Positions 1 to 64,000 of a DNA stretch of 64,000 bases are shown here, in pieces. Made by a program: the position numbers and the translations under genes. Position 1 is the first letter of the stretch, and the number at the start of each line of letters is the position of its first letter. Below the pieces are notes generated by a model. It was given only the letters and a program-made list of their open reading frames with translations, did no database searches and had not been told where the DNA came from. Source of the DNA: Sporomusa acidovorans (GTDB lineage Bacteria > Bacillota > Negativicutes > Sporomusales > Sporomusaceae). The DNA lies in contig NZ_FNAM01000002.1 in the NCBI RefSeq assembly GCF_900101845.1, positions 186,001 to 250,000 on the forward strand, given 5' to 3'.

Positions 1-249
1 AGCGGTTTTAGTTCTGGCCATGCTTTTTGTCGCCAGTATATATTCGTTGCGGCGCCCCGCTATATAGGCGCCGATTTTGGCCTCACTGTCCGTATAGGCT
101 CTGGCCGTATCAAAAAAGTTAATTCCCGCAGCCAAAGCGGCAAGCAGCACTTCGCCCGCTTCTTCCATCGTACAGCGTTGCATCGGCAACGCGCCAAAGC
201 TAATCGGTGTTACCATGAGTCCGGTACGACCCAATCTTCTTTTTTCCAT
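1..249 (-). CDS. Aldo/keto reductase family protein, partial
   Basis: The gene starts at an ATG at 249 and runs off the left edge, so only the first 83 residues are visible. The start MEKRRLGRTGLMV is typical of aldo/keto reductases, and NFFDTARAYTDSE contains the catalytic Asp and Tyr region (D-x4-Y) of the (beta/alpha)8 barrel. These enzymes reduce aldehydes and ketones with NADPH; the substrate cannot be read from this fragment. A GGGGGAG ribosome site sits 6 bases before the ATG. The gene follows the TPR gene on the same strand by 12 bases, so the two are probably cotranscribed. Confidence 0.85.
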   Translation of the reverse strand, partial: MEKRRLGRTGLMVTPISFGALPMQRCTMEEAGEVLLAALAAGINFFDTARAYTDSEAKIGAYIAGRRNEYILATKSMARTKTA

Positions 250-261
250 CTGTTACTCCCC

Positions 262-1335
262 CTATTGCAAATTAGATCTGTCGGTTTTATTGTCTAATGC
301 CTGCAAACGGTCACGCGCATGTTTGGCTTCCGCCGTGTCCGGCTTGGCAATTGCCAAAAATGCTTTATAAGCAACGATCGCTTCATCGGTGCGTTGTTCC
401 AGTTCGCAGCATAGTGCTTTATTATAAAAGGCCAGGGCATTATCCGGATTAAGTTCAACCGCATGGCTGAAGTCGGCAATAGCCGCACCATAATCCTTTT
501 TGGTCGCATAAGCGATTCCCCGGAAAAAATAGGGTCTGCCGTCAGTAGGATCGGCAGCAATCACGCGGGTAAAGTCGACAACCGCTTCATCCGGTTTTCC
601 CTGTCCCATATAGATGGAAGCGCGGATAGCAACCGCCTGCATATTATCAGGCTCCAAAGCAATTACCTTATTGTAATCGGCCAGGGCTTCCTCGTTAAGA
701 CCTATTTCAAAATAGGCCTGCCCTCTTTTCGCCAAGGCATTGGTTTCTTCCGGAAACCGTTCAATCACCTTATTATAATCGGCAATGGCCACTGAATATA
801 AATTGCGGCCAACAAAAGCGTCCCCCCGATTAATGTAAGAACCCATATCCTCCGGCTCTAACTCAATCGCTTTTGTAAGATCATCAACCGCATGCTCAAA
901 CATGCCATTATTCAGGTAGAGTACGCCACGGTTTGCATAATTCATCCAGTCGTTGGGGGCATACAGCATCGCCTGAGAATAATCCAGGATCGCCTTTTTT
1001 ATGTCATCAAGCATAGCATATGCACTGCCGCGATAAGAATAATAAGACCCTTTGCGGGAATTAAGTTCAATGGCCTTGTTATAATCGGTCAGGGCCAGTT
1101 CAAAATTACCGGCTACAGCAGCCGTTACACCCCGCCAAAAATAGGCATCACTATTGTCCGGCTCTTCAGCCAGTATTTTATTGCAGGCTGCCACTATATC
1201 CGCTGTTTGTCCGGCATCGTAAAGTGCCTGCATATTTTGACTAAATTGACTTTCCTCAACAGAGCCGCACCCGGAGCAACCACAGTCGCAGGACGGCCCG
1301 CAACCAGTCTCATTACAACCGTTATCTTGATGCAT
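262..1335 (-). CDS. TPR-repeat protein with Cys-rich N-terminus
   Basis: A 357-residue protein of eight or more tandem tetratricopeptide repeats (about residues 35-340), recognisable by recurring A-Y-x-x-R-G-x-A-Y and A-x-x-D-Y-x-K-A-I-x-L-x-P patterns. TPR solenoids bind protein partners; no catalytic domain is present. The first 25 residues carry seven cysteines in CNETGCGPSCDCGCSGC, a likely metal-binding or redox segment that is unusual before TPRs. The ATG at 1335 was chosen because AAAGGAG lies 8 bases upstream; a longer GTG start at 1443 is possible but has a poor site. There is no signal peptide, so it is probably cytoplasmic. Partner and function are unknown. Confidence 0.8.
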   Translation of the reverse strand: MHQDNGCNETGCGPSCDCGCSGCGSVEESQFSQNMQALYDAGQTADIVAACNKILAEEPDNSDAYFWRGVTAAVAGNFELALTDYNKAIELNSRKGSYYSYRGSAYAMLDDIKKAILDYSQAMLYAPNDWMNYANRGVLYLNNGMFEHAVDDLTKAIELEPEDMGSYINRGDAFVGRNLYSVAIADYNKVIERFPEETNALAKRGQAYFEIGLNEEALADYNKVIALEPDNMQAVAIRASIYMGQGKPDEAVVDFTRVIAADPTDGRPYFFRGIAYATKKDYGAAIADFSHAVELNPDNALAFYNKALCCELEQRTDEAIVAYKAFLAIAKPDTAEAKHARDRLQALDNKTDRSNLQ

Positions 1336-1595
1336 ATCCACAACTCCTTTATTGAGTTTATAATTATTATTAACTACTAGGTTATGTTCGCGATTTGTAT
1401 TACAATCCCTGCAATTCCTGCCAAAAATATCAGGGGAAACCACTATACCGTCTCCAATAAAGATTTACAGGCAGGACGCTAGTATAAATCAACAGTCAAG
1501 CGTTGCCCCCCTGTCCAATGCAAATCTTTATTAGCTGTCATAGATGCAAAAGGCGAAATTGCTTCACGCTAAAGTGGCAATCCCGCCTTTTTCCC

Positions 1596-2246
1596 TTATA
1601 AGCCTTTTTGCTCAATACCGCTGTACAAAAAACCAAGGTGAGTCGTTGAATTCATAAGCACCAACCGCCATTTGCCGTCCTGGTATTCGAATACATTAAT
1701 ACAGGTATTATCTTGTTTGATCTGCCAGAAATGAGTGAGATCAATATCTAAAATATCACATAGCACCGCCTTGTTGACCGCATCATGGGCCACTACCAGT
1801 ACGGTCTGGCCTTGGTGCTTGGCGGCCAGCTCACGAAAAGCAGCCATCGCCCGGTCGCGAACAGCAGTAATATCTTCACCGCCCGGTCCGGGCATGGTAA
1901 CTCCCACTACGGTAGTTTTCCATTGGACAAGGAGTTCGGGATACGTTTTACCGACCTCGTCACTAAGAAGGCCTTCCCATTCGCCATGATTAATCTCCAG
2001 TAAACGGTTATCGGTGTTTACCGGCAAACCGTGGGCCGCCACACACATCATGGCGGTATCAACAGCCCGGCTGAGCGGACTGGCATAGCAAGCATCAATA
2101 GGGACATCTTTGAGGGCTGCGGCAGCCAGTTGACCTTGCTGGCGACCAAAAGGCGTAAGCGGTGTATCAATTTGCCCCTGGTAACGTCCTTCTTTATTCC
2201 AGGTTGTTTCCCCGTGACGAACTAAGATAAAGCGGGTTGTTGCCAT
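1596..2246 (-). CDS. Histidine phosphatase family protein (possible phosphoserine phosphatase)
   Basis: A 216-residue cytosolic phosphatase of the phosphoglycerate mutase-like superfamily. The phospho-accepting histidine lies in LVRHGETTWN (residues 8-17), with the usual second Arg in YASPLSRAVDT, Glu in EINHGEWEG and distal His in VVAHDAVN. Members include alpha-ribazole phosphatases, cofactor-dependent mutases and metal-independent phosphoserine phosphatases. It lies 44 bases downstream of serC and is probably cotranscribed with it under the serine T-box, so the last step of serine synthesis is an attractive role. This is inference from context; the sequence alone does not separate the subfamilies. 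Start supported by GGAGGAAAAC before the ATG. Confidence 0.85.
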   Translation of the reverse strand: MATTRFILVRHGETTWNKEGRYQGQIDTPLTPFGRQQGQLAAAALKDVPIDACYASPLSRAVDTAMMCVAAHGLPVNTDNRLLEINHGEWEGLLSDEVGKTYPELLVQWKTTVVGVTMPGPGGEDITAVRDRAMAAFRELAAKHQGQTVLVVAHDAVNKAVLCDILDIDLTHFWQIKQDNTCINVFEYQDGKWRLVLMNSTTHLGFLYSGIEQKGL

Positions 2247-2290
2247 GTTTTCCTCCTCTATGTTTTTTTTATATAGTGCATCTATAAAGT

Positions 2291-3388
2291 TTACGCATTT
2301 TCTTTCTGAAAGGCAAGCATAAAATCACGCAGTGCCTGGCAGGATTCATACGGTACGGCATTATAACTGGAAGCCCGGCAGCCGCCGACAGAACGGTGAC
2401 CGTTAAGGCCTACAAATCCGGTCTTTTTGGCCTGATCCAAAAATTTCTTTTCTAATTCCTCTTCGGCCAAACGGAAGGTGATATTCATCAATGACCGGGC
2501 CTCAGGCTGGGCATGCCCCACATAAAAGCCGTTGCTGGCGTCAATGGCGTCATAAATAAGTGCGGCTTTTTCCCGGTTGCGTTTATAAATAGCGGGCACT
2601 CCCCCTTCCGCCTTAACCCATTCCAGCATCAGCTTCATCATATAAATGCCAAAAGTGGGCGGCGTATTATACATAGAATTATTTTTGGCATGGGTTGCAT
2701 AGCACAGCATTGTCGGTAAATTTTTATTAGCCTGTTCTAAGAAATCACGGCGGATAATGACAACAGTTACACCGGACGGTCCCAGGTTTTTCTGAGCGCC
2801 GGCATAAATAAGCGCAAATTTTTTCACAGCAAACGGTTTTGACAAAATATCACTGGACATATCGGCAACCAGGGGGACTGCGCCTGTATCGGGGAAGGCC
2901 TGCCATTCGGTGCCGAAAATCGTATTATTGGAGGTAATATGCAGGTAAGCGCTATCCGCACCATAGCTTATTTCCTCCCAAGCCGGTATCCGGCGATAAT
3001 TGCCTTCCTTGGCAGTAGCCGCCACAAATACCTCGCCCAGCTTCGCGGCTTCGGCGTAGGCTTTTTCCGACCAGGAGCCGGTCATAACATAGCCTGCCTT
3101 TTTTCCTGCCGCCAAAAAGTTCATGGGCACCATAGAAAATTGCAGACTGGCGCCGCCCTGCAGAAAAAGAACCTCGTAATCCTGGGGTATTGCCATTAGC
3201 TCCCTCAAGAGTTCAATGGCCCGGTTATGCACGGCTTCATAATCTTTGCCGCGATGACTAAGTTCCATGACAGACATACCTGTACCATTAAAATCAAGCA
3301 GTTCTGCTTGTGCCTTTTCCAGAACGACCAGCGGCAAAGCTGCCGGTCCGGCATTAAAATTATAAGCTCGTTTACTATTCTTATTCAC
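2291..3388 (-). CDS. serC: Phosphoserine aminotransferase
   Basis: A 365-residue PLP enzyme of the class V aminotransferases that converts 3-phosphohydroxypyruvate plus glutamate to phosphoserine in serine (and pyridoxine) synthesis. The start RAYNFNAGPAALPLVVLEKAQ is diagnostic of SerC, and the PLP lysine is in LIYAGAQKNLGPSG (about residue 200). Near the C-terminus GLNGHRSVGGCRASSYNA matches the substrate-binding end. Length is normal. It starts with GTG behind GAGGTGA. The leader (3412-3770) carries a sigma-A promoter and a T-box with two antiterminator/terminator modules, so transcription should respond to uncharged tRNA-Ser. No serA is present in the window. Confidence 0.95.
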   Translation of the reverse strand: MNKNSKRAYNFNAGPAALPLVVLEKAQAELLDFNGTGMSVMELSHRGKDYEAVHNRAIELLRELMAIPQDYEVLFLQGGASLQFSMVPMNFLAAGKKAGYVMTGSWSEKAYAEAAKLGEVFVAATAKEGNYRRIPAWEEISYGADSAYLHITSNNTIFGTEWQAFPDTGAVPLVADMSSDILSKPFAVKKFALIYAGAQKNLGPSGVTVVIIRRDFLEQANKNLPTMLCYATHAKNNSMYNTPPTFGIYMMKLMLEWVKAEGGVPAIYKRNREKAALIYDAIDASNGFYVGHAQPEARSLMNITFRLAEEELEKKFLDQAKKTGFVGLNGHRSVGGCRASSYNAVPYESCQALRDFMLAFQKENA

Positions 3389-3411
3389 AAAATCACCTCA
3401 TAAAATTAAGT

Positions 3412-3450
3412 AAAAAGTCTCGCCCCAAATAAAAACTATCGGGGCGAGAC
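3412..3450 (-). terminator. Second (gene-proximal) T-box terminator of serC
   Basis: A perfect 10-bp stem, GTCTCGCCCC (minus strand) pairing with GGGGCGAGAC across a 14-base loop, is followed by TTTTT. It lies directly downstream of the second TGGCACCGCGG motif, so it is the terminator half of the second T-box module. Confidence 0.85.
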
Positions 3451-3504
3451 AGAAATCCCGCGGTGCCACCCAGGTTCAAGCTGCCAGCAATAGGTGAGAC
3501 AAGA

Positions 3505-3540
3505 AAAATAAAAAAACCCTCATCCCGCTATAGGGACGAG
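3505..3540 (-). terminator. First T-box terminator of serC
   Basis: On the minus strand CTCGTCCC pairs with GGGATGAG over a 6-base loop and runs into GG plus seven T. It lies between the first and second T-box cores, so transcripts must pass two terminators before serC. Confidence 0.8.
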
Positions 3541-3741
3541 AGCATTCTCCCGCGTTGCCACCCAGGTTGCTTTTCAGCCAACTCTTGCCGCTATACCGGG
3601 CGGACCCGTCAGATTCATCATCAGCCACTCCCAGGCGGAATTTACTGTTAATCGCACCGGCTCACACCAGCCGCCGGCTCTCTGAAGGTCTTAACAATCA
3701 ACTTCCTGTTCATCGTGCAGAAGCTATTTAACTTGGTTTCG

Positions 3742-3770
3742 ATTATACAATATGCGCTACCGGCAGTCAA
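3742..3770 (-). promoter_or_regulatory. Sigma-A promoter of serC leader
   Basis: On the minus strand TTGACT and TATAAT are separated by exactly 17 bases. This gives a transcript beginning near 3735, just ahead of the T-box Stem I. Confidence 0.8.
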
Positions 3771-3797
3771 GTGTATTTTGTACAAAAACCAGCAAAA

Positions 3798-5213
3798 TCA
3801 CTCTCGCGTTTTCCTGGCCAAACGCCGTACCCGGGCGTCAAGTGCCATCATTAACGCAGCCGAATTGTTACATAACTGACCGGCTTGGATTCTGGTTAAC
3901 AAATTATGCTGAAAGCGGCCGACTTCCGGGCCGTTTCCCAGCTTGCCCGCAATCTCCCGGCCGCTGAGCGTAAGCTGATCCGGAAAAAAGGGAATACGGT
4001 CCATAACAGATCGTACCATTTCCCGCACTGCCATTAATCCGGCCAAATCAGGCTGAGTATGCCCGCCGCGTCGATCGGCTTCATGCAGCTCAAACAACTG
4101 CAATAATGCCGCTTCCAACTCTCCTGTTTTTTTAAAATCCCGGCTCAAGCGTTTTAGCCATTTGATAACTGCCTTTTCTGCGAGTGCCGGTAAAAACAGG
4201 TGGTGACGGATCAGCCAGGTCACCTGTGCCACCGTTTGCCGTTCAACCTTTAGACGGTCTAAAATCACCGCAGCCGCGGCTGCCCCCTTGCGGTCATGCC
4301 CAGGGTCGGACGGCTGACCTTGCCGGTTTAGAGTCCGTACTTCCGGCCAGCCTTTGGCAATATCATGAAGGAGTGCCGCCCAGCGAAGCACCGGGGAAGG
4401 TGGCGCAAGGTCAACAACCGCCAGTGTATGGTGCCAGACATCATAGCAGTGATAACAGGGATTTTGCGGCACCCCGTCAAGGTGGCTAAGTTCGGGCAAT
4501 ATCGGCAAAGAAAAAATCTGTCCCTGCTCTTTTGCCTGGCAAGAGGCCGCCAGCAAGCCTGTTTTGAGCATAATGTCAAGACCGTGGGAAGCAAATTCAG
4601 CCAACAGGGTTTGCTCGATTTCATTACGAACTCGTTCGACAGACAATCCGTTTACCCGCTCTAGTGCCACCGGTATGGCCTTTAATGTCCGGCCTTCCAG
4701 CGTAAAATTAAAACGGGCGGCAAAGCGAGCCGCCCGGAACATGCGCAGTGCATCTTCCGCAAACCGTTCCCGCGGATCGCCGACAGCCCGAATAATCCCG
4801 GCTGCTAAATCGTCCCGTCCCCCGAACAGATCAATAAGCCGTCCGGTGGAATCCATCGCCATCGCGTTGATGGTAAAATCCCTTCTGGCTAAATCCTGGG
4901 CAAGGCTTACCCCCAAGATGACTTTCTCAGGCCGGTGGCTGTCACGGCCATATTGTTCACTGCGCAGCGTGGCTACCTCATAACTGCGGCCGGCAGCCAC
5001 GACTACGACTACGCCAAACGCCACGCCGACCATGATGGCTTTCCAGCCTTGTTGCCCAATAATCTCTACTATGCGCTCAGGCATAGCGCTCGTGGCAATA
5101 TCGATATCGGCAGGCCGGACACCCCGCACCATATCGCGCACAGCGCCACCGACAATATAGCTTTCGTGACCGGCGGCGCTAAGTGCCGCCATAATTTTTC
5201 TGGCCGTTTTCAT
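3798..5213 (-). CDS. cca: CCA tRNA nucleotidyltransferase / poly(A) polymerase family with HD domain
   Basis: A 471-residue class II nucleotidyltransferase. The N-terminal head has YIVGGAVRDMVRG followed by ADIDIATSAMP, the GG and DxD metal-binding motifs; the neck region has RRDFTINAMA and DPRERFAEDALRMFRAARFAARF. A C-terminal HD domain is indicated by HTLAVVDLA and LLHDIAKGWPE (about residues 260-290). Such enzymes add or repair the 3' CCA of tRNA, and the HD domain can give phosphodiesterase activity. CCA-adding and poly(A) polymerase activities are hard to tell apart by sequence. The start ATG at 5213 has a GAGGAGCAAGTTGCT site. The ABC ATPase gene ends 14 bases upstream. Confidence 0.9.
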   Translation of the reverse strand: MKTARKIMAALSAAGHESYIVGGAVRDMVRGVRPADIDIATSAMPERIVEIIGQQGWKAIMVGVAFGVVVVVAAGRSYEVATLRSEQYGRDSHRPEKVILGVSLAQDLARRDFTINAMAMDSTGRLIDLFGGRDDLAAGIIRAVGDPRERFAEDALRMFRAARFAARFNFTLEGRTLKAIPVALERVNGLSVERVRNEIEQTLLAEFASHGLDIMLKTGLLAASCQAKEQGQIFSLPILPELSHLDGVPQNPCYHCYDVWHHTLAVVDLAPPSPVLRWAALLHDIAKGWPEVRTLNRQGQPSDPGHDRKGAAAAAVILDRLKVERQTVAQVTWLIRHHLFLPALAEKAVIKWLKRLSRDFKKTGELEAALLQLFELHEADRRGGHTQPDLAGLMAVREMVRSVMDRIPFFPDQLTLSGREIAGKLGNGPEVGRFQHNLLTRIQAGQLCNNSAALMMALDARVRRLARKTRE

Positions 5214-5227
5214 AGCAACTTGCTCCT

Positions 5228-6067
5228 CTAGCCACTTACCCTGCGACCGGTTAATTCAACAAAAACATCTTCCAGGTTAGTATGCCGCAATGTTGCATTA
5301 ACGGCCAGTGTACCGGCAAATTCAGCAGCCTCCGCCCGGCTAGCAAAAAAGCGGTATTGTGTTCCCTCGCTTTCGGTCCATTCTACAACATAACCGCCTA
5401 ATCGCTTACATAGTGCCGTAGGAGTGTTAAGCGCGATCAATTGCCCTTTTTCCATGATGGCCACCCGTTGGCACAAATTTTCCGCTTCTTCAATATAATG
5501 AGTAGTCAATAGTACAGTTAAGCCGTCCGCATTCAACCGGCGGATCAGATCCCATAGCCGCCTTCTGACCTGTGGGTCTAGTCCCACAGTAGGCTCATCC
5601 AGGAAAAGCACTTTGGGCTTGTGCAGCAATGCCCGCGCAATCATCAACCGTCGCTTCATGCCGCCGGAAAAGGTGTTCACCATATCATTGCCCCGTTCCT
5701 GCAGTTCGACATACTCCAATAACTCTTCAATCCGCTGCTGCCGCTCAATCTTGGGCATATGGTGCAAGCGGCCGTGCAGGTTAAGGTTTTCCCTGGCGGT
5801 TAAATCCGTATCAAGATTAAAGTGCTGAGGCACAACGCCGATAACCGCCTTAACAGCCAATTCTTCCTGTGGCAGACAATAGCCATAAATATGTATCTCG
5901 CCGACAGTGGGACGGGTAAGCATAGTTAAAACTCGTATTGTGGTTGTTTTTCCCGCCCCGTTTGGTCCAAGCAAACCGAACGTTTCGCCCGGCTCAATAG
6001 TCAAATTCAAATTATTTACAGCTGTACGCTCACCATATTTTTTTACTAAACCTTTTATTGAGATCAT
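5228..6067 (-). CDS. ABC transporter ATP-binding protein (DrrA/NatA-like)
   Basis: A 279-residue ATPase with Walker A GPNGAGKTTT (about residues 38-47), signature FSGGMKRRLMIARAL, Walker B VLFLDEPTVGLDPQ and H-loop LLTTHYIEEAE. The C-terminal NLEDVFVELTGR is typical of the daunorubicin-resistance/NatA group that drives ABC-2 exporters. The ATG at 6067 is preferred (GAGTGAGGG upstream) over an ATG 39 bases earlier. No permease gene adjoins it: the next gene downstream is cca and the upstream gene is a small repeat protein. Its membrane partner must therefore be elsewhere, possibly the permease at 23176-23925. Substrate unknown. Confidence 0.9.
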   Translation of the reverse strand: MISIKGLVKKYGERTAVNNLNLTIEPGETFGLLGPNGAGKTTTIRVLTMLTRPTVGEIHIYGYCLPQEELAVKAVIGVVPQHFNLDTDLTARENLNLHGRLHHMPKIERQQRIEELLEYVELQERGNDMVNTFSGGMKRRLMIARALLHKPKVLFLDEPTVGLDPQVRRRLWDLIRRLNADGLTVLLTTHYIEEAENLCQRVAIMEKGQLIALNTPTALCKRLGGYVVEWTESEGTQYRFFASRAEAAEFAGTLAVNATLRHTNLEDVFVELTGRRVSG

Positions 6068-6304
6068 AGCACCCTCACTCAGCAATAATGTATCTTTTTT
6101 CCACATAAAAATGGTAAATTCCTGCCAGACTCCGTACTGCCTAGTCCAAAAGTCCCATATAGCAATCCTGTCATGAATGTTATTATAGCATTAGGAGCAC
6201 AATCCGGCCATAATGAACTGCAATCGACTCACCCCCTGCCGCAACTATATTTTCCGTGCATTTCAACCGGCCGACCCTTGATACAGGACGCCTTTAATGA
6301 TCTT

Positions 6305-6336
6305 AAATAAATGTTGGCTTCCTTTCGGAAGCCAAC
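6305..6336 (-). terminator. Terminator of the Cys/Tyr/Pro/Arg repeat gene
   Basis: GTTGGCTTCC and GGAAGCCAAC form a perfect 10-bp stem with a 4-base loop, followed on the minus strand by ATTTATTT. It lies 9 bases past the stop of the repeat protein gene. Confidence 0.6.
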
Positions 6337-6344
6337 TACATCTA

Positions 6345-6611
6345 TTATAATGGGTAGCACGGGCGGGGATAGCAATAATAACGGGGGTAGCAATAGGAAC
6401 GAGGATAACAATAATAACGGGGATAACAATCACGGGGATAGCAGTACCGCCGCGGACGGCACCCGAATCCCAGCCCTAGCCCTAACCCAATAACAAAAGG
6501 CAGTACTTGTCTGTCACTTCTCGCACCGGACTCTTCTTCCCAATCCTCCTCGTCATCGTCCCAGTCGTCAATTTCAGGTTCTTCCCAATAAGGACGTCTT
6601 TTACCGGCCAT
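6345..6611 (-). CDS. Small acidic protein with C-terminal CYPR repeats
   Basis: An 88-residue protein of three unlike parts: an acidic N-terminus (IDDWDDDEEDWEEE, residues 14-27), a short Gly/Leu hydrophobic stretch (VIGLGLGLGFG, about 40-50), and a C-terminus of tandem YCYPR, DCYPR and PCYPL units with eight cysteines. No family was recognised. A strong GAAAGGAGG site lies 7 bases before the ATG and a terminator follows, so it looks like a real monocistronic gene. The Cys/Tyr-rich tail suggests disulfide or dityrosine cross-linking, as in some spore coat or wall proteins; this is a guess. The underlying DNA is a short tandem repeat, which can expand or contract. Confidence 0.7.
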   Translation of the reverse strand: MAGKRRPYWEEPEIDDWDDDEEDWEEESGARSDRQVLPFVIGLGLGLGFGCRPRRYCYPRDCYPRYYCYPRSYCYPRYYCYPRPCYPL

Positions 6612-6727
6612 CTAAGTTCCTCCTTTCCACCTTCTCTGTTACATAATATGCAGACATTTGTCTGGTTGCTACCGGAGCCGGACCAAGAACTCATCTTCTA
6701 TTTCATTATGACTGGGATATACCAAAA

Positions 6728-6768
6728 GAACGGCGAATGTTTTGATTGACATTCACCGTCTTTTTTAT
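6728..6768 (-). terminator. Terminator after chemoreceptor gene (bidirectional)
   Basis: CGGCGAATGT and ACATTCACCG form a 10-bp stem with one G-U pair. T-rich runs follow on both strands (TTCTTTT on minus, TCTTTTTT on plus). It lies directly behind the chemoreceptor stop codon at 6771. Confidence 0.6.
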
Positions 6769-6770
6769 TC

Positions 6771-8732
6771 TTACACGTTAAATTTTACAATTATGCTCTT
6801 TAGTTCAGCCGCCATACTGGTTAGCTGTTCCGCACTGGCTGCCACGGTTTCCACCGCACCGGCTGTCTGTTCCGCTGCTGCCGCAACCTCTTTGCTCAGC
6901 CCGGCGGTTTCTTGCAACCCCTGCAACAGGCTGCTGATAAGCGCCACAACCTGATCTGATGTTGCTACTTCATCATCCGCAACTGTCATAATTTTATTAA
7001 TATCAGTAACCGTTTCAGCGGCAGCGGTTAAGATACTAACAAGAGCGTCACTGGCCTCATCTGTTGATTTTACGACCTGGTCCATCCCAGAATGACTATG
7101 CTGTGCAGCCTCTACTGCAGCAGCGGTGCTGACCGTAACTTTTCCCAGCAGTGCCGCTACTTCCTGCGCTCCCTGGCCGGATTGTTCAGCCAGCTTACGC
7201 ACCTCTTCGGCAACCACCGCAAACCCGCGTCCGGCCTCACCGGCACGAGCCGCCTCAATTGCCGCGTTAAGTGCCAGCAGATTCGTTTGCGCAGCAATAC
7301 CGGTTATTGTTTCCGTTATCACGCCAATTTGGTGGGAGTACTCATTTAGCCGGTTAATTAATTCCTCCGTTTCCTGAATTTTCGTCTGCATCCCCTGGAT
7401 ATTAGCTACTGTTCCCGCTACCGTCGACTGCCCGGTTGTGGCTGCCTGTGAAGTAACGGCAGACGTATTTTGAGCGGACAGGGCCCGCTCCTTGGCCGTA
7501 GTAATAAGTTCAGCCAGCCGCGCAAGCACCTCAGCCGCCGTCTTGGCAGCCGCCTCGCCTGTTTGAGCATTATTAGCCACCCGCCCCACATTACTGGCTA
7601 CTTCATTGACTGTCGAACTCATTTGTTCGCTTGATGCCGCCAAATGCTCCGAGGCCGAGGCAATATCCTGACTGGCCCGGGATACGGCACTAACAAGATC
7701 TGCCTGGTTGCGGATCATCTTATTAAACGACTGGGTCAAACGCCCAATTTCATCTTGAGAAGTAACCTCAGCCTTCACAGTTAAATCGCCCTGGCCGGCA
7801 TGTTCCATTAACACCTCAAGCTGCCGCAGCGGTCTGGTCAGCTTGCGCGCGGCCCAGATAGACGACATAACCCCTAAAATAAAAACAATAAGTCCTGCAG
7901 TCCCCTGGGTAACAAGACTTCTATTGCGCACGACATCAGCCGCCGCTTCCGATTTTCCCGCAAACAGTACGCCAATCGGCTTTTGTTCTCTGTCAAGAAT
8001 AGGTTGATAATACGTAACATAAGGCATACCGAGTATGTTGGCGGCTCCGCTGAATGGCTGACCATCTTCAAGAATAACGGCAGCCAGTTTTGGGTCCAGC
8101 TTGGTACCAACTGCCCGCTTGCCTTCCTGTTCTATGGTTGTTGTCACTCGCGTATCGCCGGCAAATATTGTGGCATCCACTTTATAAGCAGCCTTTATCC
8201 GGTCAACAACGGTGTCCTGGCTGACGTTAAAGCCTACTACAATGGCTCCGAGCATACTGTCATCCGGTCCTTTCACAGGCGCAACCGCCACCGTCATGAT
8301 CATTTGGCCGGGAATGGCCTCATAATAAGCAGCCGCCGTCCCCTGCCGGGCAAACCCTGTCGTTGCTTGACTGCCTGTGTGTTGCCCGTCAACCGCCAAC
8401 ACACGGCCTTCACTATCCAGGATCTGAATATAACTAATACTTCCCTGACCGCTCATTCCCTTTACCACCTGTGCAGCGACAACAGGATTCTTTGCCGCTA
8501 AGGCCTGGGAAATATCAGGCCGGCTTGCAAACGCGCCGGCTACAGCCTGCATCCGCTCCCTGGCGTCCTCAAGCACCATGTTTAAACCAAGCGCTCCCTG
8601 CATGGCAGCTTCCCGGTTGACTTCGTCGGCATAGCTGGAAAGAAAATAACTGCTGCCAGTTAGCAATAAAACGGTTACTATAAGGATAATAATTCCAGTG
8701 TACACTGATTGTTTAAATTGGATACTGTGCAA
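6771..8732 (-). CDS. Methyl-accepting chemotaxis protein, membrane-bound
   Basis: A 653-residue transmembrane chemoreceptor. An N-terminal membrane segment (about residues 12-32, [17 protein letters not shown]) precedes a large extracytoplasmic Cache-like sensor (about 35-275). A second membrane segment ([16 protein letters not shown]) and a HAMP domain ([14 protein letters not shown]...[13 protein letters not shown]) follow. The signalling hairpin carries the conserved tip [43 protein letters not shown], given here only as its position, about residues 485-527. It passes ligand signals to CheA/CheW, which are not in this window. Start is a TTG behind GGGGGG. The ligand cannot be inferred. Confidence 0.95.
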
Positions 8733-8917
8733 ATCTATCCCCCCTACTTATAAAACCAGTACTTTGTGAATTATTCAACAAGTTAATTCAAAATCCTCTA
8801 ATTTTTCCGATTATTGAAATCATCACTAACGCAACCGCCCTTTTTCAGATACCGCACACCAGCTATTTTTGCAGACGGGGCGCTAAGCTTGGGCATCGAA
8901 AAGTCTTGTACAGCCTG

Positions 8918-8948
8918 AAAACACCCTGACCACCGGTCAGGGTGTTTT
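8918..8948 (-). terminator. Terminator of the NAD(P)-binding protein gene
   Basis: A perfect 14-bp stem, AAAACACCCTGACC with GGTCAGGGTGTTTT, and a 3-base loop lie 13 bases beyond the stop at 8962. The A/T ends allow termination in either direction. Confidence 0.75.
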
Positions 8949-8961
8949 GCTTTTCACAGAT

Positions 8962-9648
8962 TCATTTTCGCAGCTTAGCTCTTATCGCCCTCACAATTTC
9001 ACGGGCGAATGGCCCCAGGTCGTCATCCGCGTAAGCCTTCAATATACCGGCGGCAACCTGGCGGATAGCACTTTTTATAACCTCCGCATTCGCATAAGGC
9101 TGACAACGTAACGTTTCTTCAATCAGCACAGCAGCTGTTAAGGCTTTTTCGGCTGCCTGAGTATTGATATAGGTTACAACGTCCGCATTACCAAGCATGA
9201 TTTTTCCTATAGGCGCGAAAATTTCCTGCGCCACCAACGCAAGTTCGGCAGGGCGCTCATTAACAATAATCACAGGCTTGGCACCCGCAGCCATTTCCCT
9301 GGCCTGGGCAACAAACTTTGCCCCAATACATGTAACTTGTTTTGCGGCAGTTAATTCCAGCACATGTTGCGCAACATTGGTGGCAACATTGATAATGGAA
9401 ACCGGTTGCTTTAACTGGTTAAAATCTTTAATCAGGCTGATTACTTCTCTATCCGGTACTACCAGAATAATTGTACCCAAATTCGCCAGTTCCTCCAAAT
9501 TAGCAGCCGCCGGAATTCCCAATTCCTCCGATACTACCTGCAAGCGGCTGTCGTCACGGTCAAAAATTTTAAGTTCGACATACCCGGATAATTTACTTGC
9601 CAATACCCGGCCCATGCGACCTACACCGATTAATCCAATTTGTTTCAT
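8962..9648 (-). CDS. NAD(P)-binding oxidoreductase-like protein (F420-dependent reductase/ProC-like fold)
   Basis: A 228-residue protein starting KQIGLIGVGRMGRVLASKL, a Rossmann GxGxxG motif at residues 7-12, followed by an acidic residue at the end of beta2 (KIFDRDD), which favours NAD(H). NVATNVAQHV and the later alpha-helical half resemble pyrroline-5-carboxylate reductase and NADP:F420 oxidoreductase folds, but the protein is shorter than ProC (about 270 residues). No substrate residues were recognised. It stands alone between the chemoreceptor and the divergent PhoH gene. Start ATG at 9648 is behind CGAGGTG. The dehydrogenase role is family-level only. Confidence 0.7.
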   Translation of the reverse strand: MKQIGLIGVGRMGRVLASKLSGYVELKIFDRDDSRLQVVSEELGIPAAANLEELANLGTIILVVPDREVISLIKDFNQLKQPVSIINVATNVAQHVLELTAAKQVTCIGAKFVAQAREMAAGAKPVIIVNERPAELALVAQEIFAPIGKIMLGNADVVTYINTQAAEKALTAAVLIEETLRCQPYANAEVIKSAIRQVAAGILKAYADDDLGPFAREIVRAIRAKLRK

Positions 9649-9899
9649 TTGTTTTAAGCACCTCGTCTACACTAGGTTACGTTCCCTATCCATCACTCAT
9701 ACAATACAGTAGGTTCTTGTAATATATGCCTCCAGGTGGCTGGTGGTGCGAAGCCTGTTTTAACAATTTTAATCCCAAATTAATAAAATGATAACATACT
9801 CGCGCCCTGCCACCCGTACAATTTACTATATAGGCTACACTTTCGAACCATTTGTCACATTCTATTTAGTAACGTGTAAATAAAAAGGGGGATTGCTTC

Positions 9900-11285
9900 T
9901 TGATTAAGTATTATGTGTTAGACACCAATGTGTTATTACACTCTCCCTATGCAATGACTACTTTCAATGAACACACGGTAATCATTCCCGAGGTGGTGCT
10001 TGAAGAACTGGACAGATTTAAGTCTGAAACCAGCGAACGCGGCGCTAATAGCCGTTTGGTCAGCCGAATGATTGATAAATTCCGGACCCTGGGTGATCTC
10101 TTAAGCGGTGTTCCCATAAATGAACAGGGTGGGCTTATGCGCATTGAAGCCAACCACCTTGACACCCAATTGCCGCCACACTGGGATAAAAGTAAGCCTG
10201 ACAACCGGATTTTACAAGTATGCAAAGGGCTGTTCGAAGACAGTTTGCCTACCATCTTAGTCAGCCGGGACACTAACATGCGGGTAAAAGCCGTTATTTT
10301 GGGTATTCAGGCCGAAGACTTCCGCAATGAAAAGGTTGCCAGCGTGGAAGAACAATATACCGGCCGCGCCGTTGTCTATACCTCATCGGCGACTATCGAC
10401 GCATTCCACCAGGATGACACTCATGTCTTAGACCCTGACAGTCTGCGGACTTTTGACGAAGCCAGCCACAAAATGACCCCGATTAATCTGGTAACGAATC
10501 AATTTTTGCTCATTCGCTCTACGGACAAAGACCGCCATACCGCGCTCGGGCGTTTTGACGGTCAAAAAGTTGTGCATTTAAAATACAGAAACCGCAACCC
10601 CTTCGGCGTTTCACCGCGTAATGTCGGCCAGGTATTCATGCAAGAATGCCTTATGCTGAGCGCGGAAGAGGCGCCGCTTGTTATTATTAAAGGGCCTGCC
10701 GGTACAGCGAAAACCTTCTACTCACTCGCCGTCGGTCTCTATAATCATATGGACTGCCGTCCCCGCGCTTATCATCACCTCTTAATCTGCCGTCCTAATG
10801 TACCAATGGATGAAGATCTTGGTTACCTGCCGGGTTCGGAGCAAGATAAAATTGATCCTTATATGCGGGCCATACGCGACAACTTATTTACTCTGATGTC
10901 CGGCCACTCGATGACCGAACCTAAGGAAATCGAACAAGCCGAGGACACTGTGCAAATGCTGTTCGACAAACGCATTGTGCAAACAGAGGCACTTGCTTAT
11001 CAGCGCGGACGCTCACTCCAAAAATATTGGATTATCCTTGATGAAATGCAAAACTCCACACCGCGTCAGGCCAAAGGGGTGATTACCCGCCCCGGTCTGG
11101 GCACTAAAATCATTCTCCTGGGCGACCCTGAACAAATTGACCATCCCTTCCTTGACAGCCGTACTAATGGCCTGGTCTATGCGGCCGAAAAAATGAAAGG
11201 CAGCAAGCTCTGTTTCCAGGTAACCTTAAACCATGATGAGTGTGAACGCTCGCCGCTTGCCGCCGAGGCATCGCTCAGACTATAA
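9900..11285 (+). CDS. PIN domain plus PhoH-family ATPase
   Basis: A 461-residue fusion. An N-terminal PIN nuclease-like domain (YYVLDTNVLLHSP and VLEELDRFK, residues 4-45, with acidic metal ligands) is followed by a PhoH ATPase (about 235-460) with a Walker A-like loop KGPAGTAKT and Walker B IILDEMQN. PIN-PhoH proteins (YlaK-like) are RNA-directed ATPases or nucleases. The P-loop reads GTAKT where GTGKT is usual, a small oddity; the catalytic Lys and Thr remain. Start is TTG at 9900 with GGGGG 7 bases upstream. The gene stands alone on the plus strand and ends at a strong hairpin. Confidence 0.9.
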   Translation: MIKYYVLDTNVLLHSPYAMTTFNEHTVIIPEVVLEELDRFKSETSERGANSRLVSRMIDKFRTLGDLLSGVPINEQGGLMRIEANHLDTQLPPHWDKSKPDNRILQVCKGLFEDSLPTILVSRDTNMRVKAVILGIQAEDFRNEKVASVEEQYTGRAVVYTSSATIDAFHQDDTHVLDPDSLRTFDEASHKMTPINLVTNQFLLIRSTDKDRHTALGRFDGQKVVHLKYRNRNPFGVSPRNVGQVFMQECLMLSAEEAPLVIIKGPAGTAKTFYSLAVGLYNHMDCRPRAYHHLLICRPNVPMDEDLGYLPGSEQDKIDPYMRAIRDNLFTLMSGHSMTEPKEIEQAEDTVQMLFDKRIVQTEALAYQRGRSLQKYWIILDEMQNSTPRQAKGVITRPGLGTKIILLGDPEQIDHPFLDSRTNGLVYAAEKMKGSKLCFQVTLNHDECERSPLAAEASLRL

Positions 11286-11290
11286 ATAAT

Positions 11291-11325
11291 AGCACCAGAC
11301 TCAACTGAGTCTGGTGCTATTAACC
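11291..11325 (+). terminator. Terminator of phoH-like gene (bidirectional)
   Basis: AGCACCAGACTC and GAGTCTGGTGCT form a perfect 12-bp stem with loop AACT, starting 5 bases after the PhoH stop and flanked by AT on both sides. Confidence 0.7.
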
Positions 11326-11377
11326 GTTTAGAGCCCCGACGGCTACGGACTGCCATGAAAGCAGGCCGCCGACATTG

Positions 11378-14691
<3,314 letters not shown>

Positions 14692-14725
14692 TCACAGCGT
14701 TGTTAGCTAAATGCAACGTACTTAC

Positions 14726-16123
14726 CTAATCATTTTCTTTAACAACCATGTCTAAGGCTCTATCCGCCGGCTGCCTTTTCCCGATACCGAGAGCGTAGTA
14801 ACCTAGTGTGATGATTGCGCAAAATACCGCGCCGGCAATCAATCCGCCCTGAGTATCTTCATTGAACCACATTCCGACCAGGACTAAGCACAAAAAGACA
14901 ATGGTTATATAGTTGCTAATGGGAAACAGCGGCGATTTAAATGGATGGGAATCCATTTCCTTTCCCCATTTTTTTCTAAACTTAAGCTGACTGATACATA
15001 ACACAAACCACGGGACCATTCCCGGCAGGATACTGGCACTGTAAATGTAAACAAACAGTTTGGAATTCGGATAAATATAGTTGAAGAAGACTCCCACCAG
15101 CAGGCAGGCGATGGTAACTTTGATACTGTTGGCCGGAACTCCTTTCGAGGATACCTTCCCTAGAAATTTCGGGGCCTGTCCATTTGCAGCCAACGTGTAT
15201 AACATTCTCCCTGCACTGTAGATACCACTATTACAGCCTGACATGGCTGCGGTAAGGACGACAAAGTTGATAATACCGGCGGCGGCCGCTATGCCTACTT
15301 TGGCAAAGGTCATAACAAACGGGCTGCCAATCGTACCGATTTGATTCCAAGGATAGATCGTAACAATCACAAAAATCGCGCCAACATAAAAGATCAAAAT
15401 ACGCCAGATAATATTTTTTATCGCATGGCGTAACGTGTTTTTCGGGTCCTCAGCCTCACCGGCAGTGATACCAACAAGTTCAACACCTTGATAAGAAGCC
15501 GTTACCAGACATAGCGCAAATAAAAAGCCTTGCCAGCCGCCTGCAAAAAAGCCGCCATTGTTAAACAAATTGCCAATTCCCAGCGCTTGCCCCCCATTGC
15601 CTGCCCCCAGAAAGATAACAGCAAAGCCAATCAGCAGCATGGCCACAATGGTAGCAACTTTAATCAGCGCAAACCAAAACTCGAATTCTCCATAATATTT
15701 AACAGCCAGCAAATTAGCGGAGGCAACAATGGCAACGCCCAGTAACGCCGGTATCCATTGCGCCAGCCCCGGAAACCAATAATTCATATAAATGCCGATA
15801 GCCGTAACTTCCGACATGCCGACAGTAACCCACAAAAACCAATAACACCACGCTGTTATATACCCTGTCAAAGGGCTAATATATTTGTGTCCGTAAGTTG
15901 CAAAGGAACCGGTAACAGGCTCGAGATAAAGCATTTCCCCCATAATCCGCATAACGAAGAACATTACGATGCCCGCTAAACCATAGGCAAGCAGCACCGA
16001 AGGACCAGCCCATTTAATCGTGCTGGCCGATCCCATAAACAACCCGACACCGATGGTTCCCCCCAAGGCAATCAATTCAATATGGCGAGCCTTTAGCCCA
16101 CGGGTTAGCTCTTTTTCTTCCAT
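14726..16123 (-). CDS. APC-family amino acid permease
   Basis: A 465-residue integral membrane protein with about 12 hydrophobic segments. The N-terminus [27 protein letters not shown] is the APC signature containing the substrate-binding GxG break in TM1, and the following sequence resembles the CycA/AnsP/YdgF branch that imports small neutral amino acids with protons. It lies 22 bases downstream of threonine dehydratase and is probably in its operon, so serine/threonine or alanine uptake is the likely job. Start ATG at 16123 follows GGGGGG. The exact substrate is not visible in the sequence. Confidence 0.9.
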
Positions 16124-16145
16124 TATCGTTATTCCCCCCTGCTCA

Positions 16146-17354
16146 TCACAAAATATTTACACAATATTGATGTTGTTCCATAAGGTTTTTAATGGCATCA
16201 ATGTGCTCCTGGTCGGCAGTCTCCAACTCTAATTGAACCGACGCATGCCCTAAGGCAACATCACGGGTTTCCCGGTCATGGGTAACGGTCAATACATTAG
16301 CTCCTGTTTCCGCCATCAATTTAAGCAGTTGCCACAGGGAACCGGGTTTATCAGGAATGATCATATTAAACACAACTTTACGCCCTGACTTGGTTAAGCC
16401 CTTATTGATGATGCGGGACATCATATTGACATCAATATTGCCGCCGCTAATAATTGCCGCTATTTTTTTATTTTGGTATGCCGGCAACCTATGTAGCACG
16501 GCTGCCACAGAAGCAGCGCCCGCACCTTCTGAAATTGTTTTAATGCGCTCCATTAAAAGTAAAATCGAACCGGCGATTTCTTCTTCATCTACTGTCACAA
16601 TTTCATCGACATAGCGTTGTACAAGTTCAAAGGTAAGTTCACCCGGAGTTTTTACCGCTATCCCGTCGGCAATAGTCGGGCAGCCATTATAGGTGATAAT
16701 TCTTTGCCTAGTAATTGACTCGGCCATAGAAGGCATATTTTTGGTCTGGACACCGATAACTTTTACCTGTGGCTTAAGACTTTTAACAGCCAAAGCTACG
16801 CCGGCAATCAACCCGCCACCGCCAACAGGCACAACCACAGCCTCAAGGTCCGGCAAATCCTCCAAAATTTCCATGCCAATTGTCCCCTGACCGGCAATGA
16901 CCAGCGGATCATCAAACGGATGAATAAACGTCAATTGTTTTTCCGCTTGCATACGTCTCGCTTCCGCATAGGCTTCATCATAAACGCAGCCGTGAAGGAC
17001 CACGCTGGCGCCATAAGCCCGTGTGGCTTTAACCTTTGACAAAGGAGCGTTTTTCGGCATCACAATGGTAGACGGAATGCCGAAGAGTGTGCCCGCAAGA
17101 GCTGTCCCCTGGGCATGATTGCCTGCCGACGAGGCAATAATTCCGTTTTTCTTGGCGTCTTTGCTTAAATTTGCTACTTTATTGTAAGCCCCCCGCAGTT
17201 TAAAAGACCCCGTCCGCTGCTGATTTTCCATCTTTAAATAAATCTTATTGCCTGTTATATCACTTAAGGTATTTGTATAGGCCAATTCTGTCCGGCAAAC
17301 AATCCCGCTTAGCAATTCCCGGGCTTTTTTTATTTCTGCCAGTGAGACATTCAT
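16146..17354 (-). CDS. Threonine ammonia-lyase with C-terminal ACT domain
   Basis: A 402-residue PLP enzyme that deaminates threonine to 2-oxobutyrate (and serine to pyruvate). The PLP lysine is in [13 protein letters not shown] (about residue 50), the phosphate-binding glycine loop in [12 protein letters not shown], and [10 protein letters not shown] is typical of fold II dehydratases. A C-terminal ACT domain (about 330-402, [23 protein letters not shown]) suggests amino acid feedback. The length and single ACT resemble TdcB-like or short IlvA enzymes. ATG at 17354 was chosen for GGAGA 9 bases upstream; earlier ATGs lie inside or before that site. ridA ends 13 bases upstream. Its position with ridA and a permease points to catabolism rather than isoleucine synthesis. 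Confidence 0.9.
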
Positions 17355-17367
17355 GTTGGGCATCTCC

Positions 17368-17754
17368 TTATTTTTTGCAGTTGCAAGCAATCATTTCAAT
17401 TTCAACCAAGGCACCTTTCGGCAAACCGGCCACAGCAACGCAGGAACGTGCAGGCAATTTGTCGGTAAAATAGCGTCCGTAAACTTCATTTACAGCAGCA
17501 AAATTGTTCATATCCGTAATAAAGACCGTAGTTTTTAAAACATCATTAAAACTCATGTCAGCAGCAATTAGTACCTGTTTAAGATTTTCCATTACTTGTG
17601 CAGCCTGAGCCGAAATTTCGTCGGCAACGATCGCACCTGTCTGGGGATTAATCGGGATTTGGCCGGAAGTAAAAAGGTAATCTCCTGACATTCGCGCTTG
17701 CGAATAAGGGCCAATTGCCTCTGGTGCCTGCTTGGTTTCAATTACGTCTTTCAT
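17368..17754 (-). CDS. ridA: RidA family enamine/imine deaminase
   Basis: A 128-residue YjgF/YER057c/UK114 protein. The N-terminal APEAIGPYSQA and central LFTSGQIPINPQTG are family signatures, and the active-site Arg lies in LPARSCVAVAGLPKGALVEIEMIA. RidA hydrolyses the reactive enamine/imine intermediates (for example 2-aminoacrylate) released by PLP dehydratases, so its place directly upstream of threonine dehydratase is functionally coherent. The protein is cytosolic and trimeric in known members. ATG at 17754 is preferred because AGGAGG lies 7 bases before it; the ATG at 17760 is too close. Confidence 0.95.
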   Translation of the reverse strand: MKDVIETKQAPEAIGPYSQARMSGDYLFTSGQIPINPQTGAIVADEISAQAAQVMENLKQVLIAADMSFNDVLKTTVFITDMNNFAAVNEVYGRYFTDKLPARSCVAVAGLPKGALVEIEMIACNCKK

Positions 17755-17991
17755 GTTCATTCCTCCTGAGTCTAAATGTAAATAGATATTTTATTTATAG
17801 TCAGGTTGTGAAAACATTCAGTCTTTTTATCCGAAAAGCAGTTACCTGCCTCCCATACAGCAGCAAAGGTATTGGGCCCGTTACCTCTTATGCCATATTT
17901 AGACTATATAAAACAACCTTGGCCAAAGCTGATTTAAATATTTTTATAATAAATTATTCTTACAGTAATTTTTTATTACTATATTAACACA

Positions 17992-18022
17992 AAAAATTAT
18001 CTATCTATTTACTAGATAGATA
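17992..18022 (-). terminator. Terminator overlapping the end of the YheO-like gene
   Basis: TATCTATCTA and TAGATAGATA form a 10-bp stem around the stop codon of the regulator gene, followed on the minus strand by ATTTTTTG. The signal separates the regulator from ridA. Confidence 0.6.
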
Positions 18023-18673
18023 TCTATAAATAGTGCTTTCCGAGGTTTGCAGCGTACTAGCCACCTTAGTGATAGCCCCTTTTATTTTAAAGATACCGTT
18101 GGCATTCAAATTTTGAACAATCGCGATTTTTTCGTCACTGGACATTCTTTCCACCGGCATATCATATTGACCAATAATTTTTTCGATTGCCGAATCCACT
18201 ACATTTTCGATAGAGGACTGCAAGGATTCCACTACTTTTTCCTCTTCGGCCACAGCTGAATTTGCCGGCAAATTATTTACTAACAGAGCGTTCATGAGTT
18301 TGTCCGCCAAATTCTTAACAACGGTACTATCCGGTGAAAGAAGGATATTCACGCACAGCATGCCAATTAGTTCATTGTTTTCGTCTTTAATAAAATAAGT
18401 AGAAGATCTTAATTTTTCCCCGCTTGCCGTGCGGCTCAAATAATTCACCACCGCATTTTGGTTTAAGTAAGCCTTCTTTTCCAATAGTTCCAAGCCAAAG
18501 TCAGTCAACGGACAGCCTAGCTGCCGTCCGCTCATATAGCCATTGCGAATAGCTATTACCGAATTTTGCACATCAGCAACGTCATGTAACAACACTTCGC
18601 AATGCGGACCAATAATGTCGGCAATAAAGTTTACTAACGGAATATACGTTTCCAGTAATTTTTTAGGTTGCAT
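18005..18673 (-). CDS. YheO/DauR-type transcriptional regulator (PAS-like domain plus HTH)
   Basis: A 222-residue regulator. The N-terminal half (LLETYIPLVNFIADIIGPHCEVLLHD, ...VIAIRNGYMSGRQLG) matches the YheO-type PAS-like sensor domain, and the C-terminal 60 residues form an HTH with VASTLQTSESTIYRYLSSK. Members such as DauR control amino acid catabolism genes in response to a small ligand. It sits between the NhaC antiporter and ridA on the same strand, so it probably controls one or both of these units. Start ATG at 18673 follows ACAGGAG. A 14-bp inverted repeat lies 75-112 bases upstream and could be its own operator. Confidence 0.85.
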   Translation of the reverse strand: MQPKKLLETYIPLVNFIADIIGPHCEVLLHDVADVQNSVIAIRNGYMSGRQLGCPLTDFGLELLEKKAYLNQNAVVNYLSRTASGEKLRSSTYFIKDENNELIGMLCVNILLSPDSTVVKNLADKLMNALLVNNLPANSAVAEEEKVVESLQSSIENVVDSAIEKIIGQYDMPVERMSSDEKIAIVQNLNANGIFKIKGAITKVASTLQTSESTIYRYLSSK

Positions 18674-18747
18674 AGTTTAACTCCTGTTGCTATTTTCAGA
18701 ATTACTTTTATATTTCATACATTCGATAAATAATAATAAATTCCTCC

Positions 18748-18785
18748 TGTGTGATAAAAAATTACTGATATTTTTTTATCACACA
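18748..18785. promoter_or_regulatory. Perfect 14-bp inverted repeat upstream of regulator gene
   Basis: TGTGTGATAAAAAA and its exact complement TTTTTTATCACACA are separated by 10 bases. The repeat lies between the NhaC stop (18879) and the YheO-like start (18673). There is no T-run after the stem in either direction, so it fits an operator better than a terminator. That reading is inference. Confidence 0.5.
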
Positions 18786-18878
18786 TTTTAGTAAGCACTA
18801 TCTTTTTTTCTAAAAGAGAAATATAGGAAACAAAAGCTTTACCTAAAAAAGTTTCTTAAACGGCTAGCAGGCACACGT

Positions 18879-20201
18879 TTATGATTCGCTCCGGATGAAT
18901 CGATCATCCTGAATAAACAGATTCGTCAGCGGCACTAAAAAAATATAGAAAGCATAAGGGATGAAGCCGTCATCTGCCGACAAGGCTACCGCCGGGACGG
19001 CTCCGGCAATATTCCACGGGATGAGCGCCGATATAAGAATTACCGTATTCTCCAGGTCAAGCGCCAGCTGATAGTTGCTTAAGCGACTGTTTTCATAAAG
19101 CTTACGAGTCGTTTGATGGGTAAGCATAACGGCCAGTGTCTGATTACAGCTAAAGGCGGCCGTGGCAACGCTCGCTACCAGGCTTGTCGGGTATACCTTA
19201 ATTTTCCGGCTCAGCCTTTCAAAAGACTTTTCGACTTGATTTAATAGACCCGTACCTTGAAAAATACCGGCATAGGCAGAAGAAATCAATACAATCAGCG
19301 AAACATTGAGCATGGAATATAACCCGCCGCCTTTGATTATCTCGGCAAAGAAGCCGCTGTTTTCCATGCTGTAGCCGATAGCTATATATTTTATCATTTG
19401 AAAAATAGGAATATGTTGGTCAAAGAGAGCAATCAACGTACCAACCAGAATGCTGACTGTCATCGATAGCTTCACATCAATCCGAAAAGCTGCAAGCAAC
19501 AAGATGATAAGCGCGGGAGATAACACCAGCAGGCTGATATCAAAAGAGCTTGCGATTTCATTGCTAATTTGATCGTTATAAAAAGTTAATGGATTTTGAT
19601 AGGATAAATAAATATAGCCTATGACCGAAAGTGCAAAGGGCAGAATTGACGTTTTGGCCATATTGGCAATGTTGATATACAGCTTGGTATTGGTCAAAGC
19701 TGCTACGAGATTGGCGCTGGAAGACATCGGCGAACATCTGTCACCGAAATATGCTCCGGCGATTATGGCTCCGGCTGCTATATTGATTGCTACATTGCCG
19801 CTTTTGGCCAGCACGATAAGCACCACCCCGATAGTTCCGACTGTACCAAACGAGGTTCCCAGCAAAAAAGACACCAGGCAAGACAGAAGGAAGGCAGATA
19901 GAATAAAGTATTTGGCACTCATAAACAGGATCCCGTAATATACGATAAAGGAAATCGTACCGCAAGCGCGCCAGACTGCGGTTATAACACCGATAAGAAC
20001 AAAAATTTTAATGACAATCAAGGATTTTTTTGAACCGGTAAGCATCATTTTCAACAAGTCTGTCAATAAATAACCTCTGCGCAAAGCCACCAGCGTAAAA
20101 CAAAAGAGTCCGAAAAGCAATGGATAGAGTATGGATACTCCCCGATAAATGCCGCAAATCAGAGTTATAAAAAAAAGTAAGAAAACTGCCAAAGTATCCA
20201 A
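18879..20201 (-). CDS. Na+/H+ antiporter NhaC family protein
   Basis: A 440-residue membrane protein with about 11-12 hydrophobic helices. Family marks are SFLLGTSFGTVGTIGVVLIVLAKSG, the acidic GAYFGDRCSPMSSSANLVAAL motif (about residues 150-170) and the later AFSCNQTLAVMLT. NhaC relatives exchange Na+ for protons or for small acids such as malate/lactate; the sequence does not decide between them. It starts with TTG behind GAGAGGGGTGA. Location upstream of an amino-acid regulator and degradation genes suggests it supports the sodium gradient or exports a product of amino acid fermentation, which is inference. Confidence 0.85.
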   Translation of the reverse strand: MDTLAVFLLFFITLICGIYRGVSILYPLLFGLFCFTLVALRRGYLLTDLLKMMLTGSKKSLIVIKIFVLIGVITAVWRACGTISFIVYYGILFMSAKYFILSAFLLSCLVSFLLGTSFGTVGTIGVVLIVLAKSGNVAINIAAGAIIAGAYFGDRCSPMSSSANLVAALTNTKLYINIANMAKTSILPFALSVIGYIYLSYQNPLTFYNDQISNEIASSFDISLLVLSPALIILLLAAFRIDVKLSMTVSILVGTLIALFDQHIPIFQMIKYIAIGYSMENSGFFAEIIKGGGLYSMLNVSLIVLISSAYAGIFQGTGLLNQVEKSFERLSRKIKVYPTSLVASVATAAFSCNQTLAVMLTHQTTRKLYENSRLSNYQLALDLENTVILISALIPWNIAGAVPAVALSADDGFIPYAFYIFLVPLTNLFIQDDRFIRSES

Positions 20202-20239
20202 GAATTCACCCCTCTCAAGGCCGGAAAACTACAATTTTA

Positions 20240-21496
20240 CTAAAAAAATCTGGCAGCAGCCAGTCCGGCCCCAACCAACCCGCCAATAATCACACCGTTA
20301 ATCCGAATCCAGTCCAGATCCTCACCGGCCTTATCCTCGATAAACCGGTTAAGAGCCTCATCGGATAGCTTATTTAACGCCCGGCTGGCAATCTCGCCAA
20401 TCAAAGCATGTTCCCGGTCAACGACTTTCAATACAAGCATTTTTATATAGTCCTCCGCCTGGCTTTGCAGCAGCGAATTTTCTTTAAACTGCCGCCAATA
20501 GCTTGCCGCCTGAACTGTGAGCCAGTCTACGGCATAGTCCCGGTAAATCGTAGGCTGCTTACAGGCAAGCAGCACGGTTTCGGTCAAGGCAGCCAGCGGT
20601 TCAGCCATTTCAAGCCGGGACAGCAGCCCATCCTTCCAGTTTTCAACAGCATTTGTCCATTCCGGCGTCTCCAGCTTGGCGACAATTCCGCCAAGCTCAT
20701 CCCGGAACCAGAGCTGTACGGGATGCTGTTCATTTCTAAGCTCAGCTACAGAATTGATCAACTCTTGATGTAATGCGTCAGCCGCATCGTCCAAATTAAT
20801 TCCGTCCGTCATCTCCATAAACCCAGTGACCAACGCGACCAGCCAGCTCTTATTGGCAGAATCTTTTTCGATGTGTTCCAAATACCCCCAAATAGCGTCG
20901 CGGGTTTGCGGGCGGCCTACCCAGTCGGCCAGTTTATCCACAAGCAGGTAATAGATTTCCTTATCTTTTCCCTGCCGCAACGCCCAGGAGATGCCGGCGG
21001 CTACATGGGGCACCAGTGACTGGCGCTTCAGTATGATTTTACATACACGCTCCCCCAGTCTGCCAACAGTATGGGGATCAATGGTCTCAACCAATTCTAT
21101 AATGGTTTTCTCAATAAACGTCCTGATCAGTGGCCGCAGCGAAATGGCCTGACTATACGCAATGAACTTTTTCAACAAATTGGCTTGACTCAGCCGGTCC
21201 TTAATGGCTTGTTTGCTGAGAAAGTCCTGTTCAACGGCATGAGCAAGCGCCCTGGTAACCCGCTCCCGGTTGCGGGGAATAAGTGCCGTATGGTAAGGGA
21301 AGCCGAGCGGCCGCCTAAATAATGCCGTTACGGCAAACCAGTCGGCAACGCCGCCTGCCAAACTGGCCTCGGTCACCGTTAACAGGGCGTTGACTAAATC
21401 ATTGCCCGGATACTGAATTTTTAGGATTAGCGCAATAACAAACAAAACCGCAGCAGCAGCCAATACAGCGTTGGCCCGTCGTTTAACCGCTTTCAT
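20240..21496 (-). CDS. DUF445 family membrane-associated protein (second of pair)
   Basis: A 418-residue protein with an N-terminal hydrophobic hairpin (AVLAAAAVLFVIALIL), the family motif GGVADWFAVTALFRRPLGFPYHTALIPRNRERV (location about residues 48-80; shown elsewhere only in part) and a C-terminal helix ending GVIIGGLVGAGLAAARFF. DUF445 proteins have membrane segments at both ends around a long helical middle; their biochemical role is not known to me. The gene overlaps its upstream paralogue by four bases (ATGA), so translation is coupled. The two proteins share the same layout but are well diverged, indicating an old tandem duplication. Confidence 0.9.
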   Translation of the reverse strand: MKAVKRRANAVLAAAAVLFVIALILKIQYPGNDLVNALLTVTEASLAGGVADWFAVTALFRRPLGFPYHTALIPRNRERVTRALAHAVEQDFLSKQAIKDRLSQANLLKKFIAYSQAISLRPLIRTFIEKTIIELVETIDPHTVGRLGERVCKIILKRQSLVPHVAAGISWALRQGKDKEIYYLLVDKLADWVGRPQTRDAIWGYLEHIEKDSANKSWLVALVTGFMEMTDGINLDDAADALHQELINSVAELRNEQHPVQLWFRDELGGIVAKLETPEWTNAVENWKDGLLSRLEMAEPLAALTETVLLACKQPTIYRDYAVDWLTVQAASYWRQFKENSLLQSQAEDYIKMLVLKVVDREHALIGEIASRALNKLSDEALNRFIEDKAGEDLDWIRINGVIIGGLVGAGLAAARFF

Positions 21497-22734
21497 AGCC
21501 TCACCCCTGCCGAATAAGCGATCAAAAATAACAACATGCCGACAAGCCCGCCGACAATAGAACCATTAATCCTGATCATCTGCAAATCATTAAGCACTTT
21601 GTCCTCAATATAGACTACCAGTTCTTCATTGCTAAAGCTTTCTAAATAGGTGCGGACAATTTGGCCGATCTGCCCGTGATTTTGACTAACCCATCTTGCC
21701 AGCCAAACAGCCAGGTACCGGTCGAACCAAACTGTCTTTCGCGGATCAGCCACCGCCTCGTCTGCCAGTTTTGCCGTTTGTTTCACCGCCCAGGTAATTC
21801 CGCTGACAGTAAGTTCAGGATGAGCGGCCGGCATCTTAGCCAGATGCTCAGCCAGTTTCACCAGTAAAGGCCGCAACACCGCCTCAGCCTGATCGGCAAG
21901 TACGGAGTTTTGCTGCAGATTACCGGCAAATTCCGTCAGCCATTCCCTAAGCGTAAGACGGAGCGGGTGTTCCTGCCCGGACTCCACTTTGTCCAGCAAA
22001 CCGATTAACTTGTCCTGGATGAGGCTGGCAACTGCCATAGGATCAAGATTTAAGAGATTTTCCAATATCCAGCCTACCAGTTTACGCTGATTGTTTCTGA
22101 CTGCGTAGGCCTGAAGCGCCTGACTGTATATCCCGGCAATTAACTGGGTAAGTTCCGGGTCAGCTGCCAACTGCTTTATTTCGCTAATCACCAGTTCCGT
22201 CATTTTGTCGGCAAACCCTTTGTTAAGAGACCACTCCAAAGCTTGTCCGGCGAGCGGCGCAAGCCGTATATAGCTTTGCCGCTCTGCGAGCAGCAACTCC
22301 AGCGCGGCTGCCAGCTGGCCGGCATCAACTGTATAATTTGCTTCCCTGGCTAAATCTTTTATGAACAAGGAGAGGCGCCGCCGGGAATCAGCGCTGTTGA
22401 CACAGCCCAGTATCAGCCGTGCTAACCCTGCCTTTTCCAGGGTCTCCTTAATATTAGCCGCCGTTACAATTTCTTCTTCGACCATAGTGACAATCGCATT
22501 AAAAAGTCTGTCACGATTTTTGGGTATAATGGCTGTACGATAAGGAATTGACAAAGGCTTGCGAAACAGAGCGGTTACTGCGTACCAGTCGGCTAAACCG
22601 CCGACCATTGCCGCACTAAAACCACTGTGAATCAATCCGCCCCAGAAAGTAGCCTGAAAGGGATAGCTTAGGACAAATCCGGCCGCCGCCCCGGCTAAAG
22701 TCAATCCCGCTTTATACGTATTATTGATTGCCAA
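21493..22734 (-). CDS. DUF445 family membrane-associated protein (first of pair)
   Basis: A 413-residue paralogue of the next gene downstream. Motif VGGLADWYAVTALFRKPLSIPY is at about residues 44-65 and the C-terminal anchor is INGSIVGGLVGMLLFLIAYS. Both copies keep the IRING(S/V)I-(V/I)GGLVG end. Function unknown; conserved as a linked pair, they may form a hetero-oligomer at the membrane. Start is TTG at 22734 with GAAGGTGAT upstream. The gene diverges from the small plus-strand gene at 22957. Confidence 0.9.
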   Translation of the reverse strand: MAINNTYKAGLTLAGAAAGFVLSYPFQATFWGGLIHSGFSAAMVGGLADWYAVTALFRKPLSIPYRTAIIPKNRDRLFNAIVTMVEEEIVTAANIKETLEKAGLARLILGCVNSADSRRRLSLFIKDLAREANYTVDAGQLAAALELLLAERQSYIRLAPLAGQALEWSLNKGFADKMTELVISEIKQLAADPELTQLIAGIYSQALQAYAVRNNQRKLVGWILENLLNLDPMAVASLIQDKLIGLLDKVESGQEHPLRLTLREWLTEFAGNLQQNSVLADQAEAVLRPLLVKLAEHLAKMPAAHPELTVSGITWAVKQTAKLADEAVADPRKTVWFDRYLAVWLARWVSQNHGQIGQIVRTYLESFSNEELVVYIEDKVLNDLQMIRINGSIVGGLVGMLLFLIAYSAGVRL

Positions 22735-22781
22735 CCTATCACCTTCTTACCTATATATCCTGCTCTCTATTCTAAGCCAAA

Positions 22782-22810
22782 TTGACAATTATTGAAAGCA
22801 GCCGTATAAT
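22782..22810 (+). promoter_or_regulatory. Sigma-A promoter for the 58-aa gene
   Basis: TTGACA and TATAAT are consensus and exactly 17 bases apart. Transcription would begin near 22817, giving a leader of about 140 bases before the 58-codon gene. The leader has no recognised riboswitch. Confidence 0.8.
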
Positions 22811-22956
22811 CGGCCAATTCGTGAGATTTGACGATATGAACATGAATGATTACCTGTTACCTGCCGCCAGTAAAACCTTTGCTATGCACAGGCCTTTGCC
22901 ATCATGGGTCAACCAGAGTACAATGAGATGAAACTAAAAATAAAGGGGGTGAGACA

Positions 22957-23133
22957 ATGTCGATCATACGCTGGCTATGGCATGCTATTAGCGGGTGCCC
23001 TGAGGCAGATTTAGACCACACCATGTACGGTACCACTCACTGCCGCACTTGCGGGCGGGTTACTTTTGTCTCAGACACGCTCCCTAAAATAACCCGGCTT
23101 AAAACGCCTGCACGCCGCCTTAGCTATCATTAA
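22957..23133 (+). CDS. Small protein with zinc-ribbon-like cysteines, 58 aa
   Basis: This 58-residue frame has a good ribosome site (AAGGGGGTGAG) and lies behind a consensus promoter. It encodes MSIIRWLWHAISG then GCPEADLDHTMYGTTHCRTCG, with cysteines and histidines spaced like a small treble-clef or zinc ribbon (C14, H29, C30, C33 region), and a basic C-terminus ending RLSYH. No family was recognised. A hairpin follows the stop. The convergent ABC permease gene ends 43 bases downstream. Confidence rests on promoter, ribosome site and composition. Confidence 0.6.
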   Translation: MSIIRWLWHAISGCPEADLDHTMYGTTHCRTCGRVTFVSDTLPKITRLKTPARRLSYH

Positions 23134-23138
23134 TATCC

Positions 23139-23170
23139 ACCCCGGGTGCACCGGGGTTACATAAAAAAGC
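23139..23170 (+). terminator. Possible terminator between convergent genes
   Basis: ACCCCGG and CCGGGGT form a 7-bp GC-rich stem between the stop of the 58-aa gene and the convergent ABC permease stop. The T-run is weak on the plus strand. Confidence 0.4.
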
Positions 23171-23175
23171 TGTTT

Positions 23176-23925
23176 TTATATGATCAACCGTTTCGTCAGT
23201 AAGCGAACTGCCAGCGGCAGTAAGAAAACAGCAAGCACCGCGAGCACCCCGGCATGCACCAGCAGGCCGGGGTGATAGTTTCCCAAGGCCATTGCCCGGC
23301 ATACTTCCACGCTGTGGAAAATCGGATTTACCCAAGCCACTGCCTGCGCCCAGCCGGGCATGGAATCGATCGGAAAAAACACACCCGAAAATAAATAGGC
23401 CGGCGTCAAAAACAAGGTAATATAGTAATTAAAATTGTCAATATTGGCGGTTATCCCCGTATAGCAGATAGCCAACAGGGAAAATGCCAGTCCCGGGATA
23501 ATAAGAAATACGGGAATAACGAGAGCCCACCACGACCGGACCTGCCCCAGCGCCGAAATTACGGACAAAATTACCACACCAAATACCATGCTCTTAAAGG
23601 TGGCATACAGTATCTCGCCGGCAACGATATCGCAAAGCCTGACCGGCCCTGCCAGCATAGCCTGAAAAGTTTTCTGATAATGCAGCCTGATGAAGCTGCC
23701 ATACGTGCACTCGAAGGAAGCGGCAAACATCGCGGAAGAAGCCACCATGCCGGGCGCGATATACTGAAGATAAGTCAGCCCCTCCATATCCTGGACAAAG
23801 GTCCCAAGTCCATAGCCCATCGCGGTTAGATATAGTAATGGTTCGATAAAATTAAACATAATAGTAGTGAACCAGATTTTGCGAAATACGGCCATATGAC
23901 GGGCAAATATTCTGATGGCTGCCAT
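23176..23925 (-). CDS. ABC-2 type transporter permease
   Basis: A 249-residue integral membrane protein with six predicted helices. FIEPLLYLTAMGYGLG and the C-terminal PAYLFSGVFFPIDSMPGWAQAVAWVNPIFHSVEVCR are hallmarks of the ABC-2/NodJ export permeases. It forms an exporter with the ATPase encoded just upstream; the stop and start overlap as TAATG, so translation is coupled. The ATG at 23925 was chosen on that overlap rather than a longer in-frame start at 24033. NodJ-like permeases export lipo-oligosaccharides or drugs; the substrate here is unknown. Confidence 0.9.
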   Translation of the reverse strand: MAAIRIFARHMAVFRKIWFTTIMFNFIEPLLYLTAMGYGLGTFVQDMEGLTYLQYIAPGMVASSAMFAASFECTYGSFIRLHYQKTFQAMLAGPVRLCDIVAGEILYATFKSMVFGVVILSVISALGQVRSWWALVIPVFLIIPGLAFSLLAICYTGITANIDNFNYYITLFLTPAYLFSGVFFPIDSMPGWAQAVAWVNPIFHSVEVCRAMALGNYHPGLLVHAGVLAVLAVFLLPLAVRLLTKRLII

Positions 23926-24854
23926 TATTCTTCTTCCCCCATACCGGTAAGTTTCAAAAACACATCTTCCAGATTGGCCGGCCGCAGCAAACAGAGATGC
24001 CGGGGTACTCCCCAGCCATCCAAACTGTTCCATAAGGCCTCCCCGTCGTCGGCATAGAAAAACAATCCGTCCAGTACCTGGATCACTTCACCGCCCCAGG
24101 ATATTACCTTGTCGGCCAGCCCTGCCGGTACCTGTGCCAGCGGCAAATGCACCTCAATTGCATAAGCCCTCACAAATTTCTCAATTAAGCACTGTGGACT
24201 GCCTTCAGCTAAAATGACCCCCTGGTGCATAATGACCAAATTGTCGCATAGCTGTACAGCTTCTTCCATATAGTGTGTCGTCAGAATGAGCGTTACCCCG
24301 TCGGCTTTAAGGCTGCGCAGCTTTTGCCAGACCAGGTGCCGCGCCTGCGGATCAAGACCGGTCGTCGGTTCATCTAAGATGACAAGTTCCGGGTGGTTCA
24401 TCAACGCTCTGGCAATTACCAAACGACGTTTCAGACCGCCTGATAAACTTTCAATTGTACTGTGTGCCTTATCTTCCAGTCCCATAAAAGTCAGCAGTTC
24501 TTGGCCCCTAATCCGCGCCTGAGCACGTGTGAGCCCGAAAATTATCCCATACACTTCGAGATTTTCCATAACATTTAAATCATCATCAAGATTATCTTCC
24601 TGGGGGACAACGCCCAGTCTTGCTTTAAGGGCCGGCGGCGTCAGCCGGAAGGACTCGCCAAATAACCATAAGCGGCCTTCCTCGATCGTGGACATGCCGT
24701 ACATCATGCGCATAGTCGTTGTCTTACCCGCGCCATTATGTCCCAGAAAGCCAAAACATTCGCCGGCATTGATGTGAAAGGTAATGCCTTTCAGCGCCCG
24801 AAAATCGCCATAGGTCTTACCGAGGTTTTCCGCCTTGACAACGGTTGTGCTCAC
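23925..24854 (-). CDS. ABC transporter ATP-binding protein (NodI/DrrA-like)
   Basis: A 309-residue ATPase. Walker A is GHNGAGKTTTM (about residues 38-48), signature LSGGLKRRLVIARAL, Walker B LVILDEPTTGLDPQ and H-loop LILTTHYMEEA. The C-terminal extension ends in NLEDVFLKLTGMGEEE, typical of the DrrA/NodI subfamily that partners ABC-2 permeases. Start is GTG at 24854 with GGAAAGGATG upstream. It energises the permease encoded by the overlapping downstream gene. Confidence 0.92.
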   Translation of the reverse strand: MSTTVVKAENLGKTYGDFRALKGITFHINAGECFGFLGHNGAGKTTTMRMMYGMSTIEEGRLWLFGESFRLTPPALKARLGVVPQEDNLDDDLNVMENLEVYGIIFGLTRAQARIRGQELLTFMGLEDKAHSTIESLSGGLKRRLVIARALMNHPELVILDEPTTGLDPQARHLVWQKLRSLKADGVTLILTTHYMEEAVQLCDNLVIMHQGVILAEGSPQCLIEKFVRAYAIEVHLPLAQVPAGLADKVISWGGEVIQVLDGLFFYADDGEALWNSLDGWGVPRHLCLLRPANLEDVFLKLTGMGEEE

Positions 24855-24960
24855 AGTATCATCCTTTCCGGTTGTACTAATGTAATCATACCATTTGCAG
24901 CCAAATTTGTCTTTAGCCTTCCTCCTCCGTGCTTATACTATGATAACCGGTATGCTGCAT

Positions 24961-25022
24961 GTAACTATATACAACGTGCTAAAGAATTTTGCAGGCGGGT
25001 GGTGTGTTGGCAAAAGCGGAAG
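24961..25022 (+). repeat. Dispersed 62-bp repeat, copy A
   Basis: This stretch matches 59192-59252 with two substitutions and one indel over about 62 bases (core GCTAAAGAATTTTGCAGG and GTGTGTTGGCAAAAGCGG). Both copies lie in intergenic DNA behind operons and are followed within 40 bases by GCCTGCAA. No coding role is apparent. Confidence 0.75.
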
Positions 25023-25053
25023 CCTTCTAGGGTTTTTGAGAAAAATAAGGCAA

Positions 25054-25087
25054 AAGCCTGCAAATCCTATGCAAGATTTGCAGGCTT
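25054..25087 (-). terminator. Terminator of the ilv-leu operon
   Basis: AAGCCTGCAAATC and GATTTGCAGGCTT form a perfect 13-bp stem 47 bases beyond the ilvB stop, with T-rich sequence on the minus side (TTTTGCCTTATTTTT). Confidence 0.75.
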
Positions 25088-25134
25088 CTTTCTATCCTTG
25101 TTTATTACGCATCGTCAAATTTATCTGGAGAATA

Positions 25135-26805
25135 TTAATCCATTTCCACATAATCATCGATCGCCCCGCCGGGGGCAATCATCGGCGTCACCAAATCCTC
25201 GGTGGCAATATTAGCCACGATCATCCCCGGACCCGGTCTCTGCCAGGCTGTCGCAAAGGCTTCGCTAAACTCAGCCGGACTATTGGTTACGGTTGCCGGA
25301 ATGGCAAAAGCACCGGCAAAGGCTTTAAAATCCATTGGCACTGGCAACAGTGAGTTCACATACCGTTTATCATAAAAGCAATGCTGCAATTGCCGCACCA
25401 TACCCAGGCTGTAATTATTAATAACAATAGAAATAATAGGTAGTTTTTCGACTGCCACGGTGTAGAGTTCACACCCTGTCATCTTCAGTCCGCCATCGCC
25501 CACAATGTGAATAACGCGATTAGCCGGTACGGCCAACTGCGCGCCCAGAGCCGCCGGCATCCCAAACCCCATGGCGCCAAGGCCGCCGGCTGTCAGAAAA
25601 CTGCGCGGACATTTAGCCTCCAAATACTGGGCAGCCCACATTTGATGCTGGCCGACATCGGTGACATAAATAACGTCCCGCCCTGCCGTCTGCCGGTTGA
25701 GCTCCTGCATAACCCAGGGAGCTGAAAGTGTTTCTGTTGAAACAGTTGCCGCATACTCTTGCCGCCACTCTTTAATTGTTGCCCACCATGCGGACAAATC
25801 TCCCGGGGTTACGGAGTCTGAGAGTTCTTGCAGAATCCTATTCATTTCCCCTACCAACGGCACGGCGGCATCGACATTTTTATGCACCTCGGCCGGATCA
25901 ATATCGATATGAATAATGGTCTTGCCGGCGGCGTAACTGGCACGGTCACCTGTCACCCTGTCATTAAACCGGCTGCCGGTTACAATCAGCACATCGGCCT
26001 CACGGACAGCCTGATTAGCAAGCTTAAGGCCATGCAAGCCCGTCATGCCTAATAGGTTCTTGTGTCCTCCGGGGAAAGCGCCGATGCCCATCAGCGTCGT
26101 GGCAACAGGCAAATTGCTTTTTTCAACAAACGCAGACAGCGCACCCCCGGCATTGGCGCTGATGCAGCCGCCGCCGGCAAGCAGCACCGGTCTTTTGGCC
26201 GCACTAACAGCCGCGGCTGCTTTGGCGATCAAGGCCGGTAAATCCGGCGACTGTCTGACAAGGGCTGCATGAGAATAATTTGCTTCTATTCCCGCAAAAT
26301 CGCGCTTTGTGGACTGAACATCGCGGGGTACATCCACAAGCACCGGACCCGGCCGCCCGGAACGCGCAATAGCAAAGGCGCGACGCATAATCGCCGGCAG
26401 CTTTGTTATATCTTTGACTAAAAAGTTGTGTTTGGTAACCGGCATGGTTATGCCGGTAATATCAATCTCCTGGAAAGCATCCCGGCCGATTAAATTGGTC
26501 TGAACCTGCCCGGTGATTGCCACAACCGGTACGGAGTCCATAAATGCATTGGCTAAACCGGTAACCAGATTGGTAGCTCCCGGACCTGCGGTCGCAATAC
26601 ATACCCCCACTTTGCCGCTTGCTCTGGCGTAACCGTCGGCTGCATGGGCAGCGCCTTGCTCATGCACAGTCAGCACATGATGTATGGGCGAGTCATAGAG
26701 TGCATCAAAAAGCGGCAAATTTGTGCCGCCAGGATAACCAAATACGGTATCTACGCCCTCTTTAACAAGAATAGCCACGATAGCCTGCGCACCTGTCATG
26801 AGCAT
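25135..26805 (-). CDS. ilvB: Acetolactate synthase large (catalytic) subunit
   Basis: A 556-residue ThDP enzyme that condenses two pyruvates (or pyruvate plus 2-oxobutyrate), the first common step of valine, leucine and isoleucine synthesis. The catalytic Glu is in VHEQGAAHAADGYAR (about residue 48), the FAD-binding middle domain is present, and the ThDP motif runs from GDGGLKMTGCEL to IVINN (about 440-465). Start ATG at 26805 follows GAGGTGA. It is the last gene of the operon, while its regulatory subunit IlvN is the first, about 5.5 kb upstream; the usual order is ilvB-ilvN side by side. The gap to leuB is 11 bases. Confidence 0.95.
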   Translation of the reverse strand: MLMTGAQAIVAILVKEGVDTVFGYPGGTNLPLFDALYDSPIHHVLTVHEQGAAHAADGYARASGKVGVCIATAGPGATNLVTGLANAFMDSVPVVAITGQVQTNLIGRDAFQEIDITGITMPVTKHNFLVKDITKLPAIMRRAFAIARSGRPGPVLVDVPRDVQSTKRDFAGIEANYSHAALVRQSPDLPALIAKAAAAVSAAKRPVLLAGGGCISANAGGALSAFVEKSNLPVATTLMGIGAFPGGHKNLLGMTGLHGLKLANQAVREADVLIVTGSRFNDRVTGDRASYAAGKTIIHIDIDPAEVHKNVDAAVPLVGEMNRILQELSDSVTPGDLSAWWATIKEWRQEYAATVSTETLSAPWVMQELNRQTAGRDVIYVTDVGQHQMWAAQYLEAKCPRSFLTAGGLGAMGFGMPAALGAQLAVPANRVIHIVGDGGLKMTGCELYTVAVEKLPIISIVINNYSLGMVRQLQHCFYDKRYVNSLLPVPMDFKAFAGAFAIPATVTNSPAEFSEAFATAWQRPGPGMIVANIATEDLVTPMIAPGGAIDDYVEMD

Positions 26806-26816
26806 AGCTGGTCACC

Positions 26817-27890
26817 TCACTTTAAGCGGGCAATGACTTGTTGCCCCATTTCTTCGGTCGTAACCCTGGTAAAACCGGGCTGATAAATATCTGCGGTACG
26901 GTACCCATCGGCCAGCACCTGTTCCACTGCATCCTCAATCATGTCGGCGACTTGATTACTTCCGAGCGAATAGCGGAACATCATGGCGGCGGACAGAATC
27001 GTTCCCAGCGGATTAGCCAACCCTTTGCCGGCAATATCCGGCGCCGAACCGTGAATGGGTTCATACAACCCGGTACCGTCACCTAAACTGGCCGACGGCA
27101 ATAGGCCAATAGAACCTGACAAGACGGCAGCCTCGTCACTCAAAATGTCGCCAAACAGATTACCGGTAACAATGACATCAAAACTACCCGGGTTAAGCAC
27201 CAACTGCATGGCACAGTTATCGACATACATGTGGCTTATTTCTACCTGGGAAAAATCCGCTGCCACTTCATTGGCCACTTTCCGCCACAAACGGGAAGTA
27301 GCCAGCACGTTAGCCTTGTCGACCGACACAACTCTGCCTTTGCGCCCCGCCGCAGCCTGACAGGCCAGACGGACAATCCGTTCTATTTCCGGGCGGCTGT
27401 ACATTTCATTGTCACAGGCCTGCTCAATCCCGTTAACGACTGCTGCTTCCCGGCGGGTTCCGTAATAAATGCCCCCATTCAGTTCACGCACAATCAGAAT
27501 ATCGACTGTTTTCACAATTTCGGGCTTTAACGGCGATTGTCCGGCAAGTGCGGAAAAAACCTTGACAGGTCGTAAATTGGCATAGAGGCCCAGCGATTTG
27601 CGCAAACCCAGTATGGCTTTTTCTGCCCTAAGTTCCGGCGCAACCTGATCCCATTTCGGTCCGCCGACAGCGCCTAACAAGACACCGTCCGCCTGCCGGC
27701 ACGCTTCTATTGTATCTTCAGGCAGCGGTACGCCGCAGGCGTCAATGGCCGCCCCGCCGGCCTGTTTATTTTCATAGGTAAATGCTACCCGGCATTTTTC
27801 CGCCGCTGCCTGTGACACCCGCAAGGCCTCGGCTGTGATCTCGGTGCCGATCCCGTCACCGGGAATTATGACAATATGTTTACTACTCAT
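26817..27890 (-). CDS. leuB: 3-isopropylmalate dehydrogenase
   Basis: A 357-residue NAD-dependent beta-decarboxylating dehydrogenase, third step of leucine synthesis. IPGDGIGTEI opens the protein, RELNGGIYYG is the isopropylmalate-specific loop (about residue 140), and GNLFGDILSDEAAVLSGSIGLLPSASLG and EPIHGSAPDIAGKGLANP bind metal and NAD. Length is standard. ATG at 27890 follows GGGGGAG. It lies 32 bases downstream of leuD in the operon. Confidence 0.97.
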   Translation of the reverse strand: MSSKHIVIIPGDGIGTEITAEALRVSQAAAEKCRVAFTYENKQAGGAAIDACGVPLPEDTIEACRQADGVLLGAVGGPKWDQVAPELRAEKAILGLRKSLGLYANLRPVKVFSALAGQSPLKPEIVKTVDILIVRELNGGIYYGTRREAAVVNGIEQACDNEMYSRPEIERIVRLACQAAAGRKGRVVSVDKANVLATSRLWRKVANEVAADFSQVEISHMYVDNCAMQLVLNPGSFDVIVTGNLFGDILSDEAAVLSGSIGLLPSASLGDGTGLYEPIHGSAPDIAGKGLANPLGTILSAAMMFRYSLGSNQVADMIEDAVEQVLADGYRTADIYQPGFTRVTTEEMGQQVIARLK

Positions 27891-27922
27891 GTTCTTCTCC
27901 CCCTGACTTAAGCCGTCTCACT

Positions 27923-28426
27923 TTACGCTTTCTTTTTTGCCAGCAATTGCTGCGTATAGGGTACCAGACCGCCAGCCTGGGCGATATCCTGAATAAATCC
28001 CGGCAGCGCAGGTATGGCAAATTTTTCGCCAGTCGCCAGATTCTCGGCTTCCCCGGCAGCCAAATCAACAGCCAAGGTATCCCCGGCTTTGATGTTATTA
28101 TCGCCTTCTCCCAACTCAATCAGCGGCAAGCCGATATTAATCGCATTGCGGTAAAAAATACGGGCAAAACTTTCCGCCACCACGCAGGCGACACCGGCCG
28201 CCTTTAATGCCCCCGGCGCATGCTCTCTGGACGAGCCGCAACCAAAATTCTTACCGGCCACAATAATATCACCGGCCTCAACCCGGCCGGCAAACGTCGG
28301 ATCAATGTCTTCCATGGCATGAGCGGCCAATTCTTTCATATTCGCTGTATTTAGATACCGGGCGGGAATAATGACATCGGTATCGACATTATCGCCGTAG
28401 CGCCACACTTTTCCGGTAAATCTCAT
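27923..28426 (-). CDS. leuD: 3-isopropylmalate dehydratase small subunit
   Basis: A 167-residue swivel subunit that pairs with LeuC to isomerise 2- to 3-isopropylmalate. [17 protein letters not shown] and the [20 protein letters not shown] motif (about residues 58-77) are diagnostic, and the short length marks the archaeal/clostridial LeuD type. The start overlaps the leuC stop by four bases (ATGA), so the subunits are translationally coupled. Confidence 0.97.
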
Positions 28427-29691
28427 TGTACTACCTCCTCAGGACCGGCAATCCGCCCTAATACGGCACTGGCTGCCGCCACCGCCGGACCGGCAAGATA
28501 AACCTCACTGTCAACATGACCCATTCTACCGCGGAAATTGCGATTGGTGGTCGCCACCGCCCGCTCGCCTTTGGCCATAATGCCCATATGTCCGCCCAGA
28601 CACGGGCCGCAGGTCGGTGTGCTGACAACAGCCCCGGCTTTGACAAAAATCTCTACATATCCTAATTTTATAGCTTCCAGATATACGGTCTGACTGCCGG
28701 GAATAATGATAGCCCGTACATCCGGGTGGATTTTCCTGCCGTCAAAAATAGCGGCCGCCTGCGCTAAATCCTCAATCCGGCCGTTTGTACAGGAGCCAAT
28801 TATCACTTGCTGAATCGGCGTAGGCGCAATCTCACTCACCGGCCGCACATTCTCCGGCAAATGCGGCAGCGCCACTACCGGTGTAAGTTCGTCTAAGTTA
28901 ATGGCGACCGTTCTTACATACTCGGCAGCCGGGTCAGCGGCTACCGGCGTATAGACCCGCTTAACCCGCCCGGTCAAGTATTGTTCCGTAATGCCGTCAA
29001 TCGGGAAAATACCGTTTTTGCCCCCGGCTTCAATAGCCATGTTGGCAATGGTCAGCCGGTCGGTCATCGTTAGCGAGGCTACGCCCGGCCCGGAAAATTC
29101 AAGGGACTGGTAACGCGCCCCGTCAACACCAATCATGCCGATAAGTTTTAATATGACGTCTTTACCCGATACCCATTTAGCGAGCTTGCCGGTTAGCTCC
29201 ACTTTAATGCTGGCCGGAACCTTAAACCAGGTTTCACCGGTGGCCATCGCGCAGGCCATATCGGTCGAGCCGACGCCGGTGGCAAATGCGCCGACCGCGC
29301 CATAAGTACAGGTATGAGAGTCGGCACCGATAATAACCTCGCCGGGAGCGACAAGCCCCTGTTCGGGCAGCAATACATGCTCAATGCCCATGCGGCCGAC
29401 TTCAAAATAATGAGTAATATTTTGCTTCTTGGCAAACTCCCGGACCGTTTTCGCCATCTCCGCCGATTTAATGTCCTTATTCGGCGTGAAGTGGTCGGGA
29501 ACCAACACAATTTTATCTTTATCAAAAACCTTGTCGCTGATTTGTTCAAATTCTTTAATCGCCGGCGGCGCCGTAATATCATTGCCCAGCACCAAATCCA
29601 GTTTGGCCTTAATCAACTGGCCAGGGTGAACTTCGCTCAATCCCGCATGGGCGGCAAAAATTTTTTCTGTCATCGTCATCGGTCTAGCCAT
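28423..29691 (-). CDS. leuC: 3-isopropylmalate dehydratase large subunit
   Basis: A 422-residue [4Fe-4S] hydro-lyase subunit of the LeuC type-2 (HacA-like) group. [13 protein letters not shown] begins the domain, [35 protein letters not shown] and [13 protein letters not shown] carry the three iron-sulfur cysteines. The ATG at 29691 is preferred: GGGAGG lies 8 bases upstream, and the leuA stop ends 5 bases earlier. The gene acts with LeuD in the leucine branch. Confidence 0.97.
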
Positions 29692-29696
29692 GATCA

Positions 29697-31241
29697 TTAC
29701 CTCCCTGCTGCCTGCTCCACTGCGGGGAACCCGCAAACAGCCAGCATCTTGTTAATCGCACTCACATATGCTTTAGCGCTTGCTTCAATTACATCGATGG
29801 ACAAGCCGCGGCCACTAAAGGTGTGATCGTCCCGTTCAATCCAGACCGTTGCTTCTCCCAGTGCATCCTCACCGGCAGTGACGGCTTTAAGCTGATAATC
29901 TTTAAGGCCAATCGGAAATCCCACTGCCTGTTCGACAGCCTTGATGACAGCGTCCACCGGACCATTGCCGCAACTGGCGGCTTCCGACAGGCCGGCACTG
30001 GTTCTTAGCTGCACAGAGGCTGTGGCCAATGTCTGGTTGCCACTTGCCACATGATGATAAGCAAGCGTATACCACTCCGGTCTTACCGCAGCTTTTTCCG
30101 CAACTAGCGCCTCAATGTCTTTATCAAATACCATTTTTTTCCTGTCTGCCAGTTCCTTGAATTTCGCGAACAGGGTATTAATCGTATCCGTGTCAATTTC
30201 ATACCCCAAATGTTTAAGACGTTCTTCAAAAGCATGGCGTCCGGAATGTTTCCCGAGCACGATTGCATTGCGGCTGATACCAACCGCTTCGGGGCTCATA
30301 ATCTCATAAGTCAGCGGATTATTGAGCACCCCATGCTGATGAATACCTGATTCATGAGCAAACGCATTGTCGCCCACGACAGCCTTGTTAGGCGGTACGG
30401 CAATACCTGTCAGCGTGCTGACAAGGCGGGAAGTCCGGTAGATCTGCTGTGTATTGATAGCAGTGCAGGCCTGGTAATACTCACGGCGGGTTTGCAAGGC
30501 CATAACCAATTCTTCCATAGCCGCATTGCCGGCCCGTTCTCCCAGTCCGTTGATCGTACATTCCACCTGGCTGGCTCCCGCAGCGATGGCGGCCAGCGAG
30601 TTGGCTACTGCCATGCCTAAGTCATCATGGCAGTGTACGCTGATGACGGCTTCCTCAATATTAGGCACATGCTCGCGGATGTAGGTGATCAGCGCGCCAA
30701 ATTCGACAGGCGTGGTATAACCCACCGTATCGGGAATATTAATTACATTGGCACCGGCGGCAATAGCTTTTTCATATACCTGACAGAGAAAATCCCAATC
30801 AGAACGGGAAGCGTCCTCTGCCGAAAATTCAACATCGGCTACCAGGCTTTTAGCATAACTTACTGCCTTTTCCACACGGTTTAGCAACTCCGCCCGGGTC
30901 ATTTTCAATTTGTGTTCAAGATGAATATCACTGGTGGCAATAAATGTATGAATTCGTGGTTTTTCCGCCTTTTTTATCGCCTTATAGGCTGCTTCAATGT
31001 CCCTTTCATTGGCACGGGCAAGTGCCGCAATCGTAGGGCCTTTTACCTTAGCGGCAATTTGACTTACAGCCTCAAAATCGCCGGGCGAGGCAACCGGAAA
31101 CCCGGCCTCAATGACATCAACTTTTAGCTTTGCGAGCGCTAAAGCAATTTCCACCTTTTCTTCTGTTTGCAGGCTTACTCCCGGCGTTTGCTCGCCATCA
31201 CGGAGGGTAGTGTCAAATATTTGAATTTTTCGAGCTTCCAT
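29697..31241 (-). CDS. leuA: 2-isopropylmalate synthase
   Basis: A 514-residue enzyme condensing acetyl-CoA with 2-oxoisovalerate, the committed step of leucine synthesis. [17 protein letters not shown] (residues 7-23) supplies the metal Asp and catalytic Arg; [16 protein letters not shown] binds metal; the C-terminal LeuA allosteric domain (about 390-500) with [12 protein letters not shown] gives leucine feedback. Start ATG at 31241 follows GCGAGGTAAT. It is separated from ilvC by about 100 bases holding a 13-bp hairpin. Confidence 0.97.
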
Positions 31242-31268
31242 GCCATTACCTCGCTTTCATTTTAGTGT

Positions 31269-31300
31269 ATACGAGTCAGGGCAAATTCCCTGACTCGTAT
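31269..31300. other. Perfect 13-bp hairpin between ilvC and leuA
   Basis: ATACGAGTCAGGG and CCCTGACTCGTAT flank a 6-base loop. On the plus strand it is followed by TTTTT, so it would terminate antisense transcription. On the operon strand there is no T-run, so it may instead be an RNA stability or processing element. Confidence 0.55.
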
Positions 31301-31343
31301 TTTTGTTTAACTCTTTTGAAAAACTTTTCCTGACAACCGGCCG

Positions 31344-32859
<1,516 letters not shown>

Positions 32860-32902
32860 TTTATTCTCCTTTGCGCGTAAGTTTGGGCATGCGCCTAAAA
32901 AT

Positions 32903-32949
32903 AAAAAGCGCCCCTATGGACAAACGTAGTATCTGTCCATAGGGGCGCT
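32903..32949 (-). terminator. T-box terminator of the ilv-leu operon
   Basis: AGCGCCCCTATGGACA and TGTCCATAGGGGCGCT form a perfect 16-bp stem, followed on the minus strand by TTTTTATTTTT. It directly follows the T-box core at 32957-32970. Confidence 0.9.
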
Positions 32950-33178
32950 CTATATGCGCGGTACCACCCTACTTTGGGCTCATTCAGTCATGAACTTTGC
33001 CATGACTTACCGCATAACGACCGGCACCGCCACTGTCTAGTGCATATTGCTAACCATAATACACAGTTCAACAGTAGAATTCCTGGGCGAGTAGAGCTGT
33101 ATCACCGCACCGGTTCTCACCAACCACCGGCTCTCTGGGCAGGATAGACAAGCCTTGCTCCCAATCATCACTTTCTCA
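32903..33178 (-). promoter_or_regulatory. Leucine T-box riboswitch
   Basis: On the minus strand, Stem I contains AGAGAGCCGGTGGTTGGTGAG and the matching ACCGG arm. The probable specifier is CTC (Leu) at 33094-33096, and the core AGGGTGGTACCGCG lies at 32957-32970, followed by a terminator. TGGT would pair with discriminator A, which suits tRNA-Leu. Uncharged tRNA-Leu should allow read-through into ilvN-ilvC-leuACDB-ilvB. A separate aptamer with its own terminator lies just upstream in the same leader. Confidence 0.92.
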
Positions 33179-33199
33179 GTTATTCGATTAACGGTATAA

Positions 33200-33256
33200 A
33201 AATACTCTGCCAAAAAGTTTCTTTTTTTTAAAAAAAGTAAGAAACTTTCCGCAGAG
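33200..33256 (-). terminator. Terminator of the ykkC-type aptamer ahead of ilvN
   Basis: On the minus strand CTCTGC and AAAGTTTCTT pair with AAGAAACTTT and GCAGAG in one long stem that ends in TATTTTT. Its 5' arm overlaps the 3' end of the aptamer, the usual arrangement for a ligand-controlled terminator. Confidence 0.75.
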
Positions 33257-33352
33257 CCTTTTCTACTCACGGTGTAGTACAGGTTCTCCCCTGTACTCTG
33301 CGTCGCTTGGCCCAGACCTGGACAACCAGCGGAACCCTAGACGCACTTCCTT
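33240..33352 (-). promoter_or_regulatory. ykkC-family riboswitch, probable ppGpp type (subtype 2a)
   Basis: On the minus strand GGAAGTGCGTCTAGGGTTCCG is followed by TCTGGGCCAAGC and ACACCGTG, the ykkC core. The ACACCGTG end differs from the ACACGGAGGGAC end of guanidine-I aptamers. Known biology: subtype 2a senses ppGpp and precedes branched-chain amino acid genes as an ON switch; that context matches here. Assignment of the ligand is inference from motif and neighbours. A near-identical element lies at 35375-35475. Confidence 0.8.
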
Positions 33353-33375
33353 ACGCAAGATGTAATTTTGTATAC

Positions 33376-33404
33376 ATTATGCCAAGACTACTGTATTTTG
33401 TCAA
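33376..33404 (-). promoter_or_regulatory. Sigma-A promoter of the ilv-leu operon leader
   Basis: On the minus strand TTGACA and CATAAT are 17 bases apart, about 25 bases before the aptamer. One transcript would therefore carry the aptamer, its terminator, the T-box and the operon. Confidence 0.75.
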
Positions 33405-33464
33405 GAGGTTTTTTAGGATGATCTTAAATATTTGATACAGAGATAAATGGCTTTACATAATAAA

Positions 33465-33490
33465 GGCCTGCGGATAATTCCGCAGGTCTT
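33465..33490 (-). terminator. Terminator after ACT-domain gene
   Basis: GGCCTGCGG and CCGCAGGTC form a 9-bp stem (one G-U) about 40 bases past the stop of the ACT-domain gene, followed on minus by TTTATTATG. Confidence 0.55.
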
Positions 33491-33524
33491 GGCAGTCTAA
33501 TATTTTTTACCATCCAATCACCTA

Positions 33525-33974
33525 TTACCAATAAAAGTTTGGTACTTTGCCGGACTGTTCCTCGTACGGCTCAGAACTTTGGCTTTCACCGCGAATCAGG
33601 CGTTCGGCCAAAGACAAGTTGTCAACCTTTAGCACAACGCGGGCATGCCCGTCCGCAGTAGTTGCAAAGGCATATACATATTCAATGTTTACGCCTGCGG
33701 AACTCAATTTGCTGACATGTTCAAACAAACTCCCCGGATGATCGGACAATACAATACTGACAACCGGCGTAACCTTTACGGTAAAGCCGGCGCCACGCAG
33801 TATATGCTGCACCTTCTCGGGCTCATTAACAATAAGTCGCAATATACCAAAGTCAGCCGTATCGGCGACAGACATAGCCCGAATATTAATTTCATGAGTA
33901 TTAAGAACCCCTAATACTTCAGCCAACTTGCCAGGCTGGTTTTCAATAAACACTGACAATTGATGAATAATCAT
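33525..33974 (-). CDS. Protein with two ACT domains
   Basis: A 149-residue cytosolic protein made of two ACT domains: IIHQLSVFIENQPGKLAEVLGVL (residues 2-24) and VVSIVLSDHPGSLFEHVSKLSSAGVNIEYVYAF (about 71-103). ACT domains bind amino acids and regulate partner enzymes. It lies 38 bases downstream of a phenylacetate-CoA ligase gene, a pairing seen often in anaerobic Firmicutes, so it probably senses an amino acid for that enzyme. Start ATG at 33974 follows AAGGAGG. Confidence 0.88.
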   Translation of the reverse strand: MIIHQLSVFIENQPGKLAEVLGVLNTHEINIRAMSVADTADFGILRLIVNEPEKVQHILRGAGFTVKVTPVVSIVLSDHPGSLFEHVSKLSSAGVNIEYVYAFATTADGHARVVLKVDNLSLAERLIRGESQSSEPYEEQSGKVPNFYW

Positions 33975-34012
33975 GCTGTTCCTCCTTTTTATTGTCTCTC
34001 ATAAGCTCCCCT

Positions 34013-35317
34013 TTATAACTGCCGTCTATCAATAACCCGTTTGGCTTTGCCTTCACTGCGTTCGATTGTTTTAGGACCGACAAGGCGTACTGTCGCTGAA
34101 ACACTAAGTACACTGGCCAATTCGCTTTTTATTTTAGCCTCCAGTTCTTCGAGGCCACGCACTTCATCGCTAAACATTTCGTCAGTCAATTCGACAAGGA
34201 CTGTCAGGACATCCAGATTGTCCTTACGGTCAACAATGAGCTGATAATGGGGCGAAGTGCTGCCAATACCAAGCAGCACACTTTCCACCTGAGAAGGAAA
34301 CACATTAACACCGCGAATAATCAGCATGTCGTCACTGCGACCCAAAACTTTGCTCATTCTTACCAAAGTCCGGCCGCAGGCACATTTTTCCCGATATAAG
34401 ACGGAAAGATCCCGTGTCCGGTAGCGAATCATCGGCATGCCTTCTTTAGTCAGTGTCGTGAGGACTAATTCTCCTTTTTCGCCGTCAGGCAGCACTTCCC
34501 CTGTCACCGGGTTGATAATTTCCGGATAAAAATGGTCTTCACTGATATGCAGGCCATTTTGTTCCAAACATTCAATCGCCACACCCGGCCCAATAATTTC
34601 ACTTAATCCATAGATATCCACAGCTTTTATGCCAAGTTGGGCCTCGATCTCCTGGCGCATCCGCTCCGTCCAGGGCTCAGCACCGAAGATCCCGGTCCTC
34701 AGCTTGGTTTCCCGGGGGTCAACCCCCATTTCCCGCATCGTCTCGGCAATATAGAGCGCGTAAGAGGGCGTGCAAGCCAGGGCCGTGGTGCCGAAGTCTT
34801 TCATTAACATAATCTGTCTGGCAGTTTTGCCGCTGGATATGGGAATGACGGAAGCGCCTAACAGTTCTGCACCATAATGAATTCCCAGACCGCCGGTAAA
34901 TAAACCATAGCCGTAAGCTACCTGAATACAGGACTGCCTGCTGAGGCCTGCCGCAACCAATGCACGGGCGGCTACTTCCGACCAAATGCCAATATCCCGT
35001 TTGGTGTAGCCGACAACAGTAGGTCTGCCGGTCGTACCGCTGGAGGCATGTACCCGCACAATTTCCGACATGGGTACAGCAAACAGACCGTAAGGATAGT
35101 TGTCACGCATATCCTGCTTAGTGACAAAGGGCAATTTCTTTATGTCGTCTAAAGTGACAATATCCTCCGGCAAAAGACCCATTTCCTGCATTTTGGAACG
35201 ATAAAAGGGCTGCTGCCGGTATAATCTGGCGACAATTTCCTTAAGCCGCCCTGTCTGGAGACTGATCCTCTCCCCACGATCCATTGTTTCCGCCGGTTTG
35301 TTCCAGTATGTGTTCAT
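34013..35317 (-). CDS. paaK: Phenylacetate-CoA ligase family AMP-forming ligase
   Basis: A 434-residue member of the acyl-adenylate ligases. [18 protein letters not shown] (about residues 88-105) is the nucleotide loop; [22 protein letters not shown] and the C-terminal [21 protein letters not shown] complete the PaaK pattern. Such enzymes activate phenylacetate or other aryl/acyl acids to CoA esters. The real substrate is uncertain: the ACT-domain neighbour and a ykkC-type leader shared with the ilv-leu operon suggest a link to amino acid-derived acids. Start ATG at 35317 follows AAAGGGGAG. Confidence 0.88.
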
Positions 35318-35337
35318 GTCTTACTCCCCTTTCCCAA

Positions 35338-35376
35338 ATAAAAAAAAGCCCGCAAAAAGTCCTTGGAGGAACTTCC
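35338..35376 (-). terminator. Terminator of the ykkC-type leader ahead of paaK
   Basis: On the minus strand AAGTTCC pairs with GGACTT, flanked by AGC/GCT, and runs into eight T just before the paaK ribosome site. Confidence 0.65.
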
Positions 35377-35475
35377 CGCTAGGGTTTTTTATACCCACGG
35401 TGTGACCCGGATGGGCCTTGCGCCGCTCGGTCCAGACACAGCACTATCTGCCGGAACCCTAGGCGCACTTCCGCT
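35375..35475 (-). promoter_or_regulatory. ykkC-family riboswitch, probable ppGpp type, ahead of paaK-ACT
   Basis: On the minus strand GGAAGTGCGCCTAGGGTTCCG, then TCTGGACCGAGCGGCGC, then ACACCGTGGGTA and GCGGGAAGTTCC. The 5' 21-mer and the 3' end match the ilvN-leader copy almost base for base, while the middle helix differs in sequence but can still pair. Same class and probably same ligand as the copy at 33240-33352. Confidence 0.8.
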
Positions 35476-35522
35476 TGCTTATGTATAAACTCTGCAGTTT
35501 TGTATACAGTATATCGTGGATT

Positions 35523-35551
35523 ATCTTACCAGCATGTACGGCCAAAGTCAA
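35523..35551 (-). promoter_or_regulatory. Sigma-A promoter of paaK leader
   Basis: On the minus strand TTGACT and TAAGAT are 17 bases apart, upstream of the aptamer and divergent from methylglyoxal synthase. Confidence 0.65.
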
Positions 35552-35628
35552 GCAATATTTGTCCCACTATGTTAAAATAACATTTTATGGTATGATAAGA
35601 TTACAGATTAATCTTTACGAGGTGAACT

Positions 35629-36003
35629 ATGAAAACGATTGCACTTATTGCGCATGACCGCAAGAAAGAGGAAATGCTTAACTTTGTCCTGGAAAACAAA
35701 GAGCAATTGGCACACTATGAACTAATCGCCACAGCAACTACGGGAAAAATCATTAAAGAGAACGCCGGTCTCAGTGTCACCACTTTTTTATCCGGCCCAC
35801 TTGGCGGCGATCAGCAAATTGGCTCCCGTGTCGCCTGCCAAAAGGTTGACATTGTCATCTTTTTACGCGACCCCTTGACCGCCCAGCCCCATGAACCGGA
35901 TATTACCGCCCTCCTTAGAATTTGCGATGTGCACAATATCCCGGTAGCCACCAACGCCTCAACCGCAAGATTAGTATTACAGGCTGTAGCTAAAAAAGAA
36001 TAG
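35629..36003 (+). CDS. mgsA: Methylglyoxal synthase
   Basis: A 124-residue enzyme converting dihydroxyacetone phosphate to methylglyoxal and phosphate, a bypass of lower glycolysis. [14 protein letters not shown] opens the protein with the conserved His (residue 9); [20 protein letters not shown] and [14 protein letters not shown] carry the phosphate-binding and catalytic Asp/His residues. Length is slightly below E. coli MgsA. Start ATG at 35629 follows CGAGGTG. It stands alone and ends at a terminator. Confidence 0.95.
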
Positions 36004-36017
36004 TCCATGTTTTTCAG

Positions 36018-36058
36018 GACCTCCGCTCACGGCGACCAGCCTAAGCGGAGGTCTTTTA
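36018..36058 (+). terminator. Terminator of mgsA
   Basis: GACCTCCGCT and AGCGGAGGTC form a perfect 10-bp stem followed by TTTTATT, 15 bases past the stop. Confidence 0.85.
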
Positions 36059-36152
36059 TTGCTTTGGCAAATATATATTGTTTACATAATTATTGCGTTA
36101 TGATATTATGTAAAGGTATTGTAACGATCATGAACAGCGAAGGAGGGCGTAT

Positions 36153-36791
36153 ATGAAACGCTATACCCGTGAGATTACTTTAGTCCTGCTCGTTGCCGTT
36201 TTTACAACGCTCTTTATGCCGGCGGCACCTGCTCAGGCATTCTCACTTTCAGATCTTACCGGAACTTCCAGTCAAAACAGCGGCGGCTCCAGCAGCTTAC
36301 TCAATATTTTGCTGGCACTTTTACTGGGCAAAGTACTCGGTACGTCAAATAACAGTTCTACCGACATGTCCCCGGCATTGGGATCCGGCACCGGCTCAAA
36401 AACGGTTGACAATACCGGGACAAAAGGAGCCCAACTGATCCAAACCGCCCAAAAATATATGGGAGTGCCCTATGTTTGGGGCGGCGATACGCCGGATGGC
36501 TGGGACTGCTCCGGTTATACCCAATATGTCATGAAGGAAAATGGAATCACCATTCCCCGGACAGCTGCCGAACAGTATAATACCGGAACGCCTGTGAATA
36601 AAAGCGATCTAAAGATCGGTGACTTAGTATTTTTCACAACCTATAAGCCAGGGGCCTCCCATGTTGGCTTTTACATGGGCGACGGCAACTTTATTCATGC
36701 CAGCTCAGCTGCCAAACAAGTAACCATTAATTCACTCTCTGAAACGTATTATGACGAACATTATATCGGCGCCCGTCGCTATATACAATAA
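36153..36791 (+). CDS. Secreted NlpC/P60 peptidoglycan endopeptidase
   Basis: A 212-residue exported hydrolase. A signal peptide (residues 1-29, cleavage near PAQA-F) is followed by a Ser/Gly-rich linker and an NlpC/P60 domain (about 90-212). The catalytic Cys119 is in DGWDCSGYTQ, His170 in PGASHVGFYMG and the third polar residue His182 in FIHASS. These enzymes cut D-Glu to diamino acid bonds in wall peptides. No SH3 or LysM binding domain is present, so it is a minimal form. Start ATG follows GAAGGAGGG. Confidence 0.92.
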   Translation: MKRYTREITLVLLVAVFTTLFMPAAPAQAFSLSDLTGTSSQNSGGSSSLLNILLALLLGKVLGTSNNSSTDMSPALGSGTGSKTVDNTGTKGAQLIQTAQKYMGVPYVWGGDTPDGWDCSGYTQYVMKENGITIPRTAAEQYNTGTPVNKSDLKIGDLVFFTTYKPGASHVGFYMGDGNFIHASSAAKQVTINSLSETYYDEHYIGARRYIQ

Positions 36792-36838
36792 GAATTAAAA
36801 TCCGGCTGTCCTTAAGCCGGTGTCGATACCACAACAAG

Positions 36839-36868
36839 GAGCCATCCCGAAGCGGACGGCTCTTTGTT
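36839..36868. terminator. Shared terminator between nlpC-like gene and convergent small gene
   Basis: GAGCCATCC and GGACGGCTC form a 9-bp stem followed by TTTGTTATT on plus; the convergent gene's stop codon abuts it. Confidence 0.65.
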
Positions 36869-37142
36869 ATTCTATAGTTTGTACCGACGGATTAAGCGCG
36901 AAAAACTGTTGTACGATTTCCTGAATATCGGCCGGCAGCCCCAATTGGTTAAAATTATTTAATACGGCCGTCTTCAGTGCCTGTAAATCCCCCGGACTTA
37001 CAACAATGGTATTAGTAGTCGGTATTGCCGTTCCGTTATCAACAATAACCACTGTGCTTGTCGGGTCCATAAGCGCAGGTAGATTGTTATAAATAAATGT
37101 TACCAGCACATCTTGAAAATCCGGCTTAATTGCCGCAAACAC
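36867..37142 (-). CDS. Hypothetical protein, 91 aa
   Basis: A 91-residue protein with no recognised family. It is neutral to acidic, with a predicted helix near DLQALKTAVLNNFNQLG and two short hydrophobic strands (STVVIVDNG, TNTIVVSPG). There is no membrane segment. AAGGGAGG overlaps the GTG used as start at 37142, so translation may really begin a few codons later (for example the ATT at codon 5). It converges with the NlpC/P60 gene and shares its terminator. Confidence 0.55.
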   Translation of the reverse strand: MFAAIKPDFQDVLVTFIYNNLPALMDPTSTVVIVDNGTAIPTTNTIVVSPGDLQALKTAVLNNFNQLGLPADIQEIVQQFFALNPSVQTIE

Positions 37143-37195
37143 CTCCCTTGTTTTTTCTCATTATATGCGATTAAGGAAAGAGAAAGTAATAATTG

Positions 37196-37885
37196 TCACC
37201 AGAAAGTACGCGGCATAAAGCGTTCCAGTGCCCAGACAGGATTTCCCATGCAGTCTAATTTTCCGATCTTTTGGGCAATTTCCGCTACGGCAGAAGTAGC
37301 GATCACCGGTACACCAAGGCGTCTAGCAGCCTCAGTCACCCCTTCGGCTCCGCGCTGCACCAATTCCACAGTGGTTTCTTCCGCCATGTGTGTATTATTA
37401 AGTACAGTATCCACCCTTCCCAGGGTTTCGACATACTCTAAAATATTGTCCACGGTAGAGGTAAACGGACGCGACATATTAAGTACTGCAATAATTTTCA
37501 GATAAGGATTCTCAAACGCACCCTCGATTAAATTAAAAATCTTAGCCCCATGTACACCATAGCCGACATCCATGATAATATTGCCTTGGCGCCGGAGCAC
37601 CCAGCGCATGGACGCTTTTATTACATTACCGGCCTCGCCTAAACCGGTCGTATCCCGCGTTTCCCAGGCTACTACATCAATTCCCAGATTCTCCAGTTCC
37701 CGTTTGATCGGTCGCAACGTGTAGCACGGTTCAACCGTGTCCAGGTCAACAATGGTTACCGCTAAACCCTGCCTTTGTAAATAAACGGCCCGGTTAACGG
37801 CATTTTCACTCTTACCACTGGCATATTCGCCGACATAAGCTTCAATAATGGGAGGTGTTTGTTCTGCTGCTCTTATGGTTTCCAA
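37196..37885 (-). CDS. P-loop NTPase, MinD/ParA-like hypothetical protein
   Basis: A 229-residue protein with a Walker A loop in YVGEYASGKSENAVNRA (residues 17-33), VTIVDLDTVEPCYTLRP resembling the switch region of SIMIBI-class NTPases, and a Walker B-like strand IIMDVGYGVHG. The C-terminal half has helices but no known domain. It lies next to bofA and the recR block on the same strand. The nucleotide-binding fold is well supported; the cellular role is not known. Start ATG at 37885 follows CAAGGAG. Confidence 0.7.
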   Translation of the reverse strand: METIRAAEQTPPIIEAYVGEYASGKSENAVNRAVYLQRQGLAVTIVDLDTVEPCYTLRPIKRELENLGIDVVAWETRDTTGLGEAGNVIKASMRWVLRRQGNIIMDVGYGVHGAKIFNLIEGAFENPYLKIIAVLNMSRPFTSTVDNILEYVETLGRVDTVLNNTHMAEETTVELVQRGAEGVTEAARRLGVPVIATSAVAEIAQKIGKLDCMGNPVWALERFMPRTFW

Positions 37886-37924
37886 GCGTTACACTCCTTG
37901 TTGTGCTGTGTCTGTTCATTTTAA

Positions 37925-37953
37925 AAAAGACTTGGCTTTATGCCAAGTCTTTT
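37925..37953 (-). terminator. Terminator after bofA (bidirectional)
   Basis: AAAAGACTTGGC and GCCAAGTCTTTT form a perfect 12-bp stem with a 5-base loop, directly before the bofA stop on the minus strand. Confidence 0.8.
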
Positions 37954-37955
37954 CT

Positions 37956-38240
37956 TTAATTAATAAATATTTTAAACAAAATCAGCAAAATAACTCCCGG
38001 TAAACCCAAAAAACCGGCAACAAGCGCAGTGATTGGATTGATGCCAATTGTAAAGCCGAAATAAGTTCCGACAAAATTAACCGCCCAAAGCATAACGCCG
38101 CCCACAAGACCGTTATATATCAATTTAAATACCAGTCTGATCGGCATTGTCAGCATACGGCCAATTAGATAAATTAAAATAATCCCAAATACATAGGCAA
38201 TAATTACATTAAATTCTAAACCTGCCGGCAATAATCCCAT
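37956..38240 (-). CDS. bofA: BofA-family pro-sigma-K processing inhibitor
   Basis: A 94-residue membrane protein with two to three hydrophobic helices. The C-terminal GINPITALVAGFLGLPGVILLI is the BofA signature. In Bacillus, BofA holds the SpoIVFB protease inactive at the forespore membrane until engulfment is complete, so its presence indicates sporulation ability. Start ATG at 38240 follows GAGGAGGAAC. It follows the small yaaL-like genes and recR, the order known from other Firmicutes. Confidence 0.88.
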   Translation of the reverse strand: MGLLPAGLEFNVIIAYVFGIILIYLIGRMLTMPIRLVFKLIYNGLVGGVMLWAVNFVGTYFGFTIGINPITALVAGFLGLPGVILLILFKIFIN

Positions 38241-38287
38241 TCTTGTTCCTCCTCTGTCACATAACCTTTCTCCTCAATTTTACCACG

Positions 38288-38587
38288 TTAAAATACCTGG
38301 CGTATAGTCCCTTCTGCTTCAGTAATTTCCGCCATGCTGATTCCCTGTGGATGCCGAAAGCCCTCTTGCCGTGCTTTTTTCAATAAATACATATATCTGC
38401 GTTCATATGCTTTGATCAGGAATATGGAATAGTCGATTAAATCAGGGTCAGTTACTGTCCGATAGTACCTTTGGGCAGCTATCCAGTCCAGCCGGGCTTG
38501 GTCTATTAAATCGGCCATGTTAATCTTAATTTTCGCACAAGGTTGCTCGGTATCCCAAAGTCCCAACAGTCTTCGCCATGCGACCAT
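38288..38587 (-). CDS. DUF2508 (YaaL-like) family protein
   Basis: A 99-residue soluble, helical protein. The core DLIDQARLDWIAAQRYYRTVTDPDLIDYSIFLIKAYERRYMYLLKKA (about residues 26-72, given by its ends) matches the DUF2508/YaaL family found downstream of recR. Function unknown. It is one of two copies here, sharing A-Q-x-Y-Y and D-x-D-L-I-D-Y motifs with the next gene upstream. Start ATG at 38587 follows TTGGAGGGA. Confidence 0.8.
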   Translation of the reverse strand: MVAWRRLLGLWDTEQPCAKIKINMADLIDQARLDWIAAQRYYRTVTDPDLIDYSIFLIKAYERRYMYLLKKARQEGFRHPQGISMAEITEAEGTIRQVF

Positions 38588-38653
38588 GTTAATCCCTCCA
38601 ACATAATACTGTACTTGCTATCACAGTATATGCGGGCCAGTCCAAAATAATGA

Positions 38654-38680
38654 AAAATACCGGACAAAATCCGGTATTTT
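38654..38680 (-). terminator. Terminator between the two yaaL-like genes
   Basis: AAAATACCGGA and TCCGGTATTTT form an 11-bp stem followed by T on minus, placed 11 bases past the stop of the upstream copy, so the second copy may need its own promoter. Confidence 0.75.
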
Positions 38681-38690
38681 CAGGGCACAT

Positions 38691-38945
38691 TTAATGAAAT
38701 GGTGAAGAACGGAGTCCCTCATGGCGAGCGCGTTTTAGCAGATAGATATATTTTTTTTCTGCAGCCTGAATATGATACGTCGCATAATCAATCAAATCTG
38801 CATCAGATACATTATTGTAATAATTTTGGGCGCTCAGCCATTCGTGTCTTGCCTGTTCCAGTTGTTCTCTCAAGGGTGGGCATTTGGTCGCAGGCATATC
38901 TTTATGGAGCAATGTACTAAAAAAATTCGTTAGCGTTGTTTTCAT
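38691..38945 (-). CDS. DUF2508 (YaaL-like) family protein, upstream copy
   Basis: An 84-residue paralogue of the next gene, with LEQARHEWLSAQNYYNNVSDADLIDYATYHIQAAEKKYIYLLKRARHEG as the family core (about residues 27-75). ATG at 38945 was chosen for GGGGGAG five bases upstream rather than a longer frame starting at 38996, which would overlap recR's end region. It lies just downstream of recR, the usual yaaL position. Confidence 0.8.
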   Translation of the reverse strand: MKTTLTNFFSTLLHKDMPATKCPPLREQLEQARHEWLSAQNYYNNVSDADLIDYATYHIQAAEKKYIYLLKRARHEGLRSSPFH

Positions 38946-38997
38946 GCACATCTCCCCCTGCTTACAGTATTTCCATAAACAGGCGGGATCAAACATG

Positions 38998-39591
38998 CTA
39001 CATTTCCCGACGGTTTTCCAAAGCCTTAGATAAAGTCACTTCATCTGCGTATTCCAGATCGCCGCCGACCGGTAAACCGTGGGCAATACGGGTAACCTTG
39101 ACCCCTAAAGGTTTTAAGAGTTTGGCAATATACATGGCTGTAGCTTCACCCTCGACATTGGGATTTGTCGCCATAATAACCTCTTGGACTCCCTGCCCGA
39201 CCCGGTCGAGCAGTTCCTTGATTTTAATTTCATCAGGGCCGATGCCCTCAAGCGGCGACAAAGAGCCGTGCAGCACATGGTACAAGCCCTTAAATTCGCG
39301 GGTACGTTCCATGGCGGTTACATCTTTGGGATCCTCCACCACACATACCACGGAACGGTCCCGTCCCTCGGACCGGCAGATCTGACAAGGGTCAGTATCG
39401 GTTAGGTCAAAGCAGATTGAACAATAGCCCACTCGCTTCTTGGCCTCAACAATGGTCTGAGCCAGCGCCGTCACCTGGCTGGTATCCATCTTGAGGACGT
39501 GATAAGCAAGCCGGGCTGCAGATTTCGGCCCAATGCCCGGCAAACGGCGAAACTGCTCAACCAGCCTGGCAATAGGCGCAATATAGCTCAT
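38998..39591 (-). CDS. recR: Recombination mediator protein RecR
   Basis: A 197-residue protein that loads RecA with RecF/RecO during gap repair. The N-terminal helix-hairpin-helix ([19 protein letters not shown]), zinc finger ([17 protein letters not shown], about residues 56-72) and TOPRIM domain ([16 protein letters not shown]...[14 protein letters not shown]) are all intact and in normal order. It starts 3 bases after the ybaB stop and is probably cotranscribed with ybaB and dnaX. Confidence 0.97.
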
Positions 39592-39594
39592 TGC

Positions 39595-39921
39595 TTAAAA
39601 CATTCCTGGCGGCAAGTTAAGACCACCGGTCAGTTTGCCCATTTCCTGAGACATCATATCATCCACTTTACTCATCGCCTCATTGACAGCAGCCGTTACC
39701 AGATCCTCCAGCATTTCCACATCGTCAGGATCAACTGCCGAAGGCGAAATTTTGATAGACTGAACCTTCTTTTCGCCGGTAACAACAACTTTTACTGCTC
39801 CGCCCCCCGTAGATACTTCGATGGTTCGGGCTTTCAGTTCTTCCTGCAGTTTGGCCATATCAGCCTGAAGCTTTTGTACCTTTTTCATCATTCCAGCCAT
39901 ATTTCCCATATTACCAAACAT
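39595..39921 (-). CDS. YbaB/EbfC nucleoid-associated protein
   Basis: A 108-residue DNA-binding protein. MGNMAGMMKKVQKLQADMAKLQEEL begins the coiled N-terminal helix, and the remainder (KISPSAVDPDDVEMLEDLVTAAVNEA) matches the family. It binds DNA as a tweezer-like dimer and is nearly always encoded between dnaX and recR, as here. Start ATG follows TAGGAGG. Confidence 0.95.
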   Translation of the reverse strand: MFGNMGNMAGMMKKVQKLQADMAKLQEELKARTIEVSTGGGAVKVVVTGEKKVQSIKISPSAVDPDDVEMLEDLVTAAVNEAMSKVDDMMSQEMGKLTGGLNLPPGMF

Positions 39922-39944
39922 GTGAATTAACCTCCTAAATAAAT

Positions 39945-41702
39945 TTAATCATCTATCTTAACTACTTTTCCGCCAAACATCATTTGCGCCTGTTTGATTA
40001 CCGGATGATTAAGCTCATCCTCTGTCAGCGCTTCGGAAGCCGGTTGTGCCGGGTTCGCCGGTACTGACGGTTTAACAGTAGGTGTATCCGAGTCTAATGC
40101 ACAAATAAGCCTTACCTGATGTCCTGAGATCTGTGCCAGTGTTTTTTCCACAATCGCCCGGTAATCGTCTTTCTCGGTACGCTCCTTGGGGAAAGTTGCC
40201 GCAAAACGAACAGTCGCCTGTTTATCTGTTAGAGCGGCTAAATGGCCCTGCATTACACAAGCATGCACCGACCGTTTGCCATGGGCTAACAGTTCCTTGA
40301 GCACAGCCGTCCAAACTTCTTTAAGATCAGTTGTCGGCGTGGCGCCTTCCTGTTCAGGCTGCGCCGCGAGAACTTCTCCGGGAGCGGCTTTAGTCTCAGG
40401 TACAGACGGCCGCACAACAGGTGTTGTCTGCGCCGGCTGCCCCTCACGAGGCTGTTGAATTACCGGACTAGACGGTTCGCCAACCGGCGGCTGGACTGGA
40501 ACCGCATGCCGGGCACTCACGCTGGGGTTAACTCCGGTGGAGGATATTGTCAGACTGGCAAGTTTGGCCTCCAGTGCGGCAACCCGTTCAAGCAAACCGG
40601 CAACATCACTGCCGGCTTCCCGGCGGCATAAGGTAATCAGCGCCATCTCCACCGCGATGCGTGGCTCGGCAGCCCACTTGGTCTCATTGGCTGCATGGTG
40701 CAACACCTCCAGCATCTTCACCAGTTCCTGGTGGCTGAACTTGGCACTTTGCGCGGCCAGTATCTTTCTATCCTCACTATACACTTCAATCGTATCAATG
40801 GAAGGCGCTGCTTTATACAGCATCAGACTGCGGGCATGCAGCGCCATCTCCAACAAAAACTGCCGAACATCTTTACCCAGACAAATCAGTTCATCCAGCT
40901 TCAATAATACAGTATGGGCATCACGTTCGGCAATAGCATCCATAAGCTGCCATACCCATTCGTGCCCAATCAAGCCTAATAACTGCCGCACATGTTCCGC
41001 TGTTATCGTATCGCCGCTGTCCAATGTGGCGCACTGGTCCAAGATACTAAGAGCATCCCGCATACCACCGTCCGCTTGCACCGCAATCAGCCGCAATGCT
41101 TCCCCGTCAACCTTAAGATTGCTCTGCGTGGCCACACTGGCTAACCGCTGTTCAATCTCCTTGGTTGCAATTCGCCGAAAATCGTAACGCTGGCAGCGCG
41201 AATGAATCGTTGCCGGGATCTTATGCGGCTCTGTCGTCGCCAGTACAAATACCACATGTGCCGGCGGTTCCTCAAGGGTTTTCAGCAGGGCGTTAAAGGC
41301 TTCTGTTGTCAGCATATGCACTTCATCAATAATATACACCTTATAACGACCGTCAACAGGTGCAAATTTAACAGTTTCCCTGAGCTCACGGATCTCGTCA
41401 ATTCCCCGGTTGGAAGCGGCATCAATTTCAAAAACGTCCATTGACGTACCAGCGGTAATTTTATCACAATTGGAACAATTGTTGCAAGGATTTACAGTAG
41501 GACCTTGCTGACAATTAAGCGCCTTGGCCAGAATCTTGGCAGTACTGGTCTTACCTGTACCACGCGGCCCGGCAAATAAATAAGCATGGGCAATCTTGCC
41601 GGTAGTAATGGCATTTTTCAAAGTAAGGCTGATATGCTCCTGACCAACAAGATTGTCAAAATCCTGCGGCCGCCACTTCCGGTATAAAGCTACATAGGCC
41701 AT
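39945..41702 (-). CDS. dnaX: DNA polymerase III subunits gamma/tau
   Basis: A 585-residue clamp-loader ATPase. It has YRKWRPQDFDNLVGQEHI, Walker A GPRGTGKTSTAK (about residues 43-54), a zinc knuckle (CQQGPTVNPCNNCSNC), Walker B VYIIDEVHMLT and the SRC motif SRCQRYDF. The C-terminal third is Pro/Gln/Thr-rich and poorly conserved, as usual for tau. ATG at 41702 is preferred (AGGGGG seven bases upstream) over the ATG at 41708. It is the first gene of the dnaX-ybaB-recR unit. Confidence 0.95.
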   Translation of the reverse strand: MAYVALYRKWRPQDFDNLVGQEHISLTLKNAITTGKIAHAYLFAGPRGTGKTSTAKILAKALNCQQGPTVNPCNNCSNCDKITAGTSMDVFEIDAASNRGIDEIRELRETVKFAPVDGRYKVYIIDEVHMLTTEAFNALLKTLEEPPAHVVFVLATTEPHKIPATIHSRCQRYDFRRIATKEIEQRLASVATQSNLKVDGEALRLIAVQADGGMRDALSILDQCATLDSGDTITAEHVRQLLGLIGHEWVWQLMDAIAERDAHTVLLKLDELICLGKDVRQFLLEMALHARSLMLYKAAPSIDTIEVYSEDRKILAAQSAKFSHQELVKMLEVLHHAANETKWAAEPRIAVEMALITLCRREAGSDVAGLLERVAALEAKLASLTISSTGVNPSVSARHAVPVQPPVGEPSSPVIQQPREGQPAQTTPVVRPSVPETKAAPGEVLAAQPEQEGATPTTDLKEVWTAVLKELLAHGKRSVHACVMQGHLAALTDKQATVRFAATFPKERTEKDDYRAIVEKTLAQISGHQVRLICALDSDTPTVKPSVPANPAQPASEALTEDELNHPVIKQAQMMFGGKVVKIDD

Positions 41703-41823
41703 TCCCATACCCCCTGTCCTGCCAATGCTTCATCAAACGAATGAACTACACCGGAAAGATATAGTTCGTTTATTATTCCACACCAGTAAAATATTTCCCT
41801 TTTTAAAGAAAATAATTAATAAT

Positions 41824-41856
41824 AAAAAAGCAGCCTGCTTAGTTGCCCTGGCTACT
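41824..41856 (-). terminator. Terminator of the SRP RNA gene
   Basis: On minus AGTAGCC pairs with GGCTGCT and is followed by TTTTTATTATT, about 55 bases past the SRP RNA 3' end. Confidence 0.65.
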
Positions 41857-41909
41857 TTGATGAAGGTTATCTAATTTTAGCAAACTTGCTACGGACTTGT
41901 TTGCTAGAA

Positions 41910-42033
41910 CGGACCATAGCAGATACCAGGCACCCCTGCGGCACATAGGAATGATCACTTAGCGCTGCTTCCTTCCGGACCTGACGCGATTCATGAGTTC
42001 CTATTGCGCAAGACCCGGCACTGCTATAGCCCG
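41910..42033 (-). ncRNA. ffs: Bacterial signal recognition particle RNA (small type)
   Basis: The minus strand contains GGTCCGGAAGGAAGCAGC, the universal SRP RNA apical domain bound by Ffh. The ends CGGGCTATAGCAG and CTGCTATGGTCCG pair to close a long rod of about 124 nucleotides. It lies between dnaX and a serine tRNA, the usual Firmicute neighbourhood. Ends were set from the outer helix and may be off by a few bases. It is a short form without a visible Alu domain. Confidence 0.93.
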
Positions 42034-42078
42034 GCCTAGAAAACAAAAAGCCGTAGCCGACTTTAATTCTTATTTTAA

Positions 42079-42168
42079 TGGCGGAGAGAGAGGGATTCGA
42101 ACCCTCGGTACCCTTTCGAATACACACGCTTTCCAGGCGTGCTCCTTCAACCACTCGGACATCTCTCC
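42079..42168 (-). tRNA. tRNA-Ser (anticodon GGA)
   Basis: Minus strand. The acceptor arms GGAGAGA and TCTCTCC pair, with D-loop GAGTGGTTGAAGG, anticodon loop CTGGAAA in a CACGC/GCGTG stem, a long variable arm typical of serine, TTCGAAT in the T-loop, discriminator G and an encoded CCA. The GGA anticodon reads UCC and UCU. Confidence 0.97.
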
Positions 42169-42351
42169 AGGTGCTCTCAACAGAACATAATTATAACTTA
42201 TTTGATTATACAATGCAACCGGTAATTGTTGCTAATAGGCGCGATTTGTGGTTACATCGTTCAGTACTTATGACACTGCTCTATTATAACTAGTCACAAG
42301 AGGCTTGTCAAGTTATTGCAAGCAAAACATTACATTGCCATTTAACAGCTA

Positions 42352-42389
42352 ATAAGGCCTTCCGGGACGTAAGTTCCGGAAGGCCTTAT
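42352..42389 (-). terminator. Terminator of kimA
   Basis: ATAAGGCCTTCCGG and CCGGAAGGCCTTAT form a perfect 14-bp stem abutting the kimA stop. The following T-run is weak, so efficiency is uncertain. Confidence 0.6.
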
Positions 42390-42390
42390 A

Positions 42391-44238
42391 CTATTCTTTC
42401 AAATGATACGGTACGGTCGTTACAATAACGTTTTCCTTCCAAATAAGGGTGTTGCGCAAAAACCAGCCCGTCTGATTATGCAGCAGGCGGTGCCAGGATT
42501 TTCTGGTCTCAAACTCCGGAATAATGACTGTGATATAATCATCCGGCCCCTTTTCCCGGGTCTTCTTTTCGATAAAATGCAGCAGTGGCCGCATCAGTAA
42601 CCGATAAGGCGAACGGATAACCACCAATTCCACTCCCGGGTCCCATAATTTCCATTTTTCCATTACTTTTGCCGTCATTTCCTCATTATCAGACACATGC
42701 ACAGCCAGGATATTATCACCAATTGTTTTAGCGTATTTAATAGTTTCATAAACAACACGGGTTGGTGTGGATACCGGTACGATAACAATATGTTTTCCCT
42801 CAGGAAAAGTGGCGGCACCTTTTTCATAGCATTCCTCCGGCAAATGCAATTGATTGGCCAGAGAATTATAGTGGGCCTTAATAGCTTTGAATATATAGAT
42901 CATAATCGGAATGAACAACAAGATAATCCAGGCGCCATAGAGAAATTTTGTTACGGTAATGATCACAACAACTAAGCCGGTAGTCGCTGCACCAAGGCCA
43001 TTTAATAAAGCCCTGATCTGCCAACCGTTACCCCGTTCCCGGTTCCAATGTATTACCATACTGGATTGCGCAATGGTGAATGAGATAAAAACACCGATCG
43101 CATACAAAGAAATAAGATGTTCCGTATTTCCCTGAAACACGACAATGAGCGAAGCGGCCGCAACTGTAAGTAATATAATACCATTTGAAAATGTCAGCCG
43201 TTCACCACGGGTCGCCAGGTAACGTGGCATATAGCCATCCTTAGCGACAATCGAAAGCAGCACCGGCAAACCATTATAAGCGGTATTGGCAGCTAAATAC
43301 AGCACCAACATGGTCGTAATCTGAATATAATAATAGACAACCGAACGGCCAAAAATCTGCTCTGCCAACTGGGACATGGCCGTGACTTCAGACAACGGCA
43401 TTAAATGATAATGCATAACCAGAAAAGTAATACCCATGAACATAAAGCCCAAAATGCCTGCCATCCAATAGGTCGTAATTGTGGCATTGCGGGCCTCAGG
43501 CTGCCGGAACATCGGCACACTGTCAGCAATCGCCTCGACACCGGTCATCGAACTACAGCCATTGGCAAAAGCGCGTAAAATAATAAATATCATGGCCCAA
43601 TCAAGCTGCTGGCGAGCTAATGACTCGGGCGGCAGTAAAAAGGAAGATGCCGTAAACGCTTTCCAAATTCCTGTTAAAATCAAAACAATGACACCAAACA
43701 AAAAAGCATACGTAGGTATAACGAAAGCGTTGGAAGATTCCCGCACGCCTCGCAGATTTACCAGCATGAGGATGCCAAAAAGCACAAGTACATCAATAGT
43801 CACTTCACTCCCGCTCAACGCAGGAAAAGCGGAAATAATGGCAGCCGTACCTGCCGAAACGCTTACAGCGGCCGTTAATACATAATCGGCAAAGACTGAG
43901 CCTGCAGCCACCAGGGCAGGCATCTCGCCCAAATTTCTCTTGGCTACGGCATAAGCACCGCCCCCCCCGGGATTTGCCTTGGCAACCTGGACATAAGACA
44001 ATACTACAATAGCTAACAGGAACAGGATAAAGATGGCCACCGGTGCCATAAATCCGTAAGCCACCAATCCCGGAACAGCAACCAAAGTCAGCATAATTTG
44101 CTCCGGCCCATAGGCAACGGACGAAAGAGCATCTGAAGAAAATATGGACAATGCTTTCCACTTAGGGAGTTTTTCATGCGCCAATTCCCGATTGTGAAGT
44201 GGCTTGCCGATAAGTAACCGGCGAAGTACGCGCATCAT
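42391..44238 (-). CDS. kimA: KimA-type potassium importer (APC superfamily)
   Basis: A 615-residue transporter with about 12 helices in residues 30-450 followed by a cytosolic domain of roughly 150 residues. KALSIFSSDALSSVAYGPEQIM and VAKANPGGGGAYAVAKRNLGE are characteristic of the KimA/YdaO group of high-affinity K+/H+ symporters. The C-terminal region (IVIVPVSTPTRVVYETIKYAK) resembles a USP-like domain that can bind c-di-AMP. ATG at 44238 follows GGAGGCG. Upstream lie a ydaO c-di-AMP riboswitch with terminator and a second terminator, the same RNA that controls kimA in Bacillus. Confidence 0.92.
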   Translation of the reverse strand: MMRVLRRLLIGKPLHNRELAHEKLPKWKALSIFSSDALSSVAYGPEQIMLTLVAVPGLVAYGFMAPVAIFILFLLAIVVLSYVQVAKANPGGGGAYAVAKRNLGEMPALVAAGSVFADYVLTAAVSVSAGTAAIISAFPALSGSEVTIDVLVLFGILMLVNLRGVRESSNAFVIPTYAFLFGVIVLILTGIWKAFTASSFLLPPESLARQQLDWAMIFIILRAFANGCSSMTGVEAIADSVPMFRQPEARNATITTYWMAGILGFMFMGITFLVMHYHLMPLSEVTAMSQLAEQIFGRSVVYYYIQITTMLVLYLAANTAYNGLPVLLSIVAKDGYMPRYLATRGERLTFSNGIILLTVAAASLIVVFQGNTEHLISLYAIGVFISFTIAQSSMVIHWNRERGNGWQIRALLNGLGAATTGLVVVIITVTKFLYGAWIILLFIPIMIYIFKAIKAHYNSLANQLHLPEECYEKGAATFPEGKHIVIVPVSTPTRVVYETIKYAKTIGDNILAVHVSDNEEMTAKVMEKWKLWDPGVELVVIRSPYRLLMRPLLHFIEKKTREKGPDDYITVIIPEFETRKSWHRLLHNQTGWFLRNTLIWKENVIVTTVPYHLKE

Positions 44239-44274
44239 AATAGCGCCTCCAATTTCAGTATTCATTTTTAACGT

Positions 44275-44330
44275 GAAAAAACCGATACGAAATAGAGTTA
44301 GGTGCACCTAACCCCTGCTTCGCATCGGCT
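44275..44330 (-). terminator. Second, gene-proximal terminator in the kimA leader
   Basis: On minus GCCGATGCGAA pairs with TTCGTATCGG (one G-U) and is followed by TTTTTTC. The apical part contains the perfect palindrome GTTAGGTGCACCTAAC. It sits between the riboswitch terminator and kimA. Confidence 0.75.
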
Positions 44331-44445
44331 TACAAGTTACCCAGATTGTCTGTGCATCCCTGTCTGCCACGCTTGCTTTTTCACCAAAAAATATGCCCCG
44401 TAAAGTCCGAACTTCCGCTGCATCTTTCCCGGTTATTCAAATTTT
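44331..44445 (-). promoter_or_regulatory. Unassigned leader segment between two kimA terminators
   Basis: About 115 bases between the ydaO terminator and the second terminator. On minus it reads GCGGAAGTTCGGACTTTA, CGGGGCATATTTTTTGG, GGGATG and GGGTAACTTGTAAGCC. These pieces lie in the same order as the ydaO landmarks (GGAGGAACC, TTTTGGGGTTAAT, GGGAT, AGCTAACTTCGTAGGC) but are degenerate. It could be a diverged second aptamer or an unrelated element. Confidence 0.4.
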
Positions 44446-44449
44446 TATA

Positions 44450-44475
44450 AAAGAAAAAAGACCTGCCGGTCTTTT
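44450..44475 (-). terminator. ydaO riboswitch terminator
   Basis: On minus AAAAGACC, loop GGCA, GGTCTTTT and a continuing T-run directly behind the ydaO aptamer. Confidence 0.85.
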
Positions 44476-44477
44476 CG

Positions 44478-44606
44478 ACCCTTGCTTTAGCCTACGAAGT
44501 TAGCTGACGGGTAGGATGACAAGAGAAAAAAACATCCCTTTTGCCTGTTGGCAAAATTAACCCCAAAATGTGGTTCCTCCGCTTCCAATAGGGAACTCGG
44601 CCTTAT
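44478..44606 (-). promoter_or_regulatory. ydaO/yuaA c-di-AMP riboswitch
   Basis: On minus the conserved blocks are GCGGAGGAACC, TTTTGGGGTTAAT, a GCC...GGC hairpin, CCTACCCGTCAGCTAAC and TTCGTAGGC, in the right order and spacing for the ydaO family. Known function: c-di-AMP binding promotes termination and shuts off K+ import genes. A TATAAT box lies at 44659-44664 upstream. The target is kimA, matching the Bacillus arrangement. Confidence 0.93.
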
Positions 44607-44759
44607 ATTATTTGTATCAGTGATATCTTACTTCTTTTCCGATTAGACATAAAGTATCATTATACCTGCAGAATTCTTTCCTGATCTCGTTAAAAGGCAC
44701 AAAACCCTATTGCATGACCCGCTCGTAGTCCAGCGTGGTTTTGCATCAATTAGCTCACT

Positions 44760-44777
44760 GTCTCATTCGTATGAGAC
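44760..44777. other. Short inverted repeat upstream of kimA promoter
   Basis: GTCTCAT and ATGAGAC around TCGT form a perfect 7-bp inverted repeat about 95 bases upstream of the kimA -10 box. Operator or chance; no other evidence. Confidence 0.3.
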
Positions 44778-44825
44778 ATACAATATGACGCATCATAATC
44801 TCTTTCTTAGTCTCCCCAATGGACA

Positions 44826-44862
44826 TAAAAAATATCCTGCAGCATGTAGCTGCAGGATATGG
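44826..44862 (-). terminator. Terminator of cheY-like gene
   Basis: ATATCCTGCAGC and GCTGCAGGATAT form a perfect 12-bp stem followed on minus by TTTTTTATG. Confidence 0.85.
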
Positions 44863-44871
44863 ATATGACTT

Positions 44872-45252
44872 TTATTTTTTTCCCACCGTCAAACTACGCC
44901 AAAGGGCCTCAAGAAACTTTTGTTTGGTAAATGGTTTTACAACAAAGCCGTCGACACCGAAGCCGATGGCGACCCGTACTGTCTGGACATCATTATTCGA
45001 ACTACAGATAACTACCTTAGAGTCAGGGGCTAACAGTTTTATATCCTTCAGTGCTTCAAGGCCGGCCTTTTTGGGCATAACAACATCTAACGTTATAACA
45101 TCATACTTTATACCAGGTGGTAACTTTTTAATTTTACCGATAGCCTCAAAACCGTCACCAGCCTCATCAATCGTGTCCACGCCGATTTCCCGCAAATGAG
45201 AGATAATTAATTCCCGGCTGACTTTAGAATCATCGACAACTAACGCACGCAC
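44872..45252 (-). CDS. CheY-like single-domain response regulator
   Basis: A 126-residue receiver domain without an output domain. The acidic pair is in RALVVDDSKVSREL, the phospho-acceptor Asp in VITLDVVMPKKAG (about residue 56) and the Lys in FVVKPFTKQKF (about residue 106). Stand-alone receivers act in chemotaxis or as phosphorelay intermediates. No kinase is adjacent; a soluble chemoreceptor lies 0.8 kb upstream. Start is GTG at 45252 with AAGGTGGG upstream. Confidence 0.92.
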   Translation of the reverse strand: MRALVVDDSKVSRELIISHLREIGVDTIDEAGDGFEAIGKIKKLPPGIKYDVITLDVVMPKKAGLEALKDIKLLAPDSKVVICSSNNDVQTVRVAIGFGVDGFVVKPFTKQKFLEALWRSLTVGKK

Positions 45253-45357
45253 GGTATCCCACCTTCCCCCAAGGTATTATGTAATCAGTATAGAATAGAC
45301 CTGGCAAAACTTCAATAGCCTTTAACCAAAAGAAAAGCTACCTGCGGAAATGCTTTA

Positions 45358-45480
45358 CTACACCAGCAATAACAGCACATATACAATACCGGCAAAAACC
45401 GCGAAACTCCCTTTAAGAGGCCAAGTGCGCCCCTGCGGTTTGCGTAACTGTTCGCTTATTATTTCATGTCCCGCTAACAT
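45358..45480 (-). CDS. Small membrane protein, 40 aa
   Basis: A 40-codon frame with ATAGGAG eight bases before its ATG. It encodes a polar N-terminus (MLAGHEIISEQLRKPQGR) and one hydrophobic segment (GSFAVFAGIVYVLLLLV) that runs to the last residue, a tail-anchored design. No family recognised. It lies between the CheY-like gene and the soluble chemoreceptor on the same strand. Evidence is limited to ribosome site and composition. Confidence 0.5.
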   Translation of the reverse strand: MLAGHEIISEQLRKPQGRTWPLKGSFAVFAGIVYVLLLLV

Positions 45481-45617
45481 TCTACTCGCTCCTATCAAAA
45501 AATTATTTATTCCTATCAAAAAATTTATACTTTGTTTACCCGCATGCTATACCACCCTTGTTAATCTAATTATAATCGGTCCTCTTTAGAATTTGTTTAG
45601 AATTTTTTTACAGGCAC

Positions 45618-45650
45618 ACAAAAACCGCCTACCCGGAAGGATAGGCGGCG
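45618..45650 (-). terminator. Terminator of soluble chemoreceptor gene
   Basis: On minus CCGCCTA and TAGGCGG form a 7-bp stem followed by TTTTTGTG, 15 bases past the stop. Confidence 0.75.
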
Positions 45651-45664
45651 GTCTTTCTGCTTAG

Positions 45665-46513
45665 TTACTTATAACGTTCTACGTACTTCTCCAATATTTT
45701 TGCGTTGGCATTAATGCGTTCCAAAACAGCGGTTATTTCTTCGGTTGTCGCCGCCTGCTCCTGACTGATTGCCCCTGTAGCCTCTACCGACTTGTTCAGT
45801 TCTGCCACAGCTTTATTCATTTCCTGCAGAGAAGTTTGAATATTTTTGGTAGCCTCCTGGGACTGATCGGCCAATTTTCTGACTTCTTCGGCAACAACAG
45901 CAAAACCTCTGCCCAATTCACCCGCCCTGGCGGCCTCTATGGCCGCATTCAAGCCTAGTAAATTTGTTTGGGCAGCTATGTTTTTAATAAATTCCAGGAT
46001 TTCTGTAGAATGCTTATTTTTCTCGGATAAATCTTTAGATAACTGAAGTACATGCTGACTGGCAGCCGCCAATTCCCCTGCACTTTGGGCTATCTGACGA
46101 ACACTTTCCGCAGCCTGATTGGTCGCAGCCGCCAATTCTTCCGTATTTGTTACCAGTTCAAGACTATGTTTCAAATCAATACCGGAGCTCAGAGTTCCGA
46201 TAATTTCATGATTCACCCCGTAAATAGGAGTAAATATCGTTTTTATCGTGCGTCCATAAACCTCAGGCGGAATATCAGCGTACGTTTCTTTGCCTGTACA
46301 AATACATTCTTCGATCGTACTGATCCCCTTTATTGGTTTCCCGGCCGGAAGATCTAATTCATATTCTTTAGCACGGTGGTAGGCAATGTATTCCTTCAAA
46401 TCCGTAAGACCAACGGCCATATCTTCTCGCACGATTTTATTAAAATAAGGAAGCACAAGTTTAAACGCTGCCAGAATAGCCTCATTCGACTGAGGTTTAT
46501 TTTCGTTATCCAT
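45665..46513 (-). CDS. Soluble methyl-accepting chemotaxis protein
   Basis: A 282-residue cytosolic receptor lacking membrane segments. The N-terminal half (about residues 1-125) has a PAS/Cache-like sensor with [36 protein letters not shown]; the C-terminal half is a short MCP signalling domain with [22 protein letters not shown] and [16 protein letters not shown]. Two cysteines lie in the sensor (ECIC). It likely senses an intracellular cue. ATG at 46513 follows AAAAGGGGAG; a longer frame starts at 46564. No other che genes adjoin. Confidence 0.9.
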
Positions 46514-46724
46514 AGACACTCCCCTTTTTACATTTATGATGATTGTTTCGCTATTTTTCTCCAATATCCTCTATCCTTCGCGTGTAAAATCGGGGAAATC
46601 GACAGTAAACTAGTTACACTTCGGGTTATCTATGGCCACCATGGTTATGTCCTATGCAAACCCATCTCTACTGTGAGACAAGCTTTACTATCCCTACTTT
46701 GAACTATAACTTAGTTAGAACTTT

Positions 46725-47273
46725 TTAACCTATGCCGTTTTGCTGATACCAAATGGCCTTGCCCCGAATCAAATTTCCACCTTCGCCCTTTTTCGTTCCT
46801 GGCAGAAGCCATAAATCCCATCGTTCACATGTCGTTTTCGGCCCATAGTCGTCAAGATCGGCTGCCTCTGCATGCGTCATGACGCGCTCACCATCAATTG
46901 TTAGATCTAATGCTTTACATAACACAGCCACTGTCTGTGCCATCGCTTCAATCTGTAATTTTGTAGGCGGTTCCGGGCCCAGGTCATCAGGATTCGCCGC
47001 ATAACAACAGGCTAAGGCTATGCCGATTGCCCCCGTATTTCGGTGCCATGTATGCGCCTTAATCTCGGCAAAGTTCTCGGTGCTGACATAAATGCTGCCA
47101 TCTTCATCAATATTAATATGATAGTCAGCAAAAAACTGGCCATAATGCCCTGCCGACCAATGCAGATACAGTTTGACATCACGCTCTGCCGACTGGGCTT
47201 CAGCCCAAATAGCAGCTTTGCTGTTTAGTGCAAGCTGTTTTAATTGTCTTAATGTAACTTGCTTCACTTTCAA
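46725..47273 (-). CDS. N-acetylmuramoyl-L-alanine amidase-like protein
   Basis: A 182-residue protein of the amidase_2/PGRP fold. LYLHWSAGHYGQFFADYHI supplies the first zinc His, the HTWHRNTGAIGIALACCY motif the middle His and substrate residues, and MTHAEAADLD the last His region. Such amidases cut the MurNAc-L-Ala bond of peptidoglycan. There is no signal peptide, so it acts in the cytosol, is released by lysis, or belongs to a phage or spore process; no phage genes are nearby. Start could be TTG at 47273 or GTG at 47267 behind GGAGG. Confidence 0.8.
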   Translation of the reverse strand: MKVKQVTLRQLKQLALNSKAAIWAEAQSAERDVKLYLHWSAGHYGQFFADYHINIDEDGSIYVSTENFAEIKAHTWHRNTGAIGIALACCYAANPDDLGPEPPTKLQIEAMAQTVAVLCKALDLTIDGERVMTHAEAADLDDYGPKTTCERWDLWLLPGTKKGEGGNLIRGKAIWYQQNGIG

Positions 47274-47445
47274 TCGCCTCCTGCTTTATGGTATTTTAAA
47301 AAAGCATTTTTTGTGTATCCTCCTGTTATGTATATTCTTTCGCTCTGCCAAAATCAATCTGCCAGTAATAAAATTATCCGCATATTGCCAGCCGGTTCTG
47401 TTCTTAGTCATCATTTCCCCGCATAGAATGTACCGGGGGATTGCT

Positions 47446-47547
47446 ATGACTCATGATATTTTGTTAACAGTAAGTTATCTGGCGGCTATCCCCGCGGGAA
47501 CAGTGCTGCTCATCTGGTTTATCTGTATGTTGACGCCAGACCGGTAA
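47446..47547 (+). CDS. Small single-helix membrane protein, 33 aa
   Basis: A 33-codon frame with GGGGGA seven bases before its ATG and a factor-independent terminator beginning inside its last codons. It encodes MTHDILLTVSYLAAIPAG, then TVLLIWFICML and TPDR: one transmembrane helix with short polar ends. No family recognised. Isolated position and tight terminator support a real mini-gene. Confidence 0.5.
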   Translation: MTHDILLTVSYLAAIPAGTVLLIWFICMLTPDR

Positions 47548-47560
47548 GGTCTGGTTTTTT
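47536..47560 (+). terminator. Terminator of the 33-aa gene
   Basis: CCAGACC and GGTCTGG form a 7-bp stem followed by six T; the stem overlaps the stop codon of the 33-codon frame. Confidence 0.75.
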
Positions 47561-47584
47561 GTTGTCGTTAGGCGGTTCGACAAT

Positions 47585-47638
47585 TAAAAAACCATTCAAT
47601 AGCCCTTGGCGACATTATCCACAGGGCAATGAATGGTT
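47585..47638 (-). terminator. Terminator of the 44-aa acidic protein gene
   Basis: On minus ACCATTCA and GCCC pair with GGGC and TGAATGGT in a two-part stem, followed by TTTTTTAATT, about 80 bases past the stop. Confidence 0.6.
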
Positions 47639-47716
47639 GTAAAACTATGCCTCTTGACAGATCACGATATATATAAGCAAGTTCAGGTTTAGCAACACCT
47701 AAAAACAGCCAGAAAA

Positions 47717-47851
47717 TTAGCGATACAATATATAGTAACTTGACATAGCAACACTGAGTCGTTCCTTTTCATCCAAATTATTCAAGGCTACATCGTGCTT
47801 TTCTAAATTATCTAAGTCAGCATGTGTTTGGGATTCGTCCTGATTTTCCAT
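47717..47851 (-). CDS. Small acidic protein, 44 aa
   Basis: A 44-codon frame with AAAGGGTG seven bases before its ATG. The product (MENQDESQTHADLDNLEKHD, then VALNNLDEKERLSVAMSSYY and ILYR) is polar, acidic and helical with no cysteine or membrane segment. No family recognised. A terminator lies downstream on the same strand. Support is moderate. Confidence 0.45.
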   Translation of the reverse strand: MENQDESQTHADLDNLEKHDVALNNLDEKERLSVAMSSYYILYR

Positions 47852-48048
47852 GTTTTTCACCCTTTCTCATTTTTATTGTTATTATATTTACTAAGAGTCC
47901 TGTTTATCCCGCACCCGGCGTACGTTGCTGCCGGATTATGAAAATTTGTGATTCGACCGGTAAAAAATCGCAGGGTGATAACTGACAGGAATCAACAACA
48001 GGGAGGCTTCGGGCTAGCTTATCATCTCGCCCGAAACACTCCCTGTTG

Positions 48049-51000
48049 TTAGCGTACTTCCTCCTTCAAACTGCCTTTCTTCCGTTTTAGCCAGCCTAAA
48101 ACGGACGGCAGCGAAGCTTTTACCGTAATTTTCCCTTTTCTAACGTCATCCAGCAAGGTATACACAACCGGTACGACCACCAGCGTCAATATGGTTGACG
48201 TAATCAAGCCGCCGATAATAGCATGAGCCATTGGCGCCCGTGCTTCTGCTCCCGGCCCGATACCTAAGGCCAGCGGTATCATCCCGAAAATCATCGCCGT
48301 GGTTGTCATAAGAATCGGCCGCATTCTGACAATGGCGGCATCGACCAGCGCCTGGTTGCGTTCATGGCCTTGCTCCATACGCTGTTTGGCAAAATCCACG
48401 AGCAAAATAGCATTTTTGGTTACCAAACCCATCAGCATGATAATGCCGATAAGCGACATCATGCTAAGCTGGCTCTTCGCAACTAACAGCCCCAGTATCG
48501 CGCCGATAATGGCCAGCGGCAGCGACAGCATAATGGCAAACGGGTCGATATAACTTTCAAACTGGGCAGCCAGCACAAAGAAGATAAACAGCACCGCCAT
48601 TGCCAGCGCCATAATAATGCCGGTAAAGGCATCGGTCATTTGCTGGGACTGTCCGGTTTTAACAAATTTATAACCATCCGGCAGCTTAACCTGCGCCAGT
48701 TTGGCATTAAGGTCGGTGTTGAACTGCCCCAGTGTAGTACCATTCAAGTTTGCCGATATGGTAATTTGCTCCTGTCGGTCATAGCGTTTAATCAGGCTCG
48801 GGCTGGTAGCATAAACGGTACTGGTAACTTGCGACATAGGCACCATGACGGTTTGCCCGTCTTGCCCCCGGTTACTGCCGGCCAGGAAAATATTATTGAC
48901 GTCTGTCAGGTTCTTACGGTCGCCGGGCGCCAAAATAAGGCGCACATCGTAGGAATCTGTTTCGTCTCTAAACTGCGTTACGACCGTTCCATTAAACATC
49001 GTTTGTAGTGTGTTGGCAATATTGGCTGTGGAAACACCCAGATCAGAGGCCTTATCTCTGTTTACGGCAATCTGGACGTCAGGACTGCCGGCCGTATAAC
49101 TTGACGATACGTCTACCGCTCCCGGTGTGGAAGCCACTAATTGCGCAACCTGATCGGAGATCTCGGCCAGTTTATCCAGCGATGTTCCCTGGATAACAAG
49201 CGAGAACGGCTTGCCGCCTGACATACCGGATTTTTTCGAAACACTGATTTGCACACCGGGTATGTCGTTTAACTTTTGGCGCAGTTCGGCAATAATTTGA
49301 TTATCGCTTACTTTACGGTTACTTTTCGGCGTCAGCTCGGCCAGGATATTAATATTGTTGATATCGGCCGTACTATAGGTCATCGTGACTTGCGGTACGC
49401 CGCGAATAATTTGGGAAATATGGTCGGCGATTTCACCAACAGCCTGCGGCGTCATACCCGGATCAACCGTGGCCGATACCGTAATTTCGCCGCTGTCCGC
49501 GTCCGGAACAAACGTCGAGCCAAGTAAGGGTATTAACGTCAGACTACCGAAAAATAGTCCAACTGTTATAATTATGACTTTGCCGCGATGCCCCAGAGCA
49601 TATTTGAGGAAATCACCGTACCGCCCGGTCCAATAGTCAAATTTATGGTTCCACCCTGTCCAGATTCTTGCAAATTTGCTTGTCGACTCACCGGCAGACC
49701 CGCGTGACAGATATTTAGAAGACAGCATCGGGGTAAGCGTAAAGGCCACAAATAAGGAGACCAGAACACTGACCGCAACCGTAATACCAAATTGTTTAAA
49801 GAACTGACCGACAATGCCTGTCATCATGCCTACCGGCAGGAATACGGCGACAAGCGTAAGGGTCGTAGCCGTAACCGCCAAGCCGATTTCGGCCGTACCT
49901 TCGGCGGCGGCATCATATTTACTTTTACCCATTTCCAAATGGCGGACAATATTTTCAATGACCACGATCGCGTCGTCAATTAACAGGCCAACCGCTAAGG
50001 ATAAGGCCAGCAGCGACATGGTATTGAGCGTAAAGTTGAGCGCCTTCATCGCCAAAAATGACGTGATAATTGACGTCGGAATGGCAATTGCGGCAATAAT
50101 TGTACTGCGCCAGTTGCCTAAAAATAAGAAAACAATGGCGACAGCCAAAAGGCCGCCCAGTACCAGGTTAAACAACACGTCATGAATGGAGTCGTTGATA
50201 TTTTTCGAATTGTCTCTTACCAGTGTCATCTGAACCCCGGACGGTAATTCCTTTTGAATGCTTGCCAATTCTTTTTTTACATTGTCAACAACTTGCACCG
50301 TATTGCTGCCTGATTGCTTCATGACATCAAGTCCGACAGCCGTGCTGTCATTTAATTTACTAATGGAGGTAACCTCTTTGGTCGAATCCTCAACGGTTGC
50401 GATATTGTGTACAAACAGTTGCACGCCGTTTCTTTGCGCAATCGGCAGATCCAGGAACTGTTGCGGTGAGGAAAGAGAACCGACTGAGCGCAAATTTGTT
50501 TGACGCTTGCCATCTGTTACCATACCACCTGGAGTATCCATATTCTCATTGCGCAGACTATTGGTGATCTCAGAAATAGTCAGGTTATAAGCAGCAAGCT
50601 TGTCGCTGTCCATATTAATTTTAATCTCGCGCTCAATGCCGCCCTGCACATTGACGGCCGCAACTCCGTCAATCGCCTCCAGCCTTTTGGCGATAACGTC
50701 ATTGGCAATAATGGTGAGTTCGCGCGGACTGACATTGCCGGTAAGAGCCACCGAGGCAACGGCTGTATCAGAGGGGTCAAACCGGGAAATTACCGGCGTA
50801 TCAGCGTCATCCGGCAGACTGCCCTGGATGCGGCCTAATTTGTCGCGTACGTCCTGAGCGGCAGTCGCCGGGTTTGTTTCCATGGTAAACTGAATGACAG
50901 TCCTGGATACGCCTTCTTGTACCGATGAAGTAATGTGGTCAACGCCCGGTATAACGCTAACCGTATCTTCAATCTTCTGGGTGACCTTGGTTTCCACCTG

Positions 51001-51171
51001 TTCCGGGGACGCCCCGGGATAAGTGACGGTAACTGCGACAACCGGAATCTCAACGTTAGGGTATTCATCCACATTCAAGTTGATGTAGCTGAATAAGCCT
51101 AAAACAACGAGCGCCAAAATTGTCACTGTTGCAAATACCGGACGCTTTAAGCTAATCTCGGTTATTTTCAT
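48049..51171 (-). CDS. RND-family efflux transporter, inner-membrane permease (HAE1/AcrB-like)
   Basis: A 1040-residue pump with 12 helices in the usual 1+5+1+5 layout and two large periplasmic loops. ISLKRPVFATVTILALVVLGLFSY opens TM1; GLLIDDAIVVIENI (about residues 395-410) carries the proton-relay Asp pair in TM4; the later GLVTKNAILLVDFAKQRMEQG is the hallmark of the HAE1 group. It exports hydrophobic drugs or lipids with proton influx. The adaptor gene lies immediately upstream; no TolC-like outer-membrane gene is in the window. An RND pump of this type implies an outer membrane, consistent with Negativicutes. Confidence 0.96.
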   Translation of the reverse strand: MKITEISLKRPVFATVTILALVVLGLFSYINLNVDEYPNVEIPVVAVTVTYPGASPEQVETKVTQKIEDTVSVIPGVDHITSSVQEGVSRTVIQFTMETNPATAAQDVRDKLGRIQGSLPDDADTPVISRFDPSDTAVASVALTGNVSPRELTIIANDVIAKRLEAIDGVAAVNVQGGIEREIKINMDSDKLAAYNLTISEITNSLRNENMDTPGGMVTDGKRQTNLRSVGSLSSPQQFLDLPIAQRNGVQLFVHNIATVEDSTKEVTSISKLNDSTAVGLDVMKQSGSNTVQVVDNVKKELASIQKELPSGVQMTLVRDNSKNINDSIHDVLFNLVLGGLLAVAIVFLFLGNWRSTIIAAIAIPTSIITSFLAMKALNFTLNTMSLLALSLAVGLLIDDAIVVIENIVRHLEMGKSKYDAAAEGTAEIGLAVTATTLTLVAVFLPVGMMTGIVGQFFKQFGITVAVSVLVSLFVAFTLTPMLSSKYLSRGSAGESTSKFARIWTGWNHKFDYWTGRYGDFLKYALGHRGKVIIITVGLFFGSLTLIPLLGSTFVPDADSGEITVSATVDPGMTPQAVGEIADHISQIIRGVPQVTMTYSTADINNINILAELTPKSNRKVSDNQIIAELRQKLNDIPGVQISVSKKSGMSGGKPFSLVIQGTSLDKLAEISDQVAQLVASTPGAVDVSSSYTAGSPDVQIAVNRDKASDLGVSTANIANTLQTMFNGTVVTQFRDETDSYDVRLILAPGDRKNLTDVNNIFLAGSNRGQDGQTVMVPMSQVTSTVYATSPSLIKRYDRQEQITISANLNGTTLGQFNTDLNAKLAQVKLPDGYKFVKTGQSQQMTDAFTGIIMALAMAVLFIFFVLAAQFESYIDPFAIMLSLPLAIIGAILGLLVAKSQLSMMSLIGIIMLMGLVTKNAILLVDFAKQRMEQGHERNQALVDAAIVRMRPILMTTTAMIFGMIPLALGIGPGAEARAPMAHAIIGGLITSTILTLVVVPVVYTLLDDVRKGKITVKASLPSVLGWLKRKKGSLKEEVR

Positions 51172-51182
51172 GGCTTTTTCAC

Positions 51183-52280
51183 CTACTCTGCTATTTTAAC
51201 TGCGTCGCCGTCTTTTAATTGGCTTACGTTGCTGATGATGACCTGCTCGCCAGGCTGCAGGCCGGAATTGACCTGAATACTGTCGCCATTCACCTTGCCG
51301 ATAGTAACCTGGCGCCGTATGGCTTTATTATTTTCAGCTGTAAATACATAGTAAAGGCCTTGCTTTTGAATAACAGCCGCCTGCGGTACTGTCAGTACCT
51401 GTTTAGCCTCCCCCAAAGCCAGTTGTATTTTGGCAAACATGCCGGCTTTTAGGGAATTGTCAGCATTGTCTATCTTAATTTTGGTGCGAAACATCCGGTT
51501 TGCTGTGCCGGCTTCGGGATTCATAAGATCTACAGTCCCGGCAAATACTCTATCGCCGTAAGCATCCACAGTTACATCCGCCGGCTGGCCGATTTTCACC
51601 AGGCCAAGATCTTTTTGCTCAATATTGACAACGGCATAGACTTGATTAATATCCTGTACCGCCATAAGTGCCGCACCCGGCGAGACAACCTGGCCGATTG
51701 TAGCGGTTACGTTGGATACAACACCGTCAACAGGGGCGGTAATGATACCGTAACCATACTGCTGCTGGGCACTATTTTGACTGGCAGTGGCACTTGATAA
51801 ATCGGCTTGGGCTGTTTTCACTTTAGCGGCGGCGCTATCAAATGCTTGCTCTGATACCGCACCTACCGAATATAATTTTTGATAACGATTATAATCCGTC
51901 ATTGCCAAATCGTAATTGACCTGAGCTTTAACAACCGCATCCTGGGCTGCACGTACCGAATTCGACAATTCAACACTTTCTAGCTTAACTAACGGGTCGC
52001 CCATCTTTACCTGCTGTCCTTCCTGAACCATAACTTGTTCAATACGCCCCGCAATCTTGGCACTGATAGTTGCGGTTGTTTGTCCCTCGATAGAACCGTT
52101 CAACAGTAGTTTAGGGACCGTATTGACAAATTGTGCTGCGGCAACCTTGACATTAACACCTATAGTACCGGTTGCCGGCTGGTTCTTGCTGCCGGAGAAG
52201 GCGCCACTGCGAAATGCTAACGTCACTGCGATAAAGACTACAACTGGAATAATCCAATATTTTAGTTTGAACCCTTTCAT
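51183..52280 (-). CDS. RND efflux periplasmic adaptor (membrane fusion protein)
   Basis: A 365-residue protein anchored by an N-terminal helix (YWIIPVVVFIAVTLAFRSG, residues 7-25). The barrel-sandwich/lipoyl halves are ISAKIAGRIEQVMVQEGQQVKMGDPLVKLE and ITAPVDGVVSNVTATIGQVVSPG, with a coiled-coil hairpin of about 80 residues between them and a C-terminal beta-barrel (VPQAAVIQKQGLYYVF). It links the RND permease to an outer-membrane channel. ATG at 52280 follows GGAGAGGG. The permease gene begins 11 bases downstream. Confidence 0.95.
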   Translation of the reverse strand: MKGFKLKYWIIPVVVFIAVTLAFRSGAFSGSKNQPATGTIGVNVKVAAAQFVNTVPKLLLNGSIEGQTTATISAKIAGRIEQVMVQEGQQVKMGDPLVKLESVELSNSVRAAQDAVVKAQVNYDLAMTDYNRYQKLYSVGAVSEQAFDSAAAKVKTAQADLSSATASQNSAQQQYGYGIITAPVDGVVSNVTATIGQVVSPGAALMAVQDINQVYAVVNIEQKDLGLVKIGQPADVTVDAYGDRVFAGTVDLMNPEAGTANRMFRTKIKIDNADNSLKAGMFAKIQLALGEAKQVLTVPQAAVIQKQGLYYVFTAENNKAIRRQVTIGKVNGDSIQVNSGLQPGEQVIISNVSQLKDGDAVKIAE

Positions 52281-52534
52281 TAATACCCTCTCCTTCGCCT
52301 TACTCAATTACAGTATTAATTTGCTATTTACGCGTCTACCGGCGCGCAGATAGCAAAGACAATGCCAAATGCGGACAGGCTGCATCGCGTCTTACTCCAT
52401 ACTAGATAAGTATCGCTACTATTACATCCAGTCGCTTTTTGCTCAGTATAATTTGTGAACTTTTGATTTTCTTTAGATTGCATATGGAATATTTAACCAC
52501 TGATCGTCAAGCTCCGCTAGGTATTTCTAAGCAA

Positions 52535-52558
52535 GAAAAAAAGCGCCCTTAGGCGCTA
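52535..52558 (-). terminator. Terminator of the 44-aa basic protein gene
   Basis: On minus AGCGCC and GGCGCT (loop TAAG) are followed by seven T, about 60 bases past the stop of the small gene. Confidence 0.75.
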
Positions 52559-52617
52559 ATAGTACATTTTATAACTCGCTCGGACACTCCATCACTCTAT
52601 CCCAGGGACGCAGATGC

Positions 52618-52752
52618 TTAGCTGGCTTTCTTATAGACGGCATATTTTACATTTATGATCTCATTAGCCTTTTTCTTTGGTCGCCGAAAACGGGTGATGA
52701 TTCTTAAAAATACATAAGATAATACCCTTATAAATTTGAATGCCTGATTCAT
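52618..52752 (-). CDS. Small basic protein, 44 aa
   Basis: A 44-codon frame with GAGGGG eight bases before its ATG. The product begins MNQAFKFIRVLSYVFLRIITRF and continues RRPKKKANEIINVKYAVYKKAS: an amphipathic or membrane-binding helix followed by a strongly basic tail. No family recognised. It has its own terminator, and its leader (52809-52918) contains several complementary arms, so the transcript is probably regulated. Confidence 0.5.
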   Translation of the reverse strand: MNQAFKFIRVLSYVFLRIITRFRRPKKKANEIINVKYAVYKKAS

Positions 52753-52808
52753 AAAATCATCCCCTCAATTTGAATAAATAATTGTTTCTATAAACTTTGC
52801 CAGAAACC

Positions 52809-52918
52809 TTTATTGATGGGAAAAAAATCCATCAATAAATTCAGCCGAGCAGTTGGTAAATCGGGTGCCGAACAATCCCTTCTCCGACTAATGACTCCCG
52901 AGATGGGATTTTCCTATG
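52809..52918 (-). promoter_or_regulatory. Structured leader of unknown class before the 44-aa basic gene
   Basis: The segment holds TTTATTGATGG/CCATCAATAAA (perfect 11-bp stem with seven T in its minus-strand loop), AATCCC/GGGATT spanning 25 bases, and CCGA/TCGG arms. It lies 57 bases upstream of a 44-codon gene. I could not match it to a riboswitch class I know; attenuator, aptamer or unrelated hairpins are all open. Confidence 0.4.
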
Positions 52919-52939
52919 TTAAAGCACGAAAATTACCTA

Positions 52940-52968
52940 TTGACAACTGTCATCGTTAGCCCTATACT
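52940..52968 (+). promoter_or_regulatory. Sigma-A promoter of ilvD leader
   Basis: TTGACA and TATACT are 17 bases apart. Transcription would begin near 52975, just before the T-box. Confidence 0.85.
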
Positions 52969-52974
52969 AAATAC

Positions 52975-53280
52975 AAATTTATATAAATGAATACAATATT
53001 CAAAAGTAATGATGGAGATATTTGGATAACTGCCATTTCAGAGAACCGGTGGCTGGTGTGAACCGGTAATGGAATTATACAAGCTGATCACTCCTGAACT
53101 GCAAAGCTGAAAATAGTAAGCTGCGCCGGATTCGGCTCACTGTGAGCGCAACCGTTACCTTGCTAGGGTTATTATCGACCTGACGAGATGCAGGCAGTTT
53201 CGCCTGCGAAAAAGGGTGGTACCGTAAGAAGAACCTCTTATCCCTTTAGGTCTTTGACTTAAGGGCTAAGAGGTTTTATT
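52975..53280 (+). promoter_or_regulatory. Isoleucine T-box riboswitch
   Basis: Stem I contains CAGAGAACCGGTGGCTGGTG and GTGAACCGG; the probable specifier is ATC (Ile) at 53087-53089. The core AGGGTGGTACCG is at 53212-53223, and TGGT suits a discriminator A. It precedes ilvD and a transporter gene. Uncharged tRNA-Ile should permit read-through. Confidence 0.9.
53233..53280 (+). terminator. T-box terminator of ilvD
   Basis: AACCTCTTA and CCCTT pair with AAGGG and TAAGAGGTT, followed by TTATTAATAAT; located between the T-box core and the ilvD ribosome site. Confidence 0.85.
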
Positions 53281-53301
53281 AATAATAAGGAGGATGCATA
53301 A

Positions 53302-54954
53302 ATGCGCAGTGACATTGTAAAAAAGGGATCCACCAGAACAGCCCATCGCTCATTATTTTACGCTATGGGGTACACACCGGAAGACCTGGAGAAGCCACTA
53401 ATCGGCGTAGTCAATGCTTTCAATGAAATCATTCCCGGTCATATCCATCTGCGCCAAATTGCCGATGCGGTAAAAATGGGAGTGGCTGCCGGCGGCGGAA
53501 CGCCTGTCGAATTCCCATCGATCGGTATTTGCGACGGCATTGCCATGGGCCACGAAGGGATGAAATACCCCCTGGCCAGCAGAGAACTGATCGCCGACTC
53601 CATTGAAGCCATGGCAATCGCTCACGGCTTCGACGGATTGGTGCTTATCCCCAACTGCGACAAAATCGTTCCCGGTATGTTGATGGCGGCCGCTCGCCTC
53701 AACATCCCAAGTGTTGTCGTCAGTGGCGGACCGATGATGGCCGGCCGCTACAAGGGAAAAGACATCAGTGTCAGTACCATGTTTGAAGCAGCCGGACTGT
53801 TTGAAGCCGGCAAAATTGACGCAGCAGAACTGGATGCTATGGAGAAATCGGCCTGTCCCGGCTGCGGCTCCTGCGCAGGACTGTTTACCGCCAATACCAT
53901 GAACTGCCTGACGGAAGCTCTCGGCATGGGCCTTCCCGGCAACGGCACCATCCCGGCAGCCTACTTCGGCGCGCGCCGGATGCTTGCCAAGCAGGCTGGA
54001 GGCTTGGTTGTCGAACTGGTCAAAAAGGACATCAAGCCCCGGGATATCATGACAATGAAGGCCTTTGAAAACGCCGTTGCTGTCGATATGGCTACCGGCG
54101 GTTCAACCAATACCGTGCTGCATCTGCCGGCCATCGCCTATGAGGCAGGGTTGGACTTGCCTTTAACTAAATTTGACGAAATCAGCGCAAAAACCGCTTA
54201 TATTACTAAAATGAGCCCTGGCGGCTCCCACCACTTGCAAGATTTGAATGAAGCCGGCGGTATTTCGGCGGTTATGAAGGAACTGACAAAACTGGGTGTA
54301 ATCCATACTGATGTCCTGACGGTCAGCGGCACAGTTCAAGAACGGCTGCAGGACGCGGCCATTACCCGCCCGGATGTTATTCGCAGCGTGGAGGCGCCTT
54401 ACCGCAATAAGGGTGGGATTGCGATTCTCACCGGCAATCTGGCGCCTGGCGGCTCGGTCATCAAAGAGAGCGCCGTAGCCGAAGACATGCTGGTCTATGA
54501 AGGGAAAGCCAAAGTATTTGATTCAGAAGAAGCAGCGATTGAAGCCATTACCGACAAACAAATTCACGACGGTGATGTAGTTGTCATTCGTTATGAAGGG
54601 CCGAAAGGCGGACCGGGGATGAGAGAAATGCTGAACCCAACGGCCGTAATTACCGGAATGGGATTGAAAGTCGGTTTATTAACCGACGGACGCTTCAGCG
54701 GAGCCAGCCGCGGCGCCTGCGTCGGCCATATTTCTCCGGAAGCGATGGAAGGCGGGCCGATTGGCCTGATTGAAGACGGGGACCGTATTTTAATCGATGT
54801 TCCCGGTCGCAAACTAGAATTAAAGGTCAGTGACGAAGAACTGGCGAAACGGAAAGCCGCCTGGTCGCAGCCAAAACCCAAAGTCACCGGCGGCTATCTG
54901 GCCCGTTACGCCAAGTTAGTCACATCCGCCAATACCGGTGCTGTCCTGAAGTAG
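53302..54954 (+). CDS. ilvD: Dihydroxy-acid dehydratase
   Basis: A 550-residue Fe-S dehydratase that converts dihydroxy acids to 2-oxoisovalerate or 2-oxo-3-methylvalerate. [12 protein letters not shown] and [21 protein letters not shown] hold the cluster cysteines (about residues 120-130 and 190-205), and [14 protein letters not shown] is the active-site end. Length is standard. It supplies the step missing from the ilv-leu operon 20 kb away, under an isoleucine rather than leucine T-box. Start ATG follows AAGGAGG. Confidence 0.97.
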
Positions 54955-54963
54955 GAGGAACAT

Positions 54964-55896
54964 ATGGAAACAGTTGAAAAAATAGCGAAGTTCATCACCC
55001 GTTTTTTTCCTGTATGGGTCATCCTATTTGCCGTCATAGCCTTTTTCTACCCAGCCCTCTTTAGCGGCTATGGAAGCTGGATCACCTATCTTCTTGGCCT
55101 TATCATGCTGGGAATGGGACTAACTATGACCCTGAATGATTTTAAGCTGGTGCTTACCCGGCCGAAGGATGTTCTTTGCGGCGTTGTCTTTCGCTATCTC
55201 ATTATGCCCCTAGTCGCTTTTGGTGTGGGAAAACTGTTAGGGCTTCCGCCGCTGTTGGCGGCCGGTCTGATTTTAGTTGGCTGCTGCCCCAGCGGTACGG
55301 CTTCCAATGTAATGACCTTTATCGCTAAAGGCGATACAGCCCTTTCGGTTACGGTTTCCAGTATCAATACGGTATTGGCGCCGATTTTAACGCCCTACAT
55401 CTTTTTGCTGCTGGCCGGTACTTTAATACCGATCAAGGCCGAAGCCTTGCTGGTGGATATTCTTAAAATCGTAATCCTACCGGTCGCATTAGGGATTATC
55501 ATCCGGACAGTAGCCTCAGACTTTGTGGATAAAGTAACAAAAGTCATTCCCCTGGTTTCTGTTGTATCGATTATCGCCATCATCTCGATAGTCGTGGCCC
55601 TTAGCGCGGCGAAGTTGGCTACCGTGGCAGTCATCGCCTTCATTGCGGTAATCCTGCATAACGCTTTGGGACTGGGAATCGGCTATGGCGCTTCCCGGGC
55701 CGTAGGCATGAATCATAAGAAAGGAAAGGCGATCTCCTTTGAGATCGGCATGGAGAATTCCGGTCTGGCCGTGGCACTGGCCATTGCTCATCTCGATCCA
55801 ATTGCCGCAATTCCCGGGGCAATCTTCAGCGTATGGCACAATTTCTCCGGCTCTCTGTTAGCCGGCTACTGGGCGGCAAAGGAAGACAAAGATTGA
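54964..55896 (+). CDS. BASS-family (bile acid:sodium symporter-like) transporter
   Basis: A 310-residue membrane protein with about ten helices. LGLIMLGMGLTMTLNDFKLV, the cross-over motif GCCPSGTASNVMTFIAKGDTALSVT and EIGMENSGLAVALA are BASS family marks, carrying sodium-site residues. It starts 9 bases after ilvD with TAGGAGG and ends at a strong terminator, so it is in the ilvD operon and under isoleucine T-box control. BASS proteins move organic anions including pyruvate, ketopantoate and plant 2-oxo acids; a branched 2-oxo acid or pantothenate precursor is the natural inference here. Confidence 0.9.
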   Translation: METVEKIAKFITRFFPVWVILFAVIAFFYPALFSGYGSWITYLLGLIMLGMGLTMTLNDFKLVLTRPKDVLCGVVFRYLIMPLVAFGVGKLLGLPPLLAAGLILVGCCPSGTASNVMTFIAKGDTALSVTVSSINTVLAPILTPYIFLLLAGTLIPIKAEALLVDILKIVILPVALGIIIRTVASDFVDKVTKVIPLVSVVSIIAIISIVVALSAAKLATVAVIAFIAVILHNALGLGIGYGASRAVGMNHKKGKAISFEIGMENSGLAVALAIAHLDPIAAIPGAIFSVWHNFSGSLLAGYWAAKEDKD

Positions 55897-55954
55897 CTCT
55901 CCGGCAATGTTTTACCTAAAGCCGACCAATTAAAAGAACGAAAAAATGTCATGA

Positions 55955-56000
55955 AGCAAACTAAAAACCAGCCTTATTAGAGGCTGGTTTTTAGTTTGCT
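55955..56000 (+). terminator. Terminator of the ilvD operon (bidirectional)
   Basis: A perfect 20-bp inverted repeat: its arms read AGCAAACTAAAAACCAGCCT and the exact complement, around loop TATTAG. It closes the ilvD operon and faces the end of the larA-like gene. Confidence 0.85.
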
Positions 56001-56081
56001 GGCAAAATATCCGTAAAGTATATACGTTTTATCGAACTTACACACTTAATTGTCCACTCAAAATTGGATAGCAAGCTTTTG

Positions 56082-57377
56082 TCACCGTTTTATTGGCAAA
56101 CAATCCCCTCCCCGCGGCAAGATTCCTATCTTTCCATTAGGAATTTCGCGTAATGCATAGTCTATTGCGGCTTGAAGCGTGTCAAATTTTTCGTAGCCCA
56201 GGACAGCAATATCTTCCTTAGTTAACCCTTCACTTACAATCAAAATATTTGCTTTCTCCCGAATTCTAGCATTGCAAATAGCAATATCAGCCGCCACCAA
56301 ATCCGCGCTTTCATCGCCCAAAGATGTCTGTCTTGCTAAATTGCAACTTTCACTATAAGAATATCTTAACCATTCTCTTAGCTGGGGATGATTATGCTCA
56401 AGTCCTTCGTAACACGGTGAGACAAAGATTATATATCCCCCGCTTTTAACGGTAAAATAAGCTGAAACCAGTCCCTTCATAGCTTGCCAATAATCAATAT
56501 TGCACGGGTGTGAACTCACGATTGTTATATCTGCTAACACCGGAATATCTACGCCATAAACGTTTGCAGCTATTTTACTCCCCTCGCGATGTGCCTTTAC
56601 AAAGTCACCGGCCACCACAGCCACAACTTCCTGATTGGCATTCATAACAGTATTGATAATGAAACGCAAGCCAACCCGCTGCGCTACCTTCTCGATTCCC
56701 AGCCTGCATGGATTATCCGCATTACCCAGTGGAATCTCTGCCAGCAATGCCCCGGCAATATGCGTGCTTGCCGTAGTTGCCAGACCGCATATTCCCGGCT
56801 GGACAATTTTGCCGCCTCCACTATAACCGGCATCACAATGTGGCACTATATTACCTAACCCTATAATAAAATCCGCTTCCAAGGCCCGTTTATTCACGTG
56901 AACCGGTATCGTACTCTCTCCTAAGTTGACAGTCCCCAGATCGACAATATCGTCTTTTTTCTTAAAATCGTGCTGATAAATCTGTAAACTGTTAAATACA
57001 TCTAAACCTACCTTCTCTATTACTTCTTCTTCAGTCATAACCCGATGCGTACCTGTTGCTATTAATATTTCGATTTGATTAGTTTTGATTTCGTTATTTT
57101 TAAGATAGGAAATCAATACAGGTAATATCCGCTTGACTGGTGTTTGCCGTGTATTATCTTCAATTAAGATCAAAATCCTATCTGCTTTGGACACCATCGC
57201 TTTTAACGGTTTACAGCCGCGCGGATTATCTAACTTTTCAAGTACAGCAGTTTCTAAGTCGACTATTGAAGGAATTTTAGGCATAATGCCATCAAAAACT
57301 ACTAAATCAGCAGGGACTGAGGCTCTGGCCGCCTCGTTGCCATACGGTATTGCAATTGATCTCCTGTTACGTTTCAT
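56082..57377 (-). CDS. larA: LarA-family nickel-dependent 2-hydroxyacid racemase/epimerase
   Basis: A 431-residue LarA homologue. EDNTRQTP (residues 73-80), ATGTHRVMTEEEV (His111), VPHCDAGYSGGGK (His180, Lys190) and STHIAG (His206) correspond to the substrate Arg, catalytic His pair, cofactor-bearing Lys and nickel His of lactate racemase. Family members use a nickel-pincer nucleotide and racemise or epimerise 2-hydroxyacids such as lactate, malate or aryl-lactates. The cofactor genes larB, larC and larE are not in the window and must act in trans. It lies last in a cluster with aconitase X and a symporter, so its substrate is probably the imported hydroxy acid rather than lactate. ATG at 57377 follows GGGGTGAT. 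Confidence 0.88.
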   Translation of the reverse strand: MKRNRRSIAIPYGNEAARASVPADLVVFDGIMPKIPSIVDLETAVLEKLDNPRGCKPLKAMVSKADRILILIEDNTRQTPVKRILPVLISYLKNNEIKTNQIEILIATGTHRVMTEEEVIEKVGLDVFNSLQIYQHDFKKKDDIVDLGTVNLGESTIPVHVNKRALEADFIIGLGNIVPHCDAGYSGGGKIVQPGICGLATTASTHIAGALLAEIPLGNADNPCRLGIEKVAQRVGLRFIINTVMNANQEVVAVVAGDFVKAHREGSKIAANVYGVDIPVLADITIVSSHPCNIDYWQAMKGLVSAYFTVKSGGYIIFVSPCYEGLEHNHPQLREWLRYSYSESCNLARQTSLGDESADLVAADIAICNARIREKANILIVSEGLTKEDIAVLGYEKFDTLQAAIDYALREIPNGKIGILPRGGDCLPIKR

Positions 57378-57404
57378 TTATTTATCACCCCAAGCATCGT
57401 TATT

Positions 57405-57444
57405 AAGAATACAGTGTTGGCTGTGTTGCCAACACTGTATTCTT
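57405..57444 (-). other. Perfect 17-bp stem-loop between acnX small subunit and larA
   Basis: AAGAATACAGTGTTGGC and its exact complement flank a 6-base loop, right after the small-subunit stop. No T-run follows on the minus strand (AATAACG), so partial termination or transcript processing within the operon is more likely than full termination. Confidence 0.6.
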
Positions 57445-57452
57445 GATGTTTT

Positions 57453-57863
57453 CTAATTTCTCACTACGATAATTTCACCATTATTGGCGTCTACTCTGAC
57501 GATATCGCCGTTTTTTATCCTTTGATAAAATTGCTCTTCCACTTTATCAACCATGGGAACTTCCATAATAATACCACTGGTAACCAACACGGTATCAGGA
57601 TTTTTAATTACCATGGCCTTAGGAGCATTGTTTTTCATTAATAACTGGTAGAGGCCGTCTGCCTGCACAACGGAACTGCCTTTTCCACTAGGGAATACTA
57701 CTATCTTTTGCGATACGCTTTGGCCTTCAATATCATGACCATTCTCAATTACATTGCCTGTTTCCGGGTCAACCAGATAGTAGCAAATATCATCTTGGGA
57801 TATAAGCACTTCCCCTTCGACTACCCCTTCTGACAGTTTATGACACAAAAACTTATCTTTCAT
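57453..57863 (-). CDS. Aconitase X swivel (small) subunit
   Basis: A 136-residue swivel domain of the AcnX (DUF126) family: GVVEGEVLISQDDICYYLVDPETG, VFPSGKGSSVVQADGLYQLL and VLVTSGIIMEVPMVD. It completes the active site of the large subunit encoded immediately upstream. The large-subunit stop and this start overlap (TAATG), so the two are coupled. Bacterial two-subunit AcnX enzymes characterised so far dehydrate cis-3-hydroxy-L-proline; archaeal ones act on phosphomevalonate. Confidence 0.9.
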   Translation of the reverse strand: MKDKFLCHKLSEGVVEGEVLISQDDICYYLVDPETGNVIENGHDIEGQSVSQKIVVFPSGKGSSVVQADGLYQLLMKNNAPKAMVIKNPDTVLVTSGIIMEVPMVDKVEEQFYQRIKNGDIVRVDANNGEIIVVRN

Positions 57864-59077
57864 TATTCTACTTCTCCTTTCAATGCAGCTTGAACACAGG
57901 TATCTATATCCCTAATAACAAATTCCAGGCCTCGTTTCTTCGGATAATACGCTAATTTAGGGGAATCAGTAATACCGACTTTGCCTTTCAGGAAATGCCA
58001 ACATGGTTGATCCGTGCAGGTTTCCTCCACTATATCTCCGCCTGCTGCATTAATAATTTCTTTAATACCCATTCTTTCTGCCAGATACTTATTGTTGGCG
58101 GAGGTCATTATCCATAAATCAACAGCCAGCTTTTTCCCTTGAACTAAATTAGCTACTTGCTGTATTTGATTGATACTGAAATGCGGACAGCCAAACAAAG
58201 CATAATCGATACGTCCTGGTGCATGGGAAATAGCATCCCGGATTTCTCTTAAGTCTTGGTTAGTAATTACCACTTTTCTTGCAGGCTCTTTATCGCCAAA
58301 CGCTACTTCCACTGTCGGTGCCTCGGGTGTTACACCGACGATATGATACATCCCGTAAGCCCCCGACGTATTAAGCTGTGCCCCTAAATTCATTAATGCT
58401 TCCGGAGTGGGACGTTTTGTTAAACCAATAAATACCGGTATCCCGGGACCAATTTTCTTTCCCATATAGCCAAGCATCTGATACGCAAAATCATTATCCA
58501 TATCGGCTTGTACTTCAACCAGGATATCGCCTTTACGGTTTTCATCCAGCAAAAGTCCGTACTCCGGTACTAAACCGGTAATTGCGGCACATAACGCACT
58601 CAGAGACGACTCTCTATTGCTCCTTGCTCCCCAAACAGAATTTACATAAGGCGTAGCACTGGATTCTGAAAAACCTATGATTTCTTTAAATTGAGGGATA
58701 TTGCTGCCTAGATATGGTGTGCAGTTATAGGTTAAAATAGCTCCCAACTGTTTATATGCATTATGTGTCCTGCGCATCATATCGATATCTTTTGCAGTCA
58801 TTGCTTGCTGTGACTGGCAATGGCCACAGAAATAGGCAAGGGAAAACCCCGGATTAACCGTTGGGGCAATTTTACATTTTGCACCTGCCTTGGCCAGTTT
58901 TTCGGCAAACCATGTATCCGCATCCTGATTGCTAAGGGCCACATGTGCTCGCGTAATCGGCACCATACGCGCTGCGCCGAAAGCTTCACCTGTTGCCACC
59001 TGTACTTTCATAGCCAAAGCAACGCCTTCGCCATGTTTGCCTTCCAGCATCTCTTGTTCGCTTTTTGTTAGTTCCAC
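57863..59077 (-). CDS. Aconitase X catalytic (large) subunit
   Basis: A protein of about 404 residues of the AcnX (DUF521) family, a [Fe-S] hydro-lyase of the aconitase superfamily. The N-terminus MELTKSEQEMLEGKHGEGVALAMKV, NCTPYLGSNIP, GARSNRES, FGCPHFSINQIQQV and the EETCTDQPCW end carry the conserved Cys and substrate residues. The GTG at 59077 is preferred: GGAGG lies 9 bases upstream and the protein then begins at the family's usual start, whereas the ATG at 59086 directly abuts GGAGG. Substrate unknown; cis-3-hydroxyproline is the best-known bacterial substrate, but the LarA neighbour hints at a 2-hydroxyacid. Confidence 0.9.
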   Translation of the reverse strand: MELTKSEQEMLEGKHGEGVALAMKVQVATGEAFGAARMVPITRAHVALSNQDADTWFAEKLAKAGAKCKIAPTVNPGFSLAYFCGHCQSQQAMTAKDIDMMRRTHNAYKQLGAILTYNCTPYLGSNIPQFKEIIGFSESSATPYVNSVWGARSNRESSLSALCAAITGLVPEYGLLLDENRKGDILVEVQADMDNDFAYQMLGYMGKKIGPGIPVFIGLTKRPTPEALMNLGAQLNTSGAYGMYHIVGVTPEAPTVEVAFGDKEPARKVVITNQDLREIRDAISHAPGRIDYALFGCPHFSINQIQQVANLVQGKKLAVDLWIMTSANNKYLAERMGIKEIINAAGGDIVEETCTDQPCWHFLKGKVGITDSPKLAYYPKKRGLEFVIRDIDTCVQAALKGEVE

Positions 59078-59191
59078 TGTACTCATCCTCCTGCTTTCTT
59101 ACTAATTATTGCTATTTATCTCATCAGCTTGCGCTTCGCTAAGCTGGCAATGGACGTTCACACTCCACCTGGATAAAAATACTTCTCTACC

Positions 59192-59252
59192 GTACCTATA
59201 TACAATGTGCTAAAGAATTTTGCAGGCGGTGGTGTGTTGGCAAAAGCGGAAG
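59192..59252 (+). repeat. Dispersed 62-bp repeat, copy B
   Basis: This copy matches 24961-25022 (two substitutions, one base missing). It lies between the symporter stop and the acnX start, inside what should be the operon transcript. It is followed by CCTGCA and TGCAGG arms 10 bases apart. Confidence 0.75.
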
Positions 59253-59329
59253 TCAAACGCCAGTGGTGGAGCGCTCTTCATACATCACCCGCCTGTGCCT
59301 GCAAACTTCTTTAATGCAGGAATATATAG

Positions 59330-60769
59330 TTATTTAGCTATTTTAACAGTGGCAGAATCATACCCTACTTTCTCTAATACGGCTCTTTCAGCCGGCGGTA
59401 ATACCACCATGCCAATCAAGATAGCAATCAGCGAGAAAAATGCCCCCACTGTTGCCGGCCCAAAACCCATAGGCTGCCACCCCATATAACTGATGGCCCA
59501 GCCGGCAATACCGGCAAGTATAGAGTAAAAACCGGCCTTAGCACCAACCCGGGGAACAAAAAATCCCGCCAATATCGGTATGGTTAACGAAGCCCCCAGA
59601 ATATCCGCACTGATAACAAATAGTTCAAACATACCCGGTGCGGCAAATACAAATACTAATACCAGCACTCCCAGACCCAGTGTTGATATTTTGGAAAATT
59701 TAAGTAATTCGGCATCTGTAGCATTCGGCTTGATAATCCCATTATATAAATCGCGGGTAAAGTGGGTTGAAGCAACCAGTAAACAAGCCGAAGCTGTGCT
59801 GGTAATAATGGCGATTACCGCTGCTAACAGCAAACCGCCAATATAAGGAGAAAAATAGTGCATCACTAATGTCGGAAATAAATTTTCCGGATTCGCAATA
59901 TTGGGTTCCAAAACCTTACCGGCAAACCCAATGACATAAATGAGCAGTTCAACAAGAACGAAGCCTCCGGCCAGATACAGCATCCCCATACGAGCTTCCC
60001 GCTCGCCTTTTGCCGACAAAACCCGCTGCCACCAATCCTGCATTGGTATAATTCCTAAAAAGAACACCAAAAACCATGTCAATGCCTGTCCAGGCGTAAT
60101 ATAGCCCACTACACTGCAGTGCTGTGCCGGTATAGAGTTTAGTATATTTTGCATTCCTCCAGCCTTCATATAAAGAATAGGCGCCATAATGACAATGCCG
60201 GTAAATACCAATGCGCCTTTAACTACCCCAGTGATTGCAATCGCCCACATTCCACCATACGAAGTATATAGGATAGTAATTAGGGCCGCTACTAACACAC
60301 TGGCGGTATAGTCAATGCCAGTAACCGTATTAATAATCCTGCCGATACCAATATATTGAAATGCGGCGATTGACATAAAGGCAAACCACATCAAAGTAGC
60401 GCCTATGTAGCGAGCCGATTTATTGTAGCGTATCTCCAAAAAATCGGCAAAAGTATAGGCGTTGCAATTAGTACCAAACCGTCTGACGCGGGCAGCTAGA
60501 AAAAAACCAATAAATAAAAATACGATTGCATATCCCGCAGTCATCCAAACCTGTGAAAGCCCTCGCTTCCATATCCAGGCGGTGGTACCAACAGTAGTAC
60601 CGGCCCCAAGAAATGTTGCCATCATTGTAAAAAATACGAAGACTATACCAAATTGCCGGCCTCCCAAAAAGAAATCTTCGTTCGAGGTAGTTCTTTTGCG
60701 GCTATAAAAAATCGCAATGCAAAAAGCAATCATGAAGTAAACTACCATACTTACCGCATAAATACTCAT
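59330..60769 (-). CDS. Sodium:solute symporter family protein
   Basis: A 479-residue membrane protein with about 13 helices of the SSS family. FFLGGRQFGIVFVFFTMMATFLGAGTTVGTTAWIWKRGLSQVWM (about residues 35-78, given by its ends) includes the TM1 break and sodium-site residues, and YTFADFLEIRYNKSARYIGA is the family's loop. It imports an organic solute with sodium. It is the first structural gene after the regulator and probably feeds the AcnX/LarA enzymes. Start ATG at 60769 follows AAGGAGG. An 11-mer direct repeat lies 36-60 bases upstream. Confidence 0.92.
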   Translation of the reverse strand: MSIYAVSMVVYFMIAFCIAIFYSRKRTTSNEDFFLGGRQFGIVFVFFTMMATFLGAGTTVGTTAWIWKRGLSQVWMTAGYAIVFLFIGFFLAARVRRFGTNCNAYTFADFLEIRYNKSARYIGATLMWFAFMSIAAFQYIGIGRIINTVTGIDYTASVLVAALITILYTSYGGMWAIAITGVVKGALVFTGIVIMAPILYMKAGGMQNILNSIPAQHCSVVGYITPGQALTWFLVFFLGIIPMQDWWQRVLSAKGEREARMGMLYLAGGFVLVELLIYVIGFAGKVLEPNIANPENLFPTLVMHYFSPYIGGLLLAAVIAIITSTASACLLVASTHFTRDLYNGIIKPNATDAELLKFSKISTLGLGVLVLVFVFAAPGMFELFVISADILGASLTIPILAGFFVPRVGAKAGFYSILAGIAGWAISYMGWQPMGFGPATVGAFFSLIAILIGMVVLPPAERAVLEKVGYDSATVKIAK

Positions 60770-60804
60770 AATACTTTTCCTCCTTAATTTAGGTATTTTT
60801 AGAA

Positions 60805-60829
60805 TTACCTTACCTGCTTTACCTTACCT
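60805..60829 (-). promoter_or_regulatory. Direct repeat AGGTAAGGTAA x2, candidate SARP operator
   Basis: On minus AGGTAAGGTAA occurs twice with 3 bases between (period 14), followed by TTCTAAAAATAC as a possible -10 region, 36-60 bases before the symporter start. SARP regulators are known to bind direct repeats just upstream of the -10 box; the adjacent gene encodes a SARP-like protein. Function is inferred. Confidence 0.55.
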
Positions 60830-61076
60830 TGCCTCCTTTTTTCCAGATTACACATTATATAATACGATCCGGTTACCACAAACATAATAGTACAGCTATC
60901 GCCAAATTATCGCCAAAATACTGAACATTACAAAAATAGGGCTTGTTGTATATCCAACATAAAAAAAGCAGCCAGCTGATGCGTGCCAAACTCTTAAAAT
61001 TGTTGAAGCAATAAATTTAAGATAAGCACTTCTGGTTGCAATCGCACAATATAACAATTCTCCAGAATTTCGCGGT
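60830..61076. other. Intergenic region between regulator and symporter
   Basis: An AT-rich spacer. Apart from the direct repeat at its symporter end and a weak GTTG/CAAC hairpin with a T7 run near 60948-60975 (possible regulator terminator on minus), nothing was recognised. Confidence 0.4.
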
Positions 61077-64000
61077 TTAGCATTGTACCCGTGCCAATTC
61101 GGTATAGTCATTTTTAGATAATTCGACTTGTGTAATAATTGGCTTAACTGACCTTAATACTTCCTCCTGTATTTTACTCGCTTTGCCAAAAGCAGCTTTC
61201 GCTTGCTGATAATATTCCTGAACAGATAATGTCAAATAGTTTCCGAAGATATCGGCTACAGCATGATTCTTGTCCATAGCCTGCCTAATTTTCATTTTTG
61301 TGATAAGTACCAGCCATCTTTGATGATTATCCTGGCATTGATTCAAGCATTCCTCTGCTTTGTGCAAATACTTACATCCCTCACGATGACGATTTGCACT
61401 AACTTCGATGTTAGCCAGTACGCAATAAAGCGTACAAAAACTACGTAAGCACCAGTACCCTTTTTCACCAAAACTATCGCCGACTGTCAGCGCCTCACTC
61501 ATGTAGTGGCATGCCTTATCATAATCACCCAATTTAAATGCGGCATAGCCGGCATCTATATAGAGCACCGCCACTCCTTCACTAAGCTGCTTATGACCGG
61601 TAATTTTGACTGCTTTATCATAATAGTGGAGAGCTTCTTTCCATTTAAAAACATCTCGGCGTAAATTGCCAATATAGCTGTAAGCCGCCGCAAGCTGAAG
61701 CACATACTGATCGTTATTTATAATTAATTTCTTAAACATCCTAATTGACTGTTGGTAATATTGCTCTGCCAGCTTAGATTCATTACTTAAGGCAAAAGCC
61801 ACACCTACAAACCGCCAGGCAACAGCCATTTTTTCTTTTGATTTATTTTGTTCCGCAATATCCAGAAGCTTTTTTGCAAATTTTTTGATAATACTGGGCC
61901 TGCCTGTTTGAATACCAAAGAACACCATCTGTTCATATCCCTTACATAGATATTCCTGCAATCCCTTAGCAGATGCAAACAGCAGTAACTGGTGAATGCT
62001 TTTTATTCCCACCAGATGTTCACCACGCCAAATGTAATATCTCCCCATCATCTCCCAATAAGCCGCTTTATACACTACGATTTGCTCCTGATCAAAATTC
62101 TCCAAAGCCACGGTGTTTAACAGATCTGCGATTTTTTTAAGATAAGAAAGAGCCACTGTTTGACTGCGTTCCTCACAAAAATCATCTGTGTAGTACCCAG
62201 TTAGCTCAGGAAACATTTCATATCGAAAACAAAAATATTTCTGAACATATTTGATCGTATACTCAAGTATTTTCACTTTATTATTCGCACAATTATAGTG
62301 ATACAAAATTGATTCATATAATTCCCTGATTTGTAAACCCTTTTGGAATTTTTGTTCTACCTCTAATCCTACTTTATTATGGAGTAATCTTTGTTTCGAT
62401 ATAGACATTTGCTGATAAATAAAATTTTGAATCTGCATGTTGTAAAATGTATAGGCAATTTCCTGTTGCTGACAACTTCCCGCCTTAATTATTAATTTTT
62501 TCTGTTCTAACTCTTCCATAGCTTCCACAAGTTCAAATTCATCCATCTTTGATACTGCTAATAATTCGTTATAGGTAAAACATTGTAAAAATATTGAAGC
62601 CACTTCCAAAATTCTTCGAGCGTTAGCGGAAAGATTGCCAATACGTCCTTTTAAAACACTTTGCAAGCGTTGCAAAGCAATTTCACTCCATAGTTCAGAT
62701 TTTGATTCAATTAGGTTTAGGCATTCCAGCAAGATTAATGCATTCCCACCTGTGTAATCATAAAGTTTTCGTTGCAATTCACTATCTCTGTTGCCGCTAG
62801 ATAGCTTTGCTGACATAATGTTGCCGACATCTTGAAAACTTAGGCACTCAACTCTGATTATTTCCAGCAATTTATCTCGTTCAAAACTCCACAAAAAACT
62901 TTCAATCTGATTTAAATATTCACTGGAACATGTCGCAATGCAAAGTATTTTAGCACCATAAATACGCAATAATTGATGTAATACTGAAAAACTCTTTTTA
63001 TCCATCCAATGAATATCATCAATAAAAATAATAATTTGTTTTTGACTGGATAGTCTTCCTAAAATACCACATATAATTTCCTCGACCATTGTCTGGTTAT
63101 ATTCAAACGTTGTTAAAAAAGGTTCATGAGTATATATTTCCTTATTCATTTCGACAGCCGGAAACATATAAGCTATGACCCAATACCAATGAGAAGGTAT
63201 GACAATTTGGTTTTGTTTAAGCATGTCCATTGCTTGTGCTATAATTTTACTCCATGATTTATATGCACAGCTTAATTCTGCTTGATAACAGCTGGTTTTC
63301 AAAACATCGTGTGCTTTTATTGAGATATTTTCAAATAACTGCTCTACAATAGCGGTTTTTCCAACCCCCTGCTCACCTTGTACAAGTATCATATGTCTAT
63401 CATGTTTTTGGGAATAGAATTTATCGACTTGGTGTTGTAGGTGCTGCAATTCTTTTTCTCTTCCTAAAAAACACTTTTTCGTAGGAACTCCGGTCTTAGC
63501 AATTCTTTTTTCTTTCACTCTTATATAGATTTCCTCAGTCTTGCTACTGGGACGTAAATTCAGTTCATCAGCCCACTTTTTTTCTAATTCATGATAAATC
63601 TCAATAACGTTATAAAAGGCTTCTTCCCGTTCATAAATTTTCATCAATAACCGATAAGCACCTTCATTGTATTCATCTATTTTGATTAATTGCTTAATAT
63701 ATTGTTTTGCATCTATATACTGTTTTTTATGCATAAAAATTATTATACAGCTAGTAAGACGCGCTATGATTGTTTCTTTAAATTCTAGACGCTTGGCAAT
63801 AACCCAATCATCAAACAATTCCGCATCTTTGCAGTAGAAATTTTCCAAAAAATCGCCAGATTTCCTTTGTAAGAAATCCTGTATGTCCGGCTTATTCAGC
63901 AATCCGGCATCTGTATCATAAATCAGTTTACGATTGAGAGAAATCATTTTTCGGGTTGGTATAATGAATAACTCAGGAGAGATTATTTTTTTTATTGAAT
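61077..64000 (-). CDS. SARP-like regulator with BTAD, AAA ATPase and TPR domains, partial
   Basis: The frame is open to the right edge of the window, so the true start lies outside; the visible part is at least 974 residues. Upstream of the first internal ATG (63947) the frame continues IKKIISPELFIIPTRK, which with ISLNRKLIYDTDAG forms the last strands of a winged-helix DNA-binding domain. Then follow a bacterial transcriptional activation domain (about residues 35-146 from that ATG), a P-loop ATPase (QGEQGVGKTAIVEQL, about 190-205; Walker B IIIFIDDIHWMD) and a long TPR C-terminus. This is the AfsR/LAL-type layout. It precedes the symporter-AcnX-LarA genes on the same strand and probably activates them. 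Confidence 0.9.
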   Translation of the reverse strand, partial: SIKKIISPELFIIPTRKMISLNRKLIYDTDAGLLNKPDIQDFLQRKSGDFLENFYCKDAELFDDWVIAKRLEFKETIIARLTSCIIIFMHKKQYIDAKQYIKQLIKIDEYNEGAYRLLMKIYEREEAFYNVIEIYHELEKKWADELNLRPSSKTEEIYIRVKEKRIAKTGVPTKKCFLGREKELQHLQHQVDKFYSQKHDRHMILVQGEQGVGKTAIVEQLFENISIKAHDVLKTSCYQAELSCAYKSWSKIIAQAMDMLKQNQIVIPSHWYWVIAYMFPAVEMNKEIYTHEPFLTTFEYNQTMVEEIICGILGRLSSQKQIIIFIDDIHWMDKKSFSVLHQLLRIYGAKILCIATCSSEYLNQIESFLWSFERDKLLEIIRVECLSFQDVGNIMSAKLSSGNRDSELQRKLYDYTGGNALILLECLNLIESKSELWSEIALQRLQSVLKGRIGNLSANARRILEVASIFLQCFTYNELLAVSKMDEFELVEAMEELEQKKLIIKAGSCQQQEIAYTFYNMQIQNFIYQQMSISKQRLLHNKVGLEVEQKFQKGLQIRELYESILYHYNCANNKVKILEYTIKYVQKYFCFRYEMFPELTGYYTDDFCEERSQTVALSYLKKIADLLNTVALENFDQEQIVVYKAAYWEMMGRYYIWRGEHLVGIKSIHQLLLFASAKGLQEYLCKGYEQMVFFGIQTGRPSIIKKFAKKLLDIAEQNKSKEKMAVAWRFVGVAFALSNESKLAEQYYQQSIRMFKKLIINNDQYVLQLAAAYSYIGNLRRDVFKWKEALHYYDKAVKITGHKQLSEGVAVLYIDAGYAAFKLGDYDKACHYMSEALTVGDSFGEKGYWCLRSFCTLYCVLANIEVSANRHREGCKYLHKAEECLNQCQDNHQRWLVLITKMKIRQAMDKNHAVADIFGNYLTLSVQEYYQQAKAAFGKASKIQEEVLRSVKPIITQVELSKNDYTELARVQC

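Follow-up and report, generated by a model that had tools for sequence, protein, structure and literature searches.

In Bacillus, a c-di-AMP riboswitch has been reported for kimA and kdp (PMC6488665), and several kinds of leaders are known in which regulatory elements follow one another. For instance, Na+-I riboswitches occur in tandem with a subsequent c-di-AMP riboswitch, each with its own terminator, and the two together form an A AND NOT B gate (PMC9337991). Such tandem Na+/c-di-AMP riboswitches precede dapB in other bacteria (PMC9337991). Furthermore, 77 c-di-AMP riboswitch doublets have been reported (PMC9481103), and the rimP-leader combines tandem terminators with an antiterminator (PMC2965389). 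More generally, attenuator sensors are said to be diverse and to evolve rapidly (PMC2965389).

Here, we describe the leader of a kimA gene in Sporomusa acidovorans. It lies within a stretch of 64,000 nucleotides (RefSeq assembly GCF_900101845.1, contig NZ_FNAM01000002.1, positions 186,001 to 250,000), which we refer to as the window in the following. The gene is an open reading frame on the minus strand (42391..44238) and encodes a potassium importer: its product matches Pfam AA_permease_2, and the KimA structure 6s3k is its top solved-structure match (E 7.2e-158). The leader is found on the same strand, upstream of the ATG start codon at 44238, and carries a Shine-Dalgarno motif, GGAGG (44246..44250, minus strand), which was read from the sequence and is also present in the genus leaders. 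The same genome contains a second kimA-like gene with 64% identity (G000:C47:49912-51747).

The first regulatory element of the leader is an intact c-di-AMP (ydaO/yuaA) riboswitch aptamer (44474..44612, minus strand). The covariance model RF00379 assigns 82.1 bits to 44612-44474, compared to a gathering score of 38, and thereby places it within the family. It is followed by a terminator, T1 (44450..44480, minus strand), which was identified by folding, consists of a stem (44476-44455) and a U-tract, has a fold energy of -10.8 kcal/mol and recurs in the five leaders from the genus. In this region, a short hairpin on the 5' side (GGUC..GACC) can form in competition with it. The aptamer and its own terminator had already been proposed in an initial annotation of this DNA and are borne out by these values. 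Together, they presumably represent an ancestral c-di-AMP OFF switch operating as in Bacillus. In total, the genome encodes five c-di-AMP riboswitches, one of which, on another contig (L001 1501-1631), precedes the gene for dihydrodipicolinate reductase (DapB). In some relatives (loci L011, L013 and L015), a c-di-AMP riboswitch precedes a small gene, whose product in L015 matches Pfam MpsC; for L013 and L015, kimA follows in the genome a few hundred bases further along. The window also includes two T-box leaders, at 53000-53248 on the plus strand (95.1 bits) and at 33177-32938 on the minus strand (95.0 bits; gathering score 93).

Beyond T1, the leader differs from those of its close orthologues. 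The genus set comprises eight other genomes, five with a close kimA (86-90% identity) and three, one of them only 58% complete, in which no kimA match passed the limit applied. The distinct genus leaders number five rather than nine, four being shared with loci L036-L039 (S. silvacetica, S. ovata, Sporomusa sp. KB1 and a MAG). From the aptamer core to the matched start of the gene, there are 92-95 bases in the five orthologues and 265 here. In a DNA search with the leader against 60 relatives, the sister leaders match the aptamer and T1, and then directly the sequence preceding the start codon. Given that five close orthologues do not have the extra ~173 bases, parsimony argues for an insertion in the lineage of S. 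acidovorans, with approximate edges at 44271..44447 (minus strand). Judged by this comparison of sequences, the segment is best understood as a recent, lineage-specific insertion. An imperfect direct repeat at its edges, AAAAATTTGAATAA / AAAAATGAATAC, is suggestive at best as a trace of the event (its score was reached by 103 of 2000 shuffles). The initial annotation had made its reading depend on conservation of the segment in related kimA leaders. The absence from five of them counts against that reading in part; it points to a recent insertion, but does not establish that the segment is inert. Among the 61 kimA loci considered (some duplicated), certain distant ones also have long leaders, for example L117 and L126, and a strong terminator (-25.3) is found close to kimA in L124; where searched, the respective genomes (G035, G030 and G014) gave no convincing match to the insert.

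The insert is rich in predicted structure. The 115 bases that follow T1 (44447-44333) lead to a second terminator, T2 (44275..44331, minus strand), with a stem of 23 base pairs (44331-44279) and a U-tract. Its energy of -30.0 kcal/mol was reached by none of 1000 dinucleotide shuffles of the segment, and its predicted stability is far beyond that of a chance hairpin, in agreement with the strong second terminator that had been noted about 115 leader bases after T1. By prediction, T2 thus shows the general hallmark of an attenuator, an intrinsic terminator ahead of a gene. Its tip (44297-44312) is a perfect 16-base palindrome, GTTAGGTGCACCTAAC. Two further hairpins were identified upstream by folding and shuffling: hp1 (44383..44433, minus strand; -17.5 kcal/mol, z -3.9, equalled by 1 of 1000 shuffles), which has a run of six U at its 3' end (44391-44386) that is paired inside the stem, and AT2 (44317..44376, minus strand; -21.1 kcal/mol, z -3.4, equalled by 5 of 1000 shuffles, for one sequence only). 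AT2 takes in the 5' arm of T2 as its own 3' strand and is therefore a candidate antiterminator; as it shares bases 44329-44318 with the lower stem of T2, the two are predicted to be mutually exclusive. With the T2 arm added, the upstream RNA becomes more stable by an amount equalled in 4 of 500 shuffles. Other measures of this pairing are ordinary: the number of T2-arm bases paired upstream was reached by 165 of 500 shuffles, and the energy of a simple T2-arm duplex by 203 of 500. When the nascent chain is folded, AT2 appears before the top of T2, and T2 then takes over. The predicted energies are -40.0 for the T2 state and -33.9 for the AT2 state, and this gap of ~6 kcal/mol would plausibly fit a switch; at equilibrium, over the whole leader, T2 is preferred with a pair probability of ~0.97. 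A search for a promoter-like site within the segment found none.

We then looked for relatives of the insert. The genome of S. acidovorans holds it once, all other matches being a palindromic self-match and short chance matches, which led us to reject a repeat or mobile element with genomic copies. A single-sequence covariance model found no convincing relative beyond the insert itself in 380 genomes of the class; weak matches at two places in one of them (G015; 27.9 bits, E 0.0092) are taken as chance across so many genomes. Likewise, a DNA search in 398 genomes of the phylum found nothing convincing, and we regard the 20-24-base matches in three of them as coincidental. In 28 genomes of the order, there were short matches only. 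A 17-base piece that overlaps the palindrome at the tip of T2, GGGGTTAGGTGCACCTA, occurs exactly once in the genus genome G006; the surroundings show no visible similarity, and we take the recurrence as accidental as well. Plasmids yielded one 25-base match and nothing else, phages yielded no match, and one exact pattern was absent from viral contigs; a plasmid or phage origin was rejected on the basis of this single plasmid match and the lack of phage matches. Because these searches yielded no related sequence, AT2 has no support from covariation or conservation. The literature searched on c-di-AMP/potassium tandems, K+ riboswitches, kimA leaders and riboswitches or c-di-AMP in Sporomusa likewise offered nothing on the segment.

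Our preferred, though tentative, reading is that the insert acts as an orphan transcription attenuator behind a c-di-AMP OFF switch, so that two checkpoints are arranged in series; we consider its chances to be slightly short of even. At the first checkpoint, the c-di-AMP-bound aptamer would cause termination at T1, by analogy with the known riboswitches. The second would have been gained through the recent insertion of ~173 nt, which appears laid out as an attenuator: following hp1, AT2 would be the first structure to fold in the nascent RNA, the top of T2 would form next, and the lower stem of T2 would have to displace AT2 for termination. If AT2 were stabilised, whether by a ligand or a protein or because strand exchange is slow, the polymerase would reach kimA; otherwise, it would stop at T2. 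By computation, we show that the segment is an insertion, that the first switch is intact and that T2 is strong, and we predict that AT2 and T2 exclude each other. That the second step is regulated is what we infer from the retained aptamer and T1, from the stability of T2, from hp1 and AT2, which surpass 999 and 995 of 1000 shuffles, respectively, from the gain through the T2 arm, which surpasses 496 of 500, from the passage of the nascent chain through AT2, from the energy gap between the two states and from the precedent of serial riboswitches with a terminator each (PMC9337991, PMC9481103).

On the other hand, a palindrome-rich insertion could produce such hairpins without any regulatory role, and passive insertion of a terminator is almost as likely as a regulated attenuator. 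The insert would then be a fragment, or a decayed mobile or palindromic sequence, and T2 a fixed terminator that reduces the expression of kimA or lets some polymerases pass, and there would be no second signal. Its lineage-specific occurrence and absence from five close orthologues are in line with this, as are the lack of conserved relatives and the imperfect direct repeat at its flanks, of the kind left by an insertion (103/2000 shuffles). However, this repeat is marginal, no decay is visible in T2 and AT2, both of which are well formed, and the presence of a single genomic copy, with none found elsewhere, means that there is no visible mobile family. It is because T2 wins at equilibrium, because two measures of arm pairing are ordinary and because the prediction uses a single sequence that we rate the attenuator and the passive insert as we do. 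A third explanation is leader-peptide attenuation, in which ribosomes on a 28-codon frame (44337..44423, minus strand; a weak candidate from ORF reading) would stop beside T2 and choose between AT2 and T2. The stop codon of this frame does lie a few bases ahead of the T2 stem, but an equally long ATG frame occurs in 18.65% of 2000 shuffles, there is no clear Shine-Dalgarno sequence, the start falls within the hp1 stem and the frame has no relatives in 60 genomes. We therefore regard this explanation as unlikely.

The remaining alternatives concern known and new sensor classes. According to the initial annotation, short pieces of the segment follow the order of the ydaO landmarks, which might indicate a diverged tandem aptamer. 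Natural c-di-AMP doublets are indeed known (PMC9481103), and there are look-alike pieces such as UAACUUGUAAGC, close to the end of the segment. Yet the similarity does not exceed the level of shuffled sequences: the local alignment score between segment and aptamer was reached by 193 of 500 and 137 of 500 shuffles, and that between segment and upstream leader by 255 of 500 and 203 of 500. A local ydaO covariance model was built on 17 aptamers, taken from this genome, its relatives and Bacillales. With all filters off, the segment (44447-44333) scores no more than 0.8 bits in this model, against 97.7 bits for the true aptamer, whose score is raised by its own inclusion in the model. A permissive Rfam scan (E up to 10) found no riboswitch there, its sole matches being weak sRNA or antisense families below the cut-off (E 0.038 and worse). 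The covariance models thus recover one aptamer in the leader, at 44612-44474, and none on the segment. Moreover, the repeat spacings (109, 141 and 336) do not fit a single duplication, and T2 and T1 are dissimilar. On the basis of Rfam, the 17-sequence model and the shuffled alignments, we rejected a second ydaO aptamer that diverged after tandem duplication, which is very improbable; the case also cautions that short look-alike pieces are poor ground for calling a diverged aptamer. Membership in the Na+-I (DUF1646) class is just as improbable. Its plan, two hairpins of which the second overlaps a terminator, is similar (PMC9337991), but RF03071 matches neither the segment (E up to 10) nor this site in the genome search, and exceeds its cut-off in 0 of 29 genomes; this class was therefore rejected as well. 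Nor does the segment match any other Rfam cis-regulatory family in the permissive scan. The suggestion of a different sensor with two-step control accordingly survives in its architecture, a terminator with a predicted, mutually exclusive upstream hairpin, but not in a match to any known riboswitch, and no evidence points to K+ as the sensed ion. A new class of RNA sensor, recently evolved or acquired and placed after the c-di-AMP riboswitch, which would respond to an RNA-binding protein, an osmolyte or an ion and permit kimA to be made only under both conditions, seems improbable to us; if real, the leader of this one lineage would represent a two-input gate shortly after gaining its second input.

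If T2 is regulated, as the attenuator reading holds, the kimA leader offers a natural case of a leader that gained a second checkpoint through one insertion, and the effect of this insertion would be directly comparable because sister species retain the one-checkpoint leader. If T2 is passive, the locus shows how a strong terminator landed before a potassium importer gene and was tolerated. In either case, the closest described systems share some of its features. With the c-di-AMP riboswitch of kimA in sister species and in Bacillus, it has the aptamer and terminator in common (PMC6488665), but here a second, unrelated terminator module follows further along the leader. In the Na+-I/c-di-AMP tandem, two independent terminators likewise follow one another, and c-di-AMP controls one of the two; there, a recognised Na+ aptamer comes first, whereas here a module without a class comes second (PMC9337991). 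The c-di-AMP doublets also have two terminators per leader (PMC9481103), but the second module described here is not a c-di-AMP aptamer. Lastly, the rimP-leader resembles it in its described architecture, with two serial terminators of which one has a competing structure (PMC2965389), but is a widely conserved family found before another gene. With a second module that is of no recognised class and, as searched, restricted to one genome, the kimA leader of S. acidovorans is thus an unusual, but not a categorically new, arrangement among these systems.
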